Origin: Bradymonas sediminis | Lineage (GTDB): Bacteria; Myxococcota_A; Bradymonadia; Bradymonadales; Bradymonadaceae | DNA: 64,000 nt | Direction: 5' to 3' | Assembly: GCF_003258315.1 (NCBI RefSeq) | Contig: NZ_CP030032.1 | Location: 2,519,804 to 2,583,803 of the forward strand | Part shown: piece after piece, positions 1-64,000 of the stretch | Numbering within the stretch: the first letter of the stretch is position 1 | Layout of the letters: each line of letters begins with the position of its first letter | Notes under the pieces: generated by a model | The model's database searches: none | Told to the model about the DNA's origin: nothing | Seen by the model: only the letters and a program-made list of their open reading frames with translations | Made by a program: the position numbers and the translations under genes

Positions 1-520
1 AATAACCGAGGAAGATAAACCCGCCAACCCAGGCCAGGGCGCCGACACAATTATAAAAGAAGAAATACGAATAGCGCATATTCGCGGCCCCGGCGACGAA
101 GGGCGCGTAGGTGCGCACGATGGGCACGAAACGCGCCAGGAAGATCGTCTTGCCGCCGTATTTTTCGTAGAACTTTTCGGTGCGCCGCAGGTGCGAAAGC
201 TTCAGAATCTTGGCGTCCTCCTTGAAAATACGCGTGCCCACATAGCTGCCAATCGCGTAGTTCAGGCTGTCGCCGATGATCGCCGCGACCAGCAATAGCA
301 CGAACAATATCACCGGATTCATCGACGTGGTCGCGCTCAGGGCGCCCGCGGCAAAGAGCAGCGAGTCGCCCGGCAAAAACGGCGTGACCACCAGGCCGGT
401 CTCGCAGAAGATGATCAAAAATAGAATCGCATAGGTCCACATACCGTAGTTATTGATGACCTCGCCCAGCTTGTCATCGATATGTAAAAACCAGTCCAAC
501 GCCTGCATTAAGAGTTCCAT
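1..520 (-). CDS. DedA family membrane protein (C-terminus cut by window edge)
   Basis: Reading leftward from an ATG at 520, an open frame runs off the window start, so about 173 residues are visible and the C-terminus is missing. It reads as the DedA/SNARE-associated family: an N-terminal hydrophobic helix, then the motif FCETGLVVTPFLPGDSLLF, a second hydrophobic stretch with GDSLNYAIG, a basic loop with FYEKYGGKTIFLARFVPIVR, then TYAPFVAGA before another membrane segment. In characterised DedA proteins the acidic residue before G-LVV and the R-F-P-R signature are functionally important, and members act as inner-membrane undecaprenyl-phosphate or phospholipid flippases. The gene is divergent from hemE. 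Family assignment is secure; the exact substrate is not known from sequence. Confidence 0.9.
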   Translation of the reverse strand, partial: MELLMQALDWFLHIDDKLGEVINNYGMWTYAILFLIIFCETGLVVTPFLPGDSLLFAAGALSATTSMNPVILFVLLLVAAIIGDSLNYAIGSYVGTRIFKEDAKILKLSHLRRTEKFYEKYGGKTIFLARFVPIVRTYAPFVAGAANMRYSYFFFYNCVGALAWVGGFIFLGY

Positions 521-821
521 ATTTACGCCCTAATTCTGACTTCGGTATGTCGTGTGTGGTTGTTTGGGTTGGTTGGGGGCCAAGGTGATGCGCCAGGCGC
601 GTCTGAAATCGGTTACTATCCCAGGGTGCCTGCACTGTTCGACCCGGAGCCATCTTTTGTCATAGCCCCCATCGCATCGCAAGAGTCTGGCAGGGATACC
701 CCGAAAAATCGGCGCAAATAGATGCGCTATGCCCCTTGCAATTTGAACGCATCCGGGCATGTTGAAGCCGATTAAATGGGGAATCCATTCCTTTCCTTTG
801 ACGCTATCGATGAGGCCCTGC
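521..821. other. Intergenic region between divergent dedA and hemE
   Basis: About 300 bases separate the two divergent start codons and must hold both promoters. I see no convincing -35/-10 pair, no hairpin terminator and no credible gene. An upstream in-frame ATG at 759 would add 21 residues to HemE that do not match the family. Confidence 0.5.
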
Positions 822-1847
822 ATGAACTCACGCGAACGATTCTTAAAAGCCTGCCGCTGCGAACCTGTAGACCGTCCGCCGATCTGGGTGATGCGCCAGG
901 CTGGGCGACATCTACCCGAATATCGGGAGTTTCGCAAAAAACACACGTTCCACGAAGTCGTGAAGGCCCCCGAGCTCGCGCTGGAGGTCACCATGCAGCC
1001 GATTCGCCGCTATAAGATGGACGCGGCGATTATCTTCTCCGATATCCTGGTCATCCCCGAGGCGATGGGTCAGCAATACGGATTCCCCGAGGGCGGCGGC
1101 ATCGAGATGGACTTCGCCGTGCGCACCCAGGCCGACGTGGACCGGCTGAGCGTCGACGGCATCGAGTCGCGCCTGAGCTATATGAGCGAATCGCTTCGCC
1201 TGGTCAAAAAGGAGCTCAACGGTGAGCGCGCGCTGATCGGTTTTAGCGGCTCCCCCTGGACGTTGGCGACGTATATGGTCGAGGGCAAGAGCTCCAAAAC
1301 CTACACCCACGCCAAAAAGATGTTCTACGAAGACCGCGTCCTCTTTGACCGGCTGATGCGCAAAATCACCCAGGCCGTCGTGCGCTATGTGCGCCTGCAA
1401 ATCGCCGCCGGCGTCGACGCCATCCAGCTCTTCGACAGCTGGGGCGGCGTGCTCGCCCCGGACGCATTCACCCAGGCGTCGGCGTTTTGGATGAAGCGCG
1501 TGGTCGACTCCGTCGCCGGCCAGGTTCCCGTCATCATCTTCTCCAAGGATATGTCGCACCTGGGCGACATCCTCGCGACGACCGGGGCCAACGTCCTCGG
1601 GGTGAATTGGAACCGGCGCCTGTCGACGGTTAAAAATAGTCTCCCCAGCGGCATCGCCGTGCAGGGCAACCTCGACCCGACCGTGCTCAACACAAACCCG
1701 GAGGTCGTGGAGCGCGAGGCGCTGCGCATCCTCAAAGATATGCGCGGCCTGCCCGGGCATATCTTTAACCTCGGCCACGGCATACAGCCCGACGCATCCC
1801 CCGAGAACGTGGCGAAGCTGGTCGACACGGTCACGAATTTTAAGTAA
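822..1847 (+). CDS. hemE: Uroporphyrinogen decarboxylase
   Basis: Cytosolic enzyme that decarboxylates the four acetate side chains of uroporphyrinogen III to give coproporphyrinogen III. The family signature PPIWVMRQAGRHLPEYR lies at residues 19-35, with the two substrate-binding arginines R25 and R29; IIFSDILVIPEAMG (the catalytic aspartate region) follows near residue 70, and FNLGHGI near the C-terminus carries the conserved histidine. I start at the ATG at 822, which follows TGAGG by about six bases and gives 341 residues, the usual length; the longer frame from 759 adds an unmatched 21-residue leader. First gene of the haem cluster, 20 bp before hemY. Confidence 0.96.
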   Translation: MNSRERFLKACRCEPVDRPPIWVMRQAGRHLPEYREFRKKHTFHEVVKAPELALEVTMQPIRRYKMDAAIIFSDILVIPEAMGQQYGFPEGGGIEMDFAVRTQADVDRLSVDGIESRLSYMSESLRLVKKELNGERALIGFSGSPWTLATYMVEGKSSKTYTHAKKMFYEDRVLFDRLMRKITQAVVRYVRLQIAAGVDAIQLFDSWGGVLAPDAFTQASAFWMKRVVDSVAGQVPVIIFSKDMSHLGDILATTGANVLGVNWNRRLSTVKNSLPSGIAVQGNLDPTVLNTNPEVVEREALRILKDMRGLPGHIFNLGHGIQPDASPENVAKLVDTVTNFK

Positions 1848-1867
1848 ATCGAAGCATCGGCGAGCTC

Positions 1868-3337
1868 ATGGCGAAGGAAGTGAATCGGGGAAGCATCGCG
1901 GTATTAGGCGGCGGGATTACGGGTCTCACCGCCGCCTATCGACTCCAAAAAGCCGGCTTCGAGGTCGTCCTCTTCGAAGCCGGCCCGGCCCTCGGCGGCC
2001 AGATAAGCTCGGCGCGCCGAGACGGGTTTTTGCTCGAAGGCGGCCCGCATACGCTGCTGGAGCGCGGACGCCTGGCCGACCTCATCGCCGAGCTGGGACT
2101 CCAGGGGCGCGTCGTGGAGGCGAACCCCGCGGCGAAGAAACGCTTTGTCGTCCGCGACCACCTTCCACACGCCCTTCCCACGAGCCTCGGCGCGTTTCTC
2201 AACTCCCCAATCTTGTCGCCGCTGGCGAAACTTCGCCTGCTGGCCGAACCCTTCGTCGCCAAGGGCCCCGGCGAGCGCGACAACTCAGAATCACTGGCCG
2301 ACTTCATCACTCGACGGCTCGGCCCCGAGGTCTTGGAATTCGCCGTCGACCCGATGGTCGCGGGCACCTTCGCGGGCGACTCCACCAAGCTCTCGGCGCG
2401 CCATGCGTTCCCAAAACTCTTCGAGCTTGAGCAGACCCACGGATCACTGGTCGGCGCCGGGCTGGCCCGCGTCGCCAATCGCCTGCGATGCCTCTTAAAA
2501 CCAGGCCAATCGCGGGACGAAGCCACGCCCAAAAAAGCAACCCGGCTTATTAACTTCGACGCAGGCTCTCAGGTCCTCATCGACCGCCTTTCGGGCGAAA
2601 TAGGCAAGGCACCTCGCCTCAATTGTAAGGTCCGCACCCTTGAGAAAAAAGAGAACGGTCGCTGGCTGATACGCTTTGAGGAAAAAGACGCCGACGCGAA
2701 GATCAAAGACCGCCAAAAGACCGTCGACGCGGTCTTCTGCGCCCTTCCCGCGAACGCGCTGGCGGATATTTCGGTGCGGCTGCATAACGCCGACCCCGCG
2801 GCGCCCTTCGAGCCGCTTCGCGGCATCGAGTATGCCGCGGTTTCGGTGGTCTCGCTGGGCTTTCGCCGCGAGGATATCGAACACCCGCTCGACGGCTTTG
2901 GCATGCTCGTCCCGCGCCAGGAGCAACGCCATATCCTCGGCACCCTCTTTATGAGCACCCTCTTTGCGGGCCGCGCGCCCGACGGTGAGGTCTTACTGAC
3001 GACGTTCGTCGGCGGCGCGCGAAACCCCGAATACGCCCATTTGCCAAGCGACGAAATTTACGCACGCACGCTCGCCGACCTCGATGATTTGCTGGGCGTG
3101 CGCGGCGAGCCGACCCTGCGCGAGCACCGGTTCTGGGGGGAGGCGATTCCGCAATATAACGTCGGCTACGACGCGTTTGAGACCACGCTCAACACCATCG
3201 AAGCCACCCACGCCGGCCTGTTCGTCGGCGGCAGCTTCCGCGACGGCATCGCGGTCCCGGACCGCATCGGCGCCGGCTACGATATCGCCGAACGCATCGA
3301 AACCTATTTAGATAAAGCGACTCAAGCACCAAGCTAA
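1868..3337 (+). CDS. hemY: Protoporphyrinogen oxidase, HemY/PPOX type
   Basis: FAD enzyme that oxidises protoporphyrinogen IX (or coproporphyrinogen III in some bacteria) with oxygen. The dinucleotide-binding motif [13 protein letters not shown] is at residues 14-26, followed by the [12 protein letters not shown] loop that holds FAD; the C-terminus has [18 protein letters not shown], the usual amine-oxidase/PPOX closing motif. 489 residues is normal. It lies 20 bp after hemE and 28 bp before hemB, on the same strand, as expected of an operon. Oxygen-dependent HemY suggests an aerobic lifestyle. In databases the same family is also called hemG; it is not the flavodoxin-like HemG of E. coli. 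Whether it acts in the protoporphyrin or coproporphyrin branch cannot be decided from sequence alone, but myxobacterial relatives use protoporphyrin. Confidence 0.94.
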
Positions 3338-3365
3338 ACGCCTTAAAAAAAACAAGGACTTCCAG

Positions 3366-4358
3366 ATGTCGAAACCCGCTCTCAACGCACCGCTTATCCG
3401 CCGACCCCGCCGACTTCGCCGCGGCGAAAACCTGCGCGCCCTGGTGCGCGAGAACCATCTTCGGCGCGACGACCTGATCATGCCGATTTTCATCACGGCC
3501 GCCGACAATACCGCGCGCGAAATCGCGTCGATGCCCGGCATCTTCCAATACTCATTGGACCGGGTGGACGCCGAGCTCGAGACGCTTCTGGAGCGCGGCA
3601 TCACCCGCATCATGTTATTCGGCATCCCGGCGGCCAAAGACGCCGTGGGCTCGGACACCTGGCACGACCACGGCATCATTCAGCGCGCCATCGGCCATAT
3701 CAAAGCCAACTACCCGGAATTCTACGTCATTAGCGATGTCTGCTTCTGCGAATTCACCAGCCACGGCCACTGCGGCGTGGTCGACGACACCGGCGCCCTG
3801 CTCAACGACCCGACGCTCGAGAACCTTCAAAAACAAGCCATCTCGCACGCCCAGGCCGGCGCCGATATGCTCGCCCCGTCCGGCATGATCGACGGCATGA
3901 TCGGCGCGATGCGCGGCGCCCTGGACGCCCAGGATTTCGCGCACCTGCCGCTGATGAGCTACGCGGTCAAATACGCCTCCGCCTACTACGGCCCCTTCCG
4001 CGACGCGGTCGACTCCGCCCCCCAATTCGGCGACCGACGCGCCTACCAGATGGACCCGGCCAACGCCCGCGAAGCCATGGTCGAGGCCGCCCTCGACCTC
4101 GAAGAAGGCGCCGACATCCTGATGGTCAAACCCGCCCTGGCCTACCTCGACATCGTCCGCCAGGTGCGCGACCGCTTCGACGTGCCGGTCGCCGCCTATA
4201 ACGTGTCGGGCGAATACGCGATGGTCAAAGCGGCCGCCGAAAAAGGCTGGGTCGACGGCGATGCGGTCGCGCTGGAATCACTGCTGTCGATGAAGCGCGC
4301 CGGGGCCGATATTATTTTGACCTATTTTGCCCGGGATATCGCGTTGTTATTGCCGTGA
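3366..4358 (+). CDS. hemB: Delta-aminolevulinic acid dehydratase (porphobilinogen synthase)
   Basis: Condenses two 5-aminolevulinate molecules to porphobilinogen. 330 residues, normal length. [14 protein letters not shown] at residues 124-137 supplies three cysteines (C126, C128, C136), the zinc-ligand pattern of the zinc-dependent class; enzymes using magnesium replace these with aspartate and alanine. The two active-site lysines are in SYAVKYAS (K202) and LMVKPALAY (K255), and YNVSGEYAM follows. It closes the upstream block of the haem cluster; directly after its stop begins the palindromic-repeat/RAYT insertion that separates it from hemH by 2.2 kb. Confidence 0.97.
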
Positions 4359-4370
4359 GCTTTTTATTTC

Positions 4371-4450
4371 GGGCACTCTTTGACTATTAAATACGCCGAA
4401 CTTGCCAGACCTTGAAGGTCTGACTCCTGATTTCGCGACGAAACAATACC
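4371..4450 (+). repeat. Left edge of the REP region with first B-type palindrome
   Basis: The segment opens with GGGCACTCTTTGACTATTA at 4371, which recurs with two changes at 5596 in front of the second array. At 4404 lies the first B-type palindrome, CCAGACCTTGAAGGTCTGA, whose arms CCAGACCT/AGGTCTGG are imperfect here at the last bases. It is followed by the same linker (CTCCTGATTT-CGACGAAACAATACC) that joins B to A throughout the second array, so this is one complete B-A module. Confidence 0.8.
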
Positions 4451-4782
4451 GGAGCCAGACCATCTTGGTCTGGCATGCAAACTCCCTCCCCTCCGGAGCC
4501 AGACCATCTTGGTCTGGCATGCAAACTCCCTCCCCTCCGGAGCCAGACCATCTTGGTCTGGCATGCAAACTCCCTCCCCTCCGGAGCCAGACCATCTTGG
4601 TCTGGCATGCAAACTCCCTCCCCTCCGGAGCCAGACCATCTTGGTCTGGCATGCAAACTCCCTCCCCTCCGGAGCCAGACCATCTTGGTCTGGCATGCAA
4701 ACTCCCTCCCCTCCGGAGCCAGACCATCTTGGTCTGGCATGCAAACTCCCTCCCCTCCGGAGCCAGACCATCTTGGTCTGGC
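4451..4782 (+). repeat. REP array 1: eight 44-bp tandem units, A-type palindrome
   Basis: Eight copies starting at 4451, 4495, 4539, 4583, 4627, 4671, 4715 and 4759, exactly 44 bp apart; the last is cut after the palindrome. Each has the perfect inverted repeat CCAGACCATCTTGGTCTGG (arms extend by one G/C pair) followed by the spacer CATGCAAACTCCCTCCCC. All eight palindromes are identical, pointing to recent expansion or homogenisation. Long open frames through the array exist on both strands only because 44-bp units lack stops; they are not genes. Hairpins here could also act as the 3' barrier or terminator for hemB mRNA. Confidence 0.95.
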
Positions 4783-4846
4783 AAATAAATATTGCTCTCC
4801 CTACCAGTACAAAATGCTCTGGCTCCAACGATGGCTACCAAACAAA

Positions 4847-5452
4847 TCAATACTGCCTGCGCCACTTCCAATCTCGTAACCCGGCGGCTTCCGGATTCGC
4901 CCACACATATTCACGAATCGCCGCGAGTTGCTCATCGCATCGAATGGATCGGTCAAAATAGTCCCGTTGCCAAAATCGCCCCGCACGACCCAACAATGAA
5001 TTGATCTCATTCGCAGTAAACGACTTCCACGAATGCAAAACCTTCTGCAGCAAATTCTCGGCACACAGTTGGAAAATCACGTGGATATGCGTGCCCATTA
5101 TCACCCACATATCCAGGACATAACGGTCACCATGAAAGTACTCGAGCGCATCGACTACCACCTGAGCGATATCGTCTCGACCAAGAACAGGCTGACAAGC
5201 CGGCGAGTCCAATAGCGCGTCAACCTTTAAAAAATGCCCCCATTCGATGGCGTCACGACCCTCAGGCGTCAGGCGTTTCTGGCGCTCCAATTCGAAGAGT
5301 TGCCGACTCCGCTCCAATTTAAGGCGCTGATGCAGCTTTGATGGGATTGCGCCATCAAGGCAAATTGTCACGAAATATGTGCCGCATTTCACCTCAAGAT
5401 GAGGTAAATACTCGCCGTGATGGCGCGAAACTGAGTTCAGATAATCTATCAT
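4847..5452 (-). CDS. REP-associated tyrosine transposase (RAYT, Y1/HUH family)
   Basis: 201 residues, the usual RAYT size. The Y1-transposase core is present: a first beta strand GTYFVTICLDG near residues 24-34, the HUH metal-binding pair in GTHIHVIF (H122, H124), and the catalytic tyrosine in FWQRDYFDRSIR (Y165), followed by the family's closing helix REYVWANPEAAGL. RAYTs are single-copy, domesticated relatives of IS200/IS605 transposases that bind and cleave REP hairpins. Here the gene sits between two palindrome arrays, exactly the expected partner arrangement. An AGGA eight bases before the ATG supports the start. No frameshift or lost catalytic residue, so the enzyme is probably active. 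It is antisense to the haem genes. Confidence 0.9.
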   Translation of the reverse strand: MIDYLNSVSRHHGEYLPHLEVKCGTYFVTICLDGAIPSKLHQRLKLERSRQLFELERQKRLTPEGRDAIEWGHFLKVDALLDSPACQPVLGRDDIAQVVVDALEYFHGDRYVLDMWVIMGTHIHVIFQLCAENLLQKVLHSWKSFTANEINSLLGRAGRFWQRDYFDRSIRCDEQLAAIREYVWANPEAAGLRDWKWRRQY

Positions 5453-5628
5453 TGTCGTATCCTGTCGAAGAAGTTTGACGAAGTGCTCCCTATTGTTTTC
5501 GACAGAATTGCCGCGTTAATTGCGTGTTCGTGCCCTGCGGCGGCCATAGTAGTGCATCAGACGGCGATAATAGTTCGGTTTCCCTGTTTAAGATTGGGCA
5601 GTTTTTGACTATTACATGCATCACGCTC
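5453..5628. other. Spacer between RAYT and REP array 2
   Basis: Upstream region of the RAYT gene and so the likely place of its promoter. At 5596 it contains GGGCAGTTTTTGACTATTA, a near copy of the left-edge sequence at 4371. No gene is seen. Confidence 0.6.
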
Positions 5629-6517
5629 GCCAGACCATCTTGGTCTGGCATGCAACACAATAGTGGCGACTCGTGTCTGCCGAACTTGCCAGACCTTGAA
5701 GGTCGGCTCCTGATTTGGCGACGAAACAATACCGGAGCCAGACCATCTTGGTCTGGCCATCAACACAATAGTGGCGATTCGTGTCTGCCGAACTTGCCAG
5801 ACCTTGAAGGTCGGCTCCTGATTTGACGACGAAACAATACCGGAGCCAGACCATCTTGGTCTGGCATGCAACACACATAGTGACGATTCGTGTCTGCCGA
5901 ACTTGCCAGACCTTGAAGGTCGGCTCCTGATTTGGCGACGAAACAATACCGGAGCCAGACCATCTTGGTCTGGCCATCAACACAATAGTGGCGATTCGTG
6001 TCTGCCGAACTTGCCAGACCTTGAAGGTCGGCTCCTGATTTGACGACGAAACAATACCGGAGCCAGACCATCTTGGTCTGGCATGCAACACACATAGTGA
6101 CGATTCGTGTCTGCCGAACTTGCCAGACCTTGAAGGTCGGCTCCTGATTTGGCGACGAAACAATACCGGAGCCAGACCATCTTGGTCTGGCCATCAACAC
6201 AATAGTGGCGATTCGTGTCTGCCGAACTTGCCAGACCTTGAAGGTCGGCTCCTGATTTGGCGACGAAACAATACCGGAGCCAGACCATCTTGGTCTGGCA
6301 TGCAACACACATAGTGGCGATTCGTGTCTGCCGAACTTGCCAGACCTTGAAGGTCGGCTCCTGATTTGGCGACGAAACAATACCGGAGCCAGACCATCTT
6401 GGTCTGGCCATCAACACAATAGTGGCGATTCGTGTCTGCCGAACTTGCCAGACCTTGAAGGTCTGGCTCCTGATTTGGCGACGAAACAATACCGGAGCCA
6501 GACCATCTTGGTCTGGC
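5629..6517 (+). repeat. REP array 2: alternating A and B palindromes in 108/109-bp units (BIME-like)
   Basis: Nine A palindromes (CCAGACCATCTTGGTCTGG core) start at 5629, 5737, 5845, 5954, 6062, 6171, 6279, 6388 and 6497; between them are eight B palindromes at 5688, 5796, 5905, 6013, 6122, 6230, 6339 and 6447. A and B share the arms GCCAGACC/GGTCTGGC and differ only in the five central bases (ATCTT versus TTGAA). Spacers alternate between two versions (CATGCAACACA and CATCAACACAATAG), so the true period is mostly a 217-bp dimer. The first seven B copies lack one T in the right arm (GGTCGGC); only the last, at 6447, is intact. The array ends 33 bp before the hemH start codon, inside its presumed 5' leader. 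Long open frames through it are artefacts. Confidence 0.93.
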
Positions 6518-6550
6518 CATCAACCGACCCAAACCCCTCGGAACCCACCC

Positions 6551-7648
6551 ATGACCCGCAACGCATCCCCTCGCAAACAAGGCGTCTTGCTGATCAACCT
6601 CGGCTCCCCGGACTCGACCGACGTCGGCGACGTGCGTCGTTATTTGCACGAATTTCTGACCGACCCGCGCGTGCTCGATAACCCCGCACCGATTCGCCAC
6701 GCGGTGGTGAATTTGGCGATCTTGCCGACGCGCCCCAAAGAGTCGGCCCACGCCTATGAGCAGATCTGGACCGACGAGGGTTCGCCGCTGATCATCATCA
6801 CCGAGAAGGTCGCGACCTTGCTGCGCGAGCGCATCGGGGCCAACTTCGACCAGGATTTGCCGGTCGTCGTTGGCATGCGTTACCAGAACCCGTCGACCCG
6901 AAGCGCCCTGCAGAAGTTGGCGGGCCTGGGCGTCGAGGATCTTTTCGTGGTTCCGCTGTATCCGCATTATGCGATGTCGAGCTACGAGACCGCGGTGGCG
7001 AAGGTCAAAGATGAGGCGCGGGATTTGGGCCTGGATATGTCGCTGACATTTCAGCCGCCGTTTTTTGACGACCCGGATTATATTGAAGCGATGGTTGAGG
7101 TTGCCAAGCCCTATCTCGAGGAGGATTACGACAAGATCCTCTTTAGCTATCATGGGATTCCGGAGCGCCATCTTCGCAAGAGCGACGCCTCGGGCTGTCA
7201 TTGCCTGCAGAGCGAAGACTGCTGCCAGAAGGCAAGCCCGGCGCACGCGACCTGCTATCGCCGACAGGTGCACGCGACCACCTGGGCCTTCACCGAGAAG
7301 GCCGGCATTCCCCCCGAGAAGTGGGACCTCGCCTTCCAATCGCGCCTGGGGCGCGACCCCTGGCTGATGCCCTATACCGACAAGGCGATCGAAGACTACC
7401 CGGGCGAAGGCGTCAAAAAGCTCGTCGTTATCTCGCCGGCGTTTGTCTCCGATTGCCTGGAGACCATCGAGGAATTGGGCATGCGCGGCAAAGAGGATTT
7501 TCTGGCCGCCGGCGGCGAGGATTATCGCCTGGTCCCGTGCCTAAATGAGCACCCGCGCTGGATTGATACCCTGGAGAAATTCGTTAAGACCTTCGTCGAC
7601 GGCGGCTTCCATGACGCGCGCCCGACCGTCCCGGTTGCGCGCACTTAA
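6551..7648 (+). CDS. hemH: Ferrochelatase, internal-cysteine [2Fe-2S] type
   Basis: Inserts ferrous iron into protoporphyrin IX. The start is the ATG at 6551, giving 365 residues beginning before the conserved KQGVLLINLGSPDS; the open frame extends upstream only through the repeat array. The metal-binding histidine is in SYHGIPERH (H201), and the acidic helix is in CLETIEELG. Between these lies a cysteine-rich insert, residues 216-235, with C216, C218, C224, C225 and C235. Ferrochelatases with a [2Fe-2S] cluster held by an internal segment were described in the myxobacterial type, unlike those with C-terminal cysteines; I infer the same here. It is followed 59 bp later by hemL. The REP array directly upstream may affect its expression or mRNA stability. 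Confidence 0.95.
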   Translation: MTRNASPRKQGVLLINLGSPDSTDVGDVRRYLHEFLTDPRVLDNPAPIRHAVVNLAILPTRPKESAHAYEQIWTDEGSPLIIITEKVATLLRERIGANFDQDLPVVVGMRYQNPSTRSALQKLAGLGVEDLFVVPLYPHYAMSSYETAVAKVKDEARDLGLDMSLTFQPPFFDDPDYIEAMVEVAKPYLEEDYDKILFSYHGIPERHLRKSDASGCHCLQSEDCCQKASPAHATCYRRQVHATTWAFTEKAGIPPEKWDLAFQSRLGRDPWLMPYTDKAIEDYPGEGVKKLVVISPAFVSDCLETIEELGMRGKEDFLAAGGEDYRLVPCLNEHPRWIDTLEKFVKTFVDGGFHDARPTVPVART

Positions 7649-7707
7649 TAGCGCCGCGCAACCGTAGAAAAGATCGACTTCATCCACAGCAAGACATAGG
7701 AACTCCC

Positions 7708-8988
7708 ATGTTAGATAAGAGCCAAGCACTGCTTGAGAGAGCCCAAAAGACCATCCCCGGCGGCGTTAACTCGCCGGTCCGCGCGTTTAAGGGCGTCGGC
7801 GGCACCCCGCCGTTTATCAAGCGGGCCGAGGGGGCGTATATCTTCGACGAGGACAATAATAAATATATCGACTTCGTGCTGAGTTGGGGCCCGGCGATTC
7901 TTGGCCACGCGAACCCCGAGATCGTCGCCGCCGCCCAACACGCCGTGGCGATGGGCTCGTCCTTTGGGGCGCCGACCGCCGCCGAGATCGACATCGCCGA
8001 GATGATCGTGGCGCGCGTCCCCGGGCTCGACCGCGTTCGCATGGTCAGCAGCGGCACGGAGGCCTGCATGTCGGCGATTCGTGTCGCCCGTGGGGTGAAG
8101 TCGCGCGAGAAGATCATTAAATTCTCGGGCTGCTATCACGGCCACGCCGACTCGTTTCTCATCGCGGCAGGCTCGGGCGCGATGACCCTCGGGCTGCCGA
8201 ACTCCCCGGGAGTCACGCGCGGCACGGCGCAGGACACCTTGATCGCCCAATTCAATAATATCGAGTCGGTGCGCGCGCTTATCGACGCAAACCCCGACCA
8301 GGTCGCCGCGGTTATCTTGGAGCCGGTCTGCGGAAATACCGGCTGCATCCCGCCCCAGGACGACTTCCTTAAAAAGCTGCGCGCGCTATGCACCGAAAAG
8401 GACGTCGCGCTGATCATCGACGAGGTGATGACCGGGTTTCGGGTGGCGCGCGGCGGCGCGGTCGAGCGCTACGGCGTCAAACCCGACCTGTATTGCTTCG
8501 GCAAAGTCATCGGCGGCGGCTTCCCCATGGCGGCCTACGGCGGCACCCACGAGATGATGAGCCAGGTCGCCCCGGACGGGCCGATCTACCAGGCAGGCAC
8601 CCTCTCCGGAAACCCGGTCGCGGTCGCCGCGGGCATCGCTGCCCTCAAGCAGCTCGACGCCGAGGCCTACGACCTGCTCGAAGCCCGCGGCGCCCAGCTC
8701 GAAGCCGGCTTCCAGAAGATCATCGACGCCAACGGTTACCCGCTCAGCCAGCACCGCGTCGGGTCGATGTTTACGCTTTTCTTTCATCCCGGACCGATCC
8801 GCAACCACGAGGACGTGAAGAGCTGCGACCTCGAGCGCTTTAACCATTTCTTCCACGCTATGCTCAAGCGCGGCGTCTATCTGGCCCCGAGCCAATTCGA
8901 GGCGGGCTTCCTGTCGACCGCGCACACCCCCGAGATTATCGACGAGGTGCTGGAGAAGGCAGAAGCCGCGTTGGCTGAGGTCTTTTAA
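7708..8988 (+). CDS. hemL: Glutamate-1-semialdehyde 2,1-aminomutase
   Basis: PLP enzyme that converts glutamate-1-semialdehyde to 5-aminolevulinate, the C5 route into haem. 426 residues, full length. The PLP-binding lysine is in CFGKVIGGGFPMAAYGG (K266); upstream are the family motifs PGGVNSPVRAF near the N-terminus and SSGTEACMSAIRVAR. TAGGAACTCCC before the ATG gives a reasonable ribosome site. Last gene of the haem cluster; hemA, hemC and hemD are not in this window. The use of hemL fits the C5 pathway of most bacteria rather than the ALA synthase of alphaproteobacteria. Confidence 0.97.
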   Translation: MLDKSQALLERAQKTIPGGVNSPVRAFKGVGGTPPFIKRAEGAYIFDEDNNKYIDFVLSWGPAILGHANPEIVAAAQHAVAMGSSFGAPTAAEIDIAEMIVARVPGLDRVRMVSSGTEACMSAIRVARGVKSREKIIKFSGCYHGHADSFLIAAGSGAMTLGLPNSPGVTRGTAQDTLIAQFNNIESVRALIDANPDQVAAVILEPVCGNTGCIPPQDDFLKKLRALCTEKDVALIIDEVMTGFRVARGGAVERYGVKPDLYCFGKVIGGGFPMAAYGGTHEMMSQVAPDGPIYQAGTLSGNPVAVAAGIAALKQLDAEAYDLLEARGAQLEAGFQKIIDANGYPLSQHRVGSMFTLFFHPGPIRNHEDVKSCDLERFNHFFHAMLKRGVYLAPSQFEAGFLSTAHTPEIIDEVLEKAEAALAEVF

Positions 8989-9005
8989 GACCGCCTCTCC
9001 CCGGA

Positions 9006-9041
9006 CGCGGTGCGTGCAGCTTTATAGGTGCGCGCACCGCG
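9006..9041. terminator. Candidate bidirectional hairpin between hemL and the 3D-domain gene
   Basis: CGCGGTGCGTGC at 9006-9017 pairs with GCGCGCACCGCG at 9030-9041 (12 bp, one G-T wobble). It sits between convergent genes and overlaps the last codons of the minus-strand gene. There is no clear T run, so intrinsic termination is uncertain. Confidence 0.45.
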
Positions 9042-10224
9042 GCGAGTTCTTATAGACGGTGAAGGAGGTGCGCGTCGGAAAGAGCGCGTTAAGCTTGCGG
9101 TACATGCCCTTTGAGCCCGCGAAGATATCGACGTGTCGACCGTTGATGCCGCCGCCGACATCATCGGCGCGGAAGCAGCCATCGTGGGTATATCCGCCGA
9201 GCGTGCCGCTGGTCGGGATGGCCATGCCATCCCATTCTTCGACATAAAGGACGCTCCCCGACGAGATGATGCTGGTGTCGACCGCCCAGGAGCGAAGCGG
9301 CTCGAGCGCGTTGCCCCGCGAGCCCTTGCCCCAGGGGAATGCGCTGCTCATCTCGGACCAGGTAAAGCTGCACGCCCCGCCGCAATTAGTGCCATTATAA
9401 TAGTTGAGCATGCGCCCGTCGCTGAGCTTTGCGGTGCCCTCGATGCAGGCGAGTGAGGCGAAGTCGCTGCGCACCGTGGCGATGACGCTGCAATTTTTAT
9501 CGTAGAATTTGGCCGTCTTCGGGCCGCTGAAATCGCTCTCATCTTCGACATAATAATAGGTATTGATAAAGCTCCCCATCGAGGTGCCCATGCCGGGCGG
9601 CGGCGCGTCGTCTTCGACGGTGATGGAGATGGTATCGCGCGCGACCTCGGCGCCGCTGCCATCATAGCCGTAGAGCACGACCTCGCGCGGGGTGCCGGTT
9701 CCGTTGAAGGTATAGCGCAGCGTGGTCGAACTTGTGGGATTCCACGGCTCCGACAGCGGCCAGTCGTCGACCTTGATCTGAACGGTCGATACGTGTTCGG
9801 CGGCGATCGAAAAGTCCACCGGATTTTCTACGGTCGCCCCGTTGTTTGGGCTTAGAATGGACACCGTCGGCGTGATGGGGTTGGGCTCCGGAGAGGTGTC
9901 CGGCTCAGCGCCCGTGTCGGGGTCGGGTTCTTGTTGGGCGTCGGGCGTATCCACGGTATCGGGCGCCTGGTCGACGTCTTCGGGGATCTCAGCGTCGCCG
10001 CCAACATCGGCTACATATCCGCTGTCGGCGCAGGGAGGCACGGTGCACGCGACGCCGCCAGAAGATCCGTCGGCATTCGTCGAGTCCACATCGCGCATCG
10101 CGCTCTGGCCTGTATCCCCATCATCGGTCGAGACATTTGGCCCACCGGAGCTTATTTCACCAGTGCAACCGGCTCCCAACAGTGCTATCGATGCGGCGAG
10201 CGAGATATGCGCTTTCCAATTCAT
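9022..10224 (-). CDS. Lipoprotein with Ig-like region and C-terminal 3D domain
   Basis: 400 residues from the ATG at 10224, which follows GGGAGA at good spacing. A lipoprotein signal peptide ends in SIALLGAGC (C20). Next comes an acidic, low-complexity linker rich in D, P and E (residues about 25-115), typical of surface proteins in this group, then a bacterial Ig-like module beginning PTVSILSPNNGATV. The C-terminus has the three-aspartate 3D fold signature: CFRADDVGGGINGRHVDIF. 3D domains form the catalytic core of MltA-type lytic transglycosylases and of Gram-positive resuscitation factors, so peptidoglycan cleavage is possible, but the MltA barrel is absent and the activity is inferred. 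Convergent with hemL; divergent from ettA. Confidence 0.85.
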   Translation of the reverse strand: MNWKAHISLAASIALLGAGCTGEISSGGPNVSTDDGDTGQSAMRDVDSTNADGSSGGVACTVPPCADSGYVADVGGDAEIPEDVDQAPDTVDTPDAQQEPDPDTGAEPDTSPEPNPITPTVSILSPNNGATVENPVDFSIAAEHVSTVQIKVDDWPLSEPWNPTSSTTLRYTFNGTGTPREVVLYGYDGSGAEVARDTISITVEDDAPPPGMGTSMGSFINTYYYVEDESDFSGPKTAKFYDKNCSVIATVRSDFASLACIEGTAKLSDGRMLNYYNGTNCGGACSFTWSEMSSAFPWGKGSRGNALEPLRSWAVDTSIISSGSVLYVEEWDGMAIPTSGTLGGYTHDGCFRADDVGGGINGRHVDIFAGSKGMYRKLNALFPTRTSFTVYKNSPRCAHL

Positions 10225-10334
10225 AACGTCTCCCAACTATCCAATTGTCACCAACCCTCGGTTGCATTCATATGCACCCGAGATTAGCCTCTGTATTTTA
10301 GTATTCATACCTTATTCCTACGAGGATAACGAAT

Positions 10335-11999
10335 ATGGCAAAAGAATTTATCTATCAGATGACCAACTTGAGAAAGACCGCTCCGGACGGGAAGAAGATT
10401 CTCGACGGCATCTGGCTGTCTTTCTTTCCTGGCGCCAAGATCGGCGTGGTCGGCCCCAACGGCAGTGGTAAATCAACGCTGCTCAAGATCATGGCCGGGC
10501 TGGACACCGAGTTCAACGGCGAGACCTGGATGGACCCGGACGCCCGCGTTGGGTATCTGGCCCAGGAGCCCAAGCTCGACCCGAATTTGACCGTCCGTGA
10601 GAACGTCGAAAAAGGCGTCGCCGAGATCCGCGACGTGCTCAATCGCTACGAGGAAGTGTCGGCGAAATTTGCCACCGTCGAGCCCGACGAGATGGACGCG
10701 CTCATCGCGGAGCAGGCAAAATTGCTCGAGCAGATCGACGCGGTCAACGGCTGGGACCTTGAGCGCACCCTGGACGTGGCGATGGACGCCCTTCGCGTGC
10801 CGCCGGGCGACTCGAGCGTGGAGCACCTCTCCGGCGGCGAGCGCCGCCGCGTCGCGCTTTGCGCCCTTCTGCTGTCGAAGCCCGACCTGCTGCTCTTGGA
10901 CGAGCCGACCAACCACCTCGATGCTGAGACGGTCGCCTGGCTTGAGCGCGCGCTTCGTGACTACGAGGGCACCGTCATGGTCGTCACCCATGACCGTTAT
11001 TTCCTCGACAACGTCACCGAGTGGATCCTTGAGCTTGAGGGCGGCAAGGGACTTCCTTTTGAGGGAAATTACACCTCCTGGCTTGAGCAAAAGCTCAAAT
11101 CCCTGGAGGAGTCCGACCGTCAAAACACCCTGCGCTACCAAACGCTGTCGCAGGAATATGCCTGGTCGCGCCTGAGCAATGACGAGCGGCTGTCGCGCTC
11201 GCAGCAGCGCCTCACCGACTACGACGCATTGCAGCAGCGCTCGAGCAAGCGCGAGCATATGATTCAGATCCCGCCGGCGCCGCGCATCGGCGACGTCGTC
11301 GTGCGCGCCGAGAACCTCAAGAAGGGCTACGGCGAGCGCATGCTTATCGAAGACCTCACCTTCGACCTGCCGCGCGGTGGTATCGTCGGCGTGGTCGGCC
11401 CCAACGGCGCCGGTAAGTCGACGCTGTTCAAGATGATCTCGCAGCTCGAGCAGCCCGACGGCGGCTCATTGACCGTCGGTGAGACCGTCCAACTCGCCAG
11501 CGTCGATCAGATGCGCGGCGACCTCGATATGGACCGCACCGTCTGGGAGAATATCTCGGGCGGTGAGACGATTCTTCGCATCGGCGACCGCGACATCAAC
11601 TCGCGCGCCTATGTCGGGGCGTTCGGCTTCGGCGGCGCTACCCAGCAGCAGAAGATCAGCACGCTGTCGGGCGGCGAGCGCAACCGGGTCTACCTGGCCA
11701 AGACGCTGCTCAAGGGCGGCAATCTTTTGCTCCTCGACGAGCCTTCCAACGACCTCGACGTCGAGACGCTTCGCGCGCTCGAGTACGCGCTTGAGGACTT
11801 CGGCGGCTGCGCCGTGGTCATCAGCCATGACCGCTGGTTCCTCGACCGCATCGCCACGCATATCCTGGCGTTTGAGGGCAACTCGCATGTCGAGTGGTTC
11901 GCGGGCAACTACCAGGACTATGAGCGCGACCGTCGCGCTCGCCTCGGCGAAGATGCGAAGCAGCCGCACCGCATCAAGTATAAGCCGCTGACGCGATAA
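10335..11999 (+). CDS. ettA: Energy-dependent translational throttle protein EttA (ABC-F)
   Basis: ABC-F ATPase that binds the ribosomal E site and gates the first elongation step according to the ATP/ADP ratio. 554 residues, as in E. coli EttA. Two nucleotide-binding domains: Walker A GPNGSGKST at 40-48 and GPNGAGKST near 355; signature LSGGERRRV and LSGGERNRV; Walker B LLLLDEPTNHLD and LLLLDEPSNDLD. Between them is the arm/linker and a helical P-site tRNA interaction motif (residues about 240-310). The N-terminus LSFFPGAKIGVVG and the C-terminal RIKYKPLTR are EttA-specific rather than Uup or YheS. AGGA lies about ten bases before the ATG. Single-gene unit closed by a strong terminator. Confidence 0.96.
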   Translation: MAKEFIYQMTNLRKTAPDGKKILDGIWLSFFPGAKIGVVGPNGSGKSTLLKIMAGLDTEFNGETWMDPDARVGYLAQEPKLDPNLTVRENVEKGVAEIRDVLNRYEEVSAKFATVEPDEMDALIAEQAKLLEQIDAVNGWDLERTLDVAMDALRVPPGDSSVEHLSGGERRRVALCALLLSKPDLLLLDEPTNHLDAETVAWLERALRDYEGTVMVVTHDRYFLDNVTEWILELEGGKGLPFEGNYTSWLEQKLKSLEESDRQNTLRYQTLSQEYAWSRLSNDERLSRSQQRLTDYDALQQRSSKREHMIQIPPAPRIGDVVVRAENLKKGYGERMLIEDLTFDLPRGGIVGVVGPNGAGKSTLFKMISQLEQPDGGSLTVGETVQLASVDQMRGDLDMDRTVWENISGGETILRIGDRDINSRAYVGAFGFGGATQQQKISTLSGGERNRVYLAKTLLKGGNLLLLDEPSNDLDVETLRALEYALEDFGGCAVVISHDRWFLDRIATHILAFEGNSHVEWFAGNYQDYERDRRARLGEDAKQPHRIKYKPLTR

Positions 12000-12024
12000 A
12001 GTCGCCGAAATAGCACGCTAAACC

Positions 12025-12049
12025 AAAGCCCGCGCCCTGCGCGGGCTTT
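12025..12049. terminator. Bidirectional intrinsic terminator between ettA and pabA
   Basis: A perfect 11-bp inverted repeat, AAAGCCCGCGC/GCGCGGGCTTT, with a CCT loop. T-rich tails on both sides (TTTGTCATTTT on the plus strand, TTTGGTTT on the minus) fit termination of both convergent genes. Confidence 0.85.
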
Positions 12050-12050
12050 G

Positions 12051-12716
12051 TCATTTTGAAATATCACAACACTTCAAAAAATTGGCCAGCATTGTGTAGC
12101 CGGAGGGTGTGAGGATGCTCTCGGGGTGGAATTGCAGCCCGAAGGTGGGGTGCTCGCGGTGGGCGATGGCCATCACGAGGCCGTCGGCGCGGGCGCAGAC
12201 GCGCAGCGCGGCCGGCAACGGCTCAGAGGCCATCAATGAGTGATAGCGCCCAGCCTGCACCGGGCTTTCGAGCCCATCGAAGAGCCCGGTCGCGTCATGG
12301 GCGACCGCGCTGGGTTTTCCGTGCATGGGCGCCCCGCTCGGGACAACCTGGCCGCCGAAGGCCCGCACAATCGCCTGGTGGCCCAGGCAAATCCCCAGCA
12401 GCGGAATCCTCGGCGAAAAATAGCGCACCGCGTCGACGCTGATGCCGGCCTGGTCGGGGTGCCCCGGCCCCGGTGAGAGGACCAACGCGGCGGGTTTCCA
12501 GGCGATCAACTCATCCAGGGTGACGGCGTCGCTGCGGTGCACCACCACCGAGATGCCCAACTCTTCAAAGCGATGCGCGAGGTTATACACGAAGGAATCG
12601 CGACAATCTAAAATGACGACTTCGCCTTCGCGTTGGTGGGACCATCGCGTCGAGGTCAGTCGCTCCATTCGATTTCGGGAGGCTTCGGGATACACGGACT
12701 TCGTCATGGCAGCCAC
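12051..12716 (-). CDS. pabA: Aminodeoxychorismate/anthranilate synthase glutamine amidotransferase
   Basis: Class I glutaminase subunit that feeds ammonia to the chorismate-converting partner. 221 residues. The catalytic triad is visible: C110 in LLGICLGHQ, and H197 with E199 in GLQFHPESI; the oxyanion strand SPGPGHP precedes. An N-terminal extension of about 30 residues comes before the usual VVILDCRDSF start; the frame overlaps the end of pabC by 13 bp, so a later start is possible. Position directly after pabB and pabC indicates p-aminobenzoate rather than tryptophan synthesis, though some PabA proteins serve both enzymes. Confidence 0.9.
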   Translation of the reverse strand: MAAMTKSVYPEASRNRMERLTSTRWSHQREGEVVILDCRDSFVYNLAHRFEELGISVVVHRSDAVTLDELIAWKPAALVLSPGPGHPDQAGISVDAVRYFSPRIPLLGICLGHQAIVRAFGGQVVPSGAPMHGKPSAVAHDATGLFDGLESPVQAGRYHSLMASEPLPAALRVCARADGLVMAIAHREHPTFGLQFHPESILTPSGYTMLANFLKCCDISK

Positions 12717-13468
12717 TCCTGCGCGCTGAGGGCCCAGGTATTGTCCAACTCGCGCCCCTCCAACGAGGCCGCGGCGAGGACGCCGACACCGGCAGAGAGG
12801 AGTACGATTTCGTCGGCCATGCGCAATTCTTCGACCGCAATTTCGCGCACATCGACGGCTTGGCCGAATGCCTGGGACTGCGCAAGAATGCCGGCGCGCG
12901 TCACGCCCGGCAGGATGCCACGAAGCGGTGGAGTGACCGCCCGGCCCTCCCGAACGACGATCACATTGGCGCAGCTCGCCTCGCCGACAAGGCCGTCGGG
13001 CGAGGTCATAATCGCGTCGTTAAAGCCCTGGCGCATCGCGCGGCGCCGGACCTCGACGAAGCGCAAAAAGCTCGTGGTTTTATGGACGGCAAGGGGGTCG
13101 TCGGGAAGATAAAAGCCCGGGGCGATCGTAAGGTGTGGGCGCACGGGTTCGTGGTACGGACGATAGCGCAGCGTGACGGCGCCGCTGCCGCCGAAGGGAA
13201 TGCTTTGGCCGTGGGCGTCGGAGCCGGAACGACTCACGCTGACGCGCCAGATGCCCGGTGTTTGATTGGGCAAGCCGCGAAGTTTGGCGACCGCGGCTTC
13301 GATGGCGCCCTCGCCAAACCCCAGGGCGTCGCCCGATTTTTGAAGGCGTTCGATATGCGCGTCGAGCCAGCGAATGGTGCCGTCCTCGCGCACACGGACG
13401 GTCTCAAAGAGCGCGTCTCCGTAGAGATAGCCGCGGTCATCGGCGGCGATGAAATCTTCTCGACTCAT
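12704..13468 (-). CDS. pabC: Aminodeoxychorismate lyase, fold-type IV PLP enzyme
   Basis: Splits 4-amino-4-deoxychorismate into p-aminobenzoate and pyruvate. 254 residues. The fold-type IV start DRGYLYGDALFETVRV and the hallmark GLVGEASCANVIVV glutamate/PLP-phosphate segment are present; the PLP lysine is probably K130 in AVHKTTSFLRF. Branched-chain and D-amino-acid aminotransferases share this fold, but the gene overlaps pabB by 4 bp (ATGA) and pabA by 13 bp, which strongly indicates the lyase. Translational coupling is likely. Confidence 0.88.
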   Translation of the reverse strand: MSREDFIAADDRGYLYGDALFETVRVREDGTIRWLDAHIERLQKSGDALGFGEGAIEAAVAKLRGLPNQTPGIWRVSVSRSGSDAHGQSIPFGGSGAVTLRYRPYHEPVRPHLTIAPGFYLPDDPLAVHKTTSFLRFVEVRRRAMRQGFNDAIMTSPDGLVGEASCANVIVVREGRAVTPPLRGILPGVTRAGILAQSQAFGQAVDVREIAVEELRMADEIVLLSAGVGVLAAASLEGRELDNTWALSAQEWLP

Positions 13469-14829
13469 GAGAACTTCGCCCCCAGCGCGTGCGCGATGGG
13501 CCGGGCTTTGACGCAGGCTTCCTCGTATTCGTCGCGCGGGTTTGAGTCGGCGACCACGGCGCCGCCCGCGCCGTAAAAGACCTCGTCGTCGCAGAGCACG
13601 GCAGTGCGAATCAGGACGCTGCTGTCGAGCTGGCCGGCGCCCGCCGAGGCGTAAAATAGCGTGCCGGTATAGGGGCCGCGGGCGTCCTCTTCGACTTCGG
13701 CAATAAGCTCGATGGCGCGCAGCTTGGGCGCGCCGGTGATGCTCCCGGGTGGAAAACAGGCGACCATGGCGGCCACCGGTGAAACGCCATCTTCCAATTC
13801 GCCGACCACGGTCGACACCAGGTGATGCACCCCCGAAAAGCTATATAATCCACACACTTCAGACGCCGCCACACTGCCCGGTTTGCACACGCGGGTGAGG
13901 TCATTTCTCATCAGGTCGACGATCATAATATTCTCGGCGCGGTCCTTTGGGCTCGTGCTTAAGCCCTCTGCCAGGCGCCGGTCCTCCTCGGGCGTCTGAC
14001 CGCGGGCGCGGGTGCCTTTGATGGGACGCGTACAAATTCGCCCATCCTTAATCGACATAAATTGCTCGGGGCTGACCGAGGCCAATTGAAAGTCACCGGC
14101 GTCCAAATACGCGCAATAGGCGCCACTGCTGGTGGCGCGCAGTTTCTCGTAAAGCGCCCAGCCCCCCAATGACCAGGAGGCCCGAAAGCGCTCGGTATAA
14201 TTCACCTCGAACGCCTCGCCAGCGTAGATCGCGTCGATGACAACTTGCACCCGACGGGCATATTCATCGGGGGTGATATTGAGGCGAAAATTCGAGTCAG
14301 CGGCGCCCGACGACATGCCGGATGGGAGCGTGCGGGATGCGTCGCGGGCGTCGTGATGGGCCGGATACTCAAGAGCATCGCGCAAAAGACGCGCCCCGGC
14401 AGAGTGCGCGTCGCCGGTCAGCCACCAGGAGGCGTCGCGATGCGAATAGACGAGCGCGCTCGGGTAGTCGCCGACCCAACAGTCGGGCGTGGGGCGCGGC
14501 GCCGCGTCGGCGCGAACGTCGTCGAGCGCCCAGGCGAATTCGAAGCCAAGCATGCCGGCTAGGCCGCCGTAAAATGGCAGCGAAGCGGAGGCATCTGACA
14601 TTCGTAACGCGTCCAGTCGATCGACCTCAAAGCGGGCGAGCGCGGCGCTCGGATCGGTGTAGATCCGGTCGGGCTCGCAGCAGATAATCGACCACAGCGG
14701 CGCCCCGCTCGCATCATGAGATTCGGCGCACCCGGAATCGAAAAAAAGGAGCCCCCTCGCGCCCCTCGAACTCAACGTTCGAACGACATCCAAGGGGGCT
14801 CGATTGATTTGCAGCAGTTTACTGGCCAC
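13465..14829 (-). CDS. pabB: Aminodeoxychorismate synthase component I
   Basis: Chorismate-binding enzyme that aminates chorismate at C4 with ammonia from PabA. 454 residues. The C-terminal chorismate domain contains RPIKGTRARG, with the lysine nucleophile used by aminodeoxychorismate synthases (anthranilate synthases have PIAGT), then IVDLMRNDLTRV and the closing FPPGSITGAPKLRAIELI. This lysine and the adjacent pabC favour pabB over trpE. It begins 20 bp after the OmpA-family gene, so the folate genes may be co-transcribed with the upstream envelope genes. Confidence 0.93.
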   Translation of the reverse strand: MASKLLQINRAPLDVVRTLSSRGARGLLFFDSGCAESHDASGAPLWSIICCEPDRIYTDPSAALARFEVDRLDALRMSDASASLPFYGGLAGMLGFEFAWALDDVRADAAPRPTPDCWVGDYPSALVYSHRDASWWLTGDAHSAGARLLRDALEYPAHHDARDASRTLPSGMSSGAADSNFRLNITPDEYARRVQVVIDAIYAGEAFEVNYTERFRASWSLGGWALYEKLRATSSGAYCAYLDAGDFQLASVSPEQFMSIKDGRICTRPIKGTRARGQTPEEDRRLAEGLSTSPKDRAENIMIVDLMRNDLTRVCKPGSVAASEVCGLYSFSGVHHLVSTVVGELEDGVSPVAAMVACFPPGSITGAPKLRAIELIAEVEEDARGPYTGTLFYASAGAGQLDSSVLIRTAVLCDDEVFYGAGGAVVADSNPRDEYEEACVKARPIAHALGAKFS

Positions 14830-14849
14830 TCAGGTTCGCCATCACTTGC

Positions 14850-16040
14850 TCAGGGGATGCGAAAAATGACTTCGATACGGTCATTCTTGGACGCATCATC
14901 GCCGAAGCGAGGATTCTCCTGTCCGAGGCCGCTGGTGGTGATACGACTGTCTTTGACGCCAGCATCGGTAAATACTTTGCGAACCGTGCGCGCGCGCGAG
15001 GCGGAGACGCCGAGGTTCTCGGTGGGGTCGCCCTTGCGCGTATAACCCTCGATGATGAGCTCGGCCTCTTTATATTTATCGGCGAGCTTTGCCGCGCTGG
15101 CGGCGAGCACCTGGCCGTCGGCGTTCAGCGTCCACGAGCCTTTGTCGAAGGACATCGCCAACACAACGCGCACGCCCAACGGCTCGACCACGGTGAACGG
15201 GGCGCCGAAGGTCGACTGAGCGTCGGTGCGAATCGCAGCGCGGCGCGCGTCGGGGTTCTGCATAGCGATCGATTCTTCGTGAAGCGGCTTGGCGACGGCG
15301 TACGCCTTGCCGTAGAGCGCGGTCGCCTCATCGGCGGCCCTGCCGACCTCGAGCGCAGAGGACGAGTCCTTGGAGCGCAGCACGACGGCGGCGTTATATC
15401 GCGTCGTGGCGGCGTTGAATTCTTCGATCGCGAACTCATCGGCCTTCACGGTCAACGCTTTCTCGCGCGCCTCGTTGGCGGCGTCGAATTTATAGCCAAT
15501 CGCGGCCATCGCGCCGGTGCTATCGGCGGTATTTCGCTGAAAGGAGTTATTCGACTGGGCTTGCTGCATCCGCTTGGCCTGTTCGCGCGCGTTGCGCGCC
15601 CGAGCAACCTGCATTTCCAGGGCCGCGACCTCTTTGACCAGCTTATTTCGCTCTTCGCTGAGGGTTTGAATCTCGGGGTTAACCGCTGCGACCAGCGCGT
15701 TTGCTTCGTCCAGGCGCGCCTTGTCCTCGGACTGCTTTTTAATGGCGGCGGCGGTCCGGTAACGCAGCGTTCCGAGCAGCGCGTATTCTTTGGCGCGCTC
15801 GACGTCATTGTCCTCGTAGGCCTTGCGCGACACACGCCGATACTGGCGAGCCTCGCGGTAGTATTTCTCCGTGCCCGGCGCATCCCGCACTTCAAGGGCG
15901 TCTGGGGCTTGAAGAATGCGCTCCAGCTCGGTCAACTCTTTGGGTTTAGGCGGCGTTGAGCAACCGCTCACCAGCGATAATCCCAACCCTAAGCTGAGCA
16001 TCGAAATAATTAAAAATCTCAGCGAATTTTGCTTCAACAT
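14850..16040 (-). CDS. OmpA-family outer membrane lipoprotein with coiled coil
   Basis: 396 residues from the ATG at 16040, preceded by GGAG at eight bases. The signal peptide ends in SLVSGC (C27). Residues about 40-240 are charged and helical with heptad-like stretches (EERNKLVKEVAALEMQVARA), resembling the DUF4398 type of periplasmic helical domain. The C-terminal 110 residues form an OmpA-like peptidoglycan-binding domain: LNADGQVLAASAAKLADKY, IIEGYTRKG, SRARTVRKVF and DRIEVIFRIP, with the diaminopimelate-contacting D and R positions retained. It probably anchors the outer membrane to the cell wall. The next upstream gene encodes another small helical periplasmic protein; the two may work together. 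Confidence 0.88.
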   Translation of the reverse strand: MLKQNSLRFLIISMLSLGLGLSLVSGCSTPPKPKELTELERILQAPDALEVRDAPGTEKYYREARQYRRVSRKAYEDNDVERAKEYALLGTLRYRTAAAIKKQSEDKARLDEANALVAAVNPEIQTLSEERNKLVKEVAALEMQVARARNAREQAKRMQQAQSNNSFQRNTADSTGAMAAIGYKFDAANEAREKALTVKADEFAIEEFNAATTRYNAAVVLRSKDSSSALEVGRAADEATALYGKAYAVAKPLHEESIAMQNPDARRAAIRTDAQSTFGAPFTVVEPLGVRVVLAMSFDKGSWTLNADGQVLAASAAKLADKYKEAELIIEGYTRKGDPTENLGVSASRARTVRKVFTDAGVKDSRITTSGLGQENPRFGDDASKNDRIEVIFRIP

Positions 16041-16109
16041 CAATTCGACTCCAATCCACATATATTAATTATGGTCGACAAATCCCGACGCATAATTTCA
16101 GCGCAGCTT

Positions 16110-16547
16110 TTATAGTTGTGATTTTAGCGTGGCCATTTTGCCCTTAAGCTCTTCGATTTCCTTCTTCAAGGCCGGAATCTGCTCATTGGTGGCTTTATAA
16201 TGGGCAGCTTCCTGGTCATCGGCGGCCTCCTGAAGGCTGCCGACAGTGGTCAAGGCGTCGATAAGTTCGAGCGCAAAACCAACGCGTCGCAGCAGGACTT
16301 CAGCGCCGTCCTTGTCGCCGTTGGCGAGCAGAATTTTGGCGTTGGAAAGCCACTCGTGGGCCTTCTCAATATCCTCTGCGGCCGCCGCGGCGCCTGGACC
16401 TGCTTCGTGCTGAGCGAGCATCTTCTCGTATTGTGCTGCTTCCTCTTTGCCCGAGCGATCGGCGGCGTTAGCCACCGAAGTTAAGCCGAAACATAGAAAA
16501 AACACCGAAAGCGGCACCCAGCAACGTGAAAATAAGCCAGATAACAT
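16110..16547 (-). CDS. Small secreted coiled-coil protein
   Basis: 145 residues from the ATG at 16547, which has GGAG about eight bases upstream; a longer frame starts at 16565. A clear signal peptide (hydrophobic FSRCWVPLSVFFLCFGL, cleavage after VANA) precedes a helical mature part ending in a coiled coil, IPALKKEIEELKGKMATLKS. No catalytic motif. The helical pattern with EKAHEWLSNAKILLANGDKD resembles the helical part of the OmpA lipoprotein encoded 69 bp downstream, so a shared envelope role is plausible. It lies 49 bp after prkA on the same strand. Confidence 0.75.
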   Translation of the reverse strand: MLSGLFSRCWVPLSVFFLCFGLTSVANAADRSGKEEAAQYEKMLAQHEAGPGAAAAAEDIEKAHEWLSNAKILLANGDKDGAEVLLRRVGFALELIDALTTVGSLQEAADDQEAAHYKATNEQIPALKKEIEELKGKMATLKSQL

Positions 16548-16596
16548 TCCAACTACTCCGTACAATTATCAGAATACAAAACCGTCAGGCTCTACA

Positions 16597-18888
16597 TTAG
16601 TCGTTATAACGAGTCGTCAGCAAGAAGGCTACCGCCTCGCGCGCACAATGGTCGCAATAACCGTAGCGCTCCTTCAGATTCGCGAGCGTGGTCTCGACCG
16701 CCGAAATCTCAGCCGAGGTGAGCGACTTTTTGTCGTCCTCGAAATAACGCAGCAGTGTCTCTTGGACCTTTTGAATTTGCTGCTGGCGCTCACTATAGAA
16801 TTTACGCTCCAGCGCGATGAAATAATCGGGGAAGGTGCGCCGAAAATCAATCTGCTCGCCGGGGTGGTCGATAGAGTAGGCGGCGACCGAGGAGATAAGC
16901 CCGTGGCGGAAGTCATCGACGTCTTCCTCAATGTCGATCATCTCCTCGACGTTGCGCATCAGCTCTTCATCGGGGTCTTCGCTGCGCCCGGTGATGCGAT
17001 TGTAGACCTTTTCACCCTTGAGCCACTGACTGACATTCTCGATATAGCGCGTGAAGAGTTCCTCGTATTGGGCCTCCTCAACCAGGCCCATGGCCCCGCG
17101 AATCTCCGCGTCGATCAGGTCGAGATACCGGTCGGTCGCGATTTGGATGAAGTGGTCGTGGCGCCAATAGTCGCCGTCGGGTTTCATCTGCAGGAAGCGA
17201 AAGACCGACGGGTCTTTGATGAGCTCCCGAAGCTCTGCGAACACCGCCAGGGGCGACAGGCACGGATACCGCTCACTCTGGCTGGCGTTGAGCAGGATCA
17301 TCTTCATCTCGCGCGGGCTCGCCCCAAAGCGTCCCTCATAGGCGCTGGAGCCCTCACCCTCACTCATCATGTCCGGGATGACCCGCTTAAGCGCGCGCGC
17401 AGCCTCCGCGCCGATGCCCTCCGGGACCTTGCCGCGGGCGTAGAGGTCGGCCTTCTCCAGGGGCGTGAGATCCGCGATAACCTCGCGCACCTCGTCATCA
17501 TAATTATCCGCGTCGGGCCGCTTCAGCCGCGTGAGCGTCGCCCACAGAGCGGCGACAAAGGTGGTATGCGGTGCCACATGCTTGATGGAATCCACGGTCT
17601 CCATTTGCTCGTCATAGACGAGCTCCTCGATATTATAGTCGAGCAAATAGGGCAGACGAATCAGCTCGATACGCCCCTTAAAGGAAGAATAGTCCGGCGA
17701 CTGCTTGAACGCGTCGAGATAATCCTCATTGGCGGTCGCCATCAGCACCAGGTCGAGGTGCAGGATGCGATTCTCCAACGACACCGTGCCCTTCTCACTG
17801 GTCGCGAGCAGGTATTTATTGAGCTCCGGCTGGCGTTTGAGCATATCGTCGTATTCGACCAGGCCGCGGTTGGCGTCCACCAGGTCGCCGAAGGGCTCGA
17901 ACATGGTCTGGTTTTGAAGGCTCGACGGCAGCGCCGACAGGCTGCGGTCCACGGTGATCTGGCGAAGATTTGCGTCCACCCGCATCGCGGGCTCCACGCT
18001 CACCGCGCCGACCCGATAGCGCTGGCTGACGAAGAAGCGCTCGACCTGGATATGCTTAAAGACCTTCTCGATATCGCCGCGATAGGCGGCCATCAAGGCG
18101 TCGAAAATCTGACGGCTGGTGTGACTTAAATCCCCATCATAAATATATTTACTCAGCACAAAGGGCGGCTCGCTTTGCTCCGCGGGTTGATGGCGTTTGC
18201 GCGAAGCCTTGCTGCCCGCGGTGGTGGCGTTGCCCAGGTGTTTTTTGAGCAGCGTGCGGCGCGCTTCCAATGGGATCAGCAGGAGGGGATGGTCCTTCAT
18301 ATCCGCCGGGATCTTGGCGTCGATCTCCTCCTCTTCCAGGTAGGCAAAAGAGTTAAGGTCGCTGTCCTCAACTGCGCGCGCGGTGAACCCACCAAATCCA
18401 ATCGACGAACCGCTGGCCAGGCGCTCATTTGGGAAGATCCAATTGAAGCGAAACAGCGCGCCCTCCTCGGTCTGCGAGTATGCTTCCATCGAGCGCATCA
18501 GCATCTTCACGAAGGTGCTCTTCGCGCTGCCGTTGGGCCCGTGGAGCAGCAGCAGCTTATTGACCTCGCCCTGGCGCACGAAATTATCGAGCAAGCGAAA
18601 GACCCGCTGTTGGGCCTGCTCCTGGCCGACGAGGCGATCGCGCCCCTTATCAAAGGGGGCGTCGAACAGACGAAAATGGTCGACCTCGCCCCACACCGTG
18701 GGCTTGGTTTCGGTGCCGTAGTACCGAAAGCAATCACGCAGGTATTGCACCGCGTTTCGCGCGTGGCGCTGCGGCGTGGCCGCGAAGAGTTCGAGAAACT
18801 CGGGAAAACTCATGATGCGCTGTCCGCGCGCGTAGTCTTCCCGAATATCTGAGGCGAGTTCCGAAAGCATCTGATGACCGTCGTTCAT
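16597..18888 (-). CDS. prkA: PrkA-type serine protein kinase / AAA protein
   Basis: 763 residues, longer than the usual 640-690 of the family. The AAA part has Walker A GPNGSAKST at 117-125 after DRLVGQEQAQQRVFRLL, and a Walker-like MATANEDYLDAF after the middle; the C-terminal region with DRYLDLIDAEIRGAMG and YIENVSQWLKGEKV is the PrkA kinase-related domain. PrkA (YeaG in enterobacteria) is linked to stress, nitrogen starvation and sporulation; whether it is a kinase or an AAA protease is debated for B. subtilis. The usual partners yeaH (DUF444) and spoVR are not adjacent here. A good sigma-70 promoter lies just upstream. No clear Shine-Dalgarno precedes the ATG at 18888; the ATG at 18870 is an alternative. 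Confidence 0.9.
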   Translation of the reverse strand: MNDGHQMLSELASDIREDYARGQRIMSFPEFLELFAATPQRHARNAVQYLRDCFRYYGTETKPTVWGEVDHFRLFDAPFDKGRDRLVGQEQAQQRVFRLLDNFVRQGEVNKLLLLHGPNGSAKSTFVKMLMRSMEAYSQTEEGALFRFNWIFPNERLASGSSIGFGGFTARAVEDSDLNSFAYLEEEEIDAKIPADMKDHPLLLIPLEARRTLLKKHLGNATTAGSKASRKRHQPAEQSEPPFVLSKYIYDGDLSHTSRQIFDALMAAYRGDIEKVFKHIQVERFFVSQRYRVGAVSVEPAMRVDANLRQITVDRSLSALPSSLQNQTMFEPFGDLVDANRGLVEYDDMLKRQPELNKYLLATSEKGTVSLENRILHLDLVLMATANEDYLDAFKQSPDYSSFKGRIELIRLPYLLDYNIEELVYDEQMETVDSIKHVAPHTTFVAALWATLTRLKRPDADNYDDEVREVIADLTPLEKADLYARGKVPEGIGAEAARALKRVIPDMMSEGEGSSAYEGRFGASPREMKMILLNASQSERYPCLSPLAVFAELRELIKDPSVFRFLQMKPDGDYWRHDHFIQIATDRYLDLIDAEIRGAMGLVEEAQYEELFTRYIENVSQWLKGEKVYNRITGRSEDPDEELMRNVEEMIDIEEDVDDFRHGLISSVAAYSIDHPGEQIDFRRTFPDYFIALERKFYSERQQQIQKVQETLLRYFEDDKKSLTSAEISAVETTLANLKERYGYCDHCAREAVAFLLTTRYND

Positions 18889-18934
18889 ACCGAGGGGCGC
18901 TCGTAGGAGTCATGTGATGATCAAGCATCCATCA

Positions 18935-18963
18935 ATTAAAATGGCGCGACCAATATCAGTCAA
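18935..18963 (-). promoter_or_regulatory. Sigma-70-type promoter upstream of prkA
   Basis: On the minus strand TTGACT and TTTAAT are separated by 17 bases, five of six matches to each consensus hexamer. Predicted start of transcription is about 40 bases before the prkA ATG. It could drive the whole prkA to pabA run, since no terminator is seen inside it. Confidence 0.65.
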
Positions 18964-19078
18964 ATACTTCATCTCAGCGCGTGATTCGGCGCGAGGTGCG
19001 CATCGTGGGCCAACCAAAAACTGAACCCCCGTGCGCATATTTCAAGCGCCGCGCTCACGCGCGCACCGCCAGGCCAGG

Positions 19079-19645
19079 TTAATTCGCTGCGGGCTCCGGC
19101 GCGTCTTCGCCAGCCGCCGCCTCGATATTAAAGGCGAGCTTCTGGTTTCGAATCACGTAGCATTGCGTGTCATTGCAAACGCTGAAATTGCCCACTGCGT
19201 TGACGGTGTGTTTTCCGGGGGCCGAAGCCGAGACCGTCACCGGGATCGATGCCAGGCGGTTTTCGAGTTTAAGTTCGTCCATCTTAAACTCTTTTTGCGC
19301 GATCTCAATACCCTCGGTGTCCTCAAATGTGATCGACCAGGGGAATTCCTCGTTCACCTTCAGCCCATCGGCCGCCTCAATGGTCAGCGCGACCTCGCTC
19401 TTCTGGCCGACCGCGATCGCGTCTTTCGGCGCTCCAAGCGCGTAGCGGTCCGCGTTAAGGTCCTCGTCCGCCCCGCCCGGGTTGGTCGGGATTGAGTTAA
19501 CCGGCGCCTGCGCAGTGGGCGACTCGGGGGCGCTCTTGTCACACGCCGCCACGAGCACCAGGGCCACGCTGGCAATCAAAAGGGGAAGATAGCGAAGACC
19601 ACGCGTTGGCGCGGCGTTTAGATTGTCTGTAATTTTATTCATCAT
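19079..19645 (-). CDS. Hypothetical lipoprotein
   Basis: 188 residues; two adjacent ATGs at 19645 and 19642 with no strong ribosome site. The signal peptide ends in LVAAC (about C36), followed by a disordered linker (SAPESPTAQAPVNSIPTN) and a beta-rich domain: VGQKSEVALTIEAADGLKVN and ASAPGKHTVNAVGNFSVCND. The pair of cysteines in FSVCNDTQCYVIRN could form a disulfide. The layout resembles the thiol-disulfide interchange/DsbD N-terminal type of beta sandwich (CNDTQCY is similar to the reactive pair of such domains), but I cannot assign a function with confidence. It lies 190 bp upstream of prkA and may be a separate unit. Confidence 0.65.
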   Translation of the reverse strand: MMNKITDNLNAAPTRGLRYLPLLIASVALVLVAACDKSAPESPTAQAPVNSIPTNPGGADEDLNADRYALGAPKDAIAVGQKSEVALTIEAADGLKVNEEFPWSITFEDTEGIEIAQKEFKMDELKLENRLASIPVTVSASAPGKHTVNAVGNFSVCNDTQCYVIRNQKLAFNIEAAAGEDAPEPAAN

Positions 19646-19972
19646 TCTACTTTGTTGTATTGAGGTTTCGTCGCCGCCGAAACCGAGTCGCGCGGCGAAA
19701 TTTTATCCTGACCGAAAGCCTCGGGAATACCCTTAAAATAAGTGATAAAAGCCCTTAACACCCGAAACCGCGGCGTCCAATAAAAAGCCTAGCATAGCGC
19801 TGCGACGCAGGTAAGCGCTGGGCGCCGATTGAGCCGTGGAGGGTTTCGCCGATATCGCGGCGCGCCCAAAGGGGCCCGGCCCATTCGAATTGTTCATTGC
19901 GCCTGCGTCGTGCTATGATTTTGTGCGCGCTCACGCCGCGTTTATCGGCGACCGAGGACGTCGCCAAAGCCG
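19646..19972. other. Intergenic region between divergent lipoprotein and FHA genes
   Basis: About 330 bases that must contain both divergent promoters. On the minus strand a GATAAAAT box near 19700 could be a -10 element, but no good -35 partner is seen. No gene or terminator recognised. Confidence 0.4.
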
Positions 19973-20950
19973 GTGCCAAACCCGCCCGCTGTGACGTCCC
20001 TAGTAGAAGGTGCGATTCGGTCCATCTATTCCAACTCAACCGACGTTTCTGGTCCGCAGGTCATGGCCAAATCATCTGACTCAAATATCCAAGACTTGGG
20101 CGGCACGCTCGAGCCACTCTCGGAGCCAAACCCATACCCTTTCGAGCTCGGGCCGCAGCCCGATGACGGGGTTATCTCAAGCCTGGACAGTCGACGCGAA
20201 TTGCTCGATCTGACCCGAGATCTACTCGCGCGCACCCACGGCCAACCCGGCAATTATCGCCAACCCGTCGTGCGCCCGAGCGCCGCGCAGCCCAGCGCGC
20301 AGCCGACCGGGCCGCGCCCGGTGCTGGCGGTGCACTCCCCGGGCGGCACCATTGAGACCACCCACCCGGTGGACTCCGCGCGCTATTTAGTGGGTCGTGA
20401 GAATTGCGACCTCGAGCTCGATGACCGCTTCGTCGCCCGCTGGCATGTCCAACTTTTTCGCCGCGACGGCGCCCTCATCCTCCAAGATCTCAACAGCAAA
20501 AACGGGGTCTATCTTCGGATCGCCGACGATCTGCCGCTGGAAGACGGCGACCGGATCGCGATCGGCGAGCAACGCTTCGAATTCCGCAACAAATGGGACC
20601 GCCCCGCCGGTCAAAAAGATGGGGATAGCCTGGCGGCCGGTGCCACCTGGGCAGGCCCGCCGGCGCGACTGATTCGCTATTTGGAAGGCGGCCAGATCGG
20701 CGGCGTCTATCCGCTGGCGCAATATAATAGCATCGGCTCCCAAAAATCGGACCTCACCTTTCCCGACGACACCTTCCTCTCCCCGACTCACGCGGTCATT
20801 CACTGTGAATCGGAGCGCTATTATTTACGCGACCACGACAGCGACTTCGGCACATTTATTCGGATCGCCGACGCGGTCGAACTGGTCGACGGTGATTGCT
20901 TTCTTGTGGGACGCACGCGCATCCGCTTGACATTTTCATCGCCCAAATAA
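19973..20950 (+). CDS. Cytoplasmic protein with two FHA domains
   Basis: Up to 325 residues; the ATG at 20063 (MAKSSDSN) is a plausible later start, and neither has a strong ribosome site. After a disordered N-terminus come two FHA domains. The first (about residues 125-210) keeps the phosphothreonine-binding pattern: YLVGRENCDLELDD, ARWHVQLF and LNSKNGVYL. The second (about 240-322), YNSIGSQKSDLTFPDD, LSPTHAVIHC and DHDSDFGTFI, is degenerate because the glycine-arginine and asparagine contacts are changed. FHA domains bind phosphothreonine, so this is a candidate reader for the kinase encoded at 24297. No signal peptide or membrane helix. Confidence 0.85.
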   Translation: MPNPPAVTSLVEGAIRSIYSNSTDVSGPQVMAKSSDSNIQDLGGTLEPLSEPNPYPFELGPQPDDGVISSLDSRRELLDLTRDLLARTHGQPGNYRQPVVRPSAAQPSAQPTGPRPVLAVHSPGGTIETTHPVDSARYLVGRENCDLELDDRFVARWHVQLFRRDGALILQDLNSKNGVYLRIADDLPLEDGDRIAIGEQRFEFRNKWDRPAGQKDGDSLAAGATWAGPPARLIRYLEGGQIGGVYPLAQYNSIGSQKSDLTFPDDTFLSPTHAVIHCESERYYLRDHDSDFGTFIRIADAVELVDGDCFLVGRTRIRLTFSSPK

Positions 20951-21018
20951 GCGTCGAACGAGGCGCCTGGCGCGCCGTCCCTATCTGATCCGACCTCACC
21001 CGACCCGGTCACGCATTC

Positions 21019-24000
21019 ATGGATTCAATGTACCTGAAGCGACTGCTGCGCTCGTTCTCCCGCCCGCCCAAATTATGCCCCGCGACCCGGACTTTGGCGC
21101 TGCTCGTGCTGATGTTGAGCGCGCTCAACGCCGCGGGCTGCGCCTGGTCCCAGGCACCCACGCAGAGCGAAGCGCTGATCGCCCCCTATAAGATTAACGG
21201 CAGGACCGACAAGCTCGACGCCGGGCAGCTGTTACTGGTGGACAAGGGCCTGTGGGCATTTTTGCCCCAGGCTTCGGCGAAGAAGGACTTCGTCTTTAAG
21301 CCCGGGGAGCTGGTCGGCTTCGTACCCCAAAAACGCCACGCCTCCGCGCACGTCTATAGCGTCGTGCTGGTGCGCTCCTGGGGCGCCCTCTTGCAGCGCC
21401 TGGACAGCCAGCCCATCACCGGCACCGAGCTGCGCGGTGAGTTCGTCCCGATCAATAACGACCCGACCTTTCGACAATGGGGTCTGTGCCGGGGCACCGG
21501 GGATGTCGGCGCGGCGAGCTGCATAAAAGAGGCGTCGCCCAGCACGCAGTGGCGCATCTTCCGCACCGACACACTTGGCAATATCGTCACGCCCGAGCTC
21601 GACGCCTGGAGCGACACCCTGCCGATTCAAAGCGCCGGCGTGCTTATCGGTGAGCGCTCGGTAATGCACCGAAGCCCGGACGCCGCCGACTCAAACCACT
21701 GGCTCGCCATTCCGGCGCACCGCCCCCTGCGAAGCCGCGCGCAAAACACCCCGATCATCCCGCACGCGCGCGTCGCGATGCAGGCGCATTGCCCGCGCAT
21801 CGATCTGTCGCAGAGCTTCCAGCCGCTTGAGGTCTTCACCAGCGAAATCAACGCGCCCAAAGATGCTATCGACACGAGCATGGCGGCGATTCGTACCGGC
21901 GCCGACGTGCTCGTGCGCTGCAAAGGCGACACCATTTGGGTGGATATCCCCACGCTCTATCGCCCCATCATGGCGGTCGCCGACACCTCCGCCCAGGGCA
22001 TCTCCTACGGCGCGATGGAGCCCATCGCGCTGAAGGGAGCCCCCGAAGAGCTCCAACGCGCGACGATCTTAATGGGCGCGGCGCTGGCGACCGGCTCTAC
22101 ATTTATCGCCGACTTCTATCTTCAAGAGGCGCTCCGAGCCGCGCCAAAGGCCAGTGAAGCAGGCGCGCTCGGGCTGAAGTTTATGCAGGTCTTCGCCGCC
22201 GCCGGCCGCCCCGAAGCGGCGCTTCGAAGCGGACTTCAGGCGGCCAGCGGCGCGTGGCATCTCGACAATAACCCCCAGTTTGTGCTCGGGCGCACCTGGG
22301 TCGACGCGGCGTTGGGCGACGCGCGCGCATATTCCGACGATGTCAGTCGGCTGAGCAAACTCGCCGAGAACCCGGATCATCGCGATATTCGGCTGTGGCT
22401 GGCCTGGAGCGTTATTCGCGCGGACGCCTTAAAAACAAGCGGCCGTTCGGTGCGCGGGGCGCTGTCGTATTTCGACAACGCTGGGTTGGTTCGCTGGATT
22501 CAGGCGGCCAACCAGATCGTGAGCCCGTCGCTAAGAATCGAACTTAAAAAAGAGCACGACGCGGTGTTGCTCGACGGGCTGGGGCTGCTGTCCCAACCGG
22601 TCGCGACCCGCGCCGACGGTAAGCCTTGCGCCGACGCGGGCGTCTGCCAACTCGACGTCTATGGACGCAACTTCGCCGCGCGCCTCGACGCATTGCGCGC
22701 GGCTCCAAGCGAGGTGTTGTTCAACGCGTTGTTGCGCGATCTTGCGCAGGTCTCAAAATCTGAACTCCGACCGGAGTTCGAGAGCCAAGCCCATAATTTT
22801 GAAGGATTTTCTGCAACTGAAGAGCTCGCGATTCACGCCGCGCTGATGCCGGTTACTCCCGAAGACGCGCGGGCGCGCAGCTTCGATGCGTTGATCGCTG
22901 CGGCCTCTGGCGCCGTGAAATCGGACGGTAATTGCATCGAAATCCCAGGGGCCGATATCATCGCCCGGCGCCTGGCTCCCGATGCGCGCAAAGCCTCGCC
23001 CGCACAATTGCCACACCTTGGCGCGACGCATTGGCTGGTCAGCGATGCCTTTGAGGCCGCCTGCCACTCGCCAATGGACTTTGCCCGAAGCCTTGAGGCA
23101 TCGCTCGGCCACGATGAGACGATGGCCCGGCGGATGATCCCGTTGCTCACCGCGCTTAGCGAGCACAGCACGCCTGAGGCCCGCGCCCAGATGTTGCGCC
23201 AGGTCGCAGACTTCAGCGCCCAGCACAAAACGGGCGCGGCGTGCACCCGATTTAACCTCGCCCTCGCCTACTCCAACGCCACCGCAGGGCACCTGGACGT
23301 GGCCGCCAAAAACCTTGCAAAGACCGTTAATTGCGCCGCCGATGACTCCGAGAAATACGCGGCCAGCCAGCGGTTGCTCAACGCCTATATCCAATTCGAA
23401 ACCAGCGCCCAGCTCCCCGCGGGCCTCCCCGAAAAGACGCGTGAAGCGCTGCTTGAGCTCACCCGCGCGACGCCGACGAGCCACGCCGCGCCCACATGCT
23501 TCGGCCTCGAAGGGCTCCCCTATCAATTGGCGAGTTATCTGCACCCGGATATCGTCGCCCTGGCGGTCTCGCTGAGCGAACCCGAGGAAGATGACCTCGC
23601 CCTTGAGACAAGCTCGCGCAGCCTGCAGCGGGCCATCGCAGCCATGCAGGTCGCGCAGCGCTACCTCGCCGAAGGCCAACCTGCCCCGGCGGCCGATTCA
23701 CTTTTGGACGCCCGCGCGGCCTTCGCGCGCATCAACCACCAGGTGGGCCTGCGCCGCGTCGCGTTCCTGGCCCAGACGATCTACGGCAGCGATCTGGAGA
23801 GCTATCGCGCTGCGCAAAACGCAGCCGCCGAAGCGACGCCGCGACGCACCTCGAAGCGCGCTCCGGTCTCGCTAAGCGCGCCCGAGAAGCTCAGCGCCGC
23901 CGACTGGTCCATCGCCCTGCAACAAGGTCAGGCTGAGCAAATCGTGGCGATTTTCAAGGCGCAGAAGCGCCCCAAAACCCCCGAAAGCGCCCGCGCGCTG

Positions 24001-24099
24001 ACCGCAGCGAAGTTACTCCGCGCCGCCGACGACGCCAGCGCGCTGCCCCCCCAGACCCTCGGGGTCGATGCGTCCGCGCTTGAGGCGCTGTGCCAATAG
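21019..24099 (+). CDS. Large lipoprotein with helical (TPR-like) repeats, function unknown
   Basis: 1026 residues. The signal peptide TLALLVLMLSALNAAGC places the lipidated cysteine near residue 41. The N-terminal 300 residues look beta-rich, with an SH3-like character around GQLLLVDKGLWAFLPQ and a paired-cysteine loop (WGLCRGTGDVGAASC). The remaining 650 residues are alanine-rich helices with TPR-like periodicity: ILMGAALATGSTFIADFYLQ and GALSYFDNAGLVRW. I recognise no family. It follows the FHA gene by 68 bp and precedes the Ser/Thr kinase. A role as an envelope sensor or scaffold for that kinase is only inferred from position. Confidence 0.7.
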   Translation: MDSMYLKRLLRSFSRPPKLCPATRTLALLVLMLSALNAAGCAWSQAPTQSEALIAPYKINGRTDKLDAGQLLLVDKGLWAFLPQASAKKDFVFKPGELVGFVPQKRHASAHVYSVVLVRSWGALLQRLDSQPITGTELRGEFVPINNDPTFRQWGLCRGTGDVGAASCIKEASPSTQWRIFRTDTLGNIVTPELDAWSDTLPIQSAGVLIGERSVMHRSPDAADSNHWLAIPAHRPLRSRAQNTPIIPHARVAMQAHCPRIDLSQSFQPLEVFTSEINAPKDAIDTSMAAIRTGADVLVRCKGDTIWVDIPTLYRPIMAVADTSAQGISYGAMEPIALKGAPEELQRATILMGAALATGSTFIADFYLQEALRAAPKASEAGALGLKFMQVFAAAGRPEAALRSGLQAASGAWHLDNNPQFVLGRTWVDAALGDARAYSDDVSRLSKLAENPDHRDIRLWLAWSVIRADALKTSGRSVRGALSYFDNAGLVRWIQAANQIVSPSLRIELKKEHDAVLLDGLGLLSQPVATRADGKPCADAGVCQLDVYGRNFAARLDALRAAPSEVLFNALLRDLAQVSKSELRPEFESQAHNFEGFSATEELAIHAALMPVTPEDARARSFDALIAAASGAVKSDGNCIEIPGADIIARRLAPDARKASPAQLPHLGATHWLVSDAFEAACHSPMDFARSLEASLGHDETMARRMIPLLTALSEHSTPEARAQMLRQVADFSAQHKTGAACTRFNLALAYSNATAGHLDVAAKNLAKTVNCAADDSEKYAASQRLLNAYIQFETSAQLPAGLPEKTREALLELTRATPTSHAAPTCFGLEGLPYQLASYLHPDIVALAVSLSEPEEDDLALETSSRSLQRAIAAMQVAQRYLAEGQPAPAADSLLDARAAFARINHQVGLRRVAFLAQTIYGSDLESYRAAQNAAAEATPRRTSKRAPVSLSAPEKLSAADWSIALQQGQAEQIVAIFKAQKRPKTPESARALTAAKLLRAADDASALPPQTLGVDASALEALCQ

Positions 24100-24104
24100 G
24101 GGTC

Positions 24105-24150
24105 GCGGGATAATCGGCGCGCCCCGGCTGGCGCGCCCCCGCTGTTCTTT
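24105..24150 (+). terminator. Candidate intrinsic terminator after the large lipoprotein gene
   Basis: GCGGG at 24105 and CCCGC at 24138 enclose two copies of GGCGCGCC that can pair across a six-base loop; TGTTCTTTT follows. It would separate the lipoprotein gene from the kinase gene. Confidence 0.5.
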
Positions 24151-24227
24151 TCCCCAAGTTTCCCCGGCATTCCCAATGACCCGGTTGTCGCCACCCCGGC
24201 GTTGGGCTAAGCTCGCGATCTCAAATT

Positions 24228-24243
24228 TGGAAGTCGGGATGCA
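24228..24243 (+). promoter_or_regulatory. Possible sigma-54 promoter before the Ser/Thr kinase
   Basis: TGGAAGTCGGGATGCA keeps the invariant GG and GC with correct 12-base phasing, plus the flanking T and TGCA, but lacks the CACG part of the -24 element. It is 54 bases before the kinase ATG and after a candidate terminator. Confidence 0.3.
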
Positions 24244-24296
24244 CATCGCATCCAGGCCAGTGACGCTATCATCGAGGGGTTTTCTGAGCATATATA

Positions 24297-26243
24297 ATGA
24301 TCGGCACCACGATTTCACGCTATGATATTTTAGAGGAGCTCGGCCAGGGCGGCATGTCGGTGGTGTATCTTGCCCAAGATACAGGGCTAAACCGACAGGT
24401 GGCAGTCAAATTACTGCACTCGCATCTGGCCAATAAGCCCGAGAATCGCAAGCGTTTCCGCCGCGAGGCTGAAGCGATCGCACGGCTGCGCCACGAAAAT
24501 ATCCTCGACGTGTACGACGTGTCCGACGCCTCGGAGCCGCGCTCCTATATCGTGATGGAATATGTCGAGGGGATGAACCTTCGCCAATTCGTCGAATATC
24601 ACGGCGCGCCGCCCTCCGAGATCGTGTGCCTGCTGGGCGCGCAGCTGTGCAACGCCCTGTCTCACGCGCATAAACAAGGGGTCATCCACCGGGATCTCAA
24701 GCCCGAGAACGTCATGATTTCGACCGCCGGCGCGGTGAAGTTGATGGACTTCGGCATCGCGCATGTCATCGGGGCCGAGACGATGACGCGCACCGGCAGC
24801 CTGATCGGCAGCCCGGCGCATATGGCCCCCGAGATGATCGACGGCGCACAGGTCGATGCGCGCGCGGACATCTTCGCGCTGGGGACCATCCTCTATTGGA
24901 TGGGCACCGGGCGGCTGCCGTTTTGCGGCGACAACACGCCGCAGGTGCTGCGAAACGTGATGGAATCGCGCTACGCGCGCCCCGAGGATGTTGAGCCGAC
25001 GCTGAGCCACGACCTGGCGCGCATCATCGAGCGCACCCTGCACACCGACCCGGCCGAGCGCTTTCAAAGCGCCGATGCGCTCAAGCTTGAGCTGCTCGCC
25101 GCGGTGCACGCCGTCGGCCTCGAAGATCATGAGAGCATGCTTAGCGCGTATTTTAGCGGCCCCAAAAGATACGGCGCTGACTTCCCGGCGATGGTCGTCC
25201 CGAAGCTTATCGACTGCGCGAAACGCTCGAACCAGCGCGGCAGCACGGCGGTGGCGATTTCGTATTTTAATCGCGTCCTGGCCTATGACCCGGGCAATGA
25301 GGAGGTGCGCGAGTGCCTGCGAAATCTGCATCGTGGCCGGCGCATCTGGCTTGGCGCCGCCGCCGCGGTGGCGCTTTGCCTGGTCGCCGGGGGTGCGTGG
25401 GCGGGCTATTCCTATTGGGATGGTGTCCAGCGGCGCGAGGCCGCCGCCGCCCTGACGCAGCGAACCCTCGAGGACGCGACGACCAACGCCCGGGTGATGC
25501 TCGCCCAGAACGCAGCCCAGCGCGGGGTGCGCGAGGCGCATGCCTTCGCCTACCTTGAGCTCCCGCGACTTCAGGCCGGCGAAGTTGCGCGCGGCGTCGC
25601 GGCGCAGGCGCGCGCCGTCACCCGCACACCGCTTCAGCGCTTTCAAGATGCCCGGGCGATGCGCCAGATCTCGAAGGTCAAGCAATCCCCCACGCGCATC
25701 ATCAAAGAAAGAGTTCAGCTCCCGCTCCAAGGCGAGGCGACGTCCGGCGACGCGACCCCGGGCGAGGCGACGGATGGGGAGAAAACCCAGGTCAAAACAA
25801 CCCCGGTTGAGTTCAAGGTCTTCCCGCCCCCCACCCGCCTGGAGATCGACGGAAAGCCGGTCTCCTGGCAGTTCGGCGCGGTCGAGCTCACCCCCGGCAA
25901 ACACCTGCTGAGCGCCAGCGCCCCGGGCTGCAAACCCTACCGTCGATTTATGGTGGTAAATGCAGACAAAAACGATAAGATTCCAGTCGTGCTTGATTGG
26001 CAAGATGCGCATATCCGGGTTGAGTCCAACAAAAACGTACTCGTTTATGTTGATTCAGAGCCCAACCCCCGCTCCAACGGCACCCATAGCAGCATTCGGG
26101 TGCCTTTTGAGCGCGGCAAATTCTATGCGCCCAAGACGCTCAATCTTCGCATCAAGGACTCGGCAAATCTGCAGCGCGTTCAGACGCGCGAAATCGAGGT
26201 TGAGCCGGGCAATACGCGCGTAATTAAAGTGAATTTTCCATAA
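24297..26243 (+). CDS. Transmembrane serine/threonine protein kinase with PEGA domain
   Basis: 648 residues. Kinase domain at about 8-270 with all catalytic parts: glycine loop GQGGMSVVY, VAVK (K38), HRDLKPENVMI (D about 134), DFG (about 151-153) and GSPAHMAPE, so it should be active. A linker is followed by one membrane helix, IWLGAAAAVALCLVAGG (about 350-375), then an outside part with a long helical stalk and a PEGA-type beta domain at about 502-565 (FKVFPPPTRLEIDGKP, LTPGKHLLSASAPG). This is the Hanks-type architecture common in myxobacteria. FHA proteins on both sides are likely phosphothreonine readers. The next gene starts seven bases after its stop. Confidence 0.95.
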   Translation: MIGTTISRYDILEELGQGGMSVVYLAQDTGLNRQVAVKLLHSHLANKPENRKRFRREAEAIARLRHENILDVYDVSDASEPRSYIVMEYVEGMNLRQFVEYHGAPPSEIVCLLGAQLCNALSHAHKQGVIHRDLKPENVMISTAGAVKLMDFGIAHVIGAETMTRTGSLIGSPAHMAPEMIDGAQVDARADIFALGTILYWMGTGRLPFCGDNTPQVLRNVMESRYARPEDVEPTLSHDLARIIERTLHTDPAERFQSADALKLELLAAVHAVGLEDHESMLSAYFSGPKRYGADFPAMVVPKLIDCAKRSNQRGSTAVAISYFNRVLAYDPGNEEVRECLRNLHRGRRIWLGAAAAVALCLVAGGAWAGYSYWDGVQRREAAAALTQRTLEDATTNARVMLAQNAAQRGVREAHAFAYLELPRLQAGEVARGVAAQARAVTRTPLQRFQDARAMRQISKVKQSPTRIIKERVQLPLQGEATSGDATPGEATDGEKTQVKTTPVEFKVFPPPTRLEIDGKPVSWQFGAVELTPGKHLLSASAPGCKPYRRFMVVNADKNDKIPVVLDWQDAHIRVESNKNVLVYVDSEPNPRSNGTHSSIRVPFERGKFYAPKTLNLRIKDSANLQRVQTREIEVEPGNTRVIKVNFP

Positions 26244-26250
26244 GTGTTCG

Positions 26251-27303
26251 ATGTATCGACGCCTTCTCCTTTGCCAAGCCCTGGTGGTCGGCCTGAGTTC
26301 TCTGGCCGCGACGCCGCTGCGGGCTCAATCCCCCGATCCATCATCGGGCCCGGCATCCTCGCCTGACGCGGCAATCGTTGCCGCGCGCCTTGGCGTGCAA
26401 AACGCGCGAATCGGCGCGCAGGAGCAGGCAATAAAGGCGGCGACTCCGAAGGTGAAATACAACTTCCCGCCGCTGCCCGAACAGCGACTCGCCCGCGCCG
26501 AGAAGGCGTTTCGCGACGGCGAATACCCCCTCCTTCGCCCTCTTCTCGAACCCACGCTGACGCCCAATAGCCAATTTGACCGCGCCGAACAGGCCAACCA
26601 GGCGCGTATCTTGTTGGCCGTGGGGCTGTATTTCGAGGCCCAGCAGGTCACCGGCGCCGGGCCCCGAAAGGAGTTGCTCGACGCCGCGTCCCTTCAGCTT
26701 TTGGAGCTCCTGCGCGGCGACCCGTTTTATACGCTCAACCCGATGATCTATCCGGCCAGCGTGGTCGAGCTCTTCGAGACGGTCCAGGTCGAGCACAGCG
26801 CCGAGTTGGACGCGCTGCGCGCCAAGCTGCGCGAGGACTCCTCCCCGGATTCTCAGGGCCTTGAGACGGTCTATATCGAGCGAGAGGTCGACCGCTTTAG
26901 CTATGCCGTGAACTTCCTGCCCTTCGGGCTTGGGCAGATGCAAAATGACGAGCCCGTCCAGGGCACCCTCTTTGCCAGCGCGCAGGTGCTCTCGCTGGCG
27001 CTCAATATCGGCAGTTATTGGCGCGTCGAAGATCTGCGAAGCGATATCGACGGAAAATACGAAGCCGGCCGCGGCAACTCCGCCGAGCAGGCGCGCAATT
27101 GGCAGCGGATGCAATATGTCGGGCTGGCTGCGTTCGTCGGGCTCTACGCCTGGTCGGTCATCGACGCGCTGGTCGATTATAAGCCCTATCAGGTGCGCAT
27201 TCGCACGCTCGACGCCCCGCCGCCCGAGCTATCCAGCGGCGCAAATGGCGCCGAGGGGGCTGAATTAAAGATAGGATGGAATGGCATTGGCTTTGCGTGG
27301 TAG
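26251..27303 (+). CDS. Secreted/membrane protein of unknown function, DUF5683-like C-terminus
   Basis: 350 residues starting seven bases after the kinase stop, so almost certainly co-translated with it. A signal peptide (LLLCQALVVGLSSLAATPLRA) is followed by a helical region with a repeat-like pattern (LARAEKAFRDGEYPLLRPLL) and a C-terminal membrane part. The latter has VNFLPFGLGQMQNDEPVQG followed by hydrophobic LFASAQVLSLALNIG and QYVGLAAFVGLYAWSVIDAL, a layout seen in DUF5683/P13-type small membrane domains. Tight coupling to the kinase suggests a structural or input partner; no enzymatic motif is visible. Confidence 0.7.
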   Translation: MYRRLLLCQALVVGLSSLAATPLRAQSPDPSSGPASSPDAAIVAARLGVQNARIGAQEQAIKAATPKVKYNFPPLPEQRLARAEKAFRDGEYPLLRPLLEPTLTPNSQFDRAEQANQARILLAVGLYFEAQQVTGAGPRKELLDAASLQLLELLRGDPFYTLNPMIYPASVVELFETVQVEHSAELDALRAKLREDSSPDSQGLETVYIEREVDRFSYAVNFLPFGLGQMQNDEPVQGTLFASAQVLSLALNIGSYWRVEDLRSDIDGKYEAGRGNSAEQARNWQRMQYVGLAAFVGLYAWSVIDALVDYKPYQVRIRTLDAPPPELSSGANGAEGAELKIGWNGIGFAW

Positions 27304-27398
27304 GTTGGCCGCGTTAAGGCGCGCTGACGTCATCTAAAATCCCGACGCAGCTCGCCAGAGCTCATTTAGACCCGATTCGATCGAGGGAATCACGCCTC

Positions 27399-29249
27399 AT
27401 GCCTATACTCAATATTACCTCATCCGATAGTTTCGCCGGCGGCACCTTTGTGTTGCGAAAGGTCCTCACGTCCATCGGCTCCGGGCGCGGCAATGACCTG
27501 GTGCTGGACACCCCGGAGGTCGAGTCGAACCACGCGCTGATCCAGCTAGTGGGCGACGGGTTCGAGATCCAGGCGGTCGCGCGCGGCTGCGAGATTCGGG
27601 TCAACGGGCGCAAAAAAAAGAAGGCGCGCCTGGCCCACGGCGACGAAGTTCAGATCGGCGGCGTAGACCTGGCGTTCTCGATGTTCGGCCCGGTCGAGGC
27701 GAGCAGCCAACCGCCCAGCCAGACCAGCCCCTCGGGCATCCAGAAGACCCCGGCGCCCAGCGACGCCGCCGGCGAGTTGGCCCACGACGAGATCGAGGGC
27801 TACCGCAAATTGCACCTCTTCTCGCAGAAGCTGCTCTCCGACTACGAGTTGCCCACCCTGCTGGAGAATCTGCTCGACGCGGTGGTCTCGATCACCGCAG
27901 CCGACAAGGGCTTTTTGATCCTGGTCGAAGACGAGACCTTCCAGATCAAGGTCGCCCGAAATATCGACCGCCAGAATATCGAAGACGCGGTCGCCCAGGT
28001 CTCAGACTCCATCATCGGCAAGGTCATCGACACCCGGGAGCCGCTGATCGTCAGCGACGCGCTGACCCACGCCGAGTTCAACAGCTCGCGCTCGGTCATC
28101 AACCTGAACCTGTCCAGCGTGATGTGCGTGCCGCTTTTGGACCGCGGGCAATTGCTCGGGCTGATCTATGTGGGCAACGAGAACTTCCGAAACCTCTTCG
28201 AGCAACGCCACCTGGACCTGCTCACCATCTTCGCCTCCCAGGCCAGCCTCATCGTCGCCAACGCCATCATGGTGCGCGGGCTTCAGGACGACAAAAAGCT
28301 GCTCAATCAGCGCCTCTCTGAGAAGCGCTTTGGCCGCATCATCGGGGCCTGCGACGCGATGCGCGAGATCTATCGCACGGTCGAGAAGGTCGCCCCCACC
28401 ACGGTCAACGTCCTGGTCACCGGCGAGACGGGCACCGGCAAGGAGCTCATCGCTCACGAGATTCACCAGCGCTCGCCGCGGGCCAAGGGGCCCTTCGTCA
28501 CGCTTAACTGCGGCGCCATCCCCGAGTCCCTGCTCGAGAGCGAGCTCTTCGGCCACGTCAAGGGCGCGTTCACCGGGGCGAGCGAGACGCGCAAGGGGAA
28601 ATTCCAGGCGGCCGACGGCGGCACGATTTTCCTCGACGAGATCGGCGAGATGCCGGTGAATCTTCAGGTGAAATTGCTGCGCGTGCTCCAGGAGCATACC
28701 GTCACAAAGGTCGGCGCCACCGCCCCCGAGAAGGTCGACATCCGCGTGGTCGCCGCGACCAACCGCAACCTCGAAAAGGCCGTGGAGAACGGCGACTTCC
28801 GCGAAGACCTCTACTACCGCCTCAACGTGCTGATGCTTGAGTTGCCGGCGCTAAAAGAGCGTGGAAATGACGTCGTGCTCATCGCCAAATTCCTGCTCAA
28901 TGAGCTGGCCGAGGAGCTTGGCTTGCCGCATAAAGAGCTGAGCAAAGAGTCGATTCAGGCGCTGCGCAAATACGCCTGGCCCGGCAATATCCGCCAGCTC
29001 GAGAACCACCTCAAGAAGGCGCTGGTGCTGGCCGATAACGCGATCCTATCGCCCAAAGACCTTGGCTTGCCGCCCGAGATATTGGAGCCGGTGATGCCCC
29101 TGGCTGACGCCAAGGAGCGCTTCGCGCTGCGATATATTAACGAGATTCTGCAGCAGAATGACGGCAACCGCACCCAGACGGCCCGCGACCTGGGCATCGA
29201 CCCGCGCACGGTCTTCCGCTACCTCGAGAAGAACGACGCGGAGTCCTGA
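27399..29249 (+). CDS. Sigma-54-dependent activator: FHA-GAF-AAA+-Fis
   Basis: 616 residues. An N-terminal FHA domain at about 12-95 keeps [20 protein letters not shown]; a GAF domain at about 150-295 ([40 protein letters not shown]); the AAA+ sigma-54 activation domain with Walker A GETGTGKE (about 341-348), the GAFTGA loop (390-395) that contacts sigma-54, and Walker [10 protein letters not shown]; then a Fis-type helix-turn-helix, [23 protein letters not shown] in place of a response-regulator receiver means control by Ser/Thr phosphorylation rather than by a histidine kinase, as known for myxobacterial activators. The nearby kinase at 24297 is the obvious candidate partner. Confidence 0.95.
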
Positions 29250-29381
29250 GCCCGGCGCCGCGCGCCCCATATGGATCTTTTTGTCAGTTTCGCCGCGCAC
29301 CCGCGACATGGTTGTCGCAGAACACCCTGATCTGGGCCGCCAGGGCCCCGGCATTCGCGCTATCCCACGCATTGAGAGCAG

Positions 29382-29933
29382 ATGGCACAGTTCGTGCAAT
29401 ATTGTCTAACCCGAGGACGACTTCCGGGCATTCTACTCGGGCTCGGCCTCGCCGTAGTGATGCAGGCAGGATGCGTCATGTCCCCGGACATTGAACCCCG
29501 CGACGAACCTGATTTCTCGCCGCGAATCGCGCCCCTGCCCCCGTACGAAAAAACCCCGGTGATTGAGGTCACACGCGAGAATTTTATCGATGAAATCGAC
29601 CTCAGCGCCGCGCTATATGATGGCAATGACCATCGGGAATTACGGTATCTATTCCTCAGTGACGAGCGCGGCGACCCCACGGTCGCCAGCGCTCCGCTCA
29701 ACGGAAAGCGCGGCGATGAGTATTATTTTGGCACCGTAAAGCTGTCGGTCAACCCGTGCACCGGTGATGTCACAATCCCGGGCACCGAGGTCATCACCCT
29801 CTATGTTTCCGACCGCGGCTTCTTCGCCATCTCGCCGAATCCCGAGGATATTGTCGCTGTCGAGGGCTCCATTATGGTGGCTTATTCATGGACCCTTAAA
29901 TACGAAGCGGGCATTTGCGACACGGATTTCTGA
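29382..29933 (+). CDS. Hypothetical lipoprotein
   Basis: 183 residues from the ATG at 29382, with GAGAG just before it. Signal peptide MAQFVQYCLTRGRLPGILL then AVVMQAGC (lipidated cysteine about residue 31). The mature protein has a proline/aspartate-rich start and a beta-rich domain with LSVNPCTGDVTIPGTEVIT and a C-terminal cysteine in YEAGICDTDF. No family recognised. A sigma-54-like sequence overlaps the first codons. It lies 133 bp after the sigma-54 activator and 52 bp before the next lipoprotein gene. Confidence 0.7.
   Translation: MAQFVQYCLTRGRLPGILLGLGLAVVMQAGCVMSPDIEPRDEPDFSPRIAPLPPYEKTPVIEVTRENFIDEIDLSAALYDGNDHRELRYLFLSDERGDPTVASAPLNGKRGDEYYFGTVKLSVNPCTGDVTIPGTEVITLYVSDRGFFAISPNPEDIVAVEGSIMVAYSWTLKYEAGICDTDF
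29383..29398 (+). promoter_or_regulatory. Sigma-54 promoter-like sequence overlapping a start codon
   Basis: TGGCACAGTTCGTGCA matches TGGCAC-N5-TGCA with correct phasing of GG and GC, missing the consensus only at two weak positions. It lies directly behind the sigma-54 activator gene but inside the first codons of the lipoprotein frame, which otherwise starts with a convincing signal peptide. Either chance, or a promoter for the following gene at 29986. Confidence 0.3.
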
Positions 29934-29985
29934 CGTCTTTATGTTCGGTTGCGCGCCAGTGCTTTGGATATTGCAGGTTTCGATT

Positions 29986-31794
29986 ATGAATAACGCTCAA
30001 AAAATTAGCGCGCACAAGCGCAAGGGACGCCTCGCCTGGCTGGGCGCCCTCTTGCTGACGGGGGCGCTCTTCGGCGGGTGCGCCGCCGACCAGGACGCCA
30101 ACGCGATGGACATGGCGTCGGGGGGGTGTGAGTCCAGCACCGAGTGCCCCCTCGACCAGGTCTGCCGGGCGAACCTATGCTCAAATTCCGATAGCACTCC
30201 GGCGACCCTGAACTTCCGATTTATCCCGCCGGGAAACTCCGATTACCTGCCGCAATACCACGAATTTGTGCACGTGCAGCCCGACCAGCCCACCGACTTT
30301 TTGCTGCGTCCGGCGCTCTCGGTGCGCAGCGGTGACACCGAAACCGAGGAGCATCCCGGCGGCATACGCTACGCTGGCTCGTCGCTCAGCGGCCCGGCGG
30401 GCACCCTGATCTTTCGCCCCGTTGACGCGCGCAGCTCGCTCTTTATCCGCGAGACCCATGTCGATTATGGGACCTTCCACGCGCGACTTAACCCGGGCGA
30501 ATACTCGATGACCTTCGTGCCCAACGACCGCGAGGCGCTGCCCAAGAAGACCTGGGCGGCGCAGAAATTCACCAATAACACGATCTTATTGCGCACCCTG
30601 CCCGCCCCCTCCGAATACCTCGAGGTTACGGGCACGCTTGCCCGCGATGTCACCCTGCCCAGCGGGCAGTCCGTCCCCGGTCGCGCGGTGCCAAACGCGC
30701 GGGTCTACGCCCGCTCGAGCAGCGGCGAGTATAGCAGCACCGTCGCCACGACCGACGCCAGCGGGTATTTCACCCTAAAAGTTGAGCCAAATACGGGAAG
30801 CTACGACATCTTCGTGGTCCCGGCGACCTCCGATAGCATGCTCCCGTCGACCGAGCTCACTCAGGCGTTCGTCGCCGGTCCCACGGACTGCGAGTTGGCC
30901 GATGGCACGACCGCCTCGGCGTGCAACCTCGGCCAACTTAGCCTGGGCGCCTATCCCTCCGAGCCCATTGAGTTCGCGGTCCAATTGACCAGCCTCAACG
31001 GCTTTGAGGACGAGTTCTCGCTGCAAGGAACGATGGTTCTGGTGCACGGTGAGCTGGGAAATGGCGAGTTCTCGCATAAATATCCGGTCAGCCCGAAGGG
31101 GATCGCGGAGTTGGCGGTCTTCCCATCCGATTGGTCGAACCGAGAGCTTCGAAATTACACACTCGAGGTCGTCCCGCCGGCGAACTCCCCCTTTGCGCGC
31201 ACCCAGATTTCGATGACCGGTGCGCTCGAAGAATCCGTGCTGCCGACATTTGAGCTTGGGCTTAAAGAGAAGAAGTTCGGGCGGCTTATCAGCGCAGACG
31301 GCGTACCGATCGCCAACGCCTCGTTGGAGTTCCGGCGCACCTCCGAGCCCATCGCGCGCCCCGAGACGGGCAATGGCGCCGAGAATAACGCCACCCCGGG
31401 TCACGACCCCAACGCCTTCGAAGATGCCGAGGACCGCCGCACCTTCTCGGTGACCACCGATGAGGACGGCTATTTCGAGGTCTGGCTGCTGCCGGCCGAC
31501 TATAGTGTCGAAGCGATACCCGCGCAGAATAGCGGCCAACCGCGCATGCATCGTACCCTCAGCGCCGAGCATTTGCTCGAGGATGAAGAGATCATCTTCG
31601 AACTCCCCGAGCCCCAGGTCATCTTCGGGTCGCTCTTTGGCCGCCAGGAAACCGCGGGCAATGAAAAATTGCTCGGCCTCGGAGAGGTCGGCGTCGAAGC
31701 CTATACTGTGATTGATGGTCGCACGGTGGTGCTTGGGCAGGCGTTGAGCTGGCAGGACGGGCGATTCGAGATGGTCATCCCGGCGTCGCCCTGA
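29986..31794 (+). CDS. Lipoprotein with carboxypeptidase-regulatory-like (beta-sandwich) repeats
   Basis: 602 residues from the ATG at 29986; longer frames run into the preceding gene. The signal peptide ends in TGALFGGC. A cysteine cluster follows (GGCESSTECPLDQVCRANLC), a short disulfide-rich module common in secreted proteins of this group. The rest shows several beta-sandwich units of carboxypeptidase-regulatory type, each with a TTDASGYFTLKVEPNTGSYD-like core, for instance near residues 245-270 and VTTDEDGYFEVWLLPADYSV near 485-505. Such domains are non-catalytic and common in surface and adhesion proteins. Exact role unknown. Confidence 0.75.
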   Translation: MNNAQKISAHKRKGRLAWLGALLLTGALFGGCAADQDANAMDMASGGCESSTECPLDQVCRANLCSNSDSTPATLNFRFIPPGNSDYLPQYHEFVHVQPDQPTDFLLRPALSVRSGDTETEEHPGGIRYAGSSLSGPAGTLIFRPVDARSSLFIRETHVDYGTFHARLNPGEYSMTFVPNDREALPKKTWAAQKFTNNTILLRTLPAPSEYLEVTGTLARDVTLPSGQSVPGRAVPNARVYARSSSGEYSSTVATTDASGYFTLKVEPNTGSYDIFVVPATSDSMLPSTELTQAFVAGPTDCELADGTTASACNLGQLSLGAYPSEPIEFAVQLTSLNGFEDEFSLQGTMVLVHGELGNGEFSHKYPVSPKGIAELAVFPSDWSNRELRNYTLEVVPPANSPFARTQISMTGALEESVLPTFELGLKEKKFGRLISADGVPIANASLEFRRTSEPIARPETGNGAENNATPGHDPNAFEDAEDRRTFSVTTDEDGYFEVWLLPADYSVEAIPAQNSGQPRMHRTLSAEHLLEDEEIIFELPEPQVIFGSLFGRQETAGNEKLLGLGEVGVEAYTVIDGRTVVLGQALSWQDGRFEMVIPASP

Positions 31795-31801
31795 GCGGCG
31801 C

Positions 31802-32179
31802 TTATTTCGCGCGCGTGCGAAGCGAGTCGCGGCTGGCGCGCAACATATCGTAAGCGTCCGGGCTCTTATCTTTGCAGCGAAGGAGCCACTCGCGGTAGCG
31901 CGCATCCCAATGGCCGTTGTATTTGGGCAACTTCGCGGACTCCTCGACCAGGAGGCGCGCCTGCTCGGGGCAGTCCATCTCCTGGCGCCCGCCCATCACC
32001 GCGTGACCGGTCTCGGGATCCCATATCTCGTTATGCTTAATACCCGAGGCGACCGCCACGATCATCGGGATGAAGATCAACAACCCGGTGCCCATAAAGA
32101 CGACATATCCCAGCCGCCGCACGAAGCGGGCGCTTCGCTCTTTGACCTGCTCGACGGTCATCTCTTTGGGCTCTGACAT
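31802..32179 (-). CDS. Small single-pass membrane protein, unknown
   Basis: 125 residues from the ATG at 32179 (MSEPKEMTVEQ); the longer upstream frame is low-quality sequence. After a charged N-terminus comes one membrane helix, LGYVVFMGTGLLIFIPMIVAVA, and then a polar C-terminal part with two cysteines (EMDCPEQARLL, WLLRCKDKS). No family recognised. Convergent with the lipoprotein gene, eight bases away. Confidence 0.65.
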   Translation of the reverse strand: MSEPKEMTVEQVKERSARFVRRLGYVVFMGTGLLIFIPMIVAVASGIKHNEIWDPETGHAVMGGRQEMDCPEQARLLVEESAKLPKYNGHWDARYREWLLRCKDKSPDAYDMLRASRDSLRTRAK

Positions 32180-32345
32180 AGTTCTCACTTGGGCACTGGG
32201 GGTTCGCCCGGGGTTTAAAATTTCGTAGGGGGTCTGCGACCGAAGTCGCGCCAGCGCGGGCCAAATTGGCTGGCGCCTAGCGCCCATAGGTGTACCCGAT
32301 TGTGCGCGCGAAATAAACACGCGCGCCGGCCGGGTGCTGCCGGCC

Positions 32346-32540
32346 TTATTCGGCGGCGCCTTCCCAATTTCCGTCCTGCAGATCCATGACGCCGGGCATC
32401 GACTCAATTTGCTCCTGGGCGATGCGCCAGGCCATCTCGATAATCCAGCTCATGGAACGATCGTGACGCAGTGCTTCTTGCTTGGTCTTCTGGATCAACT
32501 CTTCCGGGAAATACAGCGTCAACTTCTTCTTCGCAGCCAT
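32346..32540 (-). CDS. Small ribbon-helix-helix-type protein
   Basis: 64 residues from the ATG at 32540, preceded by GAGAGA. KKKLTLYFPEELIQKTKQEA forms the beta strand and first helix, and RHDRSMSWIIEMAWRIAQEQ the second helix, the Arc/MetJ ribbon-helix-helix pattern. The tail is acidic. A clear paralogue is encoded at 62272. Such short proteins are frequent in myxobacteria and relatives; DNA binding is inferred, and no toxin partner is adjacent. Confidence 0.75.
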   Translation of the reverse strand: MAAKKKLTLYFPEELIQKTKQEALRHDRSMSWIIEMAWRIAQEQIESMPGVMDLQDGNWEGAAE

Positions 32541-32715
32541 GGAATTCTCTCTATACATCGGTGATTATAATGTCGTCGGTATTAAGCGGTTGTCGCCGGT
32601 TGTCCTACATCGTGCGACAATCACAGCACCCACCATAATGCACCGGCGCGCCGCGTCAAAAAATTTCAAACCCGAATTTCTGATCCGTTGATTCCGCCGC
32701 TCAAAAAGGCCAAAT

Positions 32716-33591
32716 ATGTTGACCCCCAAACGCGCCAAGATTCTTAAACCGGTCCTCGAAGAGCTCCTGGAAGAATGCGATTATGTGGGGCGGCGCAGCC
32801 ACGATCCGGTAGAGTTTTCATGGGATTATGACGATGCGCGCGACCGAGAATTCGTCGCGCTGCTGTCGAGCTGTCTTGCCTATGGACGCGTGACGCTCTT
32901 AAAGCCGGCGATCAAGGCGGTCCTGGAGATCCTCGGCGATCGTCCAAGCCTCGCCCTGAACGACGTCGGCGCCGACGCGCTCAAGGCGCAGCTCGATGGT
33001 TTTGTGTATCGGATGAGCAGGGGCGCCGATGTGCTGGACCTTATCTGCGCGATGAGCGCGCTCCAGGAGGAGTTCGGCTCGCTCGAAGCCGCGTATCAGG
33101 CGCCCGCAAGCGGGACGCATGTCGAGTTGGCCAGCGCGTTCGTGCAGCGCCTGCGGGCCGGGCGCCGCCGCCCTGCCCTCACCCGTGGGTTTCGCTATCT
33201 TCTGCCGGACCCCGCCGACGGGAGCACCTGCAAGCGCCTTCTACTCTTCTTTCGGTGGATGGGTCGCGGCCCGGACGGGATCGATCTTGGGCTGTGGGAG
33301 AGCCTCTCGCCGGCCGAGCTGATTATGCCGCTGGATACCCACACCAGCCGGATGTGCCGCTATTTGGGGCTCAGCGACCGAAATAGCATCGACCTTAAAG
33401 CAGCGCTTGAGGTTACGGAGTCCCTGCGATTAATGGACCCTGAAGACCCACTTAAATACGACTTCGCGCTGTGCCACCTCGGCATCTCGGGAAGTTGCAT
33501 CCACAAACGAAGCGAGGAGCATTGCCCCCAATGCCCCATCGAGTCGATCTGCGCGATCGGCAATTCAGCCGAGATTATCGGCGACGCCTGA
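32716..33591 (+). CDS. DUF2400 / TIGR02757 family protein
   Basis: 291 residues with the family motifs FVALLSSCLAYGRVTLLKPA near the N-terminus and IMPLDTHTSRMCRYLGL near residue 215. At the C-terminus four cysteines, C261, C270, C273 and C279 (spacing 8-2-5), follow the pattern of the iron-sulfur loop of endonuclease III-type glycosylases (6-2-5). PLDTHTSR also resembles the catalytic VDTHIHR of these enzymes. The family is uncharacterised; a HhH-glycosylase-like fold is inferred from these two motifs. Confidence 0.85.
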   Translation: MLTPKRAKILKPVLEELLEECDYVGRRSHDPVEFSWDYDDARDREFVALLSSCLAYGRVTLLKPAIKAVLEILGDRPSLALNDVGADALKAQLDGFVYRMSRGADVLDLICAMSALQEEFGSLEAAYQAPASGTHVELASAFVQRLRAGRRRPALTRGFRYLLPDPADGSTCKRLLLFFRWMGRGPDGIDLGLWESLSPAELIMPLDTHTSRMCRYLGLSDRNSIDLKAALEVTESLRLMDPEDPLKYDFALCHLGISGSCIHKRSEEHCPQCPIESICAIGNSAEIIGDA

Positions 33592-33612
33592 GGAATCCCC
33601 GCAAGTTTTAGC

Positions 33613-33828
33613 TCAGGAAGCGCGCAACGAAATGACTTCGAAGTCGAGCATTTTGACGTCGGAGAAGAGATGCACGCAGACCACGCCGGCGGCGCAGAAG
33701 AAGAGAAAGGCGAGCAAAAATAGACACGCCAATTCGTACCAACTGCGTCCTTTTGAGATCACCGCGACCACGGAGAGCGTCAAGAAGAAGGCGATACTCA
33801 TAACCCAGCCGACCAGAAACGGCTGCAT
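33613..33828 (-). CDS. Small two-helix membrane protein
   Basis: 71 residues from the ATG at 33828 (MQPFLVGWVM), 28 bases after the CPBP protease stop on the same strand. Two hydrophobic segments, FLVGWVMSIAFFLTLSVVAV and LACLFLLAFLFFCAAGVVCV, are joined by a short basic loop (SKGRSWYE). No ribosome site is obvious and no family is known; the strong hydrophobicity pattern and position are the support. Confidence 0.5.
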   Translation of the reverse strand: MQPFLVGWVMSIAFFLTLSVVAVISKGRSWYELACLFLLAFLFFCAAGVVCVHLFSDVKMLDFEVISLRAS

Positions 33829-33856
33829 CGTCGTGATGATGGTTAAGGATTCCAAA

Positions 33857-34486
33857 CTACGCGGACTCGTCTTGTTTGAGATGACCGTATTGGCGGCCGA
33901 TGGACTGAAGATTAAAGAAGTTAATCGTAAAATGTGCGACGATGGGCGCCAGCACATTGCCAGTATAGAGGTACATTGCGCCAAAGACCCCCCCAAGAAT
34001 AACGGCCATGATCGTCCACGGCCAGATCTTCTTGAGGTTCGGCCCAATATGGAGCATGCCGAAGATAAGGCTGGCGAAAATAAGCCCCGACCAGTCTGCC
34101 CAGGGCCCGTCAAAGAGCAGCCCGGAGAAGAGTTGCTGCAAAAATCCGCGGAAGAAGACCTCTTCGCCGATGCCGCTGGCCAGCGCGAAGACAAATGCCT
34201 GGCTCATGCTCACCTGGCCCAGGGTTCGACCGAACTCGCGGCCAAGCTCGCGCGACCACTCGGTATAGCGGTCTAGCAAGCTGCTCACGCCGACAAAGAC
34301 CACCCCAACCAGCGCGCCCAACGCCGCGTCGAGATGAAACGGCGTATCGTTCGCGTTATGCCAGACGAAGACATCCAACCCGCCAAACCAATGGGCGAGC
34401 AGCAGCGCCGCCCCGGTCAGCACAATATAGAACACGGTGATGACACCGGTGCTCGGGCTCCCAAGTTGTGGTGATGCTTCGCTCAA
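33857..34486 (-). CDS. CPBP family intramembrane glutamic endopeptidase
   Basis: 209 residues, several membrane helices. The family's three motifs are present: GIGEEVFFRGF (E108, E109, R113), FGMLHIGPN (catalytic histidine near 145) and APIVAHFTINFF. Characterised members are Rce1-type glutamic proteases in membranes; in bacteria the substrates are mostly unknown, sometimes bacteriocin-related. Only a small membrane protein follows downstream. Confidence 0.9.
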   Translation of the reverse strand: MSEASPQLGSPSTGVITVFYIVLTGAALLLAHWFGGLDVFVWHNANDTPFHLDAALGALVGVVFVGVSSLLDRYTEWSRELGREFGRTLGQVSMSQAFVFALASGIGEEVFFRGFLQQLFSGLLFDGPWADWSGLIFASLIFGMLHIGPNLKKIWPWTIMAVILGGVFGAMYLYTGNVLAPIVAHFTINFFNLQSIGRQYGHLKQDESA

Positions 34487-34537
34487 AATAGGTCTCGCTT
34501 GGGCCGTCTAAACCGTGTCAACGCGGCCAGGTGGCGC

Positions 34538-35077
34538 TCAATCCAATTGAGTCGGGTCGTGCCCCAGCAGCTCGTCTGCCGTCATACCGGCCTCGTCACC
34601 CTCACCGGACGCCTTCAAGAACGCATCCGCCTCGCGCTCCACGCTCGGCATCGTGATCAGCCCGCGGAAGCGAATATGCACCGCTTCCACCGGATAGAGG
34701 CGCCAGTCAATATGAAAGCGCTCGTCGCGGTCCTGGCGGAAGAACTCGTAGAGTTGTAATTTTAGGAACTCAATGCCCAATTCCAAATAACGCGTCGCGT
34801 CCCAGGGGCCGCCGGCGGTCTGGTCGGCCGCCAAAATGCTGGCCTCCACGTCGAGCTGAAAGGACTCGTCCACCCGGCTCAGGCGAATGCGCGCCCAGAT
34901 ATATTCGTCGGAGTGCTCCGCCTCGATATCGAGCTTTTCGCCCGGCTTTAAGAACGCCGAGAAACGCTGGGTCAACGACTGGCGAATCAACTGGCGCGAG
35001 CGTCCGCCGAGCACCTCGGGTGCCGGCGCAACGTCGCTCGTTTCATCTGACTTCTTCGTCATCTTCTTCATTCCCAT
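34538..35077 (-). CDS. Hypothetical cytoplasmic protein
   Basis: 179 residues from the ATG at 35077; ATGs at 35071 and 35062 are possible, and the longer frame from 35140 is unlikely. The body alternates beta strands and helices: EHSDEYIWARIRLSRVDESF, LELGIEFLKLQLYEFFRQDR, DWRLYPVEAVHIRFRG. No signal peptide, membrane helix or known motif; the acidic C-terminus reads GHDPTQLD. Function unknown. Confidence 0.6.
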   Translation of the reverse strand: MGMKKMTKKSDETSDVAPAPEVLGGRSRQLIRQSLTQRFSAFLKPGEKLDIEAEHSDEYIWARIRLSRVDESFQLDVEASILAADQTAGGPWDATRYLELGIEFLKLQLYEFFRQDRDERFHIDWRLYPVEAVHIRFRGLITMPSVEREADAFLKASGEGDEAGMTADELLGHDPTQLD

Positions 35078-35217
35078 CTGAATAGCTGCGCGCCGTAAAT
35101 ATCGGCGGCAGTAAAATACCGGACGACGCTCAAGTTCCACGCCGCTTAACGTCTGTCAACGCTGCGGTGTTCCCGAAACTACGCACGTCGCCCTAACGCA
35201 TTCAAAACAAAGGATAA

Positions 35218-37383
35218 TTAGCCGGCGGTGCGAATCCACAAACCTTCGAAGGAATCGCCCTCCGGGAAGCCCTTCATGCGCGGATAGTCCGACGCAGGCG
35301 GCGCGTTCTCGACGCTGCTTATCTTTCGGTTCGCGCGGTTGGCCGCGCGTCGCACCAATTTGGTGAGGCTGTCGCTCGGGCGTTTCTCATTGCGGCACAC
35401 CAGGAGCACCCCGCCCTTGGCCAGGCGCTTAAAGCACTCGACGAGCAGGTCTTCGTAGTCTTTCTTGACCGACCAGAAACCCGAACTCCCCGCCGCGGCG
35501 GTGGGCGGGTCGACGATGATGCCGTCGAATTGCTCGTCGCGGCGTTTGGCCTCGCCGCTCAAATACGCGCGGGCGTCGTCGGCCACCGAATAATTGAGCT
35601 TGCCGGAGATATGATTGAGCCGAAGGTTATCTTCCAACCACTCCAGGTAGCGCTTGGAGAGGTCGACGCTGACGACCTCGCAGCCAAGAGCTGTCAGCGC
35701 CACGCTGAACGCGCCGGTGTGGCAGAAGAGGTTGAGCCAGCGCTGGCCGGATTTGGCGATCTTTCGCATCTTGCGTCGATTCTCGCGCTGGTCAGCGAAG
35801 AACCCGACGTCGATGCCTTCCCAGGGCTCGCACCAATATTTCAGGCCGTCCTCCAGACCCACCACGCGCTCGCCTTCGCGGGCGTAGTTGGCGCCGCGCT
35901 CGATGACGCGCGCCAGGCGGTCGCCCGGGCCAGGCGTCTTCTCGGCGCGGATATCCTCGAAATGCTCCACCTCGAGGATCATGATCTCGGGGTTAAAGTC
36001 GAGGATATTCTGATAGACGCGGTCCCTGAATCCGAGCGCCGTCGCGCCGGTTAAGGTCGCCCGAAGCAGCGGTCCGACGCGGTCGATCTGCAGCCCGGGG
36101 AACCCGTCGGCTTCGGCGTGGACCAGGCGGAAAAGATCGGTCTCGGCGGTGTCGCGGGTCAATCGACTGCGCGCGGCCAGGGCCTCGTCGACGCGCAGGT
36201 CGATCTCTTCTTCGAAGTTCTTGGCCGCGCCGCTGTCGTGGCTCCACAGGCGCGCGGCGAGCTGGCCGGGGCCTTCGACCAGCGCCCAGGGGCCCGGGCG
36301 CCCACGGGTATCCATCAGGTGAACGATAGTACCAGGGTCGATCGTATCGCGCCGGCCGGTGTCGCGGTCTTCGAGCACCCAGGGGTGCCCTTTGCGCGAC
36401 AGGATTTCGAGGCTGCGGTCGGAGACCTGCAACTTCGCGATGCGCTCGGTGCGCGTGTCTTTGGGTCGCTTGGCGCGATCGGCCGCGGCGGCCTCGTCCT
36501 CTTCGACCTCGGGCTCGTCTTCGATCCAGACGACCGGGTCCTCGGGCCACCATTTTGCGCCGGCGTTCCAACTATGCGCCAAATCATGGCCGGTCGCGCC
36601 TTCCTCAACGCCCTCACCGCCCATATAAAAGAACGCGGCGGCCCTCAGTCGCAGCCCACCCTCGACCATAAACCCACCGCGCCGGGCATCGCCGAGCACC
36701 GGCATATCGTTGGCAGCAAGCAGGTCGAGCAGCCACTCGACCGGGTCGGGGACCTGCTCAAACTCACCGTTTTGGGGCATCGGCGTGAGCTGCAATTCGG
36801 CGAGCCCGTTGCGGATCGTCGTGGCGCTATAATCCACCGGGATCTGATGCGCCCCGACCAGCCGGCCCTGCGGCAGCGCCGGCGCGGGGACGAGCACCAC
36901 CCAGGTGATCATCAGCGCCCCGCTTCCCCAGGTCTTTAGCAGCGTGTCGCTGGCCTTATCCTCAAGCCCGAAGAGCCAGGGTCCACCGCCCTCGGCCGGC
37001 ATCTGCCACACCGGTGAGAAGCCGTCGCGATTGACCCCCAGGGAGTCGGCCAAAAAGAGAATGGGGTTCATCGGATCATCGCGGTCCAGCACCCCGGGCA
37101 TGCCCACGGGCTTGTCCACGACGATCCAATCGTCGCCGCGCGCCAGGCCTGCGGCGCTCGGGATGCCGCTTGGCTCCTCGCCCGGGCCGACCTCGGCGCG
37201 CACCCGCGCGTCGCGGTCCACGACCTTGTCGGGCTTGCGCGTGATCAACTCCTCGACGCGCACCTTTCCCTGCTCAAAAGCCTGCGCGATCTGAGCGTCG
37301 GTGGCGTCGGGCCACGCGCGGTGCAGCAGCGCGGCGATGGTTTTGGGTTCGGCTTCGGCGGGGATGCGAAATTTCAATTCCAT
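35218..37383 (-). CDS. Fusion: degenerate pseudouridine synthase domain + RlmI-type rRNA methyltransferase
   Basis: 721 residues, nearly twice the normal RlmI length. The N-terminus (1-75) is S4/RluA-like. The next part (about 85-300) aligns with RluA-type pseudouridine synthases (WIVVDKPVGMPGVLDRDD) but the catalytic HRLDxxTSG is replaced by WQMPAEGGG, so the essential aspartate is missing. From about 315 a PUA domain starts (LQVSDRSLEILSRKGHPWVL), then the class I methyltransferase: VGFFADQRENRRKM, WLNLFCHTGAFSVAL and GIIVDPPTAA. RlmI methylates C5 of 23S rRNA cytosine 1962 in E. coli. I infer an RNA-binding role for the dead N-terminal half. It is 12 bases after nth on the same strand. Confidence 0.88.
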   Translation of the reverse strand: MELKFRIPAEAEPKTIAALLHRAWPDATDAQIAQAFEQGKVRVEELITRKPDKVVDRDARVRAEVGPGEEPSGIPSAAGLARGDDWIVVDKPVGMPGVLDRDDPMNPILFLADSLGVNRDGFSPVWQMPAEGGGPWLFGLEDKASDTLLKTWGSGALMITWVVLVPAPALPQGRLVGAHQIPVDYSATTIRNGLAELQLTPMPQNGEFEQVPDPVEWLLDLLAANDMPVLGDARRGGFMVEGGLRLRAAAFFYMGGEGVEEGATGHDLAHSWNAGAKWWPEDPVVWIEDEPEVEEDEAAAADRAKRPKDTRTERIAKLQVSDRSLEILSRKGHPWVLEDRDTGRRDTIDPGTIVHLMDTRGRPGPWALVEGPGQLAARLWSHDSGAAKNFEEEIDLRVDEALAARSRLTRDTAETDLFRLVHAEADGFPGLQIDRVGPLLRATLTGATALGFRDRVYQNILDFNPEIMILEVEHFEDIRAEKTPGPGDRLARVIERGANYAREGERVVGLEDGLKYWCEPWEGIDVGFFADQRENRRKMRKIAKSGQRWLNLFCHTGAFSVALTALGCEVVSVDLSKRYLEWLEDNLRLNHISGKLNYSVADDARAYLSGEAKRRDEQFDGIIVDPPTAAAGSSGFWSVKKDYEDLLVECFKRLAKGGVLLVCRNEKRPSDSLTKLVRRAANRANRKISSVENAPPASDYPRMKGFPEGDSFEGLWIRTAG

Positions 37384-37395
37384 AAGGCTTCCAAT

Positions 37396-38025
37396 TTAGT
37401 CCGCGTCGGACGCGGCCCATTTGCAGATCGGGCAGGTTTCGGCTTCGTGCCCACGCGCGGGGCAATATTCACGGCCGAAATAAATGATTTGAAGGTGACG
37501 GCGATTCCAGGTCTCTTTGGGGAAGACGGCGCAGAGGTCCTTCTCGACTTGGTTTACACTTTTACTGGTCGTAAGTCCCCAGCGTTTCGCGAGTCGGTGA
37601 ATATGGGTGTCGACCGGAAACGACGGCACCCCGTACATCTGGGCCATCACGACCAGGGCGGTCTTTCGCCCAACGCCGGGCAACTTCATAAGCCCCGAGA
37701 GCGTGTCGGGGACCACGCCATCCCACTTCTCCACGAGCAACTCCGAGGCCGCCTTGATGCGTTTTGCCTTGGTTGGGGCGAGCCCGCAACTCTTAATCTG
37801 CTCGAGGATCTCCTCTTCCGATAGTTTCGCCATATCGTGCGGGTTATCCGCAAGCGCGAAGAGACCGGGCGTCACCATATTGACGCGCTTGTCGGTGCAT
37901 TGGGCCGACAATAAGACCGCGATCGTCAGCGTGAACGCGTCGGTATGATCGAGGGGGATGGGAGGCTCGGGGTAGAGCTCATCGAGGATTTCACCAATTT
38001 TATCTGCTTTATCTTGGATATTCAT
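37396..38025 (-). CDS. nth: Endonuclease III
   Basis: Base-excision repair glycosylase/AP lyase for oxidised pyrimidines. 209 residues from the ATG at 38025, with AAGG seven bases upstream; longer frames are low quality. The helix-hairpin-helix lysine is in LPGVGRKTA (K121) and the catalytic aspartate in VDTHIHRL (D139), exactly where E. coli has K120 and D138. The C-terminal cluster loop is unusual: C188, C198 and C201 are present but spacing is 9-2 and the fourth cysteine is absent (KWAASDAD follows), so the [4Fe-4S] cluster may be altered or lost. Confidence 0.93.
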   Translation of the reverse strand: MNIQDKADKIGEILDELYPEPPIPLDHTDAFTLTIAVLLSAQCTDKRVNMVTPGLFALADNPHDMAKLSEEEILEQIKSCGLAPTKAKRIKAASELLVEKWDGVVPDTLSGLMKLPGVGRKTALVVMAQMYGVPSFPVDTHIHRLAKRWGLTTSKSVNQVEKDLCAVFPKETWNRRHLQIIYFGREYCPARGHEAETCPICKWAASDAD

Positions 38026-38272
38026 GGGCGCCCTTCTAGTCCGTGTCGCCTCAGAGCTCAACCCACCAACGCGAAGCGATGAAATATCGGCGCCTGTTCC
38101 GTGGTTTTGTTGCCCGTCCGACCGCGCGATGCCGCCGCCCACCGTAGAGCCGCTAATTTTCGTGACAACCCGCCCCATTGGCCTACAATGGCACGGAGCA
38201 GCGTCCTCAACTCATTTATCGAAATCAACGTCTATCGAAATCAACGCCTGATAAACGTCTGCCTGCGTATCT

Positions 38273-40090
38273 ATGCCCATTAATACGACCCGCAAAAATA
38301 TCCCCTATACCGTCGATTATCTGCTCGGTTTGCTCTCCGACGCCAAGCTCTTGAGCCCCGACCAGGTTCAGCAGGTGCGCGCCCAGCACGCGAGCGTGCG
38401 CACCCGAATCATGCGCGAGCGTGTGGCGCGCGAGGGGACGAAAAAGGCGGCGCGCACGCGCGTGGGCCCGGCCGAGATTATCGCGGAGTTTCGCTTTTTG
38501 TCGCCCACCGGCGACCCGGTGGACCAGGACGCGATCGCGCGCCTGGTGGCCGCCGATGCCGGCATTCCCTTCGAGAAGCCGGACCCGATCGAGATCGACA
38601 TGAAGTTGGTGGCGACCACGGTCAGCCAGCCATTTGCGCGCCACCACTCGTGCATCCCGCTGCGCCTGGAGAACGGCAAGATCGTCTTCGCCCTGGAGAA
38701 CCCCTACGATATCGAGTTGGTCCGCCAGCTCACCGAGGTCGCCGACCAGCCGATCAAGATCGTGCTGAGCTCCAAAAAAGACATCGCCAAGCTCATCTCG
38801 GAGGTCTACGGGCTCAGCTCTTCGATCACCGCCGCCGAGCAAGAGGCGAGCAGCGGGCTGGACATCGGCAACCTCGAGCAATTGGTTCGCCTCAAGACCA
38901 CCGGCGACATCGAGCCAACCGACCGCCCGATCATCAACGCGGTCGAGTACCTGCTCAATTACGCCTTCGACCAGCGCGCGAGCGACATCCATATTGAGCC
39001 CAAGCGCGAGCACACAATGGTGCGACTGCGCATCGATGGGGTGCTTCATAATATCTACCAATTCCCGATGGCCATCCACCGCGCGTTCACCAGCCGCATC
39101 AAGATGCTGGCGCGCATGGATATCAGCGAGCGGCGCCGGCCCCAGGACGGGCGCATTAAGACCCAGCGCGACCAGCATGAGATCGAACTTCGTGTCTCGA
39201 GCATGCCCGTGGCTTTTGGCGAAAAGCTGGTCATCCGCGTCTTTGACCCGCAGTCGACGATTAAAGATCTCAGCGCAGTGGGTATGAGCCCGCAGGAGGT
39301 CGAGCAATGGCGAAAATTCATCCACCGCCCGCACGGGATGATCCTGGTCACCGGCCCCACAGGCAGCGGCAAGACGACCACGCTTTATTCGACCCTCAAG
39401 GAGTTGGCCGGATCGGATGTCAATATCACCACGGTCGAAGACCCCATCGAGATGGTCCACGAGGAGTTCAACCAGGTGCTGGTGCAGCGGCGCATCGACA
39501 TCACCTTCGCCTCGGCGCTGCGCACGATCTTGCGCCAGGACCCGGACATCGTGATGATCGGTGAGATTCGCGACGCCGAGACCGCCCAGATGGCCGCCCA
39601 GGCGGCGCTGACCGGCCACCTGGTGCTCAGCACCCTGCATACCAACGACACCGCCTCGACCATCACGCGCCTCATCGACCTTGGCATTGAGCCGTTTTTG
39701 CTCTCCTCGGTGCTCGTGGGCATCATGGCCCAGCGCCTGGTGCGCAGCATCTGCCCGGACTGCAAAACGGAGACAACGCTGACCGCCGAGCAGGTCGAGA
39801 TGCTCGACATCAAATTGCCGCCGCGCTCGGAGCGCGCGCTTCCGGCCTATTACGGGCAAGGGTGCAGCAATTGCCGGGGCACCGGCTATTATGGGCGCAC
39901 CGGGATCTTCGAGATGCTCACAGTCGACTCGGCCATCGGCCGGCTCATAACTCGACAGGCCGACGCGCCTGAGATACGAAGGGCAGCGCGCGCTAATGGC
40001 ATGATTCCGTTGCAGGAAGGCGCGATTCGCAAACTCGCCGGTGGATTGACCACCTTCGAGGAAGTCATGACCATCTGCTCGGAATCCTGA
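38273..40090 (+). CDS. GspE/PilB-type secretion or pilus assembly ATPase
   Basis: 605 residues. N-terminal GspE/PilB N1 domain (to about 170), then the hexameric ATPase: ASDIHIEPK, Walker A GPTGSGKTTT (about 361-370), Asp box TVEDPIE, Walker B IVMIGEIRDAETA, His box LSTLHTND, and the zinc tetracysteine CPDC (about 497) with CSNC (about 531) before GTGYYGRTGIFEM. All catalytic parts are intact. No other T2SS or pilus genes lie next to it, so the system is elsewhere; from sequence alone GspE and PilB cannot be separated with certainty. A DUF1499 protein follows by nine bases. Confidence 0.92.
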   Translation: MPINTTRKNIPYTVDYLLGLLSDAKLLSPDQVQQVRAQHASVRTRIMRERVAREGTKKAARTRVGPAEIIAEFRFLSPTGDPVDQDAIARLVAADAGIPFEKPDPIEIDMKLVATTVSQPFARHHSCIPLRLENGKIVFALENPYDIELVRQLTEVADQPIKIVLSSKKDIAKLISEVYGLSSSITAAEQEASSGLDIGNLEQLVRLKTTGDIEPTDRPIINAVEYLLNYAFDQRASDIHIEPKREHTMVRLRIDGVLHNIYQFPMAIHRAFTSRIKMLARMDISERRRPQDGRIKTQRDQHEIELRVSSMPVAFGEKLVIRVFDPQSTIKDLSAVGMSPQEVEQWRKFIHRPHGMILVTGPTGSGKTTTLYSTLKELAGSDVNITTVEDPIEMVHEEFNQVLVQRRIDITFASALRTILRQDPDIVMIGEIRDAETAQMAAQAALTGHLVLSTLHTNDTASTITRLIDLGIEPFLLSSVLVGIMAQRLVRSICPDCKTETTLTAEQVEMLDIKLPPRSERALPAYYGQGCSNCRGTGYYGRTGIFEMLTVDSAIGRLITRQADAPEIRRAARANGMIPLQEGAIRKLAGGLTTFEEVMTICSES

Positions 40091-40098
40091 GGAGAGCT

Positions 40099-40629
40099 AT
40101 GAAACGACGATTATTCATCGCGCTGGCGATCCTGGTCGCGTCCACCGTCACCGCCCTTTTGGTGGCCGCCATGATCTGGCCGGTTATCAACGAGGTCGAG
40201 ACGGGCATGTCGGCCGAATACCCCGAGATCCAGCCCCAATATTATACCACCGACCCGCAGCGGGTCTTCGAGGAGACGCGCGCCAGCGTCGAGTCCCTGG
40301 ATGCCTGGACCCTGGTGTCCCAGGACGCCGCCCAATATCGCCTGAAGGCTCAGCGAGAAACCCAGGTCTTCGGGTTTATCGACGACGTCTCGATCCGCGT
40401 GGAGCCGGTCACCGAGTTTGTGACCCGCATCCACGTAAAGAGTGCCTCCCAGATCGGCAAGGGCGACTTCGGGCAGAACGCGCGCAATATCAAGGAGCTC
40501 TTCGCCGCGCTCGACGCACGCCTGGGCGCGGTGAAGCTCAACCCGGATACCCTGCGCAGCGACACCGCGCCAGCGGATACACCCGCGGATGATGAAAAGA
40601 AGGGAGCCGAGGGCGACGCCCAAAAATAG
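40099..40629 (+). CDS. DUF1499 family membrane-anchored protein
   Basis: 176 residues, starting eight bases after the ATPase gene with GGAG before the ATG. One N-terminal membrane anchor (LFIALAILVASTVTALLVAA), then the DUF1499 core: VFEETRASVESLDAWTLVSQ, GFIDDVSIRVEPVTEFVTRI, HVKSASQIGKGDFGQNARNI. The C-terminus is charged and disordered. The family is uncharacterised, often in cell-envelope contexts. Coupling to the ATPase gene suggests a shared transcript; a terminator follows. Confidence 0.85.
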   Translation: MKRRLFIALAILVASTVTALLVAAMIWPVINEVETGMSAEYPEIQPQYYTTDPQRVFEETRASVESLDAWTLVSQDAAQYRLKAQRETQVFGFIDDVSIRVEPVTEFVTRIHVKSASQIGKGDFGQNARNIKELFAALDARLGAVKLNPDTLRSDTAPADTPADDEKKGAEGDAQK

Positions 40630-40669
40630 CCGACGCCCACGCCGTCGCACACGTCTTTGAACACCCCAT

Positions 40670-40715
40670 AACGCGCGCACCCACCGACTTCATCCGGTAG
40701 GTTCGCGCGTTTTTC
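40670..40715 (+). terminator. Intrinsic terminator after the ATPase-DUF1499 pair
   Basis: AACGCGCG pairs with CGCGCGTT, extended by ACC/GGT and ACCG/CGGT on the inside, with a T-rich tail (TTTTTCTTT). Confidence 0.75.
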
Positions 40716-40908
40716 TTTGCCCCCATGGCCACGGTTTTTCGCGGCCCGGCGCGACTGGTCAAACAGCACTCCACCCGGGGCGACTTATGATCTCAATGTC
40801 ATAGCGAAATCCTCCTTCTACCGCCCTGCGCGCCGCATTGAGCTGGCCTCATAGCCCGCGCGAGTCGCGGACGAGGTCGAGGCGCGCGCCTAAAATAAAA
40901 CCCCAACC

Positions 40909-40924
40909 CGGCACGCCCCTTGCA
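40909..40924 (+). promoter_or_regulatory. Sigma-54 promoter upstream of membrane protein gene
   Basis: CGGCACGCCCCTTGCA matches TGGCACG-N4-TTGCA at every position except the first, with GG and GC correctly phased. It lies 126 bases before the ATG at 41050, room for a leader and, further up, for an activator site. Confidence 0.65.
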
Positions 40925-41049
40925 CTACAGATAAATTAGACGAGGGACTCGCCCCTATTGAACCGCCCAATCTGGCGGCGACCTTCTGAGTATGACCCCT
41001 TAGCCAAGAGCAGCGGCACCGTCAGCGCGGAACACGAGTGAGGAGTGAT

Positions 41050-41544
41050 ATGTCCCAGCGAAGTCTTGTAAAACGCCAAAACCTTCCAATCAAAACCTCT
41101 TCGAGTTCCCCGCGTCGTCGCCTCAAGAATATCTTGGCCTTCACGGCAGCGTTCACCGGGCTCACGGTCGCGGGAGCGATGCCGGCCTGGGCGCAGGGAC
41201 CCCCCATTTCGGCAGGCGCCGAGGGCTTCGCCGCCCTGGGCGTCATCTCCTGGGTCCAGGTGACCTTCGCCTCGGTGGTGAGCGTGCTGGTGGGGTGGGT
41301 TTTAGCGACCGTGTTCCTCTGGGTCGCGGGGCGGATGCGCTGGGTGACGCGGCACCGCCAGAATCGACTCGCGCGCGCCTTACAGGTCGCGCTCGGCGGA
41401 CTGCTGCTGATGGCCGTGCTGCTGCCGTACCTGGCCGAGCATCACCCGGTCGTGGCCATGATGCTCCCGCTGATGGGCATCGTCACGACGCTGGCGGTGG
41501 GGATGCGCAGCGCGCATGTGATCGACCAAAACCCCACGCTCTAA
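41050..41544 (+). CDS. Small polytopic membrane protein, unknown
   Basis: 164 residues from the ATG at 41050, with GAGGAG close upstream. A basic N-terminus is followed by hydrophobic LAFTAAFTGLTVAGAMPAWA, possibly a cleaved signal peptide, then three membrane helices: SVVSVLVGWVLATVFLWVAG, a second near LGGLLLMAVLLPYLAEH and a third in MMLPLMGIVTTLAVGM. No family recognised. The sigma-54 promoter suggests conditional expression. Confidence 0.65.
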   Translation: MSQRSLVKRQNLPIKTSSSSPRRRLKNILAFTAAFTGLTVAGAMPAWAQGPPISAGAEGFAALGVISWVQVTFASVVSVLVGWVLATVFLWVAGRMRWVTRHRQNRLARALQVALGGLLLMAVLLPYLAEHHPVVAMMLPLMGIVTTLAVGMRSAHVIDQNPTL

Positions 41545-41549
41545 TAAAA

Positions 41550-41575
41550 ACGCCGCGCCCCATCCGGGCGCGGCG
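41550..41575. terminator. Bidirectional intrinsic terminator
   Basis: A perfect 11-bp stem ACGCCGCGCCC/GGGCGCGGCGT with a CATCC loop between convergent genes; A-rich sequence on its left supplies a T run for the minus-strand transcript. Confidence 0.8.
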
Positions 41576-41619
41576 TCTTCATCGCAAAAATCTTTCCTCC
41601 CACGAGCCACACCCGGCGA

Positions 41620-42159
41620 TTATTTCGCCGCGGCCTTGATGAGCTTGCGCAACTTGTCTTCGGTGTGCACGCCGCTGTCGGTGAAGGTAATCTTGCCATC
41701 GGGCGAAACGAGCACCAGCGTCGGCAAATGCGACACATTATAGGCGTTCATCCCCTGCCCATTATCGAGCACGACCGAGAAGGTATATTTATTCTGTTCC
41801 AGGTACCTCGCGACTTTGGCCTCGCGCCCCGGCCCGGCGTTGTCGACGTTGACCGAAATGATCTGCAGGGAATCGCTGAGTTCGGGGTCATCCTCGAGCT
41901 TCTGCACGATCGGCATTTGCTCGCGACACGGCGGGCACCAGGTCGCCCAGAAGTCGAGCAATACGGTCTTCTCGCCGCGGAAATCCTGCACGGCGAGCAT
42001 CTCGGTCGAGCCGATCACCGGCAGCGAGAGCTCGGGCGCGTCTCCCCCGGTCCCCGGCCCGCCCCGCGACGCTCCGCGTTTCATATAAAGCGTGAAGCCG
42101 GCGCCAATAAGCACCAAAAATAAGATGGCGCTGATGAAGTTCTTCGTATTCTGATTCAC
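41620..42159 (-). CDS. TlpA/ResA-type thiol-disulfide oxidoreductase
   Basis: 179 residues. An N-terminal membrane anchor (FISAILFLVLIGAGFTLYM) puts the thioredoxin domain in the periplasm. The active site is WCPPC (C75, C78) inside LLDFWATWCPPCREQMP, and the cis-proline region is VSHLPTLVLVSPDG. Such proteins reduce cytochrome c haem-binding cysteines or other periplasmic disulfides. The gene overlaps the peptide-binding lipoprotein gene by four bases (ATGA), so the two are coupled. Confidence 0.9.
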   Translation of the reverse strand: MNQNTKNFISAILFLVLIGAGFTLYMKRGASRGGPGTGGDAPELSLPVIGSTEMLAVQDFRGEKTVLLDFWATWCPPCREQMPIVQKLEDDPELSDSLQIISVNVDNAGPGREAKVARYLEQNKYTFSVVLDNGQGMNAYNVSHLPTLVLVSPDGKITFTDSGVHTEDKLRKLIKAAAK

Positions 42160-43823
42160 GGAGTCACCTTGTTTAACTCTTGAAGATCACCGGGCTGCTC
42201 GGCCAGCGCGGGGCTATCTGGCGTGGCGCTCTCTGCGCCAGCTCGCCGCGTTTTCTTTAGGCCCTCAAAACGCGCGTTCGGCGTCATAAAATAACCCTGG
42301 GTCCCGACGCTTGTGACCGCAATATTATCCTCATGCCATAGCGAAATATAGGGCAAATCCTCGGCGAGGATCTGCTGGACCTCATGGTAGATGGCCTTTC
42401 GCTTTTCGACGTCGGTCTCGTGCTCGCCGCGCTCCAGCAGCGCGTCCACCCGCGGGTTGGAATACGCGCCGCGGTTCGCCCCGGCCGAGCGATTCTCGGG
42501 GGACGGGATATTCTTGGAATGAAAAATCCAGGTATAGAGCCCCGGGTCGAGCACCGACGGCCACTGCATGGTGGTTAACTCAAAATTTCGACTTTTGATA
42601 TCAGAATAAAAGGTGCCCCACTCATAGGAGCGCACCGTCACGTCGATGCCAATGCGCGCGAGCTGATGGGCCATCAATTGCACGAGCGACTTGCGGAATT
42701 TATTGGCCGAGACCTTAAACTCCAACTTAAAGCGCGGCAGCGGACCGTCGCCATCCGGGTCCGGATAGCCGGCCTCATCGAGGAGTTTTTTGGCGCGCTC
42801 GACGTCAAAATCATAGGTCGCGACGTCGCCCTCATACGCCCAATGCCCCGGCGAGAGCATGCCAGTGGACAGACGCGCCAGGCCCCGGAATTTATATTCG
42901 ATGATGGCTTCGCGATCGATGCCGTGGGCGATGGCCTGGCGAACCTTCGGGTTCTTTAAAATCGGGTGCTCAAGGTTGAAGGCCACGTAGGTATATTTGA
43001 ACGAGGGCGCGGTCTTCACGCTCAGGCGCTCGGCGTCTTCGAGCACCGGCAGCATCAGGGGCGCGACGGCGTTCTGCACCAGGTCGGCGGACTTCCCGAG
43101 CATCGCCAGCAGCCGCGTATTATCGTCCTCGACGATCTTAAAGAGCACGCGGTCGAGCGCGGGTTGGCCGTCGTGGTATTTGTCGAAGCTCTCCAGAAGG
43201 TAGGCTTTATCGGCCTCGTTGCTCACAAATTTAAAGGGGCCGGCGCCGATGACCTTGCCCGGACAACTCGGATGCCCGCCACATTGATGCTTGGGGACGA
43301 TACCCATCGTCAGGTCATTCAAAAACGCCGCGAACGGATCCTTGAGCGTGATGATGAGCCGCCGCTCGTCGATGACCTCGAAGCTCTTTATGCGCTTTGT
43401 GGTGCCCGCGTACGGGCTATTCACGAGCTTACTGCCGAGCTCCATATAGGTATATTCGACGTCGGCTGTGGTGAGGGGTTCTCCGTCGTGAAAATAGATA
43501 TCGTCGCGCAGCGTCACCTCGTAGCGCACCGGCGAGGGCTGCTCGACGGACGCGGCGAGGTCGAGCTTCGGCTCACCGGAGTTGGTGTCCGAGGAGAGCA
43601 ACCCGGCGTGCAAAAGACCGACGAGCTTGGCGCTGGCGTCGCTGGTGGCAAAGCGCGGGTCGAGCCCCTTGGGCGAGGAGTCGAGCAGCACGATAAAAGG
43701 CGGCGCATCGCTCGAGGCCGAATCACACCCGCCCAGGCTCGTCCCGAATAAGAGAACAGCGCCGAGCAGCAGAAATCGAGATAACGCGAGAGAAAACGCG
43801 GACTTATGAAAAGATAGTTGCAT
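42156..43823 (-). CDS. ABC transporter substrate-binding lipoprotein, peptide type (SBP family 5)
   Basis: 555 residues. The signal peptide ends in LFGTSLGGC (lipidated). SBP_bac_5 features: LDPRFATSDASAKLVGLLHA, the LRDDIYFHDGEPLTTADVEY motif, VIGAGPFKF, and KVRQAIAHGIDREAII. Typical ligands are oligopeptides or other short compounds, delivered to an inner-membrane ABC permease; no permease or ATPase gene is adjacent. Coupled to a thioredoxin-like gene downstream, an odd partner. A ligand cannot be named. Confidence 0.9.
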   Translation of the reverse strand: MQLSFHKSAFSLALSRFLLLGAVLLFGTSLGGCDSASSDAPPFIVLLDSSPKGLDPRFATSDASAKLVGLLHAGLLSSDTNSGEPKLDLAASVEQPSPVRYEVTLRDDIYFHDGEPLTTADVEYTYMELGSKLVNSPYAGTTKRIKSFEVIDERRLIITLKDPFAAFLNDLTMGIVPKHQCGGHPSCPGKVIGAGPFKFVSNEADKAYLLESFDKYHDGQPALDRVLFKIVEDDNTRLLAMLGKSADLVQNAVAPLMLPVLEDAERLSVKTAPSFKYTYVAFNLEHPILKNPKVRQAIAHGIDREAIIEYKFRGLARLSTGMLSPGHWAYEGDVATYDFDVERAKKLLDEAGYPDPDGDGPLPRFKLEFKVSANKFRKSLVQLMAHQLARIGIDVTVRSYEWGTFYSDIKSRNFELTTMQWPSVLDPGLYTWIFHSKNIPSPENRSAGANRGAYSNPRVDALLERGEHETDVEKRKAIYHEVQQILAEDLPYISLWHEDNIAVTSVGTQGYFMTPNARFEGLKKTRRAGAESATPDSPALAEQPGDLQELNKVTP

Positions 43824-44085
43824 CGCGAACCTAAAAGAAAAACGTCACCCAGGCGCAAAACGCCCGGCCCCGAGTATAACGCCGGAGGCGGCCTAGATGC
43901 ACGGACCATTTCAGCGCATTTCTGAGCCGCGGGCAACAGCAGCGGACGAAATCTTCGGATTGGCCACGTCGTGTCGGTGCGCAGATTTAAGCCTAACGAT
44001 ACGAAATTGCCGCGCGCAAACGCCTCGCCGCGTTCGGGACGCGCGATTAAAAGAGCAAATAGCAACTTATCCAAAGGGGGGAACC

Positions 44086-44613
44086 ATGGCCGATATTTCG
44101 CATACACCGGCTCAACCTGCGCGCCGCCACGCACCGCTTCGGCCTGCGCTGGGTGCGCTTTCGCTGGCGGCGGCGTTACTCGGCGCCGGGGTGCTTCTCT
44201 CGGGGTGCGAGCAACTCGCCTCGGCCCAGACGCTGCCGGTGATGGACGCCTACGGCCCCAGCGACGCGGGCATAATCACGCCGCCGGCGGACGTGGGCAC
44301 CCAGGAGAATACGCTGCCCAATTTCGACTCCGCCGATGTCGGGGCCTCTGACTTTAGCCCACCCGAGGCCGACGAGCCCGAGTTCGAGTTGCCCGACTTT
44401 AGCCCGCCGCCGACCAATTCACCGCTACTCGCGCCTCCGAGCCTGCAAAATTCGACCTCCCAGGAGTCGGCGCCGGAAGAGCCTGAGTCACAGAACACAC
44501 CGCCCCCCGCCGGCGAGGATAGCGAGCGTGAGCTATTGCGCGCGCCGACGCGTGGCAGCGGCAAGAATACCCCGCCGGATTATATGATTCGTCGACGCCC
44601 CAAACCGGCCTAA
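44086..44613 (+). CDS. Proline-rich lipoprotein
   Basis: 175 residues from the ATG at 44086, preceded by AAAGGGGGG. Signal peptide LSLAAALLGAGVLLSGC, then a low-complexity, acidic and proline-rich mature part (FELPDFSPPPTNSPLLAPPS) with no folded domain visible; the C-terminus is basic (MIRRRPKPA). Possibly a surface spacer or secreted linker. Function unknown. Confidence 0.65.
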   Translation: MADISHTPAQPARRHAPLRPALGALSLAAALLGAGVLLSGCEQLASAQTLPVMDAYGPSDAGIITPPADVGTQENTLPNFDSADVGASDFSPPEADEPEFELPDFSPPPTNSPLLAPPSLQNSTSQESAPEEPESQNTPPPAGEDSERELLRAPTRGSGKNTPPDYMIRRRPKPA

Positions 44614-44757
44614 TGTCCGATCAGGATGGTGCGCGATGTTAACGCGCGCCCCAAAATCAGCGCGATGTCGCCTTCACTCTTGGCCTTGGGTGTTCACCAT
44701 TACTCCAGTTATTGCTAGGTATAAGAAATACGCCCCTCTTTTGATTGGAGACCCTAA

Positions 44758-45669
44758 ATGAGTGAACATATGAATGATGAGTCCCCCAATAAGCAGCGCG
44801 GCGCGGCGCGGGCAACCCGTGCCTATCAGAGCCATGAGGCGCCGGGCGCGGCGCTGCGCACCCCGAAAGGGGCCACGACCCTGAGCGAGAAGCGCAGCGA
44901 ATCTCTGGTGCGCGCTACGCCCCTGGAAAGCGCGGAGGGTCTGGGCGCGATCAACAGCCGGGGACTGCTGGCCAGCGGCGGCTTCTTGGCGCTATTGGGG
45001 CTTAAGAATTGGCGCTCATTTATCGGCCTCGGGGTGGCCGGCATCGGCGGGGGGCTGATCTATAGCGGCCTTAAGAATAACGGCGTCTTCGAGCCAGACT
45101 TCAAACGCCGGGTGCTCAACACCCAACTCGGCGAGCCCCGTAGCTTAACCGCCTCGATCGTGGTCGACCGGCCGGTCGACGAGGTCTACGAGGCCTGGTT
45201 CGAGTGCAGCAACCTCGCCCTTTGCATGGAGTCGATCTCAGAAGTTGAGCGCATGGACGCCAACCATTGGTATTTCAAGGCAGGCGCGCCGAAGTCGAAG
45301 TTCTTCGTGGAGTGGGCGGCCGAGATCGTGAAGAGCATTGATAATGAATTGATCGCCTGGCGCACGGTGCCCGGCGCCTCCGATATCAACCACGAGGGCG
45401 TGGTCGAGTTCTACGCCCTCCCCGACGGCCTGAGCACCGAGGTGCATTGCAAAATCGTCTATCTGCCGCCCGCGGGCAAATTGGGCCAAAAACTCAGCGA
45501 GGTAGCAGGCGACTTGAGCAGCCGAATGCTCGCCGGGCAACTGGAGCGCTTTAAATATTTTATGGAGCCTCACCCCACCCCGGTGCTCGAGGATGATGCG
45601 ATAAACCCGCCCGCACACGCTCTGCCCTCGCCCGCGCTGGACCACCGGATTCGCACCGATCTTCGGTGA
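44758..45669 (+). CDS. SRPBCC (cyclase/dehydrase-like) protein with N-terminal membrane region
   Basis: 303 residues. A disordered N-terminus and a glycine-rich hydrophobic part (GFLALLGLKNWRSFIGLGVA, GIGGGLIYSGL) precede the SRPBCC domain from about residue 125: LTASIVVDRPVDEVYEAWFE, HWYFKAGAPKSKFFVEWAAE and EVHCKIVYLPPAGK. The hydrophobic-pocket START-like fold binds lipids or other ligands; related coenzyme-Q-binding COQ10-like and YqjF-like proteins are membrane associated. The N-terminus fits the DUF2892-like inner-membrane form. Ends in a strong terminator. Confidence 0.8.
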   Translation: MSEHMNDESPNKQRGAARATRAYQSHEAPGAALRTPKGATTLSEKRSESLVRATPLESAEGLGAINSRGLLASGGFLALLGLKNWRSFIGLGVAGIGGGLIYSGLKNNGVFEPDFKRRVLNTQLGEPRSLTASIVVDRPVDEVYEAWFECSNLALCMESISEVERMDANHWYFKAGAPKSKFFVEWAAEIVKSIDNELIAWRTVPGASDINHEGVVEFYALPDGLSTEVHCKIVYLPPAGKLGQKLSEVAGDLSSRMLAGQLERFKYFMEPHPTPVLEDDAINPPAHALPSPALDHRIRTDLR

Positions 45670-45694
45670 TTCGCGACCAGGGCGACCAAGAACG

Positions 45695-45736
45695 AAAAAG
45701 AGCGCATCTTCGATTCGACGAAGATGCGCTCTTTTT
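45695..45736. terminator. Strong bidirectional intrinsic terminator
   Basis: An 18-bp perfect inverted repeat (AAAAAGAGCGCATCTTCG and its complement) with a six-base loop and T/A tails on both sides, between the convergent SRPBCC and aldolase genes. Confidence 0.92.
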
Positions 45737-45784
45737 GTGTCGCCCCGCCGCGGCCGGCGGGTGCGCTCAATCGTGCTTAACGCA

Positions 45785-46864
45785 TCAGGCGATGGTCACG
45801 CCGTCGCAAAGATAGACGTCTTGGATGGCGTGGAGGATCTCGACACCCTCGGCGCGCGGGCGTTGGAATGCCTTGCGCCCGAGGATAAGCCCGGTGCCGC
45901 CGGCGCGCTTATTGATAACTGCGGTTTCGATAGCCTGCTGAAGGTCGTTGTCGCCCGAGGCGCCGCCGCTGTTGATAAGCCCCGCGCGACCCATATAGCA
46001 GTTGGCGACCTGGTAGCGCGTCAGGTCGATCGGGTGGTCGCTGCAGAGCTGCGAGTAGACGCGCGCGTCGGTCTTGCCGAAGGTCTTTCCGCCCGGGTTC
46101 TTCACGGCGTTAAAGCCGCCGTTATTGGTGGGCATCTTCTGCTTGATGATGTCGGCCTGGATGGTCACGCCCAGGTGGTTGGCCTGCGCGGTGAGGTCAG
46201 CCGCCGCGTGGTAATCCACGCCGTCGACATTATAGCCCTCTTTATTGCGCAGGTAGCACCACAGCACGGTGGCCATGCCGAGTTCGTGTGCGCGGTGGAA
46301 AGCGCGCGCGACGTCGACGATCTGGCGGCTGGACTCCGGCGAACCGAAATAGATGGTCGCGCCAACGGCGGCCGCGCCCATATCGTAGGCTTGCTCGACG
46401 CTGCCAAACATAATCTGGTCATAGGAGTTCGGCCAGCTCATCAACTCGTTGTGGTTGAGCTTGACCAGAAACGGGATCTTATGGGCGTATTTGCGCGCCA
46501 CGGAGCCCAGGACGCCGAAGGTCGAGGCGACCGCGTTGCAGCCACCCTCAATGGCCAGCTCGACGATATTGGCCGGGTCGTAATATTCCGGGTTCGGCGC
46601 AAAGGACGCCCCGGCGGTGTGCTCGATTCCCTGGTCGACCGGCAGAATCGACAGGTAGCCGCTGCCGCCCAGACGACCGTGGTCGAACATGCGCTGAAGA
46701 TTGGCGAGGACGCGCGGGCTGCGATCGGTTTGACTATAAATGCGGTCGACAAAGTCGGGGCCCGGAAGATGCAAAGACTCCTTCGGGAAGGTCTTCGACT
46801 CAAAGCCCAGAAGGTCATCCGCGCCATCGCCCAAAAGTTCGACAATCTTATCAATGCTAGCCAT
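45785..46864 (-). CDS. fbaB: Class I fructose-bisphosphate aldolase (DhnA/FbaB type)
   Basis: 359 residues. Bacterial/archaeal class I aldolase: [19 protein letters not shown] near residue 72, [14 protein letters not shown], and [12 protein letters not shown], where the lysine forms the Schiff base; it cleaves fructose-1,6-bisphosphate without metal. [10 protein letters not shown] and [14 protein letters not shown] (phosphate loop) fit. GAGG precedes the ATG. Upstream an AT-rich segment could carry its promoter. It might also act in the gluconeogenic direction. Confidence 0.93.
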
Positions 46865-46925
46865 TGCTTCGCCTCACGCTTAAATTAATTTATTTAATTG
46901 CAATACGGTTGCTAAATTCAGACCA

Positions 46926-46978
46926 ATCCCGGCCCCTTCGCGCCGATCGAGTCGGATGATTGCGAAGGTCGCCGGGAT
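46926..46978 (-). other. Inverted repeat between ilvE and the aldolase gene
   Basis: ATCCCGGC at 46926 pairs with GCCGGGAT at 46971, with an inner CTTCGC/GCGAAG stem. There is no T run, so it is either a weak terminator for ilvE or a structure in the aldolase leader. Confidence 0.35.
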
Positions 46979-47050
46979 AGGCCGAACCGCGAAGGTCGAC
47001 CCGCCTCAAGAAAAAGCAAGGATCTGACCTTTAAAAGATGGGGACCGAGA

Positions 47051-47974
47051 TTACTCGACCAGCGTCAACCACTCGGGGTGTGCGTCGGAGCTGCCGCGGA
47101 CCAGGTCGAAATAAGCCTCCTGAATCAGCTTGGTGATGGGTCCGGGCTGCCCGTCACCGATCTGACGGTCGTCGACCTCGCGCACCGGCGTAATCTCTGC
47201 GGCGGTGCCCGACATGAAGATCTCATCGGCGGTGTAGAGCATATCGCGGCTAAAGCGGGTCTCGACCACTTCGATGTCGCGCTCGCCGAGCAATTGCATA
47301 ACGGTGTCGCGGGTGATGCCGGCGAGGATTGACGCGCCGGTCGGCGTGGTCAGCACGCGGCCACGGTAGACCACGAAGATATTCTCGCCGCTGGCCTCGG
47401 AGACGAAGCCCTCGCCGTCGAGCATAATGGCCTCGTCATACCCGGCGTTCATTACCTCGCGCTTGGCCAGGATGCTGTTGACGTATTGGCCGGTGATCTT
47501 GCCCTTGACCATCGAGGAGTTGATATGCTGGCGGGTGAAGCTGCTGACCTTGGCGCGAATGCCATTATTAAGCCCTTCTTCGCCAAGATAGGCGCCCCAA
47601 TCCCAGGTCGCGATCGCGACGTGGGTCTTGTTGCCCACCGCCGACAGGCCCATCTTCCCGTGGCCCAAGAAGGCGAGCGGGCGCAGATAGCAGTCCTGGA
47701 AGCTATTGGCCTGCACCGTCTCGACGCAGGCGCTCTCAAGCTCTTCAACCGTGTAGGGGAGGTCCATCAAGCAGATCTTGCAGCTCTCAAAGAGGCGCTG
47801 GATATGCTCGCGAAGCCGAAAAATATAGCGGCGCCCGTCCGCGCGTTCGTAGCAACGAATGCCCTCGAACGCGCCCAGACCGTAGTGCAGCGAGTGCGTG
47901 AGCACATGCACCTGGGCGTCTTTGAAGTCGACTAATTCACCGTCAAACCAAATTTTTTCTGATTCAATGCTCAC
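47051..47974 (-). CDS. ilvE: Branched-chain amino acid aminotransferase
   Basis: PLP enzyme for the last step of leucine, isoleucine and valine synthesis. I take the GTG at 47974 (VSIESEKIWFDG), with AGGA eight bases before it, giving 307 residues as usual; the ATG at 48016 adds 14 unmatched residues. Motifs: THSLHYGLGAFEGIRCY, the PLP lysine in the KGKITGQYVNSILAKRE region, and GEGFVSEASGENIFVV. A structured inverted repeat lies in the leader. Confidence 0.93.
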   Translation of the reverse strand: MSIESEKIWFDGELVDFKDAQVHVLTHSLHYGLGAFEGIRCYERADGRRYIFRLREHIQRLFESCKICLMDLPYTVEELESACVETVQANSFQDCYLRPLAFLGHGKMGLSAVGNKTHVAIATWDWGAYLGEEGLNNGIRAKVSSFTRQHINSSMVKGKITGQYVNSILAKREVMNAGYDEAIMLDGEGFVSEASGENIFVVYRGRVLTTPTGASILAGITRDTVMQLLGERDIEVVETRFSRDMLYTADEIFMSGTAAEITPVREVDDRQIGDGQPGPITKLIQEAYFDLVRGSSDAHPEWLTLVE

Positions 47975-48057
47975 GAGCGATATCCTATGCAGCGTACGAT
48001 ATTTATCAGTTTCCAACCGCGCCCGGTGGACTGACAGGAACCTAACTCTAACGTGGC

Positions 48058-48127
48058 AATCCGTAACTCGCGAAGCCCTGGGTTCGCAAGCCTGCTTGAC
48101 GAGTTTAAGCCACGGAAGTTGCGGATT
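48058..48127 (-). promoter_or_regulatory. Nested inverted repeat in the ilvE leader
   Basis: AATCCGTAACT at 48058 pairs with AGTTGCGGATT at 48117 (one wobble), enclosing a GCGAA/TTCGC hairpin at 48070-48087. It is 84-153 bases upstream of the ilvE start on the same strand. Could be a leader structure; no known riboswitch or T-box recognised. Confidence 0.35.
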
Positions 48128-48227
48128 TAACCAATAAATCGATGGCGAACGCCGCCGATACGCTTAAATCCGGGATAATCAATCAGAGCTTCAGATAACA
48201 AACCGGGCGCGGAGTTGACAACCTGGG

Positions 48228-48659
48228 TCACTCAATGGTGCCCGCGCTCTCAAGCTCATCTGCAATAAGCTCGCCGACCGGGTCCTCTCCGCCGACCGCC
48301 TGGCCCGCGCCGTCTTCCGGGGTGCTATTTTCTTGGCGCAACCGCGAATCGAGCGCGCGCAACGCCTCGGCCGCCAGCAGGCCCTGGCGCACCAGTTCCT
48401 CGCGCGTCAGGGCGCTCGGCGGCTGGATGCGCCCGGCGCTCATCTGCTCGAGCGAGCGCGTGGGGACATGCGGCATCTGGTCGAGGGTATAGACCACCTG
48501 GCCGATCGGCGCAGACACCTGCGAAACATCCCGGGATTGGGGCGACTCACCCGGCGGCGAAAGTATTTGCTCTTGCCCGGCTTCTTGCCCGACGGCCACC
48601 CCGGCCCCGGCAAGAAGAAAAAGCAACGCGACCGCAACGCCTACGAATCTTTCGAACAT
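48228..48659 (-). CDS. Small secreted protein, unknown
   Basis: 143 residues from the ATG at 48659, which follows GGGGGGAAGAG. Signal peptide FVGVAVALLFLLAGAGVAVG, then a mature part rich in glutamate, proline and glutamine, with helical REELVRQGLLAAEALRALDS. No family recognised; function unknown. Confidence 0.6.
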   Translation of the reverse strand: MFERFVGVAVALLFLLAGAGVAVGQEAGQEQILSPPGESPQSRDVSQVSAPIGQVVYTLDQMPHVPTRSLEQMSAGRIQPPSALTREELVRQGLLAAEALRALDSRLRQENSTPEDGAGQAVGGEDPVGELIADELESAGTIE

Positions 48660-48793
48660 CTCTTCCCCCCTCTTCTGTATGGATATCGTCGCTATCGGAC
48701 GAATGGTCGGCACAAAGATGCCCACGCGCGTGCGCTGGACAAGCCTCCCCCAAAAGCGATCGATGACGCATGGATGCCGCGACGCGGCCGCCC

Positions 48794-49711
48794 TCAGGCG
48801 AGATTCACAACGCGCTTGACGCGAATCGCGTGCCGCTGCGGCGCGGGCATGCGCCCGCTTCGCTCCAGATTAACCCGCGTGAACTCGGCGCCGGCGAAGA
48901 ATATCTGGGCCGAAAAGTAGACCCAGAAGAGCAGCGCGACCAGCGAGCCGGAGGCCCCGAAGATGGAGGTGGTGCTGGTGTGACCGAGATAAAAGCCGAT
49001 CAACGAGTTTCCCATCGCGAAAACCAGCGAGGTCAACGCCGCGCCGGAGAAGACGTCGCGCCACTTCAACTCCACGTCGGGCAGCACCCGAAAGACCGCC
49101 GTGGTGAGCACGGTCAACAGAGTCACCGAAATGGCGATATTCCCCAGCGTGATAAGCCCCGAAGGGATCGTGAGGGTTTGGGAAAAGAAGCGCTGAAGCC
49201 CGGAGAAAAAGATCGACACCATCATGGAGAGCAACAAAAGCAGCGCGACCAGCAGAATCATAAGAAACGGCGCCAGGCGCAACTTTAGCCACTCGCGCAC
49301 GCTTAATCCGCGCCGCGGGCGCACCGACCAGATCACGTTTAAGGAATCCTGCAGCGCCATAAAGAGGCGATACGCGCCCCAAAAGAGCGTGCCCAACCCG
49401 ACCAGGGTGGCCAGGATCCCCTTCTTTTCGTCCTGCCAATTGTTGATAAGCTCGACGATAAAATCGCGGGTTGAGCCGCCGATAATATGGCCAAGATAGC
49501 GCCCCACAAAATCCATCACCTGCTGCTCGTCGAAGACAAAGCCGGCGACGGCCGTGGCGATCACCAGCAGCGGCGCAACCGAGAAGACGGCGTAAAACGC
49601 GATGGCAGCGGCCATCCGCCCAACCTGGTCATCCTGGTAGCGCTTGGTCGTCTCTCGGGCGATCTCCAGGAGGACCTTGTATTTTTGGCGCATCAGTGGC
49701 GAAAGGTTCAT
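48794..49711 (-). CDS. YihY/virulence factor BrkB family membrane protein
   Basis: 305 residues with six predicted membrane helices. The family start DQVGRMAAAIAFYAVFSVAP and the central RPRRGLSVREWLKLRLAPFL are clear; the C-terminal helix is LVALLFWVYFSAQIFFAGAE, which holds the conserved F-AGAEFTR end. Once annotated as RNase BN by mistake; the function remains uncertain, possibly lipid or export related. Confidence 0.93.
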   Translation of the reverse strand: MNLSPLMRQKYKVLLEIARETTKRYQDDQVGRMAAAIAFYAVFSVAPLLVIATAVAGFVFDEQQVMDFVGRYLGHIIGGSTRDFIVELINNWQDEKKGILATLVGLGTLFWGAYRLFMALQDSLNVIWSVRPRRGLSVREWLKLRLAPFLMILLVALLLLLSMMVSIFFSGLQRFFSQTLTIPSGLITLGNIAISVTLLTVLTTAVFRVLPDVELKWRDVFSGAALTSLVFAMGNSLIGFYLGHTSTTSIFGASGSLVALLFWVYFSAQIFFAGAEFTRVNLERSGRMPAPQRHAIRVKRVVNLA

Positions 49712-49872
49712 CGGGCAGATACCGTCAAAGTTCGGGTCGAGGGCGCGCTATCTTCGGGGGAGCTGCCAAAAAGCAGCGCCAAAGATACAAAGCAAAACGT
49801 GCCTTTTGCCCCGTGGAGTCACACCTTATACGGCATCCCCCGCCGGTTTGGCGACCCTTGCGCCCGGCGCGA

Positions 49873-50319
49873 TTAGCCGATTCGTTGGTCCAGGCTATAT
49901 TTACCCGGGCCTGCGAAGAACAGGCCGAAGAAGACGATCGCCGCCTCCATCGCGTGCGAGTACCCGCCGAACCCGTCGCCGATGCTGATATGAAAGAGCA
50001 TCGCGACGACCATGGTCGAAAAGAGCAGAAAGGTCGCCGGGCGCATGAAAAGCCCGAGCATCAAAAGCAGGCCGCCGACCAACTCCCCGAACGCGCCCAT
50101 AAAACCCATCGGCACGGACATAAAGCTTAGCGCGTCGGGCCAGGTGCCCAGCCCGACGGCCTGAGCGAAGCGCTCTCCGAGCTTAGCCCAGGCGGCGGTG
50201 CCGCCCATCATCTTTGGCCACCCGTGCACGATAAACGCCGCGCCCAGGCCGATGCGAATCGCAAGTAGGCCGAAGTCCTGATATTTACCGACGAAGTCCA
50301 GTTTAAGAGCTTTCAACAT
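49873..50319 (-). CDS. DoxX family membrane protein
   Basis: 148 residues, four membrane helices. DoxX features: LAIRIGLGAAFIVHGWPKMM at the start, AFGELVGGLLLMLGLFMRPA in the middle and ATFLLFSTMVVAMLFHI near the end. Members include quinone-linked thiosulfate:quinone oxidoreductase subunits and SodA-associated redox proteins; the role here is not defined. Divergent from the MopE-motif lipoprotein gene. Confidence 0.88.
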   Translation of the reverse strand: MLKALKLDFVGKYQDFGLLAIRIGLGAAFIVHGWPKMMGGTAAWAKLGERFAQAVGLGTWPDALSFMSVPMGFMGAFGELVGGLLLMLGLFMRPATFLLFSTMVVAMLFHISIGDGFGGYSHAMEAAIVFFGLFFAGPGKYSLDQRIG

Positions 50320-50411
50320 TGTTCTACACTCGCGTTTGTTAGTTTGTTGTCGTTTCGCGCGAACTTCGCGCTACATCGAATCTCGCGCACCGCGCGTCGG
50401 ACCTATTCAAA

Positions 50412-51500
50412 ATGATCCACTTCAATAAAAATTCCGCCACGTTCATCTTTCTCACCGTCATCTGCGCGGGTGTGAATATAGGGTGTGGCTCTGATGATTC
50501 CGGCGAAGGCCAGGCGGCACAATGCGCCAGCGGAGAAACTTGGAACCCGCTGTTGGGAAGTTGCCAACTGGAATCGCGCAATGGTTCTGATGCGGGGACC
50601 CCCGAAAAGGATTCAGACGCGGGCGCTCAAACCAATAATCTGGCAGATACCGGCGCGGATGCGCGCCCCGATGACGTCGAGGAAGACGGCGACACGACCT
50701 CGCCGGAGGTCGAGAATTGTTGGGACCAGGATCGAGACGGCTATTACGATGTGGCCTGCGGCGGGACTGACTGCGACGACCATAACCCGGCGGTCCACCC
50801 CGGGGCGGTCGAGGTCTGCGACGCGCTCGATAACAATTGCGACGGCCAGCTCAACGACGGGCTGACGTGCAGCTTTTTCGCCCACTCCCCGACCAAATTA
50901 TACCTGGTCGACCCCTTCAAAAAGACCGCGACCTATGTCACCGACGTGCCGACCCTCAGCGATATCGACACGCATCCAGGCGGAACCCTCTACGGCATCA
51001 CCTTCTCGGACCTCTACCGGTTCAACGCCCCGCAGAGCACCTGGGAGCGCGTCGGGGCCCTGAACGCCACCGGCACGCCCAATGGCCTGGCGATCAACAA
51101 TGACGGGGTCGCGTTTCTGACCAGCGGGGACAAGGTCTTTACCGTGGATCTGAGCACCGGCAACGCGAGCGCGCTGGGGACCATCGGCGGGGGCTTGCGC
51201 TCCAGCGGAGACTGCGTCGTCAATAAGGATAACTCGCTCTTTATGACGAGCCCGGCCCCGAACTTCGGCGCGGTCAATGATGTCCTGGTGAGCATCAGCC
51301 CGTCGGGCCAGGGGACCCGAATCGGCGGGGACCTGGGCTTCGCCGACATCTACGGGCTCACCGCCGCCTGGCAGCGCATGTTCGGCCTGGGCGGCGGCGG
51401 CGAGCTCGTCGAGATCAACAGCGGCAGCGGTAGCGCGACGCTCATTCACCGCTTCGACGGCATCGAATGGTACGGCGCGGCGAGCACCCCGGCGCGCTGA
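50412..51500 (+). CDS. Lipoprotein with MopE-type metal-binding motif and beta-propeller-like repeats
   Basis: 362 residues. Signal peptide ATFIFLTVICAGVNIGC. A disordered acidic linker is followed by the putative metal-binding (MopE, PF11617-like) motif: DQDRDGYYDVACGGTDCDD, then HPGAVEVCDALDNNCDGQLN, calcium- or copper-type loops common in secreted proteins of this group. The C-terminal 220 residues have short beta repeats (TLYGITFSDLYRFN, TPNGLAINNDGVAFLTSGD, GLTAAWQRMFGLGGGGELVE) suggesting a beta-propeller. No clear ribosome site at the ATG. Confidence 0.8.
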   Translation: MIHFNKNSATFIFLTVICAGVNIGCGSDDSGEGQAAQCASGETWNPLLGSCQLESRNGSDAGTPEKDSDAGAQTNNLADTGADARPDDVEEDGDTTSPEVENCWDQDRDGYYDVACGGTDCDDHNPAVHPGAVEVCDALDNNCDGQLNDGLTCSFFAHSPTKLYLVDPFKKTATYVTDVPTLSDIDTHPGGTLYGITFSDLYRFNAPQSTWERVGALNATGTPNGLAINNDGVAFLTSGDKVFTVDLSTGNASALGTIGGGLRSSGDCVVNKDNSLFMTSPAPNFGAVNDVLVSISPSGQGTRIGGDLGFADIYGLTAAWQRMFGLGGGGELVEINSGSGSATLIHRFDGIEWYGAASTPAR

Positions 51501-51502
51501 TG

Positions 51503-51523
51503 ACCCTCGGCTGAGGGTGCTCG
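51503..51523. terminator. Weak hairpin between convergent genes
   Basis: ACCCTC/GAGGGT with a four-base loop at 51503-51518; an alternative pairing CGAGCACCC/GGGTGCTCG spans 51481-51523. No T run. Confidence 0.35.
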
Positions 51524-51524
51524 A

Positions 51525-52160
51525 TTAGAGCATTTCAACGTATTCGAGGTCCCCGAGCGGCCCTTTGCCCTGGCGGATCAATTGCGGCAAATCCCCGCAG
51601 AAATCGATCACGGTCGACGGCTGCGGGAACACATAGCCGCCGTCGATCACAATATCGATATGATGGCCGTAGAGGTCGTCGATGGTCCATGGATCGGGGA
51701 TGAGGTCCCCGTCGGAATGCGTCGCGCTGGTGGTGGCGATGGGGTGACCCAATCGCTCCACGATGCGAAGCGCCACGGGGTGGTCGGGCACCCGAATCCC
51801 GACCGTCTTGCGCTTATTGAGCATGACGTTGGGGACCAATTTGGTGGCCGGCAACACGAAGGTATACGGCCCCGGCAGCATCCGGCGCAGCGAGCGATAG
51901 GCGTAATCGCTGACCAGCGCGTACTCCGCGATATTGCTCAGGTCCCGGCAGATAAACGCCAGCGGCGAATGATCCGGGGAGCCCTTTATCTCGGAGACCA
52001 ATCGGTGCAATTTCTCGACCGCCTTCTTATTAAAGATATCACAGCCGATGCCGTAAACGGTGTCGGTGGGATAGGCGATGAGCCCGCCGGCCTTGAGCGT
52101 CTCGATCACCTGGTCGATGCGACGCGGTTGCGGGTGCTCAGCGTTGATCTGCAGAATCAT
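51525..52160 (-). CDS. YciO/Sua5/YrdC family protein (threonylcarbamoyl-AMP synthase-like)
   Basis: 211 residues. The Sua5/YrdC/YciO signature AYPTDTVYGIGCDIFNKKAV is at residues 29-48, with RRMLPGPYTFVLPA, KRKTVGIRVPDHP and IATTSATHSDGD following. The SxxTSA region and the short length match YciO more than full Sua5. The TsaC reaction makes L-threonylcarbamoyladenylate for tRNA t6A; YciO has only low activity. Starts 66 bases after yhbY on the same strand. Confidence 0.88.
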   Translation of the reverse strand: MILQINAEHPQPRRIDQVIETLKAGGLIAYPTDTVYGIGCDIFNKKAVEKLHRLVSEIKGSPDHSPLAFICRDLSNIAEYALVSDYAYRSLRRMLPGPYTFVLPATKLVPNVMLNKRKTVGIRVPDHPVALRIVERLGHPIATTSATHSDGDLIPDPWTIDDLYGHHIDIVIDGGYVFPQPSTVIDFCGDLPQLIRQGKGPLGDLEYVEML

Positions 52161-52226
52161 CTTCGGCCTGTGGTGGAACTAAAAAAAACCAATATCAATT
52201 CAATGACTCGCCATAAGTTATGGCGA

Positions 52227-52550
52227 TTATTTTAGCACAATCTTGGGGTTTTCGGGATGCGCCTTATAGAAAAGGAGCATCTTGCCGATCTTCTGGGCCA
52301 ATTGGGCGCCGGTGGCCTCGTGAATCTTCGCGGCGATATCGTCCATCTCGTCAAGGTCGTGGACCTTCACCTTGATGAGCTCGTGGGCGAGGATCTGGGC
52401 GTTGAAATTCTCGATCAGGTTCTCGCTATAGCCGCGGTTTCCGACCATCAGGACCGGGTTAAGCGAATGCCCAAGGGCCATCAGCTGGCGGCGCTGGGCC
52501 TTGTCGAGTTCCGGGCTAAGCTGTTCAACGAGTTCGGTATTGCTAGGCAT
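52227..52550 (-). CDS. YhbY family RNA-binding protein (CRM domain)
   Basis: 107 residues forming a single CRM domain: LMALGHSLNPVLMVGNRGYS (GNRG loop) and LAHELIKVKVHDLDEMDDIA. E. coli YhbY associates with pre-50S ribosomal particles, so a role in 50S assembly is likely. No strong ribosome site. A promoter candidate lies upstream; yciO follows. Confidence 0.9.
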   Translation of the reverse strand: MPSNTELVEQLSPELDKAQRRQLMALGHSLNPVLMVGNRGYSENLIENFNAQILAHELIKVKVHDLDEMDDIAAKIHEATGAQLAQKIGKMLLFYKAHPENPKIVLK

Positions 52551-53020
52551 ATTTTATTGCTCTCTGGAATGATCACTAACGTCGCCCTGCTCATCAGGAC
52601 AAATCGCGGATATATATTAGTTTTTGGATACTAAACAAGTCGGCACGCGAAGCAAATCGGCGCGCTGACATTTTAAGGTGCGCTTGAAATCAATCGGTTA
52701 ACAATCTTGCACGCGTCCGCTAAGCTGTCGAGTTGAAGCGTCGATCTTAGCGCCTCCCTTAGTTTCCGGGCGCTTGTCGCGTTGCTTTTGGTTCCGCTAT
52801 CGGCGCCAGTCTGGTATCTGTGGGGCGTGGCAACTTCGCGCGCGATCTTTTTTTGCGCCCAAAATAGATGCCCGACACCGTCGCACCGGATACATCATCC
52901 GCGCCCAGTACATCAGCCGGACGGGCAATGCAAATTCCCGCCACGCGCTGAACGCCCCCCGCGGGGCTCCGAACATCGAAATTATAACGTTCATAGTATC
53001 ATCACGTTGGAGTCGATCAG
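52551..53020. other. Gene-free region between divergent yhbY and pseudokinase genes
   Basis: 470 bases. The yhbY promoter candidate lies at its left end. The rest shows no gene, hairpin or sigma-54 motif that I can support, and no tRNA. It must also carry the promoter of the gene at 53021. Confidence 0.45.
52611..52638 (-). promoter_or_regulatory. Sigma-70-type promoter candidate for yhbY
   Basis: On the minus strand TTGTTT and TATATA are 16 bases apart, with AT-rich spacer. Expected transcript start is about 50 bases before the yhbY ATG. Confidence 0.45.
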
Positions 53021-55909
53021 GTGAAAGTTTGCCCCGAATGCCAGACCCGCTTTTCTGGAAACGAATCATTCTGTCCCAATGATGCCACACCACTGGTCGA
53101 CGCGCGCGAGTTATCGCCCGGCGAATTGACCGGCCTCGACCTCAACTCCCAGATTCATCTTGAGCGCCTCGCCTTTCGCGACGACCTCGCCGAACGCTAC
53201 GAGGGCGAGTTGCGCGCGGACAAAACCCCGCTGCGGGTGACCGTGTTCAACGAAGGCTTCGCCCCGGATAGCGAGCGCGTGGCGGCGTTTGAGGCGCTGC
53301 GGGCAAAGCTCGGCGAATTGGTGCCCCCGCAGGTCTTGAGCCTGCACTCGGTCGATCTTAGCGGAGAGCATCGCTTCGTCGCCGAGGAGGCCCCGGCGGG
53401 CCTGAGCATCGCCGAGGCCCTTGAGCAGCGAAAGACCCTGGATTGGAAGCTCGCCGTGCGCGTTACCTGCGCGGTGGGTCGCGCGCTCGACTATCTCGAC
53501 GAACACGGCGTGACCTATAAGGGGTTGAACGCGCAGACCATCTTCATCAGCGATATGAAGACCGGCGAAATTCAGCTCGGCGACTGGGCGGTCAGCGCGC
53601 TGGCGCACCCCGAGCGCCCCCTGGAGGTCGACGCGACCGCGCCCAGCGCATTCTATGGCTATAGCGCGTTCCTTGCCCCGGAGACGATCCGCGACGCCGC
53701 GGATACCGACCAGCGCAGCCTGGTCTATTCGCTGGGCATGTTGCTCTACCAATTGATCGCGGGCAAACCCCCGTTCACCTCAAAGACGGTCGAAGATAGC
53801 CTGAAGCGCCACCTCCACGAGAAGCCGCTGAAGCTGTCCATCGCGTGCGGCGGGGCTGGGCTGCACCCTGATCTCGACGAGATCTTGGACATGATGTGGG
53901 TCAAGGCGCCGGAGCGACGCTTCCAGAAGATCGCTGCGTCCATCGCCGCCCTCTCCTCCTTGCTCGACGAGGCGCCCGACGCCGTCGCACCGGTTCTCGT
54001 CGCCGCAGACAAACCGGTCTTCGACAAAACAGAAGTCGCCGCCGAACCCGCGAAGGTCGAGCCGAAGAAGGAATCGCCCGCCGGCGGCCAAAATACCATC
54101 ATGGGGATGCCCGCCATCTCCATGGAGCAAATCGAAGCGGCGGCCGAAGAGGCCAAGCAGGAAGCGGAAGCTGAGGCCGCGGAAGCCCAAGTAATTGAGA
54201 AAGACGAGGAAGAGACGCCGTCGATCATCATCGACGAGTCTCTCCTTGAGCCAAAAGAAGAGGCCGAAGAAACCCCGTCCATCATCATCGACGACTCCCT
54301 GCTGGGTGACACCGAGTCGGAGCCAAAGGAAGAGAAAGCCGCTGATGAGAAAGCCGCTGATGAGAAAGCCGCTGATGAGAAAGCCGCTGATGAGAAAGCC
54401 GCTGATGAGAAAGCCGCTGATGAGAAAGCCGCTGATGAGAAAGCCGCTGATGAGAAAGCCGCTGATGAGAAAGCCGCTGATGAGAAAGCCGCTGATGAGA
54501 AAGCCGCTGATGAGAAAGCCGCTGATGAGAAAGCCGCTGATGAGAAAGCCGCTGATGAGAAAGCCGCTGATGAGAAAGCCGCTGATGAGAAAGCCGCTGA
54601 TGAGAAGAAGAGCAAAAAAGATAAAAAGAAGAAAAATAAAAAGAATAAGAAAAACAAACAATCCGGCAAGGATAAGCCCAACGCCGATGACGAAGAGGTC
54701 GCCGAGGAGGCGAAAGAAGCGAGCGAAGACGACAAAGAAGAAGAAGTCGCGGAGCAAGTAAAAGAGGACGAGGAGGAGGCGCCCGCAAAAAGTGCCAATA
54801 AGCCATTCGAGATCGGCTTTATGGAGACTGAGAACGACGGCGGCGGCGAGTTCGCCGAGACCTGGTTTGGCGCCGACGCGGATAGCGCATGGGATGAATC
54901 CCAGATCGAAGAGCATATTGAGGTCTCCGAGAATCGCCAAAAATATATCACCTACGGCATCATCGCTGCGGTCGCCGTGGCGATCTTCGCCGCTGTGTTC
55001 ATTCTGGCGAACTCGGGCGATGAGCCGGCGGACGAACAAAACGCGACCGCCACGGAGAGCTCAGACGCCGAGAAGGACCAGGCCCGCAACGAGGCGCTTC
55101 GGGCGAGCTTCGACAAGGCGGTCGCTGACGGCCAGCTTGTTCGCCCCGTGCGCGGCAGCGCGCTGTCGAACCTGGAGAAATTGAAACGCTTCGCCGAGGA
55201 TGATGATATCTACCGCGAAGCGCGCACGATTTTCATCGAGAAGGCCATGGAGCTTGCGCGCCAGAACGAAGCGGACAATCCGACCTACGCGCTCAACCTC
55301 GCCGGGTATGCGAACCAGTTCGACCTGAAGAACGAAGAGATTAAGGCGTATCAGGAGAAGTTAAGGCAGCAGATCAAAGCACAGGGCGCCAGCGCCCCGG
55401 CCGACGATGAGGGCGCGAGCGAGGACGGCGCCGATGCGCCCGACGAATCGGCCGCCAATGACCCGAAGAAGCCCAAGAATACCGGTTCGACCAAGTCGGA
55501 GACGGCGACCGCCAACCCCCCGGCCAAACCGGCCGATAAGCCTGCTCCCAAACGCTCGGTGTCGACCATTTTGGCCGAAGCTCGCGCCGCGACCAAGGCC
55601 GACAAGCTCAGCACCGCAGCCTCGCTATACCGCGAAGCCCTGGCGATCTCGCCGTCGACCGCTTCGATTCACGCGAGCCTCGGCGAGGTGCTCTTTAACC
55701 AGGCGAAATTTAGCGAAGCCCTGACGCCGCAGAAGAAGGCGGTTCAACTCTCGCCGAACAATAATAACTACGCCAATGATCTGGGTAAGACCCACTTCCG
55801 TCTGCGCCAATACTCCGCTGCAAAAAAGCAATGGGATAACGTCCTCAAGCGCGACCCGAATAACGCTGCCGCCAAGAGCTACCTCAAGCTCCTCGACGGC
55901 AAATTATAA
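53021..55909 (+). CDS. Membrane pseudokinase with zinc ribbon, 18 AADEK repeats and TPR tail
   Basis: 962 residues, GTG start with GGAG eight bases upstream. Domains in order: a short zinc-ribbon-like start (C4, C7, C18, then PND); a protein kinase fold at about 40-325 lacking the catalytic set (HRDLKPEN becomes [11 protein letters not shown] near 168-178, DFG becomes GDWAV near 187, and the ATP-lysine is not seen); a long acidic linker with 18 AADEK units (440-529), then lysine-rich [12 protein letters not shown]; a membrane helix near 645-667 ([20 protein letters not shown]); and outside TPR units ([35 protein letters not shown]). It is probably a scaffold rather than an enzyme. Confidence 0.85.
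54338..54607 (+). repeat. 18-copy, 15-bp in-frame tandem repeat (AADEK)
   Basis: GCCGCTGATGAGAAA repeated 18 times without interruption; only the last unit differs, ending in AAG. Each unit encodes AADEK. Copy number changes keep the frame, so length variants would differ only in linker size. Identity at DNA level indicates recent slippage expansion. Confidence 0.97.
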
Positions 55910-55969
55910 GCCGGCTACGCCCCCGCCGCACGAGCGCGCGCACCCTCCCCTGAGCATCTCCCAAACAAA

Positions 55970-56015
55970 ATATGCGCTCACCCACCATGTGAATTCGCGG
56001 TGGGTGGGCGCATAT
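55970..56015. terminator. Bidirectional hairpin terminator
   Basis: ATATGCGCTCACCCACC pairs with GGTGGGTGGGCGCATAT (17 bp, one wobble) across a 12-base loop, between convergent genes. No strong T run. Confidence 0.55.
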
Positions 56016-56040
56016 GGGAACACCAATCAGCCTCTACAAT

Positions 56041-56832
56041 TTAGGAATGGACCGGGCGCTGCACTTCTTTGAGCAGCGACTCCCAGTCGATGGAGAGCAG
56101 CGTCGTGCGGGCCTCCTCGTCGCTGAGCACCGAGCGAATCCGCGGGTCGGCGAGGGTAAAGGCGAAGCGGTCATCGACGATCGCCTCCATCAGCGCGGGG
56201 TCCTGGCTCATCGACTCGATGATATCGCGGCGCAGAAAATCGTTGGCGCGGGCGTGGTCGTGAAGAACGGCGTGCCGGTTAAGCTCTTCGACATAATAGC
56301 GAAGCTTGAGCGCCGCGTGCAGCTCGGCCAGGTCGGGCAATTGCCACGGGGCGAGGACGTTATTCTCCTCGACAAATGTGGTGGCGGTGCCGCCGCGAAG
56401 CGCCATCGCGTTGGAGGGGTCGATGCGCTGAACCGGCGCGTCGAGCAGCACCAGGAGGGTCAGGACGAAATAGGATAGAAGCAGGCCCTTCACCCCGCCC
56501 AAAACGCTGCCGCCGAGACGGTCCAGGCGGCTTAGATTCTCGCTCACCGCGCGCATCGCCCGCACCAGCAACCAGCCGGCAATCGCGATGGTCAGGTAGA
56601 TGGAGACGCCGGCGATGAGCAGCGACGAGACCTCGATGGCGGGCTGGGACCACTCGCTCTCGGAGAACAGAACCTCGCGCACCGGCACGGCGGCGTAGGA
56701 GGCGCCGAGCACCGCGAAGACGGCCGCGGCGATCTGGCCGAGCTGAGAAATCGCCCCTTTTCGCCACCCCAGGAAGATGGTCACGCCAATCAAAAATATC
56801 GCAATGATATCTACGGTCATCGTATCGGTCAC
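56041..56832 (-). CDS. CvpA family membrane protein
   Basis: 263 residues from a GTG at 56832, or 259 from the ATG at 56820; neither has a clear ribosome site. Four hydrophobic helices with CvpA features: ITIFLGWRKGAISQLGQI-type start and the SRLDRLGGSVLGGVKGLLLS loop in the centre. The C-terminal 120 residues are a cytoplasmic helical domain. CvpA is needed for colicin V production and envelope resistance in E. coli; the molecular role is unclear. It follows ftsH upstream on the same strand? No: ftsH lies downstream-adjacent at its promoter side, 60 bases away, transcribed toward this gene, so co-transcription is likely. Confidence 0.85.
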   Translation of the reverse strand: MTDTMTVDIIAIFLIGVTIFLGWRKGAISQLGQIAAAVFAVLGASYAAVPVREVLFSESEWSQPAIEVSSLLIAGVSIYLTIAIAGWLLVRAMRAVSENLSRLDRLGGSVLGGVKGLLLSYFVLTLLVLLDAPVQRIDPSNAMALRGGTATTFVEENNVLAPWQLPDLAELHAALKLRYYVEELNRHAVLHDHARANDFLRRDIIESMSQDPALMEAIVDDRFAFTLADPRIRSVLSDEEARTTLLSIDWESLLKEVQRPVHS

Positions 56833-56892
56833 ATCAAGAGGACATATTAGAACGCGCGGAATCCGAGCGCGCCCTCGGTATACTAATCCCGG

Positions 56893-58908
56893 CTAATCTT
56901 CAAAAGAATGTTGCGTCGGCGCGCGATGCACTCGGCTCAACATCTCCGAGAGGTCCGCGCCGTCGAGGACCTCATTGTCCTTGAGGAAATCAGCCATCTC
57001 TTCGAGAAGATCCCGGTTTTTCTCCAGAATAGCAACGGTGCGCTCGAAGAGCTCTGCGATTAATTGATGGACCTCCTGGTCGATATGCAGCGCGGTTTGC
57101 TCGGAATAGGCGCGCGGGCCCATGAACCCGAGCGCGCCGGCGTTGTCGTCGGCGTAGCTGACGTTGCCAAGCGTGGCGCTCATGCCGTAGTCGCGCACCA
57201 TGCGCCGGGCGATGTCGGTGACACGTTGCAGGTCATTGGAGGCGCCGGTGGAGACGTCGCCGAAGACGATCTGCTCGGCGGCGCGCCCGCCCAAGAGCCC
57301 GCAGATGCGGTCGCGCAGCTCGTTTCGGGTCATCAAGTTACGGTCCTCGAGCGGCACCTGGAGCGTATAGCCCAGCGCAGCCGCCCCGCGCGCCACGATG
57401 CTGACCTTATGAACCGGGTCGGCCTCGTCGAGGGCGCCGGCGACGATGGCGTGGCCGGATTCGTGGTAGGCGACGATATTCTTCTCTTTGTCGTTGATGC
57501 GCCGGCTCTTGCGCTCAAGCCCCGCGATCACCCGCTCGACGGCCTCCTGGAAGTCCTCAAGCTCGACGAATTGCTTGTCTTTACGCGCGGCGAGCAAGGC
57601 CGCCTCGTTGACCACGTTGGCCAGGTCTGCGCCGACAAACCCGGGCGTTTGACCGGCGACGACCCGCAGGTCGAGGTCCGGCGACGTCACGATTCCCCGC
57701 GCGTGGACCTCGAGGATGGCCAGGCGACCGCGCTTATCGGGAGCGTCGACCACCACCTGGCGGTCAAAGCGCCCCGGGCGCAGCAAGGCGGGGTCCAGAA
57801 TCTCGGGGCGGTTGGTCGCCGACAATAAGATGACGCCGCTGCGCGAGTCGAAGCCGTCCATCTCGACCAGCAAGGCGTTCAGGGTTTGCTCGCGCTCGTC
57901 ATTGCCCTGCATGCCGCCCGAGCCGCGCTTTTTGCCGATGGCGTCGAGCTCATCGACGAAGATAATGCAGGGCGCGTTGGCCTGGGCCTGCTCAAAGAGG
58001 TCGCGCACGCGCGCCGCCCCGACGCCAACGAACATCTCGACGAAATCCGAGCCGCTCAGGTTAAAGAACGGCACCTTCGCCTCGCCGGCGACCGCGCGGG
58101 CGATGAGGGTCTTGCCGGTGCCGGGCGGCCCGATGAGCAGCACGCCCTTGGGGACTTTGCCGCCGAGGCGGGTGTATTTCTTGGGCTCCTGCAAGAACCC
58201 GACGATTTCGGCGAGTTCAGCCTTGGCCTCGTCGCAGCCGGCGACGTCCTCAAAGCTCACGCCGATGCCCTCTTCTTTATAGATCTTGGCGCGGCTCTTT
58301 CCGAATTGCATGGCCGGGGAGTTCGGGCCGGTCATGCCGCCCATGCGGCGCAGGAAAAAGCTCCACACCAGGAAGAGAAAGAGCATCGGCATGATCCAAA
58401 TAAAGACCCCTGCCCCCTCACATCCCCAATCGGCGTCGACGTTGACCTGGACGCCTTGGGCATCCAATAGGGGCATCAAATCGGGGTCCTCTTTGACCGG
58501 AACCACCCGCCAGACCTCGAATTTCCCCCCGCGGCTGGGCGCCAACTCCGCGCCCTCTTCGGGGGCGCCGTCGGCTGCGCCGGCCTTGCCCTGACCGGCG
58601 GCGTCCTCCTGCGCCTGGCGCAGCACTTCGTCGATGGGCGTGGCGACAATAAGGCGTTGCTGCTCCTTAAAGCGCACCGCCTTCACCTCGCCGGCGCTCA
58701 CGCGCTCCTTAAACTCGCTATAACTCAGGTCACGCCCCACGGGCTCCTGAATCTGGCGGTAGACCAGCGTCGCGCCCAGGATCACCAGCAGGAGCACCCA
58801 GACCCAGCGCCCCGACAGCAGCCCGGGCGTCGACCCCGGATCATCCGGGTTTGGAGAAGGGTTGGGGCCGGGAGGCGGGTTCGATTGCTCATCAAAAGGC
58901 TTGCTCAT
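56893..58908 (-). CDS. ftsH: ATP-dependent zinc metalloprotease FtsH
   Basis: 671 residues from the ATG at 58908, preceded by GGAG seven bases upstream; a longer frame to 58962 is unlikely. Two membrane helices (33-50 and 166-186) flank a periplasmic domain; AAA part with Walker [10 protein letters not shown] (260-268), Walker [12 protein letters not shown] (near 315) and the second region of homology [20 protein letters not shown]; zinc site HESGH (H482, E483, H486). The proline-rich N-terminal cytoplasmic tail is longer than in E. coli. It degrades membrane proteins and regulators such as LpxC or sigma-32 in other bacteria. The downstream cvpA-like gene starts 60 bp after its stop. Confidence 0.96.
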
Positions 58909-59255
58909 CCTCAACTCCATACGAAAATAGTGAGACCGTCGCACCCAAACTCGATGCACCATTCAATAGAAAAAGCGTTCGCGATGCGGTTTGAGTCACC
59001 GGTGTGCCGCCTCGGCCCGGCGTGAAATCGATAGCGCGTATATCCCGGAGAACTTAGGATCGGCGCGCGGTGAGTCAACGCGGTCTCCCCGCCGGGCTTG
59101 AGCGAGGTTGCGGTTGAAACCCGCACCAATTGCGCGCATCATGGGCGCCACGCGCCCTCGCCCGGCTCGTGGACGGCTGAATCATCGAGCGCCGCGGCGA
59201 GCACCCCACAGCGCGATGCGTCGCGTTAAATAAGACCAGTGGATTGGATATTATC

Positions 59256-59942
59256 ATGCGCCCAAGAACCCTCCAAACGATGACCCAAATGATGTGCCCA
59301 TGGACGTGGCCTGCACCCCGGCGGGCGCGGCGCGGCGCGGGTCTTCGCGCGCTCGGCCTGGTCTCGGCGATCCTATTGAGCGGATGCGTCGTGCCCAGCG
59401 ACTCCGAGTTCACCATCGCGGGCATCGCCCAGCACCAGGAGTGCATGGCGAACGCCTCGCCGGTTCGCCCCGTTGCGAACATCGCGCGCATCCAGGCTGA
59501 CGGGATCGGGCTGTTCTTTCAGACCGATGCCCGCCGCCCAAGCGCGGGCGACTCGATCTACCTGCAGGTCTACCAGCCAGAACACGTGCGAGAGCGCCTC
59601 GGTGAGCCCATCGAGTTGGCCGATCCCCGCGAATTAAAAGACGGCGACCACACCTTCGACACACCGCCTGTGATGCGCGGCGCGGCGTTTTTTGCCCAAA
59701 GCTGCCCCGACCTCTCCGAGTCTTTCGGGCTATTGGGCACGGTTATTTTTGAGGAATTAGGCGAGAAGAACGGCGAGCAAATCCGCGGAGAGTTGCGCGA
59801 CGCCCAGATTATTAGTCTGCGCGACAACACCGTGGTCGCCACCGACCTCAACGGCCAGTGGGATTTCACGGTCAACCTTAACCGCCCGGGGCAATATTTC
59901 CCTAATTACCCCCAGGGGTACCCGGATGGTCGGCTTCCATAA
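59256..59942 (+). CDS. Hypothetical lipoprotein
   Basis: 228 residues from the ATG at 59256; a TTG at 59244 is possible. Signal peptide LRALGLVSAILLSGC. The mature domain is beta-rich (ANIARIQADGIGLFFQTDA, SIYLQVYQPEHVRERLGEPI), with a cysteine pair HQECMAN and FAQSCPDLSES that could form a disulfide, and ends in a tyrosine-rich GQYFPNYPQGYPDGRLP tail. No family recognised. Terminated by a strong hairpin. Confidence 0.65.
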   Translation: MRPRTLQTMTQMMCPWTWPAPRRARRGAGLRALGLVSAILLSGCVVPSDSEFTIAGIAQHQECMANASPVRPVANIARIQADGIGLFFQTDARRPSAGDSIYLQVYQPEHVRERLGEPIELADPRELKDGDHTFDTPPVMRGAAFFAQSCPDLSESFGLLGTVIFEELGEKNGEQIRGELRDAQIISLRDNTVVATDLNGQWDFTVNLNRPGQYFPNYPQGYPDGRLP

Positions 59943-59968
59943 ATTTTGAAGGGCTAGAAGGCATAAAA

Positions 59969-59996
59969 AATCCCGCAGCGAGCGCTGCGGGATTTC
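59969..59996. terminator. Bidirectional intrinsic terminator before rpsT
   Basis: AAATCCCGCAGCG pairs perfectly with CGCTGCGGGATTT (13 bp, AG loop), with A and T runs on both sides, serving the lipoprotein gene and rpsT. Confidence 0.88.
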
Positions 59997-60020
59997 TTAT
60001 TTCATTCACACGTCAGTGGC

Positions 60021-60290
60021 TCAAGCGTTTTTGGCCGCGTTGAGACGCTGATTGACGCGCGAGATCTTGCGAGCTGCGCGAGCCTTCGGAATGACGCCTT
60101 TGGAGACGGCACGGTTATAAACCGACTCGACCTTGGCGGCAGCGGTGCTGGCGGCGTCGATGTCGCCTTCAGCCAGGGTCTTCTCAAAGCTGCGCGCGCA
60201 GTTGGTCAGACGGGTACGGATATCTTTGTTGCGCAGGCGGCGCTTCGCGTTCTGTCGTACCCGCTTTTTAGCAGAATCATGTGTTGGCAC
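60021..60290 (-). CDS. rpsT: 30S ribosomal protein S20
   Basis: 89 residues; GTG start at 60290 with AGGAG six bases upstream (E. coli rpsT also uses a weak non-ATG start). Family features: SAKKRVRQNAKRRLRNKDIR at the start and GVIPKARAARKISRVNQRLN at the end. Binds 16S rRNA. Single gene, terminated by a strong hairpin. Confidence 0.96.
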   Translation of the reverse strand: MPTHDSAKKRVRQNAKRRLRNKDIRTRLTNCARSFEKTLAEGDIDAASTAAAKVESVYNRAVSKGVIPKARAARKISRVNQRLNAAKNA

Positions 60291-60715
60291 AATAAACTCC
60301 TGTTTTCACAAAATTAAGTGAGGTTTGATTTATGTTTAAAAATGAATCGGATAACAATGGTATTTCTCCCAGATACGCGACGCGTCAGCGGTATCATATT
60401 CAAATGACTCCACGTCTGGGACGCGCTTACTTAGCACCGCCGTTTTTACAGGTCAAGCCATGAACCGCACTCGACGCCCCGACACTCGCCCCGGTTGCAA
60501 TGGCCGATAGCGATGCGCTAAGTTTAGCCGGAAGAAACGCTAGCGGCCTTTTCGTGAAGTTTAGCGACTGGGCTGGAGCGACCAGAAACTCATATTCGCA
60601 CCATAATATTATTAATATCGCGCGATACCCGATCGTCTTTGCGATCGGCGACGCCGCCCCAATTACCGCGTCTGGCGCCAAAAATTCTCCTGGCGCCCTC
60701 TTTAAGGTTTGTACC
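60291..60715. other. Gene-free region between divergent rpsT and CBM9-like gene
   Basis: 425 bases, with the rpsT promoter candidate at its left end. An open frame runs through the right half into the next gene, but no credible start or motif supports a separate gene there. Confidence 0.5.
60329..60357 (-). promoter_or_regulatory. Sigma-70-type promoter candidate for rpsT
   Basis: On the minus strand TTGTTA and CATAAA are 17 bases apart in AT-rich sequence, about 40 bases before the rpsT GTG. Confidence 0.4.
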
Positions 60716-62146
60716 ATGAATTATCACCCAACATCACGCAATCGTTTTATCGGCCTCGCTCTCGCCGCCGCGCTTGGCGCGACGGCCAGCCTTACGGGCT
60801 GCCAGGAGGTCAATCAGCCCACCACCACGCTGACCCAGGCGCAGTGGAAAGAGGTCAAAGCCCAACTGCTGGACGAAGCCCCGGACCCCCAATATCCGAT
60901 CGGGGCGCAATTTGACGATAAGATTGAGCTGATCGGCTTCGACATCGACGCCCCGCTGGTCGCCGGCAAACCCGCGACCTTCACCTGGTATTGGAAGGCG
61001 CTCAAAGACATCGACGATAATTGGAAGGTGTTCGTGCACTTCGACTCCTCCGAGGAGTCCTACCGCCAGAACCTGGACCACCACCCGCTGGGCGGGTTGT
61101 ACCAGACCGGGCGCTGGAAAGAGGGACAGATCATCAAGGACGTCCAGAAGGTCACGATCAGCGCGGACTTCCCGAACGGTCAGGCCTCGCCCTATATCGG
61201 CTTCTTCAAGGGCGACCAACGCCTGCCGATCAAAAATAGCGTCAAGAAAACCCAGGACCGCCGGGTCATCGGGCCGGCGGTTAAGGTTCAAAACACCAAC
61301 CGAAAGCCGAAGGCCGCGGGCGGACCGCTCCCCAACTATGTCGTCACACAGGTCGAGGATAAGGCGTTGGAGTCGCTTAAGATCGACGGCAAATTGGACG
61401 AAGCGTTTTGGAGCGAGGTGAAGCCGCTGTCGCTGCAGCCCCTGGGCAATTCGCCCGACCTCAAGAGCGAAGTGCGCGTGGTGCGCGGCCCGGACTACCT
61501 GCTGATCGGCGCGACCCTGCCCGACGAGCATGTCTGGAGCAAGCTCGACAAGCGCGACGCGGACACCTGGACCGAAGAGGTCTTCGAGGTCTATATCGAC
61601 TCGAACCGCGACGGCAAAAATTACCTGGAGTTGCAGATCAACCCGCTGGGTACGATCTTCGACGCCAAGTTCGACGAGCGTCTTGGCCGCGGCAAGGGCA
61701 CCCGCGACGAGCAGATCAATCGCGCGCGCAGCTGGAATATGAAAGACCTTGAGACGGCGGTGTGGGTCGACGGCACGATCAACGACGACAGCGACAAAGA
61801 TACGAAGTGGAGCGTCGAGATCAAGATGCCCTTCACCTCGATCCCCGGCATTGATGGCGCCCCGAGCGATGGCACCCAATGGGCGACCAACTTCTATCGC
61901 TACGACCGCCCGAGCGACAAAGCCACCCATACCTCCGCCTGGTCCAAACCCACGAGCGGAACCTTCCATCAGGTAGAGCGCTTCGGCACATTGAAATTCG
62001 GCGTGCCTGCGCCGGTGAGGGTGCCGACCAAACAATTAAAACTGCGCCAACTCAAACCGGCGACCCGCGAGAATGCGCCGCTCAAGATTAACCCCGAACA
62101 GCTACAACTCCTGCAAAAAACCGGGAAGGCGGTTAAGGCAGAATAA
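60716..62146 (+). CDS. Lipoprotein with C-terminal CBM9-like carbohydrate-binding domain
   Basis: 476 residues from the ATG at 60716, with AAGG eight bases upstream; the longer frame from 60500 lacks support. Signal peptide LALAAALGATASLTGC. The first domain (about 30-200) reads like a transport-related beta domain (KPATFTWYWKALKDIDDNWK, FVHFDSSEESYRQNLDHHPL). The C-terminal part has the CBM9/DOMON pattern: LKIDGKLDEAFWSEVK, EEVFEVYIDSNRDGKNYLEL, and KWSVEIKMPFTSI. CBM9-like domains bind sugars or haem-like ligands in secreted enzymes; no catalytic domain is fused. Confidence 0.8.
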   Translation: MNYHPTSRNRFIGLALAAALGATASLTGCQEVNQPTTTLTQAQWKEVKAQLLDEAPDPQYPIGAQFDDKIELIGFDIDAPLVAGKPATFTWYWKALKDIDDNWKVFVHFDSSEESYRQNLDHHPLGGLYQTGRWKEGQIIKDVQKVTISADFPNGQASPYIGFFKGDQRLPIKNSVKKTQDRRVIGPAVKVQNTNRKPKAAGGPLPNYVVTQVEDKALESLKIDGKLDEAFWSEVKPLSLQPLGNSPDLKSEVRVVRGPDYLLIGATLPDEHVWSKLDKRDADTWTEEVFEVYIDSNRDGKNYLELQINPLGTIFDAKFDERLGRGKGTRDEQINRARSWNMKDLETAVWVDGTINDDSDKDTKWSVEIKMPFTSIPGIDGAPSDGTQWATNFYRYDRPSDKATHTSAWSKPTSGTFHQVERFGTLKFGVPAPVRVPTKQLKLRQLKPATRENAPLKINPEQLQLLQKTGKAVKAE

Positions 62147-62271
62147 AAGGATTATGATTTGAAGTGCCCCCCGGGCTTTGGTATAAAGCTCGCAGAACTT
62201 CTTGCATAATTTAGCAGGGTCATCGCATTGATGACCCTCTATTTCTTTTTTCTACCTCACGCGGACGACGA

Positions 62272-62469
62272 ATGGCGAGCGATAAACGCAAACAGAGTCT
62301 CTACTTTCCAGTCGAATATTTAGATGAGATTCGCGCGGAATCACTGCGCCAGGATCGCTCGATGTCTTGGGTCGTGCAGAAGGCATGGGAGTTGGCGCGC
62401 GAGACCATCACCCAATTTCCGTCGGCCAATGATTTTCTACCCGACGACCCGGCGGACGACGAATCATAA
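62272..62469 (+). CDS. Small ribbon-helix-helix-type protein (paralogue)
   Basis: 65 residues: DKRKQSLYFPVEYLDEIRAE and RQDRSMSWVVQKAWELARET, with an acidic tail. About half its residues match the protein encoded at 32346, including the LYFP strand and the DRSMSW turn. A strong terminator follows. DNA binding is inferred. Confidence 0.8.
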   Translation: MASDKRKQSLYFPVEYLDEIRAESLRQDRSMSWVVQKAWELARETITQFPSANDFLPDDPADDES

Positions 62470-62504
62470 ACCGGCGTCGAAGTTTATCGCTTTGAGACCA
62501 CAAC

Positions 62505-62550
62505 AGAAAAGCGGCCCCCACATCTTAGGATGTGGGGGCCGCTTTTCTTC
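62505..62550. terminator. Strong bidirectional intrinsic terminator
   Basis: A 20-bp perfect stem (AGAAAAGCGGCCCCCACATC and its complement) with a TTAG loop between convergent genes. Confidence 0.92.
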
Positions 62551-62657
62551 TTGGCGCGAACCGACTCCTTTGCCGCGAACGAAGCGCCCGCTGTGCAGCA
62601 GGTTCGCTGGCGCCCCCCGACGCGCCAGCGGCGGTCGAGTGGGCGCGCGGTGCCCGG

Positions 62658-64000
62658 TCAGGGTGCCGGGTGCACCGCGATATTCTCGACCGACTCGGAG
62701 ATGGTCAGGTCGCCGATCCAATCGTGGTCTTTGCCGTTTCGAAGCACGCGCCACAGGTCATAGTTTTGCTGGGCGAATTGCTCACGGTCCACGTTCGGGT
62801 TGGTCGCGGCGAAGGCGATATCATTGCCGTCCGGCGAGACCAGGGCCTCGAGGATATAGGGCGAGCAATTGGTGACGTCGGGCATGGCGTTGCCCTCATC
62901 CCAGCAAAGATTGGCGTCAAACCCGGTGTCGGGGTTGCCCCAGACGACGCTAAAATCTTTGGCGCGCGGGTTGATCTTAATGATATCGCTGTCGCCAACC
63001 ATGCCCTCACTGGTGCAGTCGCGACGCGCCACGCCGTAGAGGTTTCCGGAGTTGTCAAAGCTGACCGGACCGTCAAATTTCGTGTAGTGATAGGTCGGGT
63101 CGTCGGCGCTCAGGTCACAGCCGCTTCGGGGGGTGTCGCCTGGCACAGCGCGCTGGTACGGCGTATCGGACAGGCCGACGGGTACACGCGCCGGGATACA
63201 CTCCGACACCGACTCACCGCCGGGCTGGTAGCACTGATGAACGCCCCCGCAGTCGCTGTCGGAAGCACATTCTTCGCCAAGCGTCGCGAGGTTATCCAGG
63301 TCGAGGAAGTGGGCCGTCAACTCGATGACCGAGCAGAAGTTATTGGCGCCGCAAACCTTGACCGGGCCGGAGCAATCCGCCGCGGTTTCGCATTCTTGGT
63401 AGTCGTTCGGGGCGTTGACGACGAAGGCCAAAAGCTTGCCGTCCGGCGACACCGCGGTCGGCATGGTGGAGCCATAGTAACTACCGGCGCCGCCGGCATA
63501 ATTCACACCATTGAGCGTATAAACCGACTCAAGCGCAGCGCTGGTGAAGGCGCCGACTTTAAGCTCGAGCGTGTCGAGGGTGGGGGTGAACGCGAACGCG
63601 ACGTCGGCGTCCGGGTCGACGTGCCAGCCACCGGCGAGGCTGTCTTCGCCGCCGCCGACCATCGCGATCTCACGCTCTGAGCCGCCCGCGCCCAGCGAGA
63701 GGAAATACGAGGTGCCGCCCTTGTTATAGGTCAGGCCATTGCCCGCCGCGCTGATCGAGGTCACCCCGGTCGCGACCTGTGTTCCGGCGCCCTGGAGCTC
63801 AAAATTCTCAACCTCAACCGCGAAGAGATTCAAGCCCTGCGGGGCGTTCGGGTCGATCTCGGCCCAGGCGTAATATTTCATATCTTCGGTCAGCCAGCAC
63901 CCGCGGTCGCAGGGGTGGTCGGCGTCGCCGAGTTGGTAGTCGGTGCCATCGGCGGTTGAGCGAACGTGCAGATATTTGGTCGACGCCGTCTTATTCTCGC
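62658..64000 (-). CDS. Secreted cysteine-rich protein with repeat domain (N-terminus cut by window edge)
   Basis: The frame is open from 64000 to the stop at 62658, about 447 residues, with the start beyond the window. Visible features: a CDRGC motif close to the edge, and further on disulfide-type clusters ECETAADCSGPVKVCGANNF and ECASDSDCGGVHQCYQPGG, the short cysteine modules common in myxobacterial secreted proteins. Repeated beta units (SPDGKLLAFVVNAPN, SPDGNDIAFAATNPN) resemble a WD40/TolB-like propeller. Function unknown. Confidence 0.75.
   Translation of the reverse strand, partial: ENKTASTKYLHVRSTADGTDYQLGDADHPCDRGCWLTEDMKYYAWAEIDPNAPQGLNLFAVEVENFELQGAGTQVATGVTSISAAGNGLTYNKGGTSYFLSLGAGGSEREIAMVGGGEDSLAGGWHVDPDADVAFAFTPTLDTLELKVGAFTSAALESVYTLNGVNYAGGAGSYYGSTMPTAVSPDGKLLAFVVNAPNDYQECETAADCSGPVKVCGANNFCSVIELTAHFLDLDNLATLGEECASDSDCGGVHQCYQPGGESVSECIPARVPVGLSDTPYQRAVPGDTPRSGCDLSADDPTYHYTKFDGPVSFDNSGNLYGVARRDCTSEGMVGDSDIIKINPRAKDFSVVWGNPDTGFDANLCWDEGNAMPDVTNCSPYILEALVSPDGNDIAFAATNPNVDREQFAQQNYDLWRVLRNGKDHDWIGDLTISESVENIAVHPAP

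Follow-up and report, generated by a model that had tools for sequence, protein, structure and literature searches.

The hemB–hemH interval and the RAYT protein

The window analysed here is a stretch of 64,000 nucleotides of the Bradymonas sediminis chromosome (NZ_CP030032.1, positions 2,519,804 to 2,583,803), in which the haem genes hemE, hemG, hemB, hemH and hemL were identified with NCBIfam models. Between hemB, encoding porphobilinogen synthase (3366–4358, plus strand; NF006762), and the downstream hemH, encoding ferrochelatase (6551–7648, plus strand; TIGR00109), lies a gene for a RAYT, a domesticated, TnpA-REP-like HUH single-strand transposase that acts on small DNA hairpins, with arrays of REP palindromes on both sides. 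From the hemB stop codon at 4358 to the hemH ATG at 6551 the gap measures 2192 bp, whereas the hemB–hemH spacing in the 11 relatives compared is only 15–203 bp. The REP motif was absent from this gap in all 11, and the stretches surrounding hemB in the relatives showed no RAYT, indicating that the RAYT-REP module is a lineage-specific insertion. This comparison with related species, which a sequence-only reading of the same DNA had proposed, bears out its view that the module splits the haem operon, which is otherwise compact; the distance of 33 nt that it gave from the end of the final hairpin to the hemH ATG was reproduced as well.

The RAYT gene (4847–5452, minus strand) is an intact open reading frame of 201 codons, in agreement with the earlier claim of a complete RAYT at this position. 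Its 201-aa product was assigned using Pfam, NCBIfam, an AlphaFold model and 17 homologues. The match to Pfam Y1_Tnp (PF01797) scored 26.9 bits, above the cut-off of 23, and REP_Tyr_transpos (NF047646), the best NCBIfam match, fell short of its cut-off of 80 with 67.7 bits (E 9.5e-19). H122 and H124 form the HUH pair, as had been read from the sequence. The catalytic tyrosine, which the same reading had placed at Y165, had to be reassigned: the catalytic motif of class-2 Y1 HUH enzymes is Y-x3-NP (PMC6006769), it is present here as Y182-VWA-N186 P187, and Y182 and N186, together with H122 and H124, are invariant across the 17 homologues while Y165 is not, so the nucleophile is Y182. The tag-recognition block W-Q...[ED][HR]..R, whose residues have reported tag-reading roles (PMC6006769), is matched by W161, Q162, D167, R168 and R171 as putative tag-reading residues. 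From the biochemistry of its family and the co-occurrence with the REPs, the protein is expected to bind single-stranded REP hairpins carrying the GGAG tag described below.

The AlphaFold model built from the 17 homologues (pLDDT 87.4) replaced a three-sequence model (pLDDT 53.9). In this model, Y182 lies within the helix 173–189, and a long helical segment (residues 38–81) separates the first strand from the HUH strands. The top fold match in the PDB, first in both structure searches, was 4er8, the RAYT–REP complex of Escherichia coli (Z 14.9, rmsd 2.3, 131 residues), with IS608 at Z 12.0; a PDB sequence search with the RAYT gave noise only. The contig scan yielded only distant homologues (best 39–47% identity), which were of use for the alignment but not for the question of the REPs. 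There is one close copy of the gene in the genome.

The RAYT leader (5453–5520, minus strand), delimited by alignment and folds, carries the motif CACGCAA...TGtCGAAAACcAtAGtG...CAGGA. The leader block (TGtCGAAAACcAtAGtG) is common to three RAYT genes, being present at the window gene and in upstream regions at loci L054 and L055. An inverted repeat is located directly upstream of the RAYT start and the leaders can be folded as a hairpin near the start codon; block and hairpin may serve in the control of the RAYT gene.

Anatomy and growth of the REP arrays

Two types of REP make up the arrays, and most of the palindromes are paired. The y REP is in minus orientation, with the loop TTGAA on the plus strand, and the z REP is in plus orientation with the loop ATCTT. 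In a full unit, the GGAG tags of y and z face each other across a 23-nt linker. Such inverted y/z pairs, with a linker, one long hairpin and multiple copies (8 tandem units in the window and pairs at other loci), are REPINs. Array 1 (4404–4782, plus strand) consists of one y/z REPIN, with y at 4404–4427 (minus) and z at 4451–4474 (plus), followed by seven z REPs with a period of 44 bp; the first seven z units (4451–4758) are identical, and the last diverges after the hairpin. A decayed REP (GGAGCCAGAGCATTTTGTACTG; 4805–4826, minus strand) has the orientation of the RAYT gene and is located 20 nt beyond its stop codon. On the other side of the gene, a z-type palindrome without the GGAG tag (5629–5649, plus strand) lies at the RAYT-proximal end of array 2 (5688–6517, plus strand), which is composed of eight REPIN units of alternating 108 and 109 bp.

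Recounting gave the same totals as the 8 + 1 and 9 + 8 palindromes reported before: nine palindromes left of the RAYT gene (one y-type and eight z-type in array 1) and 17 to its right (nine z-type, one of them untagged, and eight y-type), besides the decayed copy at 4805–4826. Their length was corrected, since the z palindrome including its tag spans 24 nt (GGAG plus 20) instead of the 19 bp given earlier. The inward-facing y/z REPINs, the decayed REP and a 2-nt deletion shared within array 2 had not been described in that reading.

The deletion, which removes the same two nucleotides of the stem, is found in seven of the eight y REPs of array 2, the last one (6447–6470) being intact. Independent insertions are not expected to share a deletion, indicating that array 2 grew by tandem duplication. 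The array also has a higher-order unit of 217 bp, of which three successive copies differ from each other at 0–2 positions. Together with the 44-bp units that are identical in array 1 and the 217-bp super-period, the deletion common to the y REPs shows that the local arrays expanded through tandem duplication of complete units. Terminator and promoter scans yielded no signal exceeding that of shuffled sequence, and the one Rfam match was sub-threshold and due to chance.

The GGAG tag adjoins all palindromes of the window but one, and it also precedes the array hairpins at a RAYT of a relative (see below) and at the second RAYT of B. sediminis. Canonical REPs carry 5ʹ-GT[AG]G at the foot of the stem; because the tag here is GGAG, the palindromes were classed as REP-like repeats whose tag is a variant. 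Searching the literature for GGAG together with RAYT returned nothing relevant, which is no proof that the tag is undescribed.

Distribution of the REPs and their link to the RAYT

Counts in the own genome refer to the single 5,045,683-bp chromosome of B. sediminis, which was examined through pattern queries and selected stretches. The degenerate motif GGAGNCAGACCN5GGTCTG occurs at 86 sites in this chromosome and at 50 sites in a relative of another genus (G010, probably Persicimonas caeni; 8,047,206 bp), with no site for the reversed-pattern control in either, and is absent from the other 24 of the 26 genomes of the order. A relaxed stem pattern gave 119 sites in B. sediminis (control 4), 203 in G010 (control 6) and one to three sites in each of five other relatives. 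The abundance of the palindromes is thus far beyond chance. The 86 sites form about 18 clusters, the REPs listed away from the window making up 17 further ones; the inspected clusters are mainly intergenic and lie between convergent or co-directional genes, genes here being ORF calls only.

The RAYT clade (E below 1e-25) and the REP motif are both found in the same two of the 26 genomes, a small co-occurrence test with two positive genomes only. One G010 RAYT, 54% identical to that of the window, is flanked by arrays, with a CAGCGC hairpin on one side and the CAGACC hairpin on the other. Across G010, stem pairing is kept in 53 of 60 mostly distinct sites, representing five different stem types. 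The window RAYT likewise lies between two arrays, and their REPs are found scattered through the genome as well. The proposal that this RAYT and these REPs belong together is therefore upheld by their presence in the same two genomes and by the nearest homologue, which also lies between arrays of the same hairpin. Palindromes abundant throughout the genome and unrelated to this RAYT had been named beforehand as a point that would count against it. The abundance was found, with all but one of the about 18 clusters lacking this RAYT, but clusters without an adjoining RAYT are normal REP biology, so the link to the RAYT is not broken.

Several other loci carry comparable hairpins. The largest REP clusters, L057:9263–10885 and L059:4427–5680, hold 27 and 25 counted sites; they have no adjoining RAYT and are located between convergent ORFs, and their tandem units measure 124 bp in the first and about 99 bp in the second. 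A second RAYT of the same genome (L065:4416–5060; G000:C1:1511415–1512059) has inverted GGAG-tagged hairpins on both flanks (4023–4239 and 5076–5255) with a different stem (GCGGGC...GCCCGC), which suggests a separate second REP family. At L067, repeated CCGGCGGG/CCCGCCGG hairpins without a GGAG tag (1735–2312 and 3272–3445) flank the HMM match (2936–3232) of a Y1_Tnp-like gene on both sides. The second RAYT of G010 also has its own hairpins on both sides, at L055:7737–7884 and just after 8790, with a different stem (GGGCATCTTGCCC).

Origin of the module and comparison with known systems

The observations comprise the layout of the arrays, the predicted fold and the motif residues of the RAYT, its co-occurrence with the REPs, the tandem growth and a position specific to this lineage. 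The module is very probably a REPtron, in other words a RAYT gene accompanied by REPs of its own, and settled in the hemB–hemH gap in the Bradymonas lineage. Three points weigh against this assignment: only two genomes hold the RAYT clade, the tag is GGAG and not GT[AG]G, and the NCBIfam score is below its cut-off. Judging from the biochemistry of the family, the RAYT would use H122/H124 and Y182 to nick and rejoin single-stranded REP hairpins. In this way it would have distributed y/z REPINs over about 18 sites, as family biochemistry and the co-occurrence suggest. Local arrays then became larger by tandem duplication of entire units. The module probably persists because transcription of the operon still crosses the insert, or because a separate start serves hemH.

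An alternative is that the arrays regulate the haem operon, with transcribed REPINs stopping or stabilizing the hemB mRNA and lowering the expression of hemH, whereby ferrochelatase would be tuned by the length of the arrays. The arrays do lie directly behind hemB and end 33 nt before hemH, and REPs elsewhere are reported to aid Rho-dependent termination (PMC2817692). Their RNA folds are also very stable (z −7.3 and −13.3), that of one REPIN reaching −44.8 kcal/mol (z −7.3), and the arrays might accordingly protect mRNA ends or have Rho-dependent effects. However, none of the array hairpins was identified as an intrinsic terminator, and the arrays are without U-tracts. Moreover, the arrangement is not kept in relatives, similar arrays lie at unrelated convergent or co-directional gene pairs of the same genome, and array growth resembles neutral tandem duplication. 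We consider regulation of the operon unlikely, and any effect on the haem genes is most likely incidental. Still less probable is co-option of the arrays as a rheostat of variable length placed between hemB and hemH; if this were true, copy-number changes driven by the RAYT or by slippage would alter the ferrochelatase level and haem flux within populations.

We also weighed whether the element, instead of a RAYT, is an insertion sequence of the IS200/IS605 type, autonomous and ending in hairpins. It shares the Y1 HUH fold with that family and shows a weak NCBIfam transpos_IS200 match (19.4 bits; cut-off 55). However, IS200/IS605 TnpA proteins have Y-x3-Q and belong to autonomous multicopy elements, whereas the window protein has Y-x3-NP (PMC6006769), its fold is nearer to the RAYT 4er8 than to IS608, and a single close copy of the gene contrasts with hairpins multiplied throughout the genome. 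This candidate was therefore rejected, and we regard it as very improbable. A coincidence, with generic tandem repeats or sequence resembling terminators happening to lie beside the RAYT, fits the fact that most REP clusters of the genome have no RAYT next to them, but is already contradicted, and barely credible, in view of the shared occurrence in two of 26 genomes, the homologous RAYT of another genus between arrays of the same hairpin, and a tag and stem base that are kept while the stem covaries.

The premise of the sequence-only reading that REPs normally scatter singly, and that arrays lying by the enzyme are abnormal, does not hold. Inverted REPs are reported on the flanks of RAYTs in every case, with BIMEs in about a third (PMC2817692), arrays of REPINs and REPs in tandem as well as REPIN clusters near RAYTs have been described in Pseudomonas fluorescens SBW25 (PMC3116915), and REPs are concentrated beside RAYT genes in Marinomonas (PMC8266576). 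A RAYT flanked by hairpin arrays is well known, and the unusual feature is mainly its location inside a haem operon. The module is thus a REPtron, a known type, found in an unusual place. With it, the predatory order Bradymonadales gains a RAYT-REP module that has two conserved REP types and the tag GGAG; the comparison of two genera provides a test of RAYT/REP co-evolution and of the departure of the tag from GTAG, and the interrupted haem operon offers a natural setting to ask whether REP arrays alter expression across a gene boundary.

Like the REPtrons of E. coli, Stenotrophomonas maltophilia and Marinomonas MWYL1 (PMC2817692, PMC8266576), the module combines one RAYT, which has the HUH and Y-x3-NP motifs, with tagged palindromic REPs that flank the gene, are also dispersed and, as in Marinomonas, are concentrated beside it. 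It differs from them in its GGAG tag in place of GT[AG]G, in the helical segment 38–81 and in the haem-operon site. The E. coli RAYT 4er8, the best structural match, shares about 20% identity and has 165 aa compared with 201 aa in Bradymonas. As in SBW25 (PMC3116915), inverted REP doublets form one long hairpin and are repeated in tandem including their flanks, single REPs form evenly spaced arrays, and clusters lie near RAYTs. Unlike SBW25, where the largest REPIN cluster quoted has four REPINs and a REP and the largest tandem arrays hold 12 GI and GIII sequences (PMC3116915), Bradymonas has its REPs at a smaller number of loci (about 18 clusters) but in larger arrays, of up to 27 counted REPs.

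Follow-up and report, generated by a model that had tools for sequence, protein, structure and literature searches.

rRNA modification enzymes may be retained for the reactions they catalyse or because they sit on the ribosome while it matures, a question that is still open. A gene of Bradymonas sediminis poses it directly: what can a pseudouridine synthase domain be doing once it has lost its active site and remains joined to a methyltransferase? The gene lies in the window, a stretch of 64,000 nucleotides (contig NZ_CP030032.1, positions 2,519,804 to 2,583,803), and encodes a 721-residue protein in which an S4 domain and an RluA-fold half are followed by a PUA domain and a COG1092-type methyltransferase. 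Its features are as follows, numbered along the window.

35218..37383, minus strand: whole fusion gene, 721 aa, stop included, ATG start, single open frame; full-length relatives exist
37186..37383, minus strand: S4-like domain, residues 1-66 (RluD profile match over residues 12-99; Hsp15 1dm9 in Foldseek)
36529..37167, minus strand: RluA-fold pseudouridine-synthase-like domain, catalytically dead, about residues 73-285 (AF2 with Foldseek and VIA)
36982..37008, minus strand: WQMPAEGGG, residues 126-134, replacing HRLDxxTSG, with the catalytic Asp changed to Pro129 (family alignment)
36238..36441, minus strand: PUA-like domain, residues 315-382 (PF17785; VIA match to RlmI 3c0k)
35221..35883, minus strand: SAM-dependent methyltransferase domain, residues 501-721 (PF10672, E 4.1e-17; VIA Z 38.3 to RlmI 3c0k)
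35707..35733, minus strand: SAM-binding motif NLFCHTGAF, residues 551-559 (clade motif alignment)
35494..35511, minus strand: motif IV, DPPTAA, residues 625-630 (clade motif alignment)
35380..35406, minus strand: motif VI, LLVCRNEKR, residues 660-668, with Asn665 aligned to the SCS cysteine of RlmI-type enzymes (alignments)

An endonuclease III-like gene (nth, 37396-38178) lies upstream in the same orientation, 12 bases away, with a T2SSE/MshEN ATPase gene (38273-40090) beyond it; downstream, 34538-35140 encodes a 200-aa protein without a Pfam match. An operon role with nth was dropped, as the adjacency occurs only in the source genome and is absent from the 1.5 kb flanks of the relatives.

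A synthase fold without its catalytic residues

The sequence of the N-terminal half gives little away. PF00849 finds no match in the protein up to E 10, hence none above its gathering score (Pfam), TIGR00005 matches weakly (E 0.017, residues 13-96; NCBIfam), and a profile search of this half reaches RluD at E 0.0045; the motif WIVVDKPVGMP occupies residues 86-96. Structure prediction, one of the checks named in a preliminary description of the locus, is more telling. Residues 1-300 were modelled with AF2 from 19 family sequences, giving a pLDDT of 89.7 and a pTM of 0.88. For this model the top Foldseek match is RluD (2ist, E 7.6e-13), the S4 protein Hsp15 (1dm9) also appearing among the Foldseek rows at probability 0.99, and the top VIA match is RluA (2i82, Z 15.3, 3.1 Å over 189 residues). 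Judged from the model, the RluA fold is real though near-invisible by sequence, the fold searches not being exclusive of other families.

RluA-type pseudouridine synthases rely on an Asp, a Tyr and an Arg for catalysis, and all three positions are altered here. A gap-free motif alignment with intact fused relatives (HRLDADVSG) places Pro129 on the catalytic Asp; in the family alignment a Trp stands at the Tyr position of KEY, and the arginine of TGRTHQLR is gone. The same changes run through f1, the family of the source genome, for which 19 N-terminal halves are readable among 21 genomes (G018 has no fusion, and the copy in G004 is broken by a contig end). These 19 rows give P16/E2/D1 at the Asp position, W17/F2 at the Tyr position, W18/M1 at the His of HRLD, and L18/R1 at the Arg position, where the lone Arg may be an alignment accident. 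One relative, L011 (G009, gene 1501-3552), has an Asp in the catalytic column (WTMDATMGG) together with neither the Tyr nor the Arg, possibly a chance return.

The preliminary description had proposed a dead synthase in which HRLDxxTSG gave way to WQMPAEGGG with loss of the catalytic aspartate, and both points are borne out. It had also raised a frameshift as a competing explanation; a frameshift or sequencing error is ruled out by the same replacement motif in the 19 f1 rows, since a loss fixed throughout the readable family cannot have arisen in that way. The open frame and conserved motifs likewise rule out a pseudogene, and family-wide and phylum-wide relatives a species-specific oddity.

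A new conserved motif, W-x-M-P-x3-G-G-P-W, now occupies the old active site: G134, P135 and W136, along with D113 and R119, do not vary across the 19 rows, and W126 hardly does. It could be argued that this half remains catalytic, its Asp having moved to another position such as D113 or its chemistry having changed: D113 and R119 are kept in 19/19 rows, and an Asp or Glu occupies the old catalytic column in three of the 19. However, the 721-residue protein and nearly all rows differ from active synthases at each of the Asp, Tyr and Arg positions, and D113 sits 16 residues ahead of the old site, which makes continued catalysis by this half very improbable.

The charge of the domain has shifted as well. 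In the f1 fusions (n=19) the mean net charge of the synthase-like stretch is -5.9 per 100 aa, whereas for standalone synthases of the same family it is +2.6 (n=20 of 33 fetched), a mean that omits the 13 stretches without the string RLD, one of which, L139, read -9. The Mann-Whitney p of 1.6e-7 for this difference is too small, as the rows share descent. Among intact fusions the net charge spans -7 to +4 per 157 aa, and the three active ones of families f16 and f30 are already slightly acidic (-4 to -7 per 157 aa), so that acidification is partly older than the loss of the synthase.

This acidity bears on the suggestion, made in the preliminary description, that substrate choice is guided by the dead domain. 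In this view the domain would be an RNA-recognition module by which the methyltransferase is positioned at its rRNA site, and several features would suit one: the S4 and RluA folds have an RNA-binding ancestry, the PUA and middle domains are retained, and the enzyme joined to the dead domain is a methyltransferase of rRNA type. However, a strongly acidic domain would argue against plain RNA binding, and the TGRTHQLR arginine is a Leu in 18/19 rows, with the loop replaced.

The methyltransferase half and its likely chemistry

The C-terminal half has the COG1092 fold with a PUA domain. Besides RlmI (3c0k, Z 38.3), residues 315-720 match RlmO (4dmg, Z 35.2) and mt-LAF24 (6yxx_E4, Z 28.2) in VIA, and PF17785 is recognized at residues 330-381 (E 0.0018, under its Pfam cut-off). 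The motifs DQRENR, NLFCHTGAF and DPPTAA are present, in keeping with the original view of this half as intact, and the methyltransferase looks able to bind SAM and to act, as predicted from these motifs.

Its earlier designation as RlmI-type survives for the fold and fails for the active site. In RlmI the SCS cysteine of motif VI is catalytic. That column holds a cysteine in 6/7 standalone paralogues and an Asn in 53/54 clade members with intact motifs, including Asn665 of the 721-residue protein. Pairwise alignment finds both DPPT and the motif VI Asn in RlmK of RlmKL (3v97/3v8v). The protein scores 120.8 of the 712 bits required by the NCBIfam RlmI equivalog and 106.3 of 466 bits with the RlmKL model, which includes RlmL. 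An m5C product is unlikely because an Asn, as in RlmK, fills the column of the RlmI cysteine, and the active-site residues point to base N-methylation of the RlmK-like m7G class.

Above cut-off, the source genome (G000) encodes just four proteins with PF00849 and a single COG1092 member, and relatives have up to eight and four. The sister family f2 seems to carry RlmKL-like proteins (G021:C530, G022:C173, G024:C87, G025:C164), read from UPF0020 and Methyltrans_SAM matches that share a frame; f1 showed none.

One fusion and repeated losses

The fusion is not unique to the source genome. An order-level protein search of 26 genomes (21 of f1 and five of f2) found it in 20 of the 21 f1 genomes and in none of the five f2 genomes, the sole f1 genome without it, G018, being 77% complete. 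The genuine fusion claimed at the outset, here a single frame of 721 residues, is thereby upheld. The search for the same architecture, likewise proposed earlier, extended to the phylum, where the methyltransferase clade occurs in 56 of 377 genomes, 15 of them in f1 (methyltransferase profile, E 1e-100 or better), a count that omits five lower-scoring f1 members without methyltransferase motifs. Beyond the phylum set, the one contig scan yielded one fusion (apparently on the contig of G007) and one ordinary RluA. The open-access literature contains no description that we could find of a pseudouridine synthase fused to an RlmI-type methyltransferase, in agreement with the preliminary description.

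Outside f1, 39 clade members were analysed. An intact HRLD synthase is present in seven (G312, G043, G267, G252, G129, G279 and G028), the N-terminal part is eroded in 26, and six have no synthase part in frame (G060, G099, G122, G250, G035 and G147), the latter two classes being read from the sequences by eye. Pfam finds PF00849 in 5/5 intact fusions tested (E 1e-20 to 4e-24) and in 0/5 eroded ones. Five of the clade methyltransferases without a synthase part in frame (L128-L132, from G060, G099, G035, G122 and G250) represent the end point of erosion.

In the synthase-domain tree, whose outgroup consists of 26 standalone RluA rows mostly from f1, the fused RluA domains form one clade (support 96/87), within which the dead f1 domains, the intact f16/f30 domains and two eroded rows group together (100/99). 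In the methyltransferase tree the dead G095 is sister to three intact f16/f30 members (100/97). A domain swap that restored an active synthase in G267, G312 and G043 is not favoured, as their RluA domains fall with the dead ones in the 100/99 group. A Dollo count on the methyltransferase tree gives two losses of the methyltransferase motifs and seven of the synthase motif, the latter number being approximate because several inner forks are weak. The tree omits L125 from G033, whose upstream part is unclear, and the partial L126 from G254, and the count additionally omits L019 and L123 (N-terminal parts cut off or absent). The trees thus suggest one fusion event, followed by about seven synthase losses.

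The two methyltransferase losses concern five f1 members (G002, G003, G016, G017 and G019), in which the motifs DQRxNR, NLFxHTGAF, DPPT and RN have disappeared in whole or in part. They are unlikely to be pseudogenes, as frames of 608-686 aa have stayed open across large divergence. The ratio of Rossmann to synthase identity averages 1.30 among intact members (minimum 0.96, 91 pairs) and 0.58 among these five (maximum 0.66, 10 pairs), and W126, P129 and G134-P135-W136 are retained in 5/5. Between G016 and G017, identity is 67% in the N-terminal half and 38% in the C-terminal half, and dN/dS is 0.14 versus 0.43, rough values because dS is near saturation. By these sequence comparisons, the dead synthase half is the better conserved half in the five members. 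Since it is conserved despite the loss of the methyltransferase motifs, it is probably selected for something beyond helping an active methyltransferase, and guiding the methyltransferase cannot be its sole use there.

An RNA-recognition module is therefore disfavoured from a second side, and the erosion or absence of the dead domain in other families with an intact methyltransferase also speaks against it; together with the acidity of the domain, this leaves the proposed guidance of substrate choice doubtful. The same erosion and loss, repeated across the phylum, could be taken to mean that the N-terminal half is a structural leftover, its fold kept by packing on the PUA-methyltransferase half, with no function of its own. 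However, a leftover would sit poorly with the new residues W126, P135, W136, D113 and R119, invariant or nearly so in f1, and with an N-terminal half that outconserves the methyltransferase half in the five members, and it is regarded as unlikely.

A candidate role in large-subunit assembly and known parallels

The explanation preferred here, to which we give roughly one chance in two, is that what was once a bifunctional enzyme of 23S rRNA modification now consists of a methyltransferase and a non-catalytic docking or scaffold module in large-subunit assembly. The bifunctional enzyme would have arisen when a PUA-COG1092 methyltransferase was joined, once, to an S4-RluA pseudouridine synthase. 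In the f1 ancestor all three catalytic positions of the synthase were then lost, and the dead domain held its fold, gained the W-x-M-P-x3-G-G-P-W motif and turned acidic. The 721-residue protein may retain an RlmK-like N-methylation (m7G class) of 23S rRNA, both target and chemistry being predicted, and the dead module may act as a docking or scaffold part while the large subunit is assembled. This role would not depend on chemistry, since the protein persists in two lineages whose methyltransferase motifs are gone; these relatives, with both active sites gone, suggest a chemistry-free job, perhaps helping to build ribosomes. Against an assembly role stands the fate of the N-terminal half in other families of the phylum, where it must be dispensable because it is eroded or has vanished. 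The 1.5 kb flanks of the relatives contain no linkage of the fusion gene to ribosome-biogenesis genes.

More tentatively, and with somewhat less confidence than an even chance, the family may record a once bifunctional enzyme in the course of becoming a purely non-catalytic ribosome assembly factor, losing one active site and then the other. The stages survive within one phylum: fusions with both motif sets intact, fusions with a dead synthase, fusions in which both halves are dead, and proteins from which the synthase half has been deleted. The family is a natural experiment on the question raised above, in which one architecture occurs among related bacteria in an active, a half-dead and a doubly dead form.

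Precedents point both ways. According to one study, single knock-outs of E. coli rRNA modification enzymes have minor effects and some inactive enzymes aid assembly: inactive RlmB(E198A) and RlmL(N309A) still stimulate 50S assembly, inactive RluC(D144A) gives no stimulation, and the RlmK domain has little effect (PMC11194073). Because RluC(D144A) fails to stimulate and the RlmK domain does little there, non-catalytic assembly roles do not appear to be general. For mt-LAF3 of T. brucei, another paper reports that catalysis is not required (PMC11469412).

Among known systems, the RluA/RluD synthases (S4 with PF00849) share the fold, the S4-then-synthase order and the KPxG and GD..xGG motifs with the 721-residue protein, which differs in its replaced Asp, Tyr and Arg, its acidity and its fusion to a methyltransferase. 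RlmI (YccW), the 23S rRNA m5C1962 methyltransferase, has the same PUA, middle and Rossmann domains; unlike it, the 721-residue protein has an Asn for the SCS cysteine, lies far under the NCBIfam cut-off and carries an N-terminal fusion. In T. brucei, mt-LAF3 and mt-LAF24 bring the same two folds together on one large-subunit intermediate (PDB 6yxx), mt-LAF3 matching the N-terminal model as the same synthase fold (VIA Z 12.7), but they are separate, mitochondrial proteins with no sign of common descent as a pair. The RlmK part of RlmKL (m7G2069) shares DPPT and the motif VI Asn in pairwise alignment, and RlmKL, as described in PMC11194073, is also a natural fusion of rRNA modification enzymes; the partner of RlmK, however, is RlmL, whereas that of the methyltransferase described here is a dead pseudouridine synthase.
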